A stretch of 34,221 bases of DNA from Verrucomicrobiota bacterium. GTDB lineage: Bacteria; Verrucomicrobiota; Verrucomicrobiia; Verrucomicrobiales; Akkermansiaceae. The stretch spans positions 1-34,221 of the forward strand of contig JAQCFL010000011.1 in the NCBI GenBank assembly GCA_027619375.1, given 5' to 3'. Below, piece after piece: positions 1 through 34,221 of the stretch (the stretch's first letter is position 1; every line of letters starts with the position of its first letter). The position numbers and the translations under genes were made by a program. The notes under the pieces are model-generated. The model saw only the letters and a program-made list of their open reading frames with translations. It was not told where the DNA came from and searched no databases.

Positions 1-84
1 CGCCTTGTTTCACCAACTCGGGGACTTGCCAGAGCCGGAATTCACCCACAGATTCTGCTGAAGAGCCACTGTTTTTACCCCTTG

Positions 85-397
85 TTAGGAAACTTTAAGG
101 CCGATGACTCCGGCGAGAATGAGTCCAACACTGCAAAGACGCATGGCCGTTGCCGGCTCGCCCAGGAATGTAATCCCACAAATGACGGTGCCTGCGGCTC
201 CAATGCCGGTCCACACGGCGTAGGCAGTGCCGATGAGAAGGGACTTGGCGGCAAATCCGAGAAGGGGCTACGCTGACCAATAGTGCGGCCACCGTGCCGA
301 TTGTGGGCCATAAGCGGGTAAAGCCATCGGTAAACTTGAGACCAAAGGCCCAGGTGACCTCGAAGAGGCTGGCGATGAGGAGAACGATCCAAGGCAT
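85..397 (-). pseudogene. SMR-family small multidrug/guanidinium exporter (SugE/Gdx type), frameshifted
   Basis: The minus strand from ATG at 397 reads [20 protein letters not shown] and on to LLVSV, the first half of an SMR exporter including the conserved membrane Glu (Glu13, in FEVTWA). The reading then has to shift by one base near 265-272. The second frame continues [20 protein letters not shown] and ends [11 protein letters not shown] at the stop at 85. The two halves join to about 103 residues, the usual SMR length, and the span of 313 nt is one base more than a multiple of three. SugE/Gdx proteins are four-TM inner-membrane dimers that export guanidinium or quaternary ammonium ions in exchange for protons. 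The guanidine-II-type leader just upstream favours guanidinium. The shift may be a real inactivating mutation or a single-base sequencing error. Confidence 0.85.
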
Positions 398-404
398 GAC
401 GTAG

Positions 405-464
405 CTGGCGGGTTGCCAGGGTCGTCCCTGAATTGTATTTGGAGCGGCGAGGTCGTCCTCGCTT
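405..464 (-). promoter_or_regulatory. Guanidine-II (mini-ykkC) riboswitch upstream of the SMR gene
   Basis: On the minus strand two perfect hairpins share an ACGA tetraloop: GCGAGG-ACGA-CCTCGC (462 to 447) and CAGGG-ACGA-CCCTG (430 to 417), separated by a 16-nt linker. Two ACGR-looped hairpins in tandem are the defining architecture of the guanidine-II class, whose usual target is an SMR exporter gene. The second hairpin ends 19 nt before the start codon at 397. A third possible hairpin, CTGGC-AACCC-GCCAG (419 to 405), shares three bases with the foot of hairpin two, so the two compete. I see no strong Shine-Dalgarno site between hairpin and start. Switching through exposure of the ribosome-loading region is therefore inference. 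Confidence 0.88.
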
Positions 465-476
465 CCGAGCTGCGTG

Positions 477-504
477 AAGCTACGGAGCAAAACGACCAAG
501 TCAA
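477..504 (-). promoter_or_regulatory. Possible sigma-70 promoter for the riboswitch transcript
   Basis: On the minus strand TTGACT (504-499) is followed after 16 nt by TAGCTT (482-477). The -35 is a good match and the -10 is weak. Initiation near 470 would place the first riboswitch hairpin almost at the 5' end of the RNA, which fits the layout but does not prove it. Confidence 0.3.
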
Positions 505-597
505 TGTCAGGGTCGAGAAACCCACGGGTATCTAAAGAGAGTGGCTGTCCCTATAAAAAAAATGCTTGGATTGCTCCACAGGAGGTATCGGAAAATC

Positions 598-633
598 GTG
601 AATTCTGCGATGGGGGTGCTTGAATGGCTCTGA
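598..633 (+). CDS. Possible 11-codon upstream ORF overlapping the SUI1 gene start
   Basis: GTG at 598 opens an 11-codon frame (MNSAMGVLEWL) ending in TGA at 631-633. A strong AGGAGG lies at 580-585, though 12 nt before the GTG, which is longer than ideal. The TGA overlaps the in-frame ATG at 633 of the SUI1 gene as TGATG, an arrangement typical of coupled re-initiation. It may be chance, since the sequence also supports ATG 624 with its own GGGGGTG. No function is claimed for the peptide. Confidence 0.2.
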   Translation: MNSAMGVLEWL

Positions 634-1055
634 TGAGCCGAAAGAAAGGACGCGTGGACACGGGTGAAGCTGAAGGGCTGACCCAGCAGCCTTTTGGGGC
701 GCTGGAGGGGTTGGGCGATTTGCCGGCGGGACCTGCTGGGCCCGAGGATGTTGATGAGCCCACTCAAGGGGCGTCCGGGAAGAGTTCCCGGCGCGGGCAG
801 AAAAATATGAACCGGGGGCGGGTGGACATTGTCCGTCAGACGGCCCACCGTGGCGGCAAGGCAGTCACGCTGGTGAAGAATTTCACGGGGATCGGGTTGC
901 CGGAGAAACAGGAACTCGCGAAGAGGATGCAGAAATCCTGCGGAGTCGGAGGAACGGTGAAGGATGGGTGCATCGTGATCCAGGGAGACAAGCGCGAGGA
1001 GGTGCAACGGATCCTCATCGAAGCGGGGTTCAAGCCGGTGTTTGCGGGGGGGTGA
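624..1055 (+). CDS. SUI1/YciH-family translation initiation factor
   Basis: This 143-residue protein has a low-complexity, basic N-terminal half and a SUI1 domain from about residue 70 to the end. Family hallmarks are VKNFTGIG, the segment CGVGGTVKDGCIVIQGD and a terminal helix plus EAGFKPVF. SUI1 proteins (eukaryotic eIF1, bacterial YciH) bind the small ribosomal subunit near the P site and influence start-codon choice; YciH has been linked to translation control under stress in E. coli. ATG 624 has GGGGGTG at 612-618. ATG 633 (MSRKKGRVDTG) is an equally reasonable start and overlaps the stop of the small upstream frame. The gene is convergent with the TPR gene on the other strand, only 12 nt away, and no terminator is visible between them. 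Family assignment is firm; the exact start is not. Confidence 0.88.
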   Translation: MALMSRKKGRVDTGEAEGLTQQPFGALEGLGDLPAGPAGPEDVDEPTQGASGKSSRRGQKNMNRGRVDIVRQTAHRGGKAVTLVKNFTGIGLPEKQELAKRMQKSCGVGGTVKDGCIVIQGDKREEVQRILIEAGFKPVFAGG

Positions 1056-1067
1056 GGGAGGTTGAAG

Positions 1068-2552
1068 CTACTCCTCCTCGGTGCCGCCGAGGGTGACGTT
1101 GATGTTGTATTTGTTCTGCAGATGGGAGTGGGCGCGGCTGGCTTGGCCGGACTTGGGGTAGCGCTTGCAGGTGAGTTGGAAGGTGCGGATGGCCTTTTCC
1201 TTGTCCTTGGCCTCCTCGTAGGTGAAGCCGATCTGGATGGTCGCCTCGGGGGCGGCGCTCTCGACGGTTTTGCATTGGTTGTAGAGGACGATGGCTTCGG
1301 TCTGCTCGCCGAGGCGGCGGTGGCAGTTGGCGATGGCGAAGTAGTTTGCAGGAAAGCGATCGACCTGCCGGTAGCTGGCGATGGCCTTCTTCCAGTCGGA
1401 AAGTTTCTCGTAACAGCCGGCGATGGCCCAGAAGTGGTCGCCGGAATTGTCGCCGTCGATTTCGAGGAGGTGGCGATAGACGGCGATGGCTTCTTCAATT
1501 TTTCCCTCTTCGAGATACATCGTCGCGATCTGCTTCTGGCCGGCGACGACGTCTTCGAACTCGCCGTAGATGGTCCGGGCCTGATCGCGCTTTTTACGTT
1601 GCTTGCACCACTGGGCCATGCGGCCGCGGAGGCCGTCGTCGGGGCCGAAGCGTTCGGCGATTTCCTCGTAGAGGCGCCAGGTGTCGCTGGGGCGACCGAG
1701 GGTGGCGTGGAGGTCGGCGGCGCGGTAGAGGAGGTCCTTGGTGAGTTCGGGGCGGACGAGGGTTTCGGCGCGGAGGGTGGCGAGGAGTTGGTCGCCAAGT
1801 TTGAGGGCGGCGGATTTGGCGGCGGGTTCCTTGAGGAGGTGATCGACAGTCTTGGCGGAAAGGCTGACGACGATGTCGAAGAGTTTCGGGCCGGTGTAGG
1901 TGGTAGCGAGGGCGCGTTTGCCCTCCTCAAGGCGTTGGGCGAAGAAGTGCAGTTCGGCGAGTTCGTGGGTGGCGTTGATGCAGGTCTCCTTGGCGGAGTC
2001 GCTGCGCTCGACCTGGTAGGTGAGATCGTTGAGAATGGCGAGGCGCTCGTCCTCGTCCTGGTGGAGCTTGGCGTAGTGGAGGAGTTCGACGCGGGAGCGG
2101 ACGGCGATGTCGTGCTTGGGGTATTCCTTGATGAGAAAGCGGAAGGCCTTCTGGGCGTTGGCGACCTCGCCCATGGTTTTGTAGGAATCGGCGATGCAGT
2201 AGGCGGCCACGGTGGCTTCGTGGGACTCGGGCCAGTAGTCGATGACTGATTGGAAGCCCTCGCGCATGGCGGTCTTGGGCTTCTTGAGATGCATCATGGT
2301 GTGGCTCCACATCAGTTGGGCGTAGGGCGCGCCGGGGCTTTTCTCGTAGAGGGTGAGGAATTTTGCGTACTCGGCGAGGGCGATTTTGTAGTCGCCGGCG
2401 AGGTAGTGCTTTTCGGCGATCTTGATCTGGTAGCGCTCCACGTCGCGCATTTGCTCGAAGGTGGCGACCTGGATTTGTTCCAAGGGCGAGAGGGCGGCGA
2501 AGGCGGCCGGAAGGAGGGAGAGGAAGAGGGAGGTGAGGAGGAGGAGACGCAT
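1068..2552 (-). CDS. Secreted tetratricopeptide-repeat protein
   Basis: A 494-residue protein starting at ATG 2552, chosen because MRLLLLTSLFLSLLPAAFA is a clean Sec signal peptide; a longer open frame to 2645 runs through intergenic repeat sequence and is unlikely. The mature part is almost entirely TPR-like helical hairpins. Examples are HYLAGDYKIALAEYAKFLTL near the N-terminus, YLEEGKIEEAIAVYRHLLEI around residues 335-355 and YEEAKDKEKAIRTFQLTCKR near the C-terminus. It ends in an acidic GGTEEE tail. TPRs build protein-binding superhelices, here presumably in the periplasm. It is the last gene of the minus-strand cluster with the ExbB/ExbD motor, so it may be a scaffold or adaptor for that system; this is inferred from position. 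No enzymatic motif is visible. Confidence 0.82.
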   Translation of the reverse strand: MRLLLLTSLFLSLLPAAFAALSPLEQIQVATFEQMRDVERYQIKIAEKHYLAGDYKIALAEYAKFLTLYEKSPGAPYAQLMWSHTMMHLKKPKTAMREGFQSVIDYWPESHEATVAAYCIADSYKTMGEVANAQKAFRFLIKEYPKHDIAVRSRVELLHYAKLHQDEDERLAILNDLTYQVERSDSAKETCINATHELAELHFFAQRLEEGKRALATTYTGPKLFDIVVSLSAKTVDHLLKEPAAKSAALKLGDQLLATLRAETLVRPELTKDLLYRAADLHATLGRPSDTWRLYEEIAERFGPDDGLRGRMAQWCKQRKKRDQARTIYGEFEDVVAGQKQIATMYLEEGKIEEAIAVYRHLLEIDGDNSGDHFWAIAGCYEKLSDWKKAIASYRQVDRFPANYFAIANCHRRLGEQTEAIVLYNQCKTVESAAPEATIQIGFTYEEAKDKEKAIRTFQLTCKRYPKSGQASRAHSHLQNKYNINVTLGGTEEE

Positions 2553-2578
2553 GGGTCGATTTGAAGAAGGAATTTGAA

Positions 2579-2608
2579 CCGCGAATGAACGCGAATTGAC
2601 GCGAATGG
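2579..2608. repeat. 10-bp tandem repeat before the TPR gene start
   Basis: Three consecutive units CCGCGAATGA, ACGCGAATTG and ACGCGAATGG share the core CGCGAAT at an exact 10-bp period. They lie 27 nt upstream of the start codon at 2552. Confidence 0.8.
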
Positions 2609-2660
2609 GGAAGTTGGCTAGGCGGATGAAGAGAGGACGGAGCATGGGAAATTCAACCGC

Positions 2661-2696
2661 TGATTACACTGATTACACTGATTGCTCTGATTGGGG
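2661..2696. repeat. 9-bp tandem repeat, TGATTACAC type
   Basis: Four units TGATTACAC, TGATTACAC, TGATTGCTC and TGATTGGGG follow each other at a 9-bp period. They lie between the stop of the small secreted protein gene (2715) and the TPR gene. The sequence is unrelated to the CGCGAAT repeat 50 nt away. Confidence 0.8.
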
Positions 2697-2714
2697 AGAG
2701 GAGGATTACGTGGT

Positions 2715-3122
2715 TTACTCGACTTCTGCATTGACCGCTTCTTCGATGAATTTACGGATGTTGTTGGAGATCCCATCGGAGGTGGTTCCGTCCACGAAGT
2801 AGAGATCTAACCAGGAGTTCTTGGCGACAGCATCCAACAAGGGAAGGTAAGCACTGAGTGGGACATCAGTAGCCACAATCCCGACAAAATCCTGACTATG
2901 GTTGCCCCGGGCCGCCGCTATTTTTTTCACAGCTTCAGGCACGGTCACGTTCTTCACATTGTTCCGCTTCGAGGTGGATACTATCGTGACCCGTGGCGCC
3001 TTGTCCTTGTCGAGCGTCACGCTAATGCCAATAACTCCTGATTCGGCAAATGCGAACGGAGGGAGAATTACACCCAATAGAACGATTGTGAGAGTCCTGA
3101 TTCTTGAATGTAAAACAAACAT
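2715..3122 (-). CDS. Small secreted protein, unrecognised, possibly ExbD-like periplasmic fold
   Basis: A 135-residue protein with an N-terminal signal sequence: basic MFVLHSRIRT, hydrophobic LTIVLLGVILPPFAFA, predicted cleavage before ESG. The remainder is about 110 residues. I do not recognise it with confidence. The stretch FVGIVATDVPLSAYLPLLDA followed by a beta-strand-like WLDLYFVD resembles in pattern the strand-helix-strand of ExbD/TolR periplasmic domains (DKDVPYG..V..VLDAL..AG). The gene sits among ExbB/ExbD/DUF4159 genes, so a soluble partner of that system is possible. It has no transmembrane Asp of its own and no catalytic motif. Its base composition is less GC-rich than its neighbours. 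The gap to the next gene upstream is about 90 nt. Confidence 0.6.
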   Translation of the reverse strand: MFVLHSRIRTLTIVLLGVILPPFAFAESGVIGISVTLDKDKAPRVTIVSTSKRNNVKNVTVPEAVKKIAAARGNHSQDFVGIVATDVPLSAYLPLLDAVAKNSWLDLYFVDGTTSDGISNNIRKFIEEAVNAEVE

Positions 3123-3212
3123 CGGTGTAATTGGTAGTTTGACTGTTTGGGAGGGGGAGTGGAGTGGCTTGTTGGTGGTGATCGGCTGGGCGGTTGGAAA
3201 CCGCCGCCACGG

Positions 3213-4640
3213 TCACTTTTTGGTGGCTTCGAGCCACTTGTTGTATTCGGCGTGGGCGTAGTAGATGATGTTGACTCCGAGTTGGTAGCTGGATTCCCAG
3301 ACGTCGTGGGGGACGCCGGAGTGGCCGTCGGCCCAGGCGTCGCCGATGTCGCCGGGATGATAGTAGGCGACGAGTCGTCCGTCCACCACCCAACCGAGGG
3401 CGGAGGAGCGGCCGTGGGGGGCGACGATGGGGAGTTTGGGGAGGGGGTAGGGGATGCGGTGGATGGGGTGGTCGAGGTAGACGGAGATGGGTTCGATCTT
3501 GGGGAGGACGCGCTGCATCATGGAGACGAACTGGCCCTCCCAGCCGGAGCTGCCGCCGTTGTCGCCGAAGAGCATGCCGTGTTTCTCGAGGAGGTATTCG
3601 CGGAGGATCTTGATGTCGCCCTCGCCGACGTTGATGTTCTGCTGGCCGGTCATATAGACCATGGGCGGGCTTTTGCGGGCCGGGAAGGCCTTGAGGCGGG
3701 AGATCTCCATCGGTTCGGGGCGATCGTTGACGGGGTGGCCGAGGCGGACGCCGTATTCGGTGAGGAGGTTGAGATCCGCGCCGCGGTCCATGTCCTGAAA
3801 CCAATCGCCGCCGTCGTATTTGAGGCGGATGAAGCGGACCTTGCCGCGGGTGGTTCCGGCGGAGAAGCCGGCGCCTTCACCCTTGCCCTGGCCGATCTTG
3901 TAGAGGTGTTCGGTGACCTCGAGGACCTCGAGTTTGACGTCGTCGATGGGGGGCGGATTGAAGAGGATGCTGCTGTAGGGATTGATGACGTACTTCTTGT
4001 TGATGACCGTCTGGATCTTGACGATCTGCTTGAGTTGCTTCTCCTCGCCGCCGCCGACGGGGGCTTCGTAGATGCTGCAGCCCGAGAGGCGGGTGAGGAT
4101 GAGGGCCATGGTGCCGAAGAGGCAGGTGTAGGTGAGGACGGTGAAGAGGGATTGGTGGAGCTTGCGGCTCTTGCGGCCGAAGTACCAGGCGACGAGTTGG
4201 CGGGGATCCCAGATGCGCTTTCTCGTGTCGGCGGGGGTGGCGCGTTTTGTTTCACGATCGATCCACCAGACCGCCCAGCCGAGACCGAGGAAGAAGGCAC
4301 CGAGGGTGCCGAGCATGGTGATGGTGGCGGCGAGGGCGTAGGCAGAGAAGAGGAGGGGGAGGTGGCTGAGGAGTTGCCAGAGGGGGAGGTAGGAGATGCT
4401 GAGGATGGCGCGGCGGATGAGGAGGGAGCCGTGTCGCCAACGATGGATCCAGTAGTAACAGACGGGGAGGGCGGTGAGGAAGCCGATGGCCTGGGTCCCG
4501 GGGCGGAGGAGGAACCAGGCGTGGGCATCGATCCAGAGGAGGCACCAGAGGACGGCGTAGGCGGCGGTGCGTACGACGGGACGGCGGGCGTGGCGGCGGA
4601 GCCAGGCGCGGGCGGTTCGGATCTGGCCTCTGGAAAACAT
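3213..4640 (-). CDS. DUF4159 domain membrane protein
   Basis: A 475-residue protein with several hydrophobic segments in the first 200 residues (AAYAVLWCLLWIDAHAWFLL, TQAIGFLTALPVCYYW, a long pair ending FFLGLGWAVWWI, and YTCLFGTMALILTRL). A soluble C-terminal half follows. It begins near VRFIRLKYDGGDWFQDMDR and contains PPMVYMTGQQN, LREYLLEKHGMLFGDNGG and LDHPIHRIPYPLPKLP, the pattern of DUF4159. DUF4159 proteins commonly occur near ExbB/ExbD or MoxR/DUF58 genes in Verrucomicrobiota and Planctomycetota; their biochemical role is not established. ATG 4640 is used. ATG 4670 is in frame but falls inside a palindromic intergenic repeat. Topology suggests a membrane anchor with the DUF4159 domain on one face, most likely periplasmic. 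Confidence 0.8.
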   Translation of the reverse strand: MFSRGQIRTARAWLRRHARRPVVRTAAYAVLWCLLWIDAHAWFLLRPGTQAIGFLTALPVCYYWIHRWRHGSLLIRRAILSISYLPLWQLLSHLPLLFSAYALAATITMLGTLGAFFLGLGWAVWWIDRETKRATPADTRKRIWDPRQLVAWYFGRKSRKLHQSLFTVLTYTCLFGTMALILTRLSGCSIYEAPVGGGEEKQLKQIVKIQTVINKKYVINPYSSILFNPPPIDDVKLEVLEVTEHLYKIGQGKGEGAGFSAGTTRGKVRFIRLKYDGGDWFQDMDRGADLNLLTEYGVRLGHPVNDRPEPMEISRLKAFPARKSPPMVYMTGQQNINVGEGDIKILREYLLEKHGMLFGDNGGSSGWEGQFVSMMQRVLPKIEPISVYLDHPIHRIPYPLPKLPIVAPHGRSSALGWVVDGRLVAYYHPGDIGDAWADGHSGVPHDVWESSYQLGVNIIYYAHAEYNKWLEATKK

Positions 4641-4663
4641 CAGGTGGGTCGGAACCCGGAGAG

Positions 4664-4753
4664 GCGGCATTCCTGCCGCTGGTTTGGTGGAGTGAAGGTT
4701 GGTGAAATGCGTTGGATTGAATGGCGGGCTTGCTGATCGACAGGAATGTCGAT
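4664..4753. repeat. Pair of short palindromes with GGAA/TTCC loops
   Basis: GCGGCA-TTCC-TGCCGC (4664-4679) and ATCGACA-GGAA-TGTCGAT (4736-4753) are perfect hairpins. They share the core CA-GGAA-TG in opposite orientations and have different outer stems. Both lie in the spacer between the proline-rich protein gene and the DUF4159 gene. Confidence 0.7.
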
Positions 4754-4759
4754 GCTCCG

Positions 4760-5230
4760 TTACTCCAAATCCTTGAGGAAGTCGTCGCCCTTGTTTTCGA
4801 GGGGGTTTTCGGTTGGGGGGGCGGGGAGTTCTTCTCCGACGCCGAGGTTGGAGAGGGGATCTGGGGTGGGGACGGGAGCTGGGGTTGGTGGTTGGGGAGG
4901 GGTTTCGGGAACCGGGGCAGTGGGAGCCGGGGCATTGGGGCGGGTTGCAAACCCGCTCTCCATATTGGCGGGGTCTTTGCCGAAGAAGAAGGGGATGGCG
5001 GTGAAGAGGAGGATGCCGCCGAAGACGAGGCCGGTGGAGAGGAGGAGGGCGCGGATGAGTTGGCTGGAGGCGACCACCCCGAGCATTTCCTGGGGGCTTT
5101 TGCCTTTCAGTTCGCGGAGGAAGGCCTGCAGTTCCTGGACGGTGGCGCGGGAGTTGCCTTTCAACTCGCGGAGGTCGGCCTTGGTGCTGGCGAGGGTGCT
5201 GCGGGAGGGGGAGTCTGCTTTGCTCTTCAT
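4760..5230 (-). CDS. One-TM protein with proline-rich tail, in the ExbB/ExbD cluster
   Basis: A 156-residue protein. Residues 1-55 are charged and probably helical, with two similar segments ADLRELKGNS and AFLRELKGKS spaced about 23 residues apart. A membrane segment follows at about 60-85 (LIRALLLSTGLVFGGILLFTAIPFF), then a tail very rich in Pro and Ala (NAPAPTAPVPETPPQPPTPA) and an acidic end DDFLKDLE. One TM followed by a periplasmic Pro-rich stretch is reminiscent of TonB, but there is no TonB C-terminal domain, so I do not call it TonB. The ATG overlaps the stop of the upstream ExbD gene by 4 nt (ATGA), which strongly suggests translational coupling and a role in the same complex. Confidence 0.72.
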   Translation of the reverse strand: MKSKADSPSRSTLASTKADLRELKGNSRATVQELQAFLRELKGKSPQEMLGVVASSQLIRALLLSTGLVFGGILLFTAIPFFFGKDPANMESGFATRPNAPAPTAPVPETPPQPPTPAPVPTPDPLSNLGVGEELPAPPTENPLENKGDDFLKDLE

Positions 5231-5643
5231 GGGGCGGTGGGATTTTCCTCGGGTTCGAGGATGTGGACGAGGTCGCCGCCGGCTTCACTGATCGCGGCGA
5301 TGACGGGTTCGAAATTTTTGGCGGTGGCTTCGCGGTGGATTTTGAGGAAGACGTTGCGTTGTCCGGCGGGGGTGTCGCCGAGGATGGTGCTGAGGCGTGC
5401 GGCGATTTCCTCGGGGGCGATCTCCTTGCCGTCGAGGTAGGCCTTGTAGCCGGAGTCGATGGCGACGCTGGCGAGGGGGGCGGCGGCCATTTCGACGTCG
5501 GCGAGTTTGGCGGGTTCCCATTGGATGTGGCTGTCGTCCTGAGCGCGGGCCAGGATGACGAAGAAGATGAGCAGCAGAAAGCCGATGTCACCCATCGCGA
5601 AGGAGGGGACGGAAGCGGTCAGCTTTTTGCGGGGGAGTTTCAT
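5227..5643 (-). CDS. ExbD/TolR-family biopolymer transport protein (second copy)
   Basis: A 138-residue protein with the ExbD layout: short basic cytoplasmic N-terminus, one TM helix MGDIGFLLLIFFVILA carrying the conserved membrane Asp (Asp19), then a periplasmic domain. The latter includes IDSGYKAYLDGKEIAPEEIA and VFLKIHREATAKNFEPVIAA. ExbD/TolR subunits sit with ExbB/TolQ pentamers and use the proton gradient, through this Asp, to drive movement in the periplasm. It differs clearly from the ExbD upstream of it, so the complex may use a heterodimer. Its stop overlaps the next start by 4 nt. A 21-bp tandem repeat begins 10 nt before its ATG. Confidence 0.9.
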   Translation of the reverse strand: MKLPRKKLTASVPSFAMGDIGFLLLIFFVILARAQDDSHIQWEPAKLADVEMAAAPLASVAIDSGYKAYLDGKEIAPEEIAARLSTILGDTPAGQRNVFLKIHREATAKNFEPVIAAISEAGGDLVHILEPEENPTAP

Positions 5644-5652
5644 TTTTGGGAA

Positions 5653-5694
5653 GTATTCAGTAATCAGAAGGCAGTATTCAGTGTTCAGAAGGCA
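5653..5694. repeat. 21-bp tandem duplication before the second exbD-like gene
   Basis: GTATTCAGTAATCAGAAGGCA (5653-5673) is followed directly by a copy with two mismatches (5674-5694). Its ATTCAG/TTCAG words reappear before the other ExbD gene at 6136-6173. Confidence 0.8.
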
Positions 5695-5705
5695 GAGAGA
5701 GGAGA

Positions 5706-6128
5706 TTAGTCGACCTGGATGGTGCGGTTGGATTCGAGTTCGAGGGTGAGGATGCCGCCGGCTTGTTCGATGATTTGGGAGACGCGGATCCAGGTGGGGT
5801 AGGGGGTGTCGGGAGAGCTTTTCACGACGACGATGCGGTCGGCTTCCTTGGTCTTTTGTTGGAGGGCGGCGGTGAGGCGTTGCGCGAACTCGGGGAGTTG
5901 GAGAGGGCTGCCGTTGAGGACGATGCTGGTGGGGGTGATGGAGACCTCGAGGTTCTGGCTTTGCTTGGTTTTCTCCTCCTGCTCCTCGGTTTTGGGGAGG
6001 ACCTGGGCGAGGCCGGTTTCGGGCTGCACGGCGGCGCAGACCAGGAAGAAGATGATCAGGATGAAGGCGATGTCCGAACTGGCACTGGCCGGCGGATCGA
6101 TGAGCATCTTGCCGCGGTTGAGTTTCAT
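5706..6128 (-). CDS. ExbD/TolR-family biopolymer transport protein (first copy)
   Basis: A 140-residue protein with one TM helix (SASSDIAFILIIFFLVCAAV) that contains the conserved ExbD/TolR Asp (Asp19), then a linker rich in Gln, Glu and Lys. The periplasmic domain has the typical order: VSITPTSIVLNGSPLQLPEF, IVVVKSSPDTPYPTWIRVSQ, and a terminal GGILTLELES strand. It is predicted to form the proton-path subunit of the motor with the TolQ/ExbB protein encoded just upstream. The 49-nt gap to that gene holds a TTCAG-rich repeat. Two adjacent ExbD genes behind one ExbB gene is a common verrucomicrobial and planctomycetal arrangement. Confidence 0.9.
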   Translation of the reverse strand: MKLNRGKMLIDPPASASSDIAFILIIFFLVCAAVQPETGLAQVLPKTEEQEEKTKQSQNLEVSITPTSIVLNGSPLQLPEFAQRLTAALQQKTKEADRIVVVKSSPDTPYPTWIRVSQIIEQAGGILTLELESNRTIQVD

Positions 6129-6135
6129 TTTGGGG

Positions 6136-6173
6136 AAGTTTTCAGTGGGAAGTGTTCAGTATTCAGAAGTCAG
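6136..6173. repeat. TTCAG-word repeat before the first exbD-like gene
   Basis: TTCAG occurs at 6141-6145, 6155-6159 and 6162-6166 within an AAGTNTTCAGT context, matching the 21-bp repeat before the second ExbD gene. It fills the short spacer between the ExbB stop (6178) and the ExbD start (6128). Confidence 0.65.
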
Positions 6174-6177
6174 AGGG

Positions 6178-6894
6178 TTATGAAGAGCCCTTGTCGAGGG
6201 TGAGGCGGAGGGTGACGACCTCGATCATTTCGGCGGCGGAGGATTCCACCTGGAGGACGAAGTCGTTGATGATGCCGGTGAAGTAGTTGAAGGCCATGTA
6301 GGCGGGGATGCCGACGATGAGGCCGAAGGCGGTGGTGAGGAGGGCCACGCGAATGCCGGCGGCGGCGGCCTGCACGATGTTCTGCGTGCCGATGTTGGCC
6401 TCGATGTCGCCGAAGGCCACGATCATGCCCTGCACCGTGCCGAGGAAGCCGAGCATGGGGGCGACGGAGGCGATGGTGGCGAGGATGGGGAGGTGTTTCT
6501 CGAGGGCGGCGACGATGTTCACGCCGTAGGTTTCCATGCTCTTGATGACCTGTTGCTCCATTTGCGCGGGATCGTAATCGAGGCGGCGGAGGACGAGGTA
6601 TTTGCGGAGTCCGTTGGAAAGGACGGCGGGGACCGGGCCGCGGGCCGCGTCGCAGAGTTCGAGCGATTCCTCGACCCTGTCCTCGGAGAGGAGGGCGACG
6701 ACCTGTTCGCGGAGGGCGCCGGCGGCGGTTTCGAGGAGTTTGAGGCTGCGATAGCGTTCGATGATGACGGCGATGGCGAGGATGAGGAGGGCGAGGAGGG
6801 GCCACATGAAGAGGCCGCCTTCGAGGAGGATCTTGAGGGCGCCGCTGTCGAAAAAGCCTGCCGCGAGGGTGTTGCCGGAGTAGTTGAGGTGCAT
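6178..6894 (-). CDS. MotA/TolQ/ExbB-family proton channel protein
   Basis: A 238-residue protein with three predicted TM helices: ALKILLEGGLFMWPLLALLI plus following residues, PILATIASVAPMLGFLGTVQ plus GMIVAF, and RVALLTTAFGLIVGIPAYMA. The second contains the family signature A-P-M-L-G-F-L-G-T-V-x-G-M. The cytoplasmic segment between TM1 and TM2 is about 100 residues, as in TolQ/ExbB. These proteins form the pentameric stator that, with ExbD/TolR, turns proton flow into mechanical work on periplasmic partners. The gene starts 3 nt after the stop of the giant TPR gene, indicating coupled expression and a functional link to that protein. No TonB or TolA gene is nearby, so what the motor drives is unknown. 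Confidence 0.92.
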   Translation of the reverse strand: MHLNYSGNTLAAGFFDSGALKILLEGGLFMWPLLALLILAIAVIIERYRSLKLLETAAGALREQVVALLSEDRVEESLELCDAARGPVPAVLSNGLRKYLVLRRLDYDPAQMEQQVIKSMETYGVNIVAALEKHLPILATIASVAPMLGFLGTVQGMIVAFGDIEANIGTQNIVQAAAAGIRVALLTTAFGLIVGIPAYMAFNYFTGIINDFVLQVESSAAEMIEVVTLRLTLDKGSS

Positions 6895-6897
6895 CGT

Positions 6898-9800
6898 TTA
6901 TTCGTCGAGATTCGCTTCGCGTTCAAACTGAGCCAGCAGTTCGGGGAGGGCAAGACGGCCGCGGGAGTATTTGGCGGCGTCGCTTTCCGGGAAGTCCCAG
7001 CGGCAGCGGTTGTAGCGGCGGAAGGCGTTGGGGATGTCGTTGCCCATGCGGTAGCTTTCGCCGGCCCAGAAGAGGGCCTGGGCGGTGAGTTCCTGCTCGG
7101 GGAAGCGCTTCACGAAGGCGTCGAAGGCCTCGCCGCCCTTCTGGAACTCCTCCAGCTTGTAGTGGCACTGGCCGATGCGGAAGGCCATCTTCGGGGTCCA
7201 TTCATGGTTGGGGAATTTCTCGAGGAATTTCGCGCCGACCGAGGCGGCGGTGGCGTAGTCCTCCTTCGTGTAGAAGTGCTCGTTGATGCGGAGCATGACG
7301 TTGGCGATGAGGGGGCTCTTCGGGTAGGTGCCGGCGAGGGTGACGTAGGCTTCCAGCGCCTCGTCGAGTTCGCCGGCCTCCTCGTGGCATTGGCCGAGTT
7401 TGTATTGGGCATCGGGGGCGAGGTTGTGGTCGGGGTGGTTGCGGACGATGGATCCGTAGGCGGCGATGGCTTCATCCCAGGCCTTCATTTCCTGGGCAAA
7501 CTGGCCGAGGAGATAGGAAACGCGGGGGGCGTATTTTGGATTCGGGTAGTCCTCCCGCAGTTCGCGCAGCACACGACGGCCGGATTGGAGATCGGCCTCG
7601 GCTTCTTCGAGGTGTTCGAGGGCGCGGTGGCTCTTGAAGAGTTCGAAGTAGCTCTCGGCGATGTGGAACTGGGTCTGGATGGCGAGGTCCTCGTCCTTGT
7701 AAACCTTGCTGAAGGCGGACATCTCGCCGTTGGTGCCGATGGCGACGGGGATGAGGCGCTCGATGATCGGTTCGCCGTCCGGAGTTTGCGGGACGTTGTC
7801 GAGGTAGCCGACCGTGATCTCATCGCCGAAGAAGCACTCGATGTTGCCGGCGAAGTTGCCGCTGGTGGGCGACTGCGAGGCGACGAGCGGGAAGGAGGCG
7901 CTGAAGACGCCGCTGTGGGTGAGGGTTTCCTCCAGTTCGATGGTTTCATCCTCGCCCGAGGCGGTGACGAGGCGGACGAGGGCCTTGTCGCGGCCGCTGG
8001 AGATGTCGCGGTCGGGATCGGCGAGGACGAGGAAGAGCTTTTTGCCGACGTGGGCGATTTCGGCGGGTTCGAGGTATTCCTCGTCGGTGATTTCGAGGCT
8101 GGCGGCGGAGGCGAGGGCGGCGGTGGCTTCGAGGGGCGCGGCGGTGCCGTCGGGGCGGGACTGATCCTCGTAGCTGGCCGTGAAGGTGTCGTTACCGAGG
8201 GTGTTGAGGACGAAAACGCCGGCCGCGGTTTTCGGGGATCCATCGTCGAGGAGGGCGGCGGGATCGACGATGACGGGCGGGAGGACCTTGCCGATGCTTG
8301 CTCTGGCAAAGGTCCCGTCGGCGGGGACCGCGGTGGCGCTTTGGGGGTCGCCGAGGAGGAGGGGGACCTGGCCGACAAAGCGGCCTTCGAGGAGGGCGGG
8401 ATTGCGGAACTCCTCGAGGGTTTCATCGGGAGTGGCGAGGGCGCGGGAGAGGACGCACTGCACCTGCACATTGGTGCCTTGGCTGGTGGCGATTTCCACG
8501 GTGATGGTGCTGCGCGAGTCGCGGGCCTGGTCGGGATCGATAACCTCCACGGTGAGGGGGAGGCGGTATTCGACCTTGCTGGTGTGGTCTTTGGCGAAGG
8601 CACCCGGGAGGAAATGCGGCGGGGCATCGACGGGGGTTTCGCTGTCCACGATCTGGATGCGGGCCGCGGTGGGTTCGTTGAGGAAGACGACCGTTTCGCG
8701 GTGGAAGGCGTGACCGGGGAAGGTGTTCTGAGTGTCCTTGTAGCGGAGGTAAACCTTGTCGCCCTGTTTCACGACAACCTTGCCGTCGACGGGGGTGGCG
8801 CTGGTCTCGATTTCGGCGAGGAAGACGCCGGTGGAGGAACCGGTCTCGGTGGCGGGGAGGGTGAAGGGCGGGTCGGCGTTGATCTGCACCTCGACCTCCA
8901 CGCTGTCCTTCTCGAGGCCGACATCGAGATCGAAATCAACCACCTCGGCGACGATGCGATCGCCGGGTTCGATGCGGAGGAGTTCCTTGCGGGTGCCATC
9001 GACCGAGCCACTGCCGCTGCGGGCGAAATCGTAGCCGATGGGGGTGATCCCGCCGTTGTAGTAGGTGGCGGTCAGCGACTTGGTGAGGAGGCGGTTGCTT
9101 TGCTCTCCGCCGGCGGTGAGTTCGTCGAGGTAGGAGACCAGCACCGTGTCGCCGGGGGCCAGTTCGAGGATGTCGTTGCTGGCGAGTTCGAGGACATTCT
9201 CGGCGGGCGGGATGTGTTTGGCACCGCCGCCGGAGATCTCGACGTTATTGATGGCGACGGCCTCGCCGCGGTATTCGAGGATGTCGAAATCGATGTAGCG
9301 CAGTTCGCGGGAGGGCATGGTGAGGGTCCATTGATTGGTCTCCTGCTTGATTTCGCCGAGGGGGGCGGGGACGACCTTGGCGAGGTCGGGCGCGGTGGTC
9401 GGGTCGAAATCGGCGGCGGCGAAGGGATGGAGGGAGATGGCGGAGGACTGGCGGTTTTCCCGGGCGCGGAGGGCCTGGGCGAGTTTCACCTGGGGGGTGG
9501 CGATGGAGAAGATGGTGAGGTCGTGAATGCCGCGCGTGGCGAAGACATCGACCTGACGGCCGCTTTCGCCGACGGGAAGTTCGAGGCGGCCGTCGAAGAG
9601 GACGGCGGTGGACCTTCCCGCGACATCGAAGCGCACCGCGCCGTTGCGTTCCTGGACGAAGGGACCCGACCAGACCAGGAAGTAAGCGTCCTCGCCCTCC
9701 TCGGGAGCCTGCCAGGAGAGGGTCTCGACCGTGCTGGTTTCGGTCGCCTCGACCTTGGCGGTGAGTTCGGCGATCTCCTGCCAGGTGTAAGTTTCGCGGA

Positions 9801-12800
9801 GGTTCTTGGCTTCGGTTTTGTAAACGCGGAGCTGCATGCCCTCGCCGGGGAGTGCGAGTTTGGCGGGTGGTTCGGGGGTGGGGAAGGCGGCGAGGTTGAA
9901 CCAGAAGCGGCCGTCGTGGCTGCCGCAGACCTGCAGGCGGACGGGGGCCTCCTGCTCTGCCTGCGGCGAGGTCAGGGTGATCATTTCGGTGGGGCGCAGT
10001 TCCTTCATGTCCACGGAGAGCGACTTCGGCGCGGCGCCGTCGGGTTCGCTGCGCCAGGCGGTGTCGAGGGAATGGTCGATGGCCATCAGCGGGCTGTGGT
10101 CGAGGGCGGAGTCGGAGGCGCTGGCGCCGGCGGGGAGTTCGCCGGTGCGGGCCATGCCGAGGAAAAGTCCTCCGTGTTGGCTGGCTTCCTCGATCTGCAT
10201 TTGCACCTCGTCGCCACTGGAGGCGGTGAGCTTGATGCCGACGGGGTCCGCCTCGCCGGTGAGGTCGCGGTCGCCGTCCTTGACCTGGATGTAGATGAGG
10301 TTGCCGGGCTTGATCTGGTTTTGCGGCCGGGTGGCGGCGCGGGGTTGTTCCTCTTCGGTCTCGGCGACTTCCTGTTTGAGTGTTTCGGTGAAGGTGGCGT
10401 CGTCCTCGTTGATGATTTCGCTGCTGGCCACCTGGAGATCGCCGTCGGAGGCGATACGGATGCGGGTGTTGCTGAGGAACTCGAACTGGAACTGCTTTTT
10501 GAAGTCCTCGGGGTAGTCCACCGTGATGGTGTCGCCGCCGGTGACCTGCAGGATACCGTCGCCGGGTTTGGCGCCGCCGAGGGTGGTCGGAAACTCGGTG
10601 AGGAAGATCCCCTTGCCCGCGCCGCCGCTGGTGAGGAAGCCCTGCTCCAGATCGCCGCCTGGTTCGGTGCGCACAACGACCGGGATGCGGGTGTCGCCGC
10701 GGCTGATGCCGAGGTCGGGGTCCAGCACGACGACCGAGAGGGCGTTGCCGGGGGTATGCCAGACCTTGGATTCCTGCCCGAGGCGGCCGACGGTGCGGAG
10801 TGTCTCGAGTTGGGTGAGGTAGCGCTGCTCGATGCCGTAAACCTCGGCGAGGTTGTAGAGCGTTTCGTTGGCGAGCTCGGCGTCGGGGGCGTGTTCGAGG
10901 ACGGAGAGGAAGATGGCGCGGGCCTCCTGGTTGTTGTCCTGGCGGATGGCGAGAACGCCGCTGAGGAAATCGGCACGGATGGAGATGGAGGGATCGGTGC
11001 TCTCGGCGAGGTCCGCGAAAATGTCCGCGGCCTGGTCGTAAACTTTCTGGGCCATGTAGGTTTCGCCGATGCCGAAGCGGGCATCGACCGACTCGGGTTG
11101 ATCCTTGTAGATATTGAGGACCGTCGTGAATTCGGCGCGGGCGATATCGAACTGCCGGGCCCGTTGGTAGTTTCGCGCGAGGAGAAGCTGGACGCGGGCC
11201 TTTTCGCGGATGTCGACCTTGTCGGACTCGCTGAACTTGAGCATCCATCCGCGGAGGATGTCCTCGGCCCGCTCGTGATCCTGCGGCGTGCCCTGGTCGA
11301 TGTGGGTTTGTGCCCCGAAGAGGATGAGTTCCACGGGCAGGTCCTCGCGGTGGGCGTCGAAGAGGGCCTTGTTGGTGTAGTAGGCCTCTTCGGCGAGGGT
11401 GTTTTCACCGAGGCGGAGGTGGAGGATGATTTCCAGGAGCGGGGCGATGGGGCTGTCGGCGGGGATGTCGGCGCTGAGGCTGCCCATCTTGCCATAGGCG
11501 TTGCGGAGGAGGGAGCGGGCCTCGGTCATCTCGTTGTTCCCGACCGAGCGGATGGTGTTGAGGAGGCCGTTGAGGATGGTGGTGGCGAGGCTGAGGTCCT
11601 CCCGGGCGAGGGCTCCCTGGGCGTAGGGGAAGAGGCGGTTCCAGGATTCGTAATGGGACTCGGCCATGAGGAGGAAGTCCTGCGCTTGGAGAAGGCGGTC
11701 GAGGGATCTTTTCGTGGTGCCGAGCAGCTCCATGCCGGCCTCCGCACTGACGCGGCCGAGGCGGAGGTCGCGCACGATTTGGAAGACGCGGGCCTTCTTC
11801 TCGTCGGGCCATTCCTTCTCGCCGCGGGCCGTCTCGATCCAGGTGCGGACCGGCCACTCGCCGAGTTTCCAGGGCCGGAAGGGATCCTGATCGGCGCGGG
11901 CCCGGGATTGCTTGAGGATCGTTTCCATGGCCTCGAAATTTCCGGCGGCAAAATCGAGGGCGGCGATTTCGCCGGCGTAGGTCCCCTGGTGGTCGGTGTC
12001 GGCCTCGAAGCGGGAGAGGAGGAAGGCCCGGGCGGCGGCGGGTTCCATGGTCGAGGCGACGCGTCTGGCGCAGGAGGCGCACTCGTGATTGTTGGGGTCC
12101 AAATCCATGTGTGCCTTCCACCAGGCGAGTGCTTCGGCCTTCATGCCGAGCTCATTCATGACATCGCCGATGCGGGTGGCATGGGCGAGGGATTCGCTGC
12201 TTTGTTTGGCGGAGGCGGTGATCCAGGGGATGGCCTTGCGGACGAGGGCCTCGTCCTTGGGTTCGATCAACCGCCACCAGGTGTCGTAGTGGGCAGGGCC
12301 GGGGGGGATGGTGAGGAGGTGGTTTGCGGCGGCGAGTTTCATCTCCGGCGGGCCGTAGGCGGCGGCGTCGAGCCAGCGGCTGGCGGCGTCGAGATCCTGG
12401 GGGAAGGCCTTGCAGAGGGTTTCGTAGTGGGTGCCGGAGACCTCCTTGGACTTTCCGCCGAGGTGATGGCGATAGACGTAGGCGAGGCGGGCGAGGACTT
12501 GATGGCGTTGTTCGGTGTTGAGCGTTTGCTGGAGGAGTTGCTGGCAGGCTTGTCCGGACCTGCCGCCGTCTTCGAGGGTCTGTTTCCAGAGTTTCGTGGT
12601 GCCGTCGTTGAGGTGATTTCTCCTGGCCTCCTGCCAGGTGCGTTGGCGGGTCTTGTCCTGAGGTCCGCGGTTCCAAACGCGGTCCTGGAAGCCGGCGAGG
12701 TGGGGGAAGGCCTTGGCGCTGGCGGTGACGGCGGCGAGGTCTTTGGCAAAGGCCGTTTCGTTGGAGGCGGAGTCGTAGAGGTAGGCGGTGATCTCGTCGA

Positions 12801-14013
12801 CCCAGCCATTTTCAGTGGGGGAATCGGCGAGGAATTTCTGGGCGATGGCGCGGGCCTTGCCATCGTCCTTGAGGCGGTCGCGATAGACATCGAGGGCGAG
12901 GACGGCGCGGAGCGTGGCGACGCCGGGCGGGTTCCCGCCGATGAGTTTGAGGAGTCCCTGCTCGGCCCGTTTGTGATCGTCGCCGCACCATTGGACATAG
13001 GAACGGGCAAGGTCGCCGAGGTTGGGGTTGGCGCGCATGACCTCCTCGGCGATGGCGAGGCCCCGGGCAGTGTCCTTGGCCTGCGCGGCGGCCCCGGCGG
13101 CCTGGGCGAGTTGGTCATAGCGATCGTCGCGTTGGGGAAAGGCGGCGAGGTAGCGGCGGGCCTCGGCCTCGATATCGGCGGGGGGCTTGGCGGCGCTGCT
13201 CATGGCTTGGATGAGGGCGCGATGGATGTCATCGCGTCCGGGAGTGAGGGCCTTGCGGAAGGACTCCACGGCATTTTCGTGCTGGCCGAGGTGGGATTCG
13301 AAGCGGCCGCTACGATACCAGAGGTCCCTTTGGCGGAGTTCGTTGAACGGTGCTTGGCGGCGGAGGAGGGCCTTGGCGAGTTGGAGGCCTTCGGTCCATT
13401 GCTCGGTGCGCTCGGCGGCTTCCATGCCCTGAAAACCGACGGCAGTGAGGGTGACATCAACGGGAAGTTTCTCGACCATCTCGGTGGCGAGAGTGGTGGC
13501 CTCTTTGAAGGCGCCGCCGTTGTTGGCCAGCATGGAGAGTTGGAGGGAGCGGAGGCCGTCTGCGGTGGCGCCGCCGTTGCGCCAGATCTCGCCGCGTTGG
13601 GTGGCGGCCTGACTGCCGCGGCCGGTGCGTTCGATGGCGGTGGCGAGGCGGTGGCGGGCCGGATTGGTGAGAGGATTGCCGGGGAAGAGTTCCAGAAACT
13701 GGCGGCCGGTGGTGATGACATCCTCGTGGCGGGAGGTGACTGCGTAGCCATCCATGAGCTTGAGCATGATCTCGGCGCGGCGGGGATGCTCGGGTTGGGC
13801 GCGGGAAAATTTCGAGGCGGTGCGGATGAGGCCGAAGACCTGCTCGTCGGCCCAGTAGAGATCGATGAGTTGCAGCATCAGTGCCGCGCCGCCGGGGGAG
13901 GACTCGGCGGTTTCCTTGAGTTTGGCTTCCAAGGCGACCGCTTCATCCGCCGGAGCGGCGGTGAGGGGAATGGCGAGGGCAAGAATGAGGATGATGGACT
14001 TGAGAGAGCGCAT
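6898..14013 (-). CDS. Giant secreted TPR / beta-sandwich / discoidin-like protein (2371 aa)
   Basis: It begins with a signal peptide (MRSLKSIILILALAIPLTAA). Residues to roughly 1070 are helical TPR-like repeats. From about 1090 come beta-rich modules of a shared pattern, D-x-D-x-D near the start and SGVF or TGVF near the middle, then a GD-x-(I/V)-x-V-x-Y-x-D end. Examples are LDPDLGISRGDT near 1094, VVDFDLDVGLEKDS near 1690, IDPDQARDSRST near 1820 and LADPDRDISSGRDK near 1993. A discoidin (F5/8 C)-like segment near 1300-1400 reads AIDHSLDTAWRSEPDG then CGSHDGRFWFNLAAFP. TPRs return from about 2110 to the end (YGSIVRNHPDHNLAPDAQYK). It is probably a periplasmic or surface scaffold that binds partners and glycans; this is inference. 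Its stop lies 3 nt before the ExbB start. A 2512-codon antisense frame over it is a composition artefact. Confidence 0.85.
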   Translation of the reverse strand: MRSLKSIILILALAIPLTAAPADEAVALEAKLKETAESSPGGAALMLQLIDLYWADEQVFGLIRTASKFSRAQPEHPRRAEIMLKLMDGYAVTSRHEDVITTGRQFLELFPGNPLTNPARHRLATAIERTGRGSQAATQRGEIWRNGGATADGLRSLQLSMLANNGGAFKEATTLATEMVEKLPVDVTLTAVGFQGMEAAERTEQWTEGLQLAKALLRRQAPFNELRQRDLWYRSGRFESHLGQHENAVESFRKALTPGRDDIHRALIQAMSSAAKPPADIEAEARRYLAAFPQRDDRYDQLAQAAGAAAQAKDTARGLAIAEEVMRANPNLGDLARSYVQWCGDDHKRAEQGLLKLIGGNPPGVATLRAVLALDVYRDRLKDDGKARAIAQKFLADSPTENGWVDEITAYLYDSASNETAFAKDLAAVTASAKAFPHLAGFQDRVWNRGPQDKTRQRTWQEARRNHLNDGTTKLWKQTLEDGGRSGQACQQLLQQTLNTEQRHQVLARLAYVYRHHLGGKSKEVSGTHYETLCKAFPQDLDAASRWLDAAAYGPPEMKLAAANHLLTIPPGPAHYDTWWRLIEPKDEALVRKAIPWITASAKQSSESLAHATRIGDVMNELGMKAEALAWWKAHMDLDPNNHECASCARRVASTMEPAAARAFLLSRFEADTDHQGTYAGEIAALDFAAGNFEAMETILKQSRARADQDPFRPWKLGEWPVRTWIETARGEKEWPDEKKARVFQIVRDLRLGRVSAEAGMELLGTTKRSLDRLLQAQDFLLMAESHYESWNRLFPYAQGALAREDLSLATTILNGLLNTIRSVGNNEMTEARSLLRNAYGKMGSLSADIPADSPIAPLLEIILHLRLGENTLAEEAYYTNKALFDAHREDLPVELILFGAQTHIDQGTPQDHERAEDILRGWMLKFSESDKVDIREKARVQLLLARNYQRARQFDIARAEFTTVLNIYKDQPESVDARFGIGETYMAQKVYDQAADIFADLAESTDPSISIRADFLSGVLAIRQDNNQEARAIFLSVLEHAPDAELANETLYNLAEVYGIEQRYLTQLETLRTVGRLGQESKVWHTPGNALSVVVLDPDLGISRGDTRIPVVVRTEPGGDLEQGFLTSGGAGKGIFLTEFPTTLGGAKPGDGILQVTGGDTITVDYPEDFKKQFQFEFLSNTRIRIASDGDLQVASSEIINEDDATFTETLKQEVAETEEEQPRAATRPQNQIKPGNLIYIQVKDGDRDLTGEADPVGIKLTASSGDEVQMQIEEASQHGGLFLGMARTGELPAGASASDSALDHSPLMAIDHSLDTAWRSEPDGAAPKSLSVDMKELRPTEMITLTSPQAEQEAPVRLQVCGSHDGRFWFNLAAFPTPEPPAKLALPGEGMQLRVYKTEAKNLRETYTWQEIAELTAKVEATETSTVETLSWQAPEEGEDAYFLVWSGPFVQERNGAVRFDVAGRSTAVLFDGRLELPVGESGRQVDVFATRGIHDLTIFSIATPQVKLAQALRARENRQSSAISLHPFAAADFDPTTAPDLAKVVPAPLGEIKQETNQWTLTMPSRELRYIDFDILEYRGEAVAINNVEISGGGAKHIPPAENVLELASNDILELAPGDTVLVSYLDELTAGGEQSNRLLTKSLTATYYNGGITPIGYDFARSGSGSVDGTRKELLRIEPGDRIVAEVVDFDLDVGLEKDSVEVEVQINADPPFTLPATETGSSTGVFLAEIETSATPVDGKVVVKQGDKVYLRYKDTQNTFPGHAFHRETVVFLNEPTAARIQIVDSETPVDAPPHFLPGAFAKDHTSKVEYRLPLTVEVIDPDQARDSRSTITVEIATSQGTNVQVQCVLSRALATPDETLEEFRNPALLEGRFVGQVPLLLGDPQSATAVPADGTFARASIGKVLPPVIVDPAALLDDGSPKTAAGVFVLNTLGNDTFTASYEDQSRPDGTAAPLEATAALASAASLEITDEEYLEPAEIAHVGKKLFLVLADPDRDISSGRDKALVRLVTASGEDETIELEETLTHSGVFSASFPLVASQSPTSGNFAGNIECFFGDEITVGYLDNVPQTPDGEPIIERLIPVAIGTNGEMSAFSKVYKDEDLAIQTQFHIAESYFELFKSHRALEHLEEAEADLQSGRRVLRELREDYPNPKYAPRVSYLLGQFAQEMKAWDEAIAAYGSIVRNHPDHNLAPDAQYKLGQCHEEAGELDEALEAYVTLAGTYPKSPLIANVMLRINEHFYTKEDYATAASVGAKFLEKFPNHEWTPKMAFRIGQCHYKLEEFQKGGEAFDAFVKRFPEQELTAQALFWAGESYRMGNDIPNAFRRYNRCRWDFPESDAAKYSRGRLALPELLAQFEREANLDE

Positions 14014-14021
14014 GGAGAGGG

Positions 14022-14050
14022 ACAGAATTAACAGAATTTTGCAGAATTTT
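14022..14050. repeat. 9/10-bp tandem repeat before the giant TPR gene
   Basis: ACAGAATTA, ACAGAATTTT and GCAGAATTTT follow one another, starting 8 nt upstream of the ATG at 14013. On the transcript this gives an A/U-rich, repetitive leader with no Shine-Dalgarno site. Confidence 0.78.
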
Positions 14051-14056
14051 GGGAAA

Positions 14057-14236
14057 GGTAGGGGACGGCGCTCCGCGCGGTCCGGTGGTTGTGCCGGGGA
14101 AGGCGGGGAGACGGGTTGTTAATTATTGAGCGTTTTTTTTTGGGGCTTTGGCCGGTCGGGGCGCTTGAGAACGACCCGCAGTCCTTGGGGAAACGGTGCG
14201 GCGCCACCGGACGGCGCGGAGCGACCATCCCCTACC
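14057..14236. repeat. Long imperfect inverted repeat in the TPR-TPR intergenic region
   Basis: The left arm 14057-14088 (GGTAGGGGACGGCGCTCCGC and following) is nearly the reverse complement of the right arm 14204-14236 (CCACCGGACGGCGCGGAGCG and following). About 115 nt lie between them, including a run of T near 14131. A related copy lies at 30974-31016, so each arm is probably one member of a dispersed repeat family. No gene was seen in this spacer. Confidence 0.7.
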
Positions 14237-14250
14237 TGTTGAGAGTTCAT

Positions 14251-16425
14251 TCAAAATCCTGCTTTTTTGAGCGCTTCGACGATCTTGTTGGCTTCCGAGG
14301 CGATCTCGCTTTCGGGGTAATCGTTGATGAGTTGTTCGAAGCGGCGGCGAGCCTCTGGTTTGCGGTTCAGCTTGTAGAGGCAGCGGCCGTAGTTGAAGAG
14401 GATGACGTCGAGGAAGTTGGCGTCGGGGTGGTCGGTGAGGACATTTTCGAAGACATCGACGGCGCGGGAGTAGTCCTCCTTCTGGTAATAGAAGGCGGCC
14501 ATTTTCGCCACCGCATCGCCGACCCTTCCGGAGTCGGGGAATTGCTCATAGACCGCCTGATAGGCGAGGAAGGCCTTCTCGAAGAGTTGTGCGGACTGAG
14601 CGGAGTCGGCCTTGAGGGCCATGGCCTCGTAGCATTCGCCGACGTAAAACTGGCCCTCGCCACGGAGGGGGCTGTTGGGGAGTTTGGAGAGGCTGGCGTA
14701 GAGGCTGATGGCGCGGGGAAAGTTTTCGCGCTTTCGTTCGACGTGGGCCTGCTGGAGCATGGCCTCATCGATGAAGGCGCTGGAGGGGAACTCGGCGAGG
14801 AGGCGGCGGCTCATGCCGAGGGCGAGGTCGAGTTGGTCCATGGCGAAGTAGATGCGCCAGAGTTGCACGTAGGTTTCCTCGAGGAGGGAGCCGCCGACCT
14901 TGCGGGCCTGCTCGAGGATGTCCTCGCAGACATCGAGAGCCTCCGCGTATTTCAGGTCGGCCTTTGTGTTGAGGCCGAATTCCTTGTAGTGGTTGCCGAC
15001 CTCGGTGAGGGCGGAGGCGGTGCGGAGTTGGGTTTTGAGGCGGAGTTCCTCATCGGAAATCTCGGTGCGGGTGACGCGGACTTCGCCGAGGTTGCCCTCG
15101 ATGACGCGGGCCTCGGCGGTGCGGACGAGGGTGTTTTCGCCGAGGTGGCGTTCGTCGGCGTAAACAAGGCGGATGGTCTGTCCGGCCTCGGCGGTGAGGG
15201 TGCCGGGGGCGGTGCCGAGTTGGAGGGGCAGGGAAAGGCGGAAGACGCCGCTTTGTTCGCTTTCGCGGAGGACGACCGGCTCGGAGCGGACGAGGAGGAG
15301 GGGATCGATCTGCGACTTGAGGTCCTCCCCTTCGGGGCCTTCGACCAGTTCGCCGCTGGCGACGCGCTTGGCGAGTTCATCGTCGATTTCGTCGGGCGTC
15401 TTGCGGCGGAAAATCTGCACGGCGGCCTCCAGTTGGTCGGCGCCGGCGGTGGTGTCGTGGTCGGCATCGGAAACCTGGAGGTGGATGGGTTTGCCGAGCA
15501 CGGCGGCCTGCAAATTGCGTTGGTAGGAACCATCGGTGATGCGGGCGAGGCCGTTGCCCACCACGAGGACCTCCTTCAAGCGCTTCTCGTTGACGCCCTT
15601 CTCGGCGGTGTGGGCGTCGATGTAGGAAACGGTGACCACGTCGCCGCCGCGGACTTCGAGGGTGCCGTTGTCGGGGGTGGCGGGGGCGAGGGTGGTCATG
15701 ATGCGGCCGAGGGCGATGCGGGCATTGCGGCCGACCGGGTCGCAGCGGAGGGTTTCCTCGTCGCCGCTCTTTGTGCGGCAGCGGACCTCGACCTGCTCGC
15801 CCTGGGTGAGGATGGCGAAGTCCTTGTCGTCGATCTTGATGTAGAGGCGCTTTCCCGCCTCGACCTTTTCGACGAGGGCGTCCTGGGAAGAAAGGGAGGT
15901 GCCGACCTTTTCGAGGGCCTCGATGGCGCGGCTGTAGTGGCCGAGTTTGAAGTGGCCGAGGCCGATGTAGTAGTAGGCCTCGTTGACTTCCGGGGAGGTC
16001 GGGAAGAGCGCGATGACGTCGCGCATGATGGTGAAGCATTTCCCGTAGTTGCCGGCCTCGTAGAAGCAGGTGCCGGTGTTGAGGAAGGCGTAGGCGCGTT
16101 GCTCGTCGTTCTCGTTGCTCTCCACGGCGGCGGCCTCGTAGTGGAGGCGGGCCTTGTCGTATTCCCTGATTTCCTTGAGGAGATGATCGGCGAGGCGGAG
16201 GTGGGCCTCGAAGCGGACGGGGCTGCGCGGGTAGCGTTCCACGACCGATTCCCAGATCTCGAGGGCCTTTTCGTTTTCGCCGACTTCCAGACGGGCGTCG
16301 CCGGCCTGGAGGAGTTTGCGGGCCGCGCGGTCCTCGATGATCGAACCGCGTTCGGCCGTCTCCGGCGATTGGGCGAGGGCGGGCAGCGCGAGGAGGAGGG
16401 CGAGGAGGGTGATGAATGTGCGCAC
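14251..16425 (-). CDS. Secreted TPR protein with beta-sandwich insert (724 aa)
   Basis: It starts at GTG 16425, giving the signal peptide MRTFITLLALLLALPALAQS. TPR-like helices fill residues about 25-180 (YYYIGLGHFKLGHYSRAIEA) and about 430-724 (ARRRFEQLINDYPESEIASE at the end). Between them are two beta-rich modules that share the pattern of the giant neighbour: IKIDDKDFAILTQGEQVEVR ending GGDVVTVSYIDAH, and VSDADHDTTAGADQ leading to SEQSGVFRLSLPLQ and GQTIRLVYADE. The two proteins therefore belong to one architectural family and may act together. The start is 5 nt after the DUF1501 stop, suggesting co-translation; no Shine-Dalgarno site is evident. Function is unknown; a periplasmic or surface scaffold is inferred from the signal peptide and repeats. 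Confidence 0.85.
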   Translation of the reverse strand: MRTFITLLALLLALPALAQSPETAERGSIIEDRAARKLLQAGDARLEVGENEKALEIWESVVERYPRSPVRFEAHLRLADHLLKEIREYDKARLHYEAAAVESNENDEQRAYAFLNTGTCFYEAGNYGKCFTIMRDVIALFPTSPEVNEAYYYIGLGHFKLGHYSRAIEALEKVGTSLSSQDALVEKVEAGKRLYIKIDDKDFAILTQGEQVEVRCRTKSGDEETLRCDPVGRNARIALGRIMTTLAPATPDNGTLEVRGGDVVTVSYIDAHTAEKGVNEKRLKEVLVVGNGLARITDGSYQRNLQAAVLGKPIHLQVSDADHDTTAGADQLEAAVQIFRRKTPDEIDDELAKRVASGELVEGPEGEDLKSQIDPLLLVRSEPVVLRESEQSGVFRLSLPLQLGTAPGTLTAEAGQTIRLVYADERHLGENTLVRTAEARVIEGNLGEVRVTRTEISDEELRLKTQLRTASALTEVGNHYKEFGLNTKADLKYAEALDVCEDILEQARKVGGSLLEETYVQLWRIYFAMDQLDLALGMSRRLLAEFPSSAFIDEAMLQQAHVERKRENFPRAISLYASLSKLPNSPLRGEGQFYVGECYEAMALKADSAQSAQLFEKAFLAYQAVYEQFPDSGRVGDAVAKMAAFYYQKEDYSRAVDVFENVLTDHPDANFLDVILFNYGRCLYKLNRKPEARRRFEQLINDYPESEIASEANKIVEALKKAGF

Positions 16426-16430
16426 GTTTA

Positions 16431-17684
16431 TCAGACGAACAATTCGCGGATGGGGTTGGCTTCCTTGCGGACTAGGCGCATGGGGCGGCCCTGCGGGGTG
16501 TAGAGTTCCTTGCTGAGGCTGATGCCGAGGGCGTGGCAGAGGGAGGCGTGGAGATCGGGAACCTGCACGGGGCGATCGGCGGGTTCCATGCCGTCCTCAT
16601 CGGAGGCTCCGATGGTGCCGCCCTTGATGCCGCCGCCGGCCATCATGGCGCTGAAGCACCGGGCCCAGTGGTCGCGGCCGCCGCCGTCGTTGATGCGCGG
16701 AGTGCGGCCGAATTCGCTGAGGACGACGACGAGGGTTTTGCTGAGCATGCCGTTGGCCTTGAGATCGGAAAGGAGGGAGGCGATGGCGGGGTCCATGACG
16801 TTGCCGTGGTCGCGCATCGCTTCGAAAATGTTGCCGTGGTTGTCGAAGCCGCCGCGGTTGACCTGTACGAAGCGCACCCCTTTTTCGACGAGACGTCGGG
16901 CGAGGAGGGCGCCGCGGCCGAACTCGGTGTCGCCGTAGCGCTCGATGGTCTGCGTCTTCTCCTCCTCGAGATCGAAGGCTTTGAGAGCGGGGCTTTCCAT
17001 GAGGGCCACGGCATCCTTGAGGGCCGTTTCGGAGGCCTTCAACTCGCTGGCTCCGAGGGTCTCGGAGGAGCGGCGGTTCATCCTTTCGAGGATCTGCAGG
17101 CGCTGCATGCCCCGGGCGTGGCTGATGCCTTCGGGGAAGGCGAGGTAGGGATCCTTTTCGCCGGGGCGACCGACGTAGTAGGCTTCGCATTGCTGGCCGA
17201 GGTAGCCGGCGCGGGCTGACTGGCCGCTGATGCTGACGAGGGCGGGGAGGTCGCCGAGCGGTTCGCGTTCGTGGACGACGAGGGAGCCGAAGCCGGGGTG
17301 GAGAATGTTGGGTGATTGGTTGAAGCCGGTCTGCAACTCATACTGGGCGCGGCCGTGATCGCCGTTGGTGCCGGCGATGGAGCGGATCAGCGCGGCGTTG
17401 TGCATCTGCTTGGCGAGCTGCGGGAAAATCTCGGAGATTTCCATGCCCTCCACGGAGGTCTTGATGGGTTTGAACTCGCCCTGTGTCTTGCGGCCGGGTT
17501 TGGGATCCCAGGTGTCGAGGTGGCTCATGCCGCCGCTGTTCCAGAAGAGGATGACGTGTTCGGCGGAGGCCTGACCGGGGAGGGTCCGGGCGAGGAGCTG
17601 GCTGATCGGCATGCCGAGGATGCTCGCGCTGAACAACTTCAGCATGCGGCGGCGGGTGATCTGGTAGTCTGTGCAGGTGTTCAT
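16431..17684 (-). CDS. DUF1501 family protein with Tat-like signal
   Basis: A 417-residue protein. ATG 17684 (MNTCTDYQITRRRMLKLFSA) is preferred to an in-frame TTG two codons upstream. The N-terminus has a twin-arginine-like TRRRMLKLF followed by a hydrophobic stretch, so export by Tat is likely. The body matches DUF1501, a family distantly related to sulfatases and alkaline phosphatases. Visible are HVILFWNSGGMSHLDTWDPK near the N-terminus, SIAGTNGDHGRAQYELQTGF, and VVVLSEFGRTPRINDGGGRD with DHWARCFSAMMAGGGIKGG. DUF1501 genes are very often paired with PSCyt/DUF1549/DUF1553 cytochrome genes in Planctomycetota and Verrucomicrobiota, as here with the gene upstream. Substrate is unknown; a role in degrading sulfated or complex polysaccharides is often suggested from gene context. 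Confidence 0.92.
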   Translation of the reverse strand: MNTCTDYQITRRRMLKLFSASILGMPISQLLARTLPGQASAEHVILFWNSGGMSHLDTWDPKPGRKTQGEFKPIKTSVEGMEISEIFPQLAKQMHNAALIRSIAGTNGDHGRAQYELQTGFNQSPNILHPGFGSLVVHEREPLGDLPALVSISGQSARAGYLGQQCEAYYVGRPGEKDPYLAFPEGISHARGMQRLQILERMNRRSSETLGASELKASETALKDAVALMESPALKAFDLEEEKTQTIERYGDTEFGRGALLARRLVEKGVRFVQVNRGGFDNHGNIFEAMRDHGNVMDPAIASLLSDLKANGMLSKTLVVVLSEFGRTPRINDGGGRDHWARCFSAMMAGGGIKGGTIGASDEDGMEPADRPVQVPDLHASLCHALGISLSKELYTPQGRPMRLVRKEANPIRELFV

Positions 17685-17693
17685 TTCCAAAGG

Positions 17694-17752
17694 AGTTGAA
17701 AGTTAGGAATTAGGAGTTAGGAGTTAGAAGTAGGGAGTTAGAAGTAGGGAGG
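17694..17752. repeat. AGTTAGGA-type tandem repeats before the DUF1501 gene
   Basis: A run of 6-8-bp units of the AGTTAGGA type is followed by a perfect 14-bp tandem repeat, AGTTAGAAGTAGGG at 17722-17735 and 17736-17749. It starts about 10 nt upstream of the DUF1501 ATG. The transcribed strand is C/T-rich here. Confidence 0.85.
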
Positions 17753-17760
17753 TGGGTTTC

Positions 17761-17992
17761 GGTCCCGGAGGGACCATTGATGTTAGCCGTGGGCTTTAGC
17801 CCACGGAATGGTAGGAAGTTTGATCGCGTCGCGTAGTGACGCTACTGTGGAGCGGCGGTCGATCCCGGTTGAAGCGTCACTACGCGACGCGGGCTTTTGT
17901 TCGTGGTTGACCGTGGGCTGAAGCGCACGGCTAACATGAGGTGTCTCGCCTGGACGCAGGGAATGAGGTGTCCCGCCGGGACGCGGTGATCG
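17761..17992. repeat. Nested inverted repeats and 27-bp tandem repeat between DUF1501 and DUF1549 genes
   Basis: This spacer has no gene but is densely structured. There is a hairpin GGTCCC-GGA-GGGACC (17761-17775). An outer inverted repeat pairs 17780-17806 with 17911-17937 (25 of 27 positions); the left outer arm is itself a hairpin, CCGTGGGC-TTTA-GCCCACGG, and the right arm is an imperfect one. An inner perfect 18-bp inverted repeat pairs GCGTCGCGTAGTGACGCT (17826-17843) with 17873-17890. Then comes an imperfect tandem repeat, ATGAGGTGTCTCGCCTGGAC with its copy ATGAGGTGTCCCGCCGGGAC, up to about 17992. The whole could fold as one large nested stem. Confidence 0.85.
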
Positions 17993-18027
17993 GGGCGACG
18001 CCTTGAGACGGGTTGGCGGTTGGTTGC

Positions 18028-20463
18028 TCACGGAAGAAATCTAAATTCGTTGGAGTTGAGGAGGGCCCAGCGGAGGTCGGCCATGCCATCCGCGCCGGAG
18101 GCGATGATGACCCGGGCGTCGGCTTTTTCTCCGGGGCTGGGGAGGCGGGTGAGGATTTCCTGGTAGGCCCAGTCGATGGCTTGATCTGGGTTGCTCTCGA
18201 GGATGCGGTGGAGGGGTTCGAGGGGGCCGACGCGGGAGGCTTCCAGGGTCATGCGGCCGTTGAGCATCATGAGCTGTTGGCGCAGGGAGGAGGCTTTGTC
18301 GCGAAACTCGCCGAGGCCGGTGCGGGGCGGTTGGCCGAAGACGCGGAGGAAGTGGGCGGGGGGGGCGGGGGTGGCCATGCGCATGGCGCTGTCGAAGCGG
18401 GGGTTGTCGTCGATTGTTTCGGTGACCGTCTCTGTCTCAAACTTCATGACGCGGCGTTGCTGATCCTTGGCCATGGCCGCCATTTTTTCTGCCTCGATTT
18501 GTTCGTCGGACTTCTCCCGCATCGTTTCGAGTTCGGCACGTTCCCTAGCCTTGGTGATGGCGTTGAAGTCGAGGGTGAGGGAGGACTCGAGGTCGTAGCC
18601 GTCGGCGCGCATGGGCGGGGCTTTCTGCATCATGGCTTGGTCCCCGGCGGGGCCATCGAGCATGGTGTATTCGCCGGTGGGGACCTGGATTTCGCGGCTG
18701 ATTTCCTTCTTGTTCGCGCCGGCGGGCCATTTGAAATCCTCCAGGTGTCCGGCCACCACGATGCTATCGTAGAGCACTTCGCCAAGCATGCGCCGGAGGG
18801 GGGCGGCGGAGAAGTTCTGCTCGCTCTCCTCGCGAATGGCGATCTTCACCTCCGCGGAGAGGTGGGCGCGGCGGTAGGCATCGGAGAGGGTGATGATGCG
18901 GACGAGGCTGCGCAGGTCGTAGCCGCTGGCGATGAATTCCTGGGAGAGGAAATCGAGGGTCGAAATGTGGTGGAGGTCGCTGTAGTCGGAGAAGTTGTCG
19001 AGCGGTTCGACGAAGCCATGGCCGATGAGTTCGGCCCAGACGCGGTTGACGAAGGCCCGGGCGAAGTAGTTGTTGCGGGGGTCGGTGATGAGGGCTGCGA
19101 GTTGGGCCCGCAACTCGCTGGAGCGGTAGATGTCGCCATGCACGTTGAGTTGGCGGCTTTCCTTTTGGGCCTCCTCGAGGACGGGATCGCGGGGGCGGCC
19201 GACCTTGGGTTCCACGGCATCGAGGAGGGCGTCGAGAGAGGCGGTTTCCTCGCCGGAGGATTTCTCCTCGTCCTTGTGGCTGCGGAGTTCCTCAAGACGT
19301 CGGAGGTGGTCGGGGGGCGAGTCGAATTCGGTGAGGAGGAAGGGAAATTTCGGCGGGACGGCCTTGCGCTTTTCTGGTTCGGCCTTGTCCTCGGGGGGCC
19401 AGAGGACCGTCATCTCGTCGCCTTCGGTGGTGTACACCATGCCCCGTTGGCGGCTTTCGACCTTCTTGGTTTTGCCGAAGAAGGCGGCGAGGTCGTAGAA
19501 GTCACGCTGTTCCCAATCGTCGAAGGGATGGTCGTGGCACATGGCGCAGCCGATGCGGACGCCGAGGAAGATCTGCGAGGTGGCGGCGGCGAGTTCCATG
19601 GGCATGGCGTTGTCGCCGAGGATGAAGCCGACGGCGGGGTTGGAGTTGGCGCGTCCGGAGGCGCCGATGAGTTCGCGCACCAGTTCGTCGTAAGGTTTGC
19701 CCTGGTTGAGGGAGCCGTGGATGTAGGCGAGGAGTTGGTTGCCCCCGGGGACGTCGGAACGGATGCGGAGCATGTCGGCCATGAAGATGGTCCAGCGGTC
19801 GGCGAAGCGGGGGTGGGTGAGGAGTTTGGCGATGAGCTTGGCGCGGCGGTCGTTGCCCCAGCCTTCGAACGCGCGGACCTCGGCCATGGTGGGGATGCGG
19901 CCGATGAGGTCGATGGTGGCGCGGCGGAGGAAGGCGGCGTCCTCGATGGGGTCGGTGGTGATGATTTTCGCGCCGCTATTTTCCCGGCGGAGGAGGTCGT
20001 CGAGCATGGCGGCGGCCTCGGCGGGGGAGGCGGGGGCCTTGTCCGGCATGGCGACGCGCTTGATCGGCGCGGGTTTGCGTTCGGTCAGGGTGATGCCCTT
20101 TGGCCAGGGGGCCCCGGCGCTGACCCAGGAATCGAGCAGGGCGACCTCCTCCGGGGCAAGTGCCTGGCCTTCGTCGGGCATGACGCCCTCGTCGATGGGG
20201 CGGAGGTGGATGCGGACGAGGAGTTCGCTCTTGGCGGGGTCGCCGGGGACGAGGGCCAGTTCGGTCTCGCCGCCCTCGAGGAGGAGATCGTGGGTATCCA
20301 TCCGGAGGCCGCCTTTGGTTTTGTCGGCATTGTGGCAGCGGACGCAGTTGCGCTCGAGGATGGGCTGGATGTCCTGCTGGAAATCGGGCGTTGCGGCAGG
20401 GGCGGAAAGGGCCATCACCAGAAGGGCGAGGGCGGGGAGTGGGATGGAAAAACAGGGGTGCAC
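18028..20463 (-). CDS. PSCyt1 / DUF1549 / DUF1553 secreted c-type cytochrome protein
   Basis: About 811 residues from GTG 20463, which gives the signal peptide MHPCFSIPLPALALLVMALS before APAATPDFQ; the frame stays open to 20712 but that extension looks non-coding. The planctomycete-type cytochrome c segment has DIQPILERNCVRCHNADKTK (haem CxxCH at about 40-44) and VMPDEGQALAPEEVALLDSW. The DUF1549 region contains RRATIDLIGRIPTMAEVRAF and the second conserved CAMCHDHPFDDW near residue 306. DUF1553 follows with NYFARAFVNRVWAELIGHGF and LSDAYRR. Such proteins are exported, bind haem, and are usually encoded beside a DUF1501 gene, as here. Their redox partner and substrate are unknown. The 288 nt upstream to the next gene are GC-rich with no recognisable signal. 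Confidence 0.9.
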   Translation of the reverse strand: MHPCFSIPLPALALLVMALSAPAATPDFQQDIQPILERNCVRCHNADKTKGGLRMDTHDLLLEGGETELALVPGDPAKSELLVRIHLRPIDEGVMPDEGQALAPEEVALLDSWVSAGAPWPKGITLTERKPAPIKRVAMPDKAPASPAEAAAMLDDLLRRENSGAKIITTDPIEDAAFLRRATIDLIGRIPTMAEVRAFEGWGNDRRAKLIAKLLTHPRFADRWTIFMADMLRIRSDVPGGNQLLAYIHGSLNQGKPYDELVRELIGASGRANSNPAVGFILGDNAMPMELAAATSQIFLGVRIGCAMCHDHPFDDWEQRDFYDLAAFFGKTKKVESRQRGMVYTTEGDEMTVLWPPEDKAEPEKRKAVPPKFPFLLTEFDSPPDHLRRLEELRSHKDEEKSSGEETASLDALLDAVEPKVGRPRDPVLEEAQKESRQLNVHGDIYRSSELRAQLAALITDPRNNYFARAFVNRVWAELIGHGFVEPLDNFSDYSDLHHISTLDFLSQEFIASGYDLRSLVRIITLSDAYRRAHLSAEVKIAIREESEQNFSAAPLRRMLGEVLYDSIVVAGHLEDFKWPAGANKKEISREIQVPTGEYTMLDGPAGDQAMMQKAPPMRADGYDLESSLTLDFNAITKARERAELETMREKSDEQIEAEKMAAMAKDQQRRVMKFETETVTETIDDNPRFDSAMRMATPAPPAHFLRVFGQPPRTGLGEFRDKASSLRQQLMMLNGRMTLEASRVGPLEPLHRILESNPDQAIDWAYQEILTRLPSPGEKADARVIIASGADGMADLRWALLNSNEFRFLP

Positions 20464-20751
20464 GAGGGTTGGCCGAGCGCGGGAGAACCCGATCAGGATA
20501 GTTACGCCGGGGAGGAAGAAGACCTTACCATTGGATTTGTGGGGATGGGGCCTTTTTTTTCCGATTTCCCGAAAGAGGGCTCGGCGGGGTTGAGGGGGGG
20601 ATTTTCCCGGCAGGGTCCTCCCTCCAAGGGGCCGGGCATCGGGCTTGGCGCTTGGTGGGCGGAGGCGCGGCGGCGGCCAGCCCGGGACCCGGGCGCTTGG
20701 AGCCGGACCCACTCCGGCGCAACATCCGACTCTTTCCTCGAGCAGGAACGA

Positions 20752-22308
20752 CTACTTCGCCTTGGGGGGGGTGGTGGTCGCCGGGGTTTCCTCGGGAAGA
20801 GATTTTTTGTCCTCCTTGAAACCGGCGAGGATGCTGCGGCCTTCCTCGACTTGTTCCGGGCTGATTTGGGAGGTGAGTTCGCCGAGCGGAGCGGCGGCGT
20901 CCTTGTCGCCGCGTTCCATGGCGAGGGAGAAGAGGGCCCAGGCCTGCGGGAGGTTCTGTTTGGTGCCCGCCCCTGCGGCGTTGAGTCGGCCGAGGGCGGT
21001 GGTGGCCTGGGGATGGCCGGCATTGGCGGCCTGCACGTAGAGTTTTCCCGCCTGCGCAAAACTCTTTGGGACGCCGACCCCTTGTTCGTAGAGGGCCCCC
21101 AGATTGTAGGCGGACTGGGGATAGCCAGCGCTGGCGGAGCGGCTGAACCAGGCGGCGGCGGCCAAGCTTAACCAGTGTCCGAGCCGCCCGGAGAGGTAGA
21201 AGAGGCCGAGTTCGTTTTGCACATCGGCCGGTCCGCTCTCGGCGGCGGCGAGGAGGTGGGCATAGCCCTCCACGATTTGCAGGCCTTCGCCTTTCAAGAG
21301 GGCCGCGGCGGCCTGCACATGGCCGATGGCGTTGCCGGCCTCGCCTGCCTTTTTATACCAGACGAGTGCCTCCTCGGGACTCTTCGGCAGTCCGCCCCGA
21401 CCCTCCAGGTGAAAGGCGGCCACCTTGAGCATGCAGTCGGACTGCCCCGCCTCGGCTCCCTTTTTGAATTCGGCCAGGGCGGCGGAGTCGTCCTTTTTGA
21501 TGGCCTCCTCGAAATTCCCGAGGGCGATGTAGGCGTTGAGTTCATCCTTGGCGATGGCCTTGGCGAGCCATTCGCGGCCGAGGGCTTCGTCGCGGAGTTT
21601 CTCCTCGCCGCTGAGGAGGCGTGAACCTGCGGCGAGCATGGCGGAGGCATCGCCCAGCTCGGCGGCCTTGAGGAACTGGCTGAGGGCCGCGGCAGGGTCG
21701 CGCTGCTCGGGGAATCCGAAGTCGCCATCGAGGAGACGGCCGAGGGCGAGCAGGGCGGAGACATCACCCTGCTCGGCGGCCCGCGACCACCAGAAGCGGG
21801 CCTTCTCGAAGTCGGGTTCGTCGCCGAAGCTGCCGCGAAGGAGGCCGTCCCCGAGGAGGAGGGCGGCGGTGCCGGTGTCCTTCTCGGAAAGTTGTTTCAG
21901 CAGCTCCCATGCCTCTTCCTGCTCGGCTTTTTCGCCGGCGGAGGTGAGGAGGCGGGCCAGGCGGGTGGTGGCTTCGGTGCTGCCGGCCTTGTGGGCCTTG
22001 CGGTAGTGTTCGATGGCCAGGTCGCGGGAGGCTTCCACGCCACTGCCGGTCTCGTAGGCAAGGGCCAGGATGAGAAGGGCGTCGGCATTGCCCGCCGCAG
22101 CGAGCGGGGTGGCCAGACGCACCCCTTCGATGTGGCGGCCCCGGTTGAAGGCCTCGATGGCGGCTTTGGCCGGGCTGTCGGGAGTGCCGGTCACCGGGCT
22201 TTCCGGGGTCGCCTCGGCCAGGATCGGATCATCGACTTCTAAGGTGATCGCCGCAGGGGCGCTGATGGAAAGCAGAGTGAAGGCGAAGAGGGTGGCCAGA
22301 GATTTCAT
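20752..22308 (-). CDS. Secreted Sel1-repeat (SLR/TPR-like) protein
   Basis: A 518-residue protein starting at ATG 22308 so that MKSLATLFAFTLLSISAPAA forms a signal peptide; the open frame extends 25 codons further without a better start. It consists of Sel1-like repeats of about 36 residues with the typical A-x(2)-G-x-(A/S)-x-A and W-(Y/F)-x-K-A-A pattern. Examples are ARFWWSRAAEQGDVSALLAL, ALVWYKKAGEAGNAIGHVQA, and AAWFSRSASAGYPQSAYNLG followed by GALYEQGVGVPKS. The tail is Lys/Thr/Pro-rich (ATTTPPKAK). Sel1 repeats mediate protein-protein contacts, often in envelope or signalling complexes. This is the first gene of the minus-strand cluster and is divergent from the MscS gene 99 nt away, so the shared spacer should hold promoters for both; I could not identify one. 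Confidence 0.88.
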   Translation of the reverse strand: MKSLATLFAFTLLSISAPAAITLEVDDPILAEATPESPVTGTPDSPAKAAIEAFNRGRHIEGVRLATPLAAAGNADALLILALAYETGSGVEASRDLAIEHYRKAHKAGSTEATTRLARLLTSAGEKAEQEEAWELLKQLSEKDTGTAALLLGDGLLRGSFGDEPDFEKARFWWSRAAEQGDVSALLALGRLLDGDFGFPEQRDPAAALSQFLKAAELGDASAMLAAGSRLLSGEEKLRDEALGREWLAKAIAKDELNAYIALGNFEEAIKKDDSAALAEFKKGAEAGQSDCMLKVAAFHLEGRGGLPKSPEEALVWYKKAGEAGNAIGHVQAAAALLKGEGLQIVEGYAHLLAAAESGPADVQNELGLFYLSGRLGHWLSLAAAAWFSRSASAGYPQSAYNLGALYEQGVGVPKSFAQAGKLYVQAANAGHPQATTALGRLNAAGAGTKQNLPQAWALFSLAMERGDKDAAAPLGELTSQISPEQVEEGRSILAGFKEDKKSLPEETPATTTPPKAK

Positions 22309-22407
22309 GTGGGGGGGAGGGTAGATCAGCGGTGGGGCCTTGCAAGAAAATGCCGCGTGGAGGGCTGGTTGCCTGCGTGACAATCAGGGGGAGGGCTGCT
22401 AGCGGTA

Positions 22408-23925
22408 GTGGATATTCCCGCAGAGATTCCATTCCACAGTCTGGAGGCAGGCGGACTGGCCGTCGCGTTGTACGCGGTATTGTGGTGCCTCTTCTGGTTG
22501 TATTTCCGCAGGATCGCGAAGCCCCCGCGGGTCTCCCTGCACCTGTTCGCCCTCTCTCTGGCGGCTTGGTCGGCGGGGCGCTTCCTCTTTCCGCAGGCTG
22601 TCTGGGTCGGTCATGCCGGGGCGGCGGCCGTGTTCAGTGCCGCGCTGTTCCTCTGGGTGCTGATCGATCGCTTCATCTGTGTGGGCTGGTTGATCAACCG
22701 ACGACAGGTGCCGGTGCCGACCATCCTGCGCCAACTGGGTGCGGTGGTGGTGGTCCTCATGGCCGTGGCGGCGATCATGAAGTGGGGTTACCAGCTGGAG
22801 TTGACCGGGCTGCTGGCGACTTCGGGCATCGCGGCGATCATCCTCGGCTTTGCGATGCAGGACCTCCTCTCCAACGTCATCGCCGGCTTCAGCATCCACA
22901 TGACGCGGGCCTATCGGGTGGGGGACTGGTTGCTGCTGGGGGAAAAGGGTGATCGGGCCGAGGTCACCGAAATCAACTGGCGTTCGACGCGCTTCGTCAA
23001 CAACGACCAGGTGTCCTTTGAGTTGCCGAACAGTGACATCGTCAAGAACCGCATTGTCAACCTGAACTACCCGACCGCCGAGCATGCCATTCGTCTGCAG
23101 GTCGGGCTGGACTATGATGTGCCGCCGGCTTTGGCGAAAGAGGCTATTCTCGCGGCGGCCGCCCATGCCCAGGGGGTCATGGAATCGCCCGGGCCGGTCG
23201 TCCTCCTGCGGGATTTCGGGGAGTCCGCAGTGATCTACGAACTGCGGGTCTGGATGCGCCACGCGCGGCTCTACAACGCGGCCTGTGACGACATTCGCAC
23301 CGCGCTTTGGTATGAGCTGAATCGCCGCGGGATCCGCATCCCCTTTCCGATCCGCAGCATCGACCTGCGCACCCCGAATGTGCCGGAGGCCTTGTCCACC
23401 GCCCGGGGCCGGGCTGCGGAGTTGGTGGGGTCGGGGAGTGCCTTGGATTGTCTCACGCCCGAGGAGATCGCGGGGCTGGTGGGGAAGGGGAAGTTGGCGC
23501 TCTACGGACCGCGCGAGGCCCTCGTCACGCGGGGCGAGGAGGGGTCGTCGATGTTCGTGATTTTGGAGGGTGCGGTGGAGGTCTTTGGAAAGAGCGCGGA
23601 AGGTCCGCGGCTGGTCCTGGCGCGATTGGGCCCCGGCGAATGTTTCGGGGAGCAGTCCTTGTTCACCGGCGAGCCGCGCAACGCCACGGTGCGGGCGGAG
23701 TCCGACACCCTGGTGCTGGAGATCCGCAAAGCCGACCTTTCGCCGCTGATCGAGGCCAATCCGGAATTGGCGGAGCGGCTGGGCGATTTGCTCGAACGGC
23801 GCAAGAAGGCCTGGGAGGAGGCCCTGAATCGGGAGGCCGGGTCCAAGGCGGAAAGCGAAGTGGCCGACCCCGCGCCGCAGTCGGGGCTCGCCCACCGCAT
23901 CCGGGCGTTCTTTGGGCAGGGGTGA
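22408..23925 (+). CDS. MscS-family mechanosensitive channel with C-terminal cyclic-nucleotide-binding domain
   Basis: A 505-residue protein starting at GTG 22408 with GGGGGAGGG at 22387-22395. About five TM segments lie in residues 1-175, ending in the pore-lining helix region ATSGIAAIILGFAMQDLLSN. The MscS beta domain follows with YRVGDWLLLGEKGDRAEVTE, STRFVNNDQVSFELPNSDIV and NRIVNLNYP. From about 360 there is a cNMP-binding domain: GSSMFVILEGAVEVFGKSAE, then the phosphate-binding cassette FGEQSLFTGEPRNATVRAES with the key Gly-Glu and Arg retained. The domain order matches the bacterial cyclic-nucleotide-gated (bCNG) subset of the MscS superfamily, in which nucleotide rather than tension may gate the pore. 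The C-terminus is charged and probably helical. Its promoter lies in the 99-nt divergent spacer. Confidence 0.92.
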   Translation: MDIPAEIPFHSLEAGGLAVALYAVLWCLFWLYFRRIAKPPRVSLHLFALSLAAWSAGRFLFPQAVWVGHAGAAAVFSAALFLWVLIDRFICVGWLINRRQVPVPTILRQLGAVVVVLMAVAAIMKWGYQLELTGLLATSGIAAIILGFAMQDLLSNVIAGFSIHMTRAYRVGDWLLLGEKGDRAEVTEINWRSTRFVNNDQVSFELPNSDIVKNRIVNLNYPTAEHAIRLQVGLDYDVPPALAKEAILAAAAHAQGVMESPGPVVLLRDFGESAVIYELRVWMRHARLYNAACDDIRTALWYELNRRGIRIPFPIRSIDLRTPNVPEALSTARGRAAELVGSGSALDCLTPEEIAGLVGKGKLALYGPREALVTRGEEGSSMFVILEGAVEVFGKSAEGPRLVLARLGPGECFGEQSLFTGEPRNATVRAESDTLVLEIRKADLSPLIEANPELAERLGDLLERRKKAWEEALNREAGSKAESEVADPAPQSGLAHRIRAFFGQG

Positions 23926-23940
23926 GGGCTTGGATCTCAT

Positions 23941-24018
23941 CATCCCTCCGGGATGTGCAAAAAGATCAGGGGTGAAGCACCCAGGCTATCATGGGCGGTC
24001 TCCTCCGGGACCCCGGAG
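23941..24018. repeat. Short palindromes after the MscS gene
   Basis: CATCCC-TCC-GGGATG (23941-23955) and CTCCGG-GACC-CCGGAG (24003-24018) are perfect hairpins. The first starts 15 nt after the MscS stop codon. Neither has a following T-run, so an intrinsic terminator is not supported. The first resembles the hairpins at 17761 and 32612. The rest of the 399-nt spacer to dnaK is described in the next two entries. Confidence 0.65.
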
Positions 24019-24110
24019 TTGAGCCTGACGCATCTGTGCGCAGTCGCTGCCCAAACGGCGGCAGGTGGCACAAGATGTCGCGGTTGGGCGGGCGGAATCG
24101 AGCCATTTTG

Positions 24111-24166
24111 TCGCTAATTGACGGATTATGGCGAGTAAGAAAATTGCGTAAAAATCGCTAACTGAC
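24111..24166. promoter_or_regulatory. 12-bp direct repeat upstream of dnaK, possible regulator sites
   Basis: TCGCTAATTGAC (24111-24122) and TCGCTAACTGAC (24155-24166) differ at one base and start 44 bp apart, about four helical turns. They sit in an AT-rich patch upstream of the sigma-54-like element at 24203. A pair of activator or repressor sites is a reasonable guess; no known regulator motif was recognised. Confidence 0.4.
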
Positions 24167-24202
24167 TGAAGGTCTGCCCTTTGCGTGGTCAATCGCCTCT
24201 TG

Positions 24203-24218
24203 TGGCACGGGGTCTGCA
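24203..24218 (+). promoter_or_regulatory. Sigma-54-like -24/-12 promoter upstream of dnaK
   Basis: TGGCACGGGGTCTGCA matches the sigma-54 consensus TGGCACG-N4-TTGCW except for one T-to-C change, with the required GG and GC dinucleotides 10 nt apart (GG 24204-24205, GC 24216-24217). Transcription would start near 24229, about 95 nt before the dnaK ATG. A chance match cannot be excluded. No CIRCE inverted repeat and no convincing sigma-70 promoter were found in this spacer. Confidence 0.35.
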
Positions 24219-24309
24219 AAAGAGAAGGCCGGTCGAGGTACGCCTTGGCCGATGGATTTCAGAACAAGAACCGGGGCTGCGAGGCCTCACGAACACACAA
24301 ACTACTTAG

Positions 24310-26262
<1,953 letters not shown>

Positions 26263-26274
26263 GCGAACAAATTT

Positions 26275-26308
26275 CCGCCCCGTCGGTCGATTGCGGCCGG
26301 CGGGGCGG
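26275..26308 (+). promoter_or_regulatory. Stable hairpin between dnaK and groES
   Basis: CCGCCCCGTCGG (26275-26286) pairs along 12 bp, with one G-U, with CCGGCGGGGCGG (26297-26308) around a 10-nt loop. No U-run follows, so it is not a classical terminator. It could protect the 3' end of the dnaK message, attenuate readthrough or mark a processing site. Confidence 0.5.
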
Positions 26309-26349
26309 CATTCTCAACAAAACCAAAACCAACAAAACACACACAACAA

Positions 26350-26643
26350 ATGGCTACCATCAAACCACTCGGTCAACGGGTCCTCGTGAAGCGTCTCGAC
26401 GCGGAAACCATGAGCGCAGGAGGCATCGTGCTTCCCGACACCGCTCAGGAAAAGCCTCAGGAAGCGGAAGTCGTTTCCCTCGGCACAGGCGGCAAGGACG
26501 ACAATGGCAACGACATCGTGTTCTCCGTGAAAGCGGGCGACAAGGTTCTCATCTCGAAATACGGCGGCACCGACGTGAAGGTCAACGGGGAGGATCTCCT
26601 GATCATCTCCGAGTCCGACATCCTCGGCGTCCTCGTGGCATAA
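26350..26643 (+). CDS. groES: Co-chaperonin GroES
   Basis: A 97-residue Hsp10 of normal length. It shows the conserved start [20 protein letters not shown], the mobile-loop region [20 protein letters not shown], then VVSLGTGGK and [20 protein letters not shown]. GroES forms the heptameric lid of the GroEL folding chamber. The mRNA just upstream (about 26317-26349) is almost only A and C (CAACAAAACACACACAACAA before the ATG) with no Shine-Dalgarno site, although the gene is presumably highly expressed. It lies 87 nt after dnaK, across a 12-bp hairpin, and 34 nt before groEL. Confidence 0.97.
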
Positions 26644-26677
26644 ACCACACCACACAACACAGAAAAAAACTACGACA

Positions 26678-28327
26678 ATGGCAGCTAAACAATTGAAGTT
26701 TGACGAAGCCGCACGCCAGGCCCTCCTGCGCGGAGTGGAGAAACTGGCCCGCGCCGTGAAAGCGACGCTTGGACCGGCCGGACGCAACGTGATCATCGAC
26801 AAGAAGTTCGGTTCCCCGACCATCACCAAGGACGGTGTTTCGGTCGCCAAGGAAATCGAACTCGACGATCCCTACGAAAACATGGGCGCCCAGCTCATCC
26901 GCGAGGTGTCCAGCCGGACATCCGACATCGCCGGTGACGGCACCACCACGGCCACCGTGCTTGCCGAGGCCATCTACAAGGAAGGCCTTCGCAACGTGAC
27001 GGCCGGAGCCAATCCGATCAGCCTGCAGCGCGGCATCATGAAAGCCACCGAGGCGATCGTGGCCGAGTTGCACAAGATCTCCAAGGAGGTCTCCGACACC
27101 AAGGAAATCGCCCAGGTGGCGACTGTTTCCGCCAACTGGGACGAGGAAATCGGCGGGATCATCGCCGAAGCCATGGACAAGGTCGGCAAGGACGGCACCA
27201 TCACGGTGGAAGAAGCCAAGGGCATTGAGACCACGCTCGAAGTGGTGGAAGGCATGCAGTTCGACAAGGGCTACCTGTCCCCCTATTTCGTGACCGATGC
27301 GGAGACCATGGAAGTCTCCCTCGACAACGCCTACCTCCTCATTCACGAGAAGAAGATCTCGTCCCTCAAGGACATGCTTCCCCTCCTCGAGAAAGTGGCC
27401 AAGAGCGGCCGTCCGCTCCTCATCATCGCGGAAGACGTGGAAGGTGAAGCGCTTGCGACCCTCGTGGTCAACAAGCTGCGCGGCACCCTCAACATCGCTG
27501 CGGTGAAGGCCCCCGGTTTCGGCGACCGCCGCAAGGCCATGCTGGAGGACCTTGCCGTCCTCACCGGTGCCAAAGTCATCACCGAGGACCTCGGCATCAA
27601 GCTCGAGAACGTGGAACTCGCCGACCTCGGCGAAGCCAAGCGCATCACCATCACCAAGGAGAACACCACCATCGTGGAAGGTGCCGGTGGCAGCGAAGCG
27701 ATCAGCGGCCGGGTCAACCAGATCCGCAAGCAGATCGAGGACACCTCCTCCGACTACGACCGTGAGAAGCTCCAGGAGCGTCTTGCCAAGCTCGCCGGTG
27801 GCGTGGCCGTCATCAGTGTCGGCGCCGCAACGGAGACCGAGATGAAGGAGAAGAAAGCCCGCGTGGAAGACGCCCTGCACGCCACCCGCGCCGCGGTGGA
27901 AGAAGGCATCGTTCCCGGTGGTGGCACCGCACTCATCCGTGCGTTGGCCGGCGCCGTGGCCGCCAAGTATCTCGACAAGGCCATCAGCCTCGACGAGAAG
28001 ACCGGCATGGGCATCGTCGCCAAGGCGGTCGAAGCACCCCTCCGTCAGCTCGCCGCAAACGCGGGTCTGGAAGGTGCGCTCATCGTCGAGAAGGTTGCCC
28101 ATGAAAAGGGCAACATCGGCTACAATGTGGCCACGGGCGAGTATGTGGACATGATCCAGGCTGGTGTGGTGGATCCGACCAAAGTGACTCGCAGCGCTCT
28201 TCAGAACGCCGCGTCCATCGCCGGTCTCCTCCTCACCACCGAGGCCCTCATCACCGACATCCCCGAGCCGGAAGCCGCGGGCGGTGACCACGGTCACGAC
28301 CACGGCGGCATGGGCGGCATGATGTAA
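26678..28327 (+). CDS. groEL: Chaperonin GroEL (Hsp60)
   Basis: A 549-residue Hsp60 of typical length. The equatorial ATP site is visible as [40 protein letters not shown] and [20 protein letters not shown]. The apical domain has [20 protein letters not shown] and [20 protein letters not shown]. The second ATP-contacting segment is [16 protein letters not shown]. The C-terminus is a GGM-type tail modified with His and Asp ([15 protein letters not shown]), so the chamber floor would carry several histidines. GroEL folds proteins in a double-ring cage capped by GroES. The leader (ACCACACCACACAACACAG and an A-run) again has no Shine-Dalgarno site. A strong terminator follows 57 nt after the stop. 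Confidence 0.98.
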
Positions 28328-28383
28328 GACGCGCTTTGCGCGTGAGACGAACGACTCAAGAAACCAGAGACCAAACTGGAACA

Positions 28384-28412
28384 GCCGGGCGGGAAACCGC
28401 CCGGCTTTTTTT
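28384..28412 (+). terminator. Rho-independent terminator of the groES-groEL transcript
   Basis: A perfect 9-bp stem GCCGGGCGG / CCGCCCGGC with a GAAA loop is followed directly by seven T. It lies 57 nt after the groEL stop. A smaller hairpin, ACGCGC-TTT-GCGCGT, occurs near 28329-28343. Confidence 0.93.
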
Positions 28413-28436
28413 GGTTTTCGTGGCCGTCATGCTAAA

Positions 28437-29696
28437 AAGTGACTGGACGCCTTTGATGGCATCGAGAGCTCCTTTGAAGCTAATCAACTTCCACTTCTCC
28501 GGGTGATGGCCAACGCTACGTCCGCAGATCGCTTTGACGAGGTTGAAACCAAGCAGGGCCATCGCGAGGCTCTTTCCAGCCATGTCCGGAGTCTTCACGT
28601 TCAAGGCCTCCATGCCAAGAGTGGTCTTCACATCCCGCAGGCGCAACTCGATGTCCCATCTGGTCGCGTAAAGCTCTCCCAACTCGATCCAGTCAAAGGT
28701 ATCGTTGTCCAGCAGGGTGGTCGCCAAGACCATTTTCTTCTTCGCTCCGTCCCGGTCCTCATGCCAGAAGGAGATCATGCGCATCTCCATAGTGGCGGGC
28801 AACTGATCCCATTCATCGTCGCTGAGTTCAGTGCTTTTGGGCTTGTGGGCGGGTTTGATCCAAGTGACCAGGCGTTCGTTTTTCCCAATGCGCTTTCCCT
28901 TGCGAAGCGTGAAGCCTTTCTCCCTCATTTGATGCAACCGCATGAGACTGTGTCAACCGTTGGCTAGCAATCGACTGATGATCTCGAAACTGCAAAATCC
29001 ACGGTCCGCCAAGAGGAGAGTTTCGGGGCCAAAGTGGCTGATAAGTCTGCGCATCGTGATAAAGTCCTTCTCTGAGAGTGGGGAAGTCAGGCACGTCTCC
29101 CACCCACCATGGGCATGGTTGAGCACGCCGACAAATTTCATCACCGGGAACCCGCAGCCTTCCTTCTGCACGCTGGGCTGCGGATAGCTTTCCTGGTTGC
29201 ATTCCGTATCCATCAATTGGACCGAACTGCCGTCCACCGACTTGACTGTCAGTCCCCGGTAGAGGTCCTCGGGCGCGACGCTGCGCTGCATCTCGCGTAT
29301 GACATGTTGATGGACCGCAGCGATGAACTCCGGGCTCAGCCGGAGCCGCGCCTTGCAGTATGCAGTTGTTTCGCTGGAAGGAACGGGTAATCCGTGCTCC
29401 AGGCACCAAGCCTGCACCCGGCTCACTGCGGCACTACAACAATCGTTCTGCTCCAGGATCTGACTGAGCCACGCCCAGAAAAGAACGGGATTGGAAAACA
29501 CGCGCCTGCGCTTCGTCTTCGACAAGCTCTCCAGAAGCTCGGGGGGGACCAGTTCGGAGAACTGGCGAGCAAAAGAACCGAGGCAGTTTTTTAAAAGTTT
29601 TTCACGCCTGCGACGGATGGATGCTTGCAAACCGCGCTTCACTGAGCCACACAACTTCGTAGAAAACCCGGTCAGGAATGGTGTCTTTATTTTCAC
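28437..29696 (-). pseudogene. IS4-family transposase remnant (in-frame stop, C-terminus lost)
   Basis: From GTG 29696 the frame reads 247 residues and stops at TGA 28953-28955, then continues in the same frame (HSLMRLHQMREKGFTLRKGK). All DDE/IS4 signatures are present across the stop: VDGSSVQLMD with the first Asp, LLLADRGFCSFEIISRLLAN with the second Asp, and the Y-(2)-R-(3)-E-(6)-K motif YATRWDIELRLRDVK with the catalytic Glu. After FKGALDAIKGVQSLF near 28440 the similarity ends, so the C-terminal 60-80 residues usual in this family are missing. The reading frame then runs through unrelated sequence into the groEL terminator. A point mutation to TGA plus a 3' deletion makes this a dead transposase. 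Nothing suggests recoding of the TGA. Confidence 0.88.
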
Positions 29697-29727
29697 ACAT
29701 CAAGTTACTGTCCTGGCCGGGTTTTCT
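29661..29727. repeat. 17-bp inverted repeat around the transposase start
   Basis: AGAAAACCCGGTCAGGA (29661-29677) and TCCTGGCCGGGTTTTCT (29711-29727) are inverted copies matching at 16 of 17 positions, 33 nt apart. The transposase GTG at 29696 lies between the arms, so the RNA hairpin would carry the start codon in its loop region. Confidence 0.75.
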
Positions 29728-29804
29728 AACAGACTTTTTCTAACAGAAATAATGCCGGTGGCTCCTCTTAAGTTCGTGCCATTCCCACCTACACCGTCCT
29801 GTAG

Positions 29805-30041
29805 AAGGACCTCAACGCTTTCCTGGACAAACGATTCGCTGGCGGTGGAAAGGCGCTCGATTCTTTCAGCGAGAGAGTGCGCGCGAACCCCGAACGTATT
29901 GGACATGCAATCGGTCCGCTTGGATGGGTCGTGACGGAGGATACCGTCGTGTATCACTACGCGGCGAGTAACGGCGGCGGTCATCCCTACTATCACGATC
30001 CGACCACCGGGCTGACCTACCAAAGCTCTGCATACTGGTAG
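29805..30041 (+). pseudogene. Gene remnant, C-terminal 78 codons, unrecognised
   Basis: An open frame without a start codon reads KDLNAFLDKRFAGGGKALDS, then ERIGHAIGPLGWVVTEDTVV, and ends HYAASNGGGHPYYHDPTTGL through YQSSAYW to TAG at 30039. The same frame upstream of a TAG at 29802-29804 reads AIPTYTVL, which looks like a continuation, so the gene appears interrupted and its 5' part lost near the IS. I do not recognise the family. It could be the end of an Rhs-like or secreted protein, but there is no solid evidence for either. Confidence 0.4.
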
Positions 30042-30248
30042 GTCTCCAGCGGATTTTCGCAGGTAATGGAGGGGCGTGAATCATGTAGGCGCGCCCATCC
30101 GAACATGCAGAATCCGGCCGCCGAACAAGGGGTCGATCCTATCGCCAGCCTCGCCGCGAGTTCAACCTGCCATGACCCTGCAACCATCAACCCAGAAGTC
30201 GGAGCCCACCCTCGGTCAGGCGTAGGATGACTCTGACGCGCGTCAAAA

Positions 30249-30841
30249 ATGAATCTCCGAACCTCCCTCTACCTCTGCGCTGTTGCCTTTCATTTGATCG
30301 GGGTGCTTCATGGCCAGGAAGCGCGGGAGGGCCGTCGGGTGATGGCGTGGGTGCCGCCTTATGCAGTGGGCGCCTGCAAGGAACGATTGAATGAATCGTT
30401 CGAGGGGATCGGCATGAAGGATGGGCTCACTCACCTCGGCCTCCAGTTTTGGAAGCCAACCGCCAAGGGTGGCATTGAGTTGGTGGATCGATTTAAACGG
30501 ATCGATGAAGCGACGATTGCAGAGTTTCGGAAGTGGGGGGACGCGCATGGGGTGCGGATCATGCTCTGCGTTTACAATGGGACCGCCTCGGGTTGGGATT
30601 GGGAGTTGGCGACGTCGGCCTTCGATGAGCACCGGGCGGACTTCGTGGAAACGTTGGTCAGTGAAACCCTGCGCTTGAAGCTGGATGGCATCGATCTTGA
30701 TCTGGAGGGCAATGGATCATCGATGATCCCTCGGTAGGTCTGGCGATTTGGGATGCGCAGCTGAAGGCGCCGGCATGGAGGACGCAGGCGATGTGGCAGG
30801 GGATTTCGACGATCAAGAAGGGCGCGGAAGGTCGAAGGTAG
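30249..30841 (+). pseudogene. GH18-like glycoside hydrolase, truncated and frameshifted
   Basis: ATG 30249 opens a 162-codon frame with a signal peptide (MNLRTSLYLCAVAFHLIGVL), a barrel-like start RRVMAWVPPYAVGACKERLN, strand segments THLGLQFWKP and VRIMLCVYNG, and the GH18 catalytic motif D-G-I-D-L-D-L-E at 146-153 (DxxDxDxE, Glu153 as acid). The frame stops at 30735, right after this motif. In another frame the sequence continues DDPSVGLAIWDAQLKAPAWR then TQAMWQGISTIKKG to TAG at 30839. A complete GH18 domain needs some 150-200 more residues, so an internal deletion with frame change is likely. Whether the second piece is the true C-terminus is uncertain. The 207 nt upstream hold nothing recognisable. 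Confidence 0.6.
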
Positions 30842-30973
30842 GTTTGTGGGGGTGGGGGCGAATCCATGCGGTGTTGGGCAGGCCCTTTTAGGGGGGCTTT
30901 TCTTCGTTTCGTGGAAGTTCCCGGGAATGAGGAGGAGGGAGGATCGATGGGCCTCTGGTGATGCAGAGGCGAA

Positions 30974-31016
30974 GCCGCCGGACGGCCCGGAGGGCCATCC
31001 CTGCCCTACTGAGTTG
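30974..31016. repeat. Dispersed repeat copy, GCCGCCGGACGGCCCGGAGG type
   Basis: GCCGCCGGACGGCCCGGAGG followed by GCCATCCCTGCCCTACTGAG resembles the right arm at 14204-14240 (CCACCGGACGGCGCGGAGCG, ACCATCCCCTACCTGTTGAG). It lies between the broken GH18 gene and the cytochrome gene. Confidence 0.6.
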
Positions 31017-31131
31017 ATCGCCTGACTCTGTGTTGAAGGTGGCTTGGAGTGTTTACGATGCTCTGTTCGGGCCTTGGGGGAGGGGGAAGTTAAGCATCGA
31101 CCTGGGGGTTTTGGTTGGGGAAGGTTGGTTG

Positions 31132-32424
31132 ATGATTGGCCGCTGTGTTGCGATTCTGGGCTTGTGGGTGGGTTCGTCCTTGGTGGCGGTGGGGCAGTAT
31201 TTCAATGATTTCGAGTCACCGCCGCATCATTATGGGAGGGCGGCGTTGGGGGATCCGATGACGCGGTTTTTGGCGGAGGTGGAGAATGGGACGCGGACGT
31301 TGCCGGAGGAGGTGGGGTTGCCGTTGGTGAAGGATTTGCTGGAGGCGTTGAAGCTGGATGCGGCGTCGCAGGTGTTGGTGTTCAGCAAGACGAGTCTGCA
31401 GAAGTCGGAGATCTCGCCGGGGAATCCACGGGCGCTGTATTTCAATGAGGAGGTGTATCTGGGTTGGATGCCGGGAGGGCGGATCGAGTTGGCGAGTTTT
31501 GATCCGGAGTTGGGGCCGGTGTTTTATTTCCAGCGGCCGTTGCAGGACGAGGAGGGGAAGCCCTTTGTGCAGACGCGTTCCTGCCTGGGGTGTCATGCGG
31601 GGAATGCGACGAATTTTCTGCCGGGGAGTTTGTCGCGGTCGGTGTATCCGGATGAGCGGGGGCGGACGATGGACTCGGTGATGGACGAGCGGATGACCGG
31701 ACACGGGGTGCCGTTTGCGCAGCGTTGGGGCGGGTGGTATGTGACGGGGGAGAGTGGGGCCTTGAAGCATGTGGGGAACCGGGTGGCGGAGCAGGGGGCG
31801 GCGGGAGTGCAATTCAAGGCGGCCCCGGTGGAGGATCCGAAGAGTTTGGAGCGGTTCTTTCCGGTGGCGGAGTATGCGGCGCCGGGGAGTGATGTGGTGG
31901 CACTGCTGGTGTTTGATCATCAGATCACGATGCATCAACGATTGGTGGAGGCGGGGTACCGGACCCGGCAGGCGTTGCATGACAACGGGTTGGAGGCGGA
32001 TGAGGTGGATCGGGAGAAGTTGACGGCGAAGAGCAGCCGGAAGGAGTTCGAGGAGGGGTTGGAGATGGTGGTGGATTATTTGTTGTTCCGCGGGGAGGTG
32101 CCGTTGGCGAAGGGGGTGCAGGGATCGGGGGAGTTTGAGAAGGTGTTTGCGCAGGGACGGAAGGCGGCGCGGGACGGGACGTCGTTGCGGGACTTTCGGT
32201 TGGAGGGGCGGATTTTCGAGCGGCGGTGCAGTTACATGATTTACTCGCCGACCTTTGAGCGGTTGCCGGCGATGTTGAAGGAGGCGGTCTATGGGCGTTT
32301 GTTGGAGATTTTGAGTGCGGAGGAGGGGCCGGAGGGGTTTGAGTATTTGGAGGCGGAGGAGAGGAAGGGGATTTTGCGGGAGACGAAGAAGGATTTGCCG
32401 GCGGCTTGGCGGGTGGAGGGGTGA
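31132..32424 (+). CDS. Secreted single-haem cytochrome c-like protein, function unknown
   Basis: A 430-residue protein from ATG 31132, chosen because MIGRCVAILGLWVGSSLVAV is a signal peptide; the open frame begins 34 codons earlier at a TTG/GTG-rich stretch without a better start. A c-type haem motif CLGCH lies at 151-155 within QTRSCLGCHAGNATNFLPGS. Other features are YFNDFESPPHHYGRAALGDP after the signal and VVALLVFDHQITMHQRLVEA. Histidines and methionines of the latter (DHQITMHQ) could provide the distal haem ligand. Similar single-CxxCH proteins without known function are common in Planctomycetota and Verrucomicrobiota. Codons are mostly G- or T-ending (TTG for Leu, GTG, GCG, CCG), unlike the chaperone genes on the same strand. 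Confidence 0.75.
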   Translation: MIGRCVAILGLWVGSSLVAVGQYFNDFESPPHHYGRAALGDPMTRFLAEVENGTRTLPEEVGLPLVKDLLEALKLDAASQVLVFSKTSLQKSEISPGNPRALYFNEEVYLGWMPGGRIELASFDPELGPVFYFQRPLQDEEGKPFVQTRSCLGCHAGNATNFLPGSLSRSVYPDERGRTMDSVMDERMTGHGVPFAQRWGGWYVTGESGALKHVGNRVAEQGAAGVQFKAAPVEDPKSLERFFPVAEYAAPGSDVVALLVFDHQITMHQRLVEAGYRTRQALHDNGLEADEVDREKLTAKSSRKEFEEGLEMVVDYLLFRGEVPLAKGVQGSGEFEKVFAQGRKAARDGTSLRDFRLEGRIFERRCSYMIYSPTFERLPAMLKEAVYGRLLEILSAEEGPEGFEYLEAEERKGILRETKKDLPAAWRVEG

Positions 32425-32481
32425 GGGTGGTTGGATGGTTGATCAGGGGGCGGGGGTGGAGGGCGGATCGGGAGGTTTCTC

Positions 32482-32624
32482 GCGCCCCTTCAGGGCGCCT
32501 GGCGTCGGGGGTAGGTCACCCAGGGCTGCGCTCGGGACTCGCTGACCCTGGGCTATGATGTCTCGCCCCTTCAGGGCGCATGGATTGGTGATGACGAGCC
32601 TCTGTTGCGTCGCCCCTACGGGGC
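32482..32624. repeat. Cluster of intergenic palindromes (CCCCTTCAGGG / CCCTACGGGG type)
   Basis: The 277-nt spacer holds GCGCCC-CTTCA-GGGCGC (32482-32498), a CCCAGGG (32519-32525) pairing with CCCTGGG (32546-32552), CGCCC-CTTCA-GGGCG (32564-32578) and GCCCC-TAC-GGGGC (32612-32624). Two of the hairpins have the same CTTCA loop. No T-run follows any of them. No gene was seen in the spacer. Confidence 0.75.
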
Positions 32625-32701
32625 TGGGATGAGGGTTGTGATGCAGGGGCGCGAGCGGTGACGGGGCTTGTCTTTGGAGCGGGAACTTGGAAAGTAGCGA
32701 T

Positions 32702-33646
32702 ATGAAGCAGGCGTTGGGATTGGTGATCGGGCTGTTGGTGGGGGCGGTGGGGGCGATTCTGTTTTCGGGGAGCGTCGCGCCGGAGGAGGGGACACCGGAG
32801 GAGCGGTTGGAGATCGCGCAGCATGAGTTGCGGAAGGCGCAGCGGACGATCACGGAGTACGAGGCTCAACTGGGGCTGCGCCGGGGGAACCGGACGGTGG
32901 GGGACGGGGTGCGGGACATCGTGCAGGACATCAAGGAGGGGCGGGAGGTGAGCATCGATGACATCTACAAGACGATGCAGCCGTGGTTGCAGCAGATGTC
33001 GCCGCTCTTTGCGCGGATGCGGGAGATCAATGAGGAGGACTGGGCGGATCAGATGACGGGGGAGTGGGGGCGGAAGTATGATTTGAGCGCGTCGGAGCAG
33101 CAGCGGCTGAAGGCGTGGTTTCAGGAGCGGAGTCGGGAGCGGGGGGAGGAGTTGGAGCGGGTCATTGGCAGTGACGACAGTGGCTTCGTGGATTTCATCA
33201 AGGTGACGGAGTATGACTGGCGGGATGCGGAGGGGGTGGACTCGGTGATGGAGGGGTTTTTGAAGGGGGAGGAGTTGGCGCAGTTTCGCGGGGAGCGATT
33301 GCAGGAGCGGGTGGAGAGCGTGCAGGGGGTGGCGAACCGGAATTTGTCGCGACTGAACGACATCGTGGAGTTGGATGAGAGGCAGCAGGACGAGGTGTTC
33401 GGGATTTTGGCGCGGGGGTCGGATGACTATCAGGAGGGGATGGACTTCGACGGGCGGGGCGGGGACAACTCGGTGCTGGATCGACGGGCACGGGACGCGG
33501 CGATCCGCAGTAGCTTGCGGCCGGATCAGGTGCAGCAGTTTGATGCGCATCAGGCGGAGCGGCGGGTGGACGCGGAGAAGGATTTGCGGCGCATGGGGCT
33601 GAGGCTGCCGGATGATTGGGATCTGTTGGAGGGGGACACTTTTTAA
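32702..33646 (+). CDS. Membrane-anchored protein with LTxxQ-like segments, upstream of an ABC transporter gene
   Basis: A 314-residue protein from ATG 32702. One N-terminal membrane segment (KQALGLVIGLLVGAVGAILF) anchors a long, highly charged, mostly helical domain. Three places resemble the LTxxQ pattern of Spy/CpxP-like periplasmic proteins: YDLSASEQQRLKAWFQERSR, VELDERQQDEVFGILARGSD and SLRPDQVQQFDAHQAERRVD. The resemblance is in pattern only. A coiled-coil stretch (ERLEIAQHELRKAQRTITEY) follows the membrane segment. The stop overlaps the ATG of the ABC ATPase gene (TAATG), so the two are translationally coupled. That suggests a regulatory or accessory role for the transporter. I do not recognise a named family. 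Confidence 0.68.
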   Translation: MKQALGLVIGLLVGAVGAILFSGSVAPEEGTPEERLEIAQHELRKAQRTITEYEAQLGLRRGNRTVGDGVRDIVQDIKEGREVSIDDIYKTMQPWLQQMSPLFARMREINEEDWADQMTGEWGRKYDLSASEQQRLKAWFQERSRERGEELERVIGSDDSGFVDFIKVTEYDWRDAEGVDSVMEGFLKGEELAQFRGERLQERVESVQGVANRNLSRLNDIVELDERQQDEVFGILARGSDDYQEGMDFDGRGGDNSVLDRRARDAAIRSSLRPDQVQQFDAHQAERRVDAEKDLRRMGLRLPDDWDLLEGDTF

Positions 33647-34221
33647 TGAGCGAGGCGGCGATCGAGATCCGCGATTTGCGGGTCGACTACGGAGATTTTG
33701 TGGCGGTGAACGACGTCAGCATGAGCGTGCCGTATGGGGAGGTCTTTGGTTTGGTGGGGCCGAACGGGGCGGGGAAGACGAGCACCTTCAAGGTTCTGGC
33801 GACGCTGATGGAGCAGACCTACGGGGAGGTGCGCTTGGCGGGGATGGATGTGCTGGAGGAGACGGGGCAGGCGCGGGAGGTGATGGGCTACATGCCGGAT
33901 CTGGCGCCGGTGCCATCGGATTTGAAGCTGTGGGAGTTTCTGGATATTCATGCCGACACGCATCGACTGGGGAACAGTCGGGAGCGGCGGGTGCGGGTGA
34001 ACGAGTGTTTGGAGATCGTGAAGCTGTCCGAGAAGAGCGGGGCGTGGTGCAAGTCGTTGTCGCGGGGGCAGATGCAGCGCTTGGTGTTGGCGAAGACGCT
34101 GCTGCATCGGCCGCGGGTGTTGATTTTGGATGAGCCGGCGAGTGGGCTGGATCCGCTCTCGCGGCGGGAGATGCGGCTGGCCTTGCAGGGGCTTGCGCGG
34201 GAGGGGGCGACGATTTTGGTG
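33646..34221 (+). CDS. ABC transporter ATP-binding protein (5' part, runs off the window)
   Basis: 192 codons from ATG 33646, open at the window end. Walker A is GPNGAGKT (38-45), the signature is LSRGQ (138-142) and Walker B is VLILDEP (158-164), followed by the D-loop SGLD (166-169). The Q-loop region reads GYMPDLAPVP with Asp where Gln is usual, a variation seen in ABC-2-type exporters. Overall it resembles the ATPases of ABC-2 export systems (CcmA/GldA/NatA-like). It would hydrolyse ATP to drive a membrane permease, presumably encoded just downstream. The start overlaps the stop of the preceding gene by one base. About 50 to 120 residues of the protein are missing beyond the edge. Confidence 0.93.
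   Translation, partial: MSEAAIEIRDLRVDYGDFVAVNDVSMSVPYGEVFGLVGPNGAGKTSTFKVLATLMEQTYGEVRLAGMDVLEETGQAREVMGYMPDLAPVPSDLKLWEFLDIHADTHRLGNSRERRVRVNECLEIVKLSEKSGAWCKSLSRGQMQRLVLAKTLLHRPRVLILDEPASGLDPLSRREMRLALQGLAREGATILV

Follow-up and report, generated by a model that had tools for sequence, protein, structure and literature searches.

Organisation of the locus

Close to the beginning of the window (the whole stretch of 34,221 nucleotides that was analysed), the minus strand carries two hairpins with ACGA loops in the leader of an SMR gene, which is split over two reading frames as assembled. The features of the locus, with the evidence for each, are as follows.

462–447, minus strand: P1 hairpin, GCGAGG-ACGA-CCTCGC (sequence; Rfam RF01068; helix 1 of alignment A1)
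446–431, minus strand: P1–P2 linker, 16 nt, whose UCCAA could pair weakly with UUGGA of codons 2–4 (sequence)
430–417, minus strand: P2 hairpin, CAGGG-ACGA-CCCTG (sequence; Rfam RF01068; helix 2 of alignment A1)
416–398, minus strand: spacer from P2 to the AUG, 19 nt, without a Shine-Dalgarno (SD) sequence (sequence; anti-SD duplex energy)
397–395, minus strand: ATG start of the SMR gene (sequence)
397–269, minus strand: N-terminal SMR/Gdx part, 43 aa, with the ATG start (P0003; PF00893, NCBIfam and PDB matches)
272–262, minus strand: net +1 frameshift splitting the SMR gene (PF00893 in two frames, one stop; relatives intact)
267–85, minus strand: C-terminal SMR/Gdx part, 60 aa, with stop TAA at 87–85 (P0002; PF00893, NCBIfam and PDB matches)
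433–387, minus strand: predicted unbound (OFF) fold, which excludes P2 (MFE fold; prediction only)

The locus is adjoined on the plus strand by a gene for a divergent SUI1-type translation initiation factor (624–1055; PF01253, 57.7 bits). Further along lie, on the minus strand, two very long TPR-repeat proteins in a row (6898–14013 and 14251–16425; 2371 and 724 aa) and a DUF1501 gene adjoining a PSCyt1/PSCyt2/PSD1 gene (16431–20712), as well as a Sel1-repeat protein (20752–22383). The pairing of a DUF1501 gene with a PSCyt1/PSCyt2/PSD1 gene is typical of Planctomycetota and Verrucomicrobiota, and the presence of both genes on the contig supports a host from the PVC group, probably an uncultured member of Verrucomicrobiota. 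Mis-binning of the contig was ruled out, as the protein of 525 aa encoded nearby is matched best (83%) by a genome of the same genus.

Identification of the aptamer

A sequence-only reading of this DNA had described two perfect hairpins with ACGA loops, separated by 16 nt and lying 19 nt before an ATG, and their coordinates, stems, loops and spacings all proved correct on the minus strand. The same reading had recognised in them the mini-ykkC architecture, and the covariance model bore this out: RF01068 (Guanidine-II, mini-ykkC) covers 464–417 (minus strand) over the full model, positions 1–48, with 47.7 bits (E = 1.2e-6) against a curated gathering score of 32 bits, and is the sole Rfam match within the window. 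Scanning for paired hairpins with ACGR loops, stems of at least five perfect pairs and a spacing of 7–40 nt returned one pair in the window and none in 300 Markov-1 shuffles of it; the aptamer folds with a z-score of -4.1, and none of 200 shuffles folded equally well. The 16-nt linker satisfies the published range for Guanidine-II, which is 7–40 nt (PMC7544219) and mostly at least 13 nt (PMC5486947). Like RF01068, the locus combines two GC-rich ACGR-loop stems with a linker of at least 13 nt and a position 5' of an SMR exporter, the start codon likewise following P2 by approximately 18–20 nt. The element is present in a single copy in the genome, beside the sole SMR gene found there, and no Guanidine-I element was found elsewhere in the genome.

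Conservation among relatives points in the same direction. In an alignment of 33 related copies (A1), 96.7% of the stem cells are paired and double changes occur in 8 of the 11 pairs; helix 1 (P1) is 96% paired, with double changes in five of its six pairs, and helix 2 (P2) is 97.5% paired. Neither the share of paired cells nor the covariation score was equalled by any of 500 shuffles; three of them had as many doubly changed pairs, and none of the slid structures came near. The G-C pairs closing both loops are invariant across the 33 copies, and at the locus both loops read ACGA. Copies in relatives almost always precede SMR genes, at 11–30 nt (median 18) from P2 to the AUG. Exceptions to this placement are a Guanidine-II-like pair below the cut-off in L105 (genome G104, 1501–1550; 28.7 bits), which has no SMR start behind it, and some weak matches. 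Two such weak Guanidine-II-like matches occur in genome G959 (L124, 590–638, and L126, 127–173); both contain the hairpin GGGCGGGACGACCTGCCC, possibly a repeat, and no SMR start was seen behind that in L124.

We read the hairpins as a guanidine aptamer because the covariance-model score, the shuffles, the covariation and the consistent placement before SMR genes agree, and the segment 464–417 (minus strand) is very probably a Guanidine-II (mini-ykkC) riboswitch in the leader of gdx/sugE, a gene for a guanidinium exporter of the SMR family. That the hairpins instead match by chance, bind a protein or act as a terminator is highly improbable in the face of these four lines of evidence. The one terminator-like site of the scan does coincide with P2 (417–430), though on the plus strand; however, 0.8 such sites are expected by chance in a region of this kind, and no plus-strand gene was seen to end at 417–430. 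Transcription attenuation was also considered and set aside, as the minus strand shows nothing resembling a terminator in positions 1–700 of the window.

The interrupted exporter gene

The gene downstream, taken for an SMR gene in the sequence-only reading, is recognisable as SMR/Gdx-like, but it does not form an intact reading frame in the assembly. PF00893 matches in two pieces lying in different frames, model positions 1–43 at 397–269 and 41–93 at 276–118, with 48.5 and 41.7 bits, respectively (cut-off 23.7 bits). Both pieces have SugE as their best NCBIfam match and Gdx-Clo (PDB 6wk5) as their best PDB match, and together they retain E13, W16, S42, Y59 and W62 (Gdx-Clo numbering), as Gdx-Clo itself does. 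W16 is conserved in Gdx and is Gly or Ala in Qac, so that it separates the subtypes; roles of E13, S42, Y59 and W62 have also been described (PMC7695847). By its sequence, the protein is thus of the guanidinium-exporter (Gdx) type. It differs from Gdx-Clo in that its frame is broken by the net +1 shift, and a single uninterrupted frame of approximately 105 aa is absent from the assembly.

The break either was introduced by the assembly or marks a gene that has only lately become a pseudogene, and we lean towards an error because nothing else has decayed: both SMR halves and the aptamer are otherwise intact, and all key residues are retained. The site also lies in a short C run, no more than 275 bases from a contig end, in a draft of 466 contigs that is 84% complete, where assembly errors are likelier. 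The less probable reading, though by no means a negligible one, is that the riboswitch is real and the gene a recent pseudogene; the frameshift would then be present in the cell, no exporter would be made and the leader would be a relic. In keeping with this, PF00893 is split across two frames with a stop, a genome of the same genus has neither the Guanidine-II element nor an SMR gene, and the full-length SMR genes read from relatives have an intact frame, none of them showing a comparable break (L119, L146 and L148 are partial). Programmed +1 frameshifting was considered unlikely, as the relatives read through in one frame.

Guanidine export regulated by guanidine, which had been predicted for this locus, is accordingly backed by an aptamer and a Gdx-like gene, but the frame is interrupted and regulated export cannot be read from the sequence as assembled. 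The frameshift is a warning against annotating a working exporter here.

Distribution in the lineage

Few annotated examples had been expected in this lineage. Guanidine-II is indeed scattered, but it is not rare: it was detected in 13 of 98 sampled relatives (12 of the 86 of good quality), 24 of 387 genomes sampled from the order (22 of 269), 20 of 384 from the class and 21 of 388 from the phylum (17 of 311), in samples that overlap. Named genomes of Opitutaceae, Opitutia and Chthoniobacterales that hold near relatives of the SMR gene (L044, L050, L052, L054 and L066) are without the riboswitch. The nearest SMR protein, at 81% over both pieces, is that of L102 (genome G124), which belongs to the order but to a different family; riboswitch-bearing members of its own family reach at most 68%. 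Judged by these sequences, a closest protein outside the family would fit either a patchy loss or a transfer inside the order. None of the papers searched treats mini-ykkC together with Verrucomicrobia; the survey carries a riboswitch class that has been studied well into a phylum undiscussed in the papers found.

A leader without a Shine-Dalgarno sequence

The spacer before the ATG, CAACCCGCCAGCTACGTC, contains no SD sequence, its best duplex with the anti-SD being at +1.2 kcal/mol. Pairing with the anti-SD that counts as strong (at least as stable as -4 kcal/mol) was present in only 2 of 16 riboswitch leaders of the order and 8 of the 28 in the set for the entire phylum, against all 11 proteobacterial leaders; the p-value of this contrast (1e-6) is overstated, since the leader sequences are related. 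The distance from P2 to the AUG is almost equal in phylum and proteobacterial leaders. The leader before the nearest SMR protein, that of L102, has a very similar spacer and start and is likewise SD-free, whereas its SMR frame is intact (103 aa) and that of the locus is broken. SD use of approximately 10% has been reported for Spartobacteria, and some Verrucomicrobiae are SD-scarce (PMC10783764). Since the phylum is known to make little use of SD sequences, their absence here is a trait of the lineage and not a peculiarity of the riboswitch.

Translation is the level at which published Guanidine-II switches act (PMC9561414, PMC12186494), and in the models proposed for them an SD or ribosome binding site is what becomes hidden: the SD would be masked by the linker in Escherichia coli (PMC9300104) and by a P0 helix in Pseudomonas aeruginosa (PMC9561414), and the model for G. 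violaceus has a stem-loop that overlaps both P2 and the ribosome binding site (PMC5486947). In contrast to all three, the locus has no SD between P2 and the AUG, and its expression platform must therefore act otherwise. The SD as the regulated element belongs to the usual platform model and lies outside the definition of the aptamer. Aptamer and spacing to the start codon (median 18 nt) are thus retained by the class where its usual target is missing, and the question of how a translational riboswitch works in a bacterium with mostly SD-free genes becomes testable. Taken as a whole, the locus appears from its sequence to be an ordinary, well-supported guanidine-sensing RNA switch with two departures from the textbook, the frameshifted exporter gene and the SD-free leader; these two, together with the spread of the class in the phylum, are what the present analysis adds.

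Predicted pairing of the start region

By analogy with published work on the family, guanidinium bound in both ACGA loops would bring P1 and P2 into a kissing interaction, which would hold P2 formed and raise translation of the exporter, as in a translational ON switch. Folding predictions tentatively suggest what the unbound state might look like: the 5' arm of P2 and the linker may pair with bases around the AUG and codons 2–5, in which case the start region, instead of an SD sequence, would be the controlled target. In the MFE fold, 433–426 pair with 394–387, 425–423 with 401–399 and 419–415 with 409–405, so that the 5' arm of P2 and part of the linker are engaged by codons 2–5 and by bases before the AUG, and the AUG itself (397–395) is left in a bulge. 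The predicted pairing probability of P2 is 0.00 in the leader of the locus and 0.66 with shuffled downstream sequence.

A platform of this direct kind, in which linker or P2 pairs with the start and early codons and regulation does not run through RNA decay, transcription or a protein, is possible, and we put it forward with some reserve. Complementarity to the start region recurs in several leaders (L099, L100, L008 and L002), and one compensatory change separates the locus from its nearest relative, linker and codon 4 having changed together from CCCAA/UUGGG in L102 to UCCAA/UUGGA, or the reverse. Over 28 leaders, P2 is disrupted by the downstream sequence more than by shuffles of it (p = 0.027), and the linker–start duplexes are better than those of shuffled linkers, with p of approximately 0.05 (rank) and 0.026 (Fisher), all these tests being exploratory and uncorrected. 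Against this, the significance is marginal, and modelled accessibility of the AUG does not rise once P1 and P2 have formed: there was no overall difference between the two states (p = 0.51), and at the locus the AUG is predicted to be free at 0.87 in the unbound fold and 0.67 in the P1+P2 fold. Release of the AUG upon formation of P1 and P2, not being seen overall in the models, was dropped; pairing between linker and start was not accepted as a general rule, its significance being only marginal, and was kept as a hypothesis.

An SD-free start-codon platform is, on these models, a reasonable hypothesis and not a result. It is conceivable, if rather doubtful, that in the SD-poor bacteria of the phylum Guanidine-II opens and closes the start and first codons through P2/linker pairing with no SD involved; if true, the expression platform would include the beginning of the coding sequence. 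The best candidates for such a platform are L099 and L100 (riboswitch at 1501–1549), in which a long part of the linker is complementary to bases preceding the start codon, TTTGATAAT pairing with ATTATCAAA over 9 bp in L099 and 12 pairs forming around a bulge in L100.
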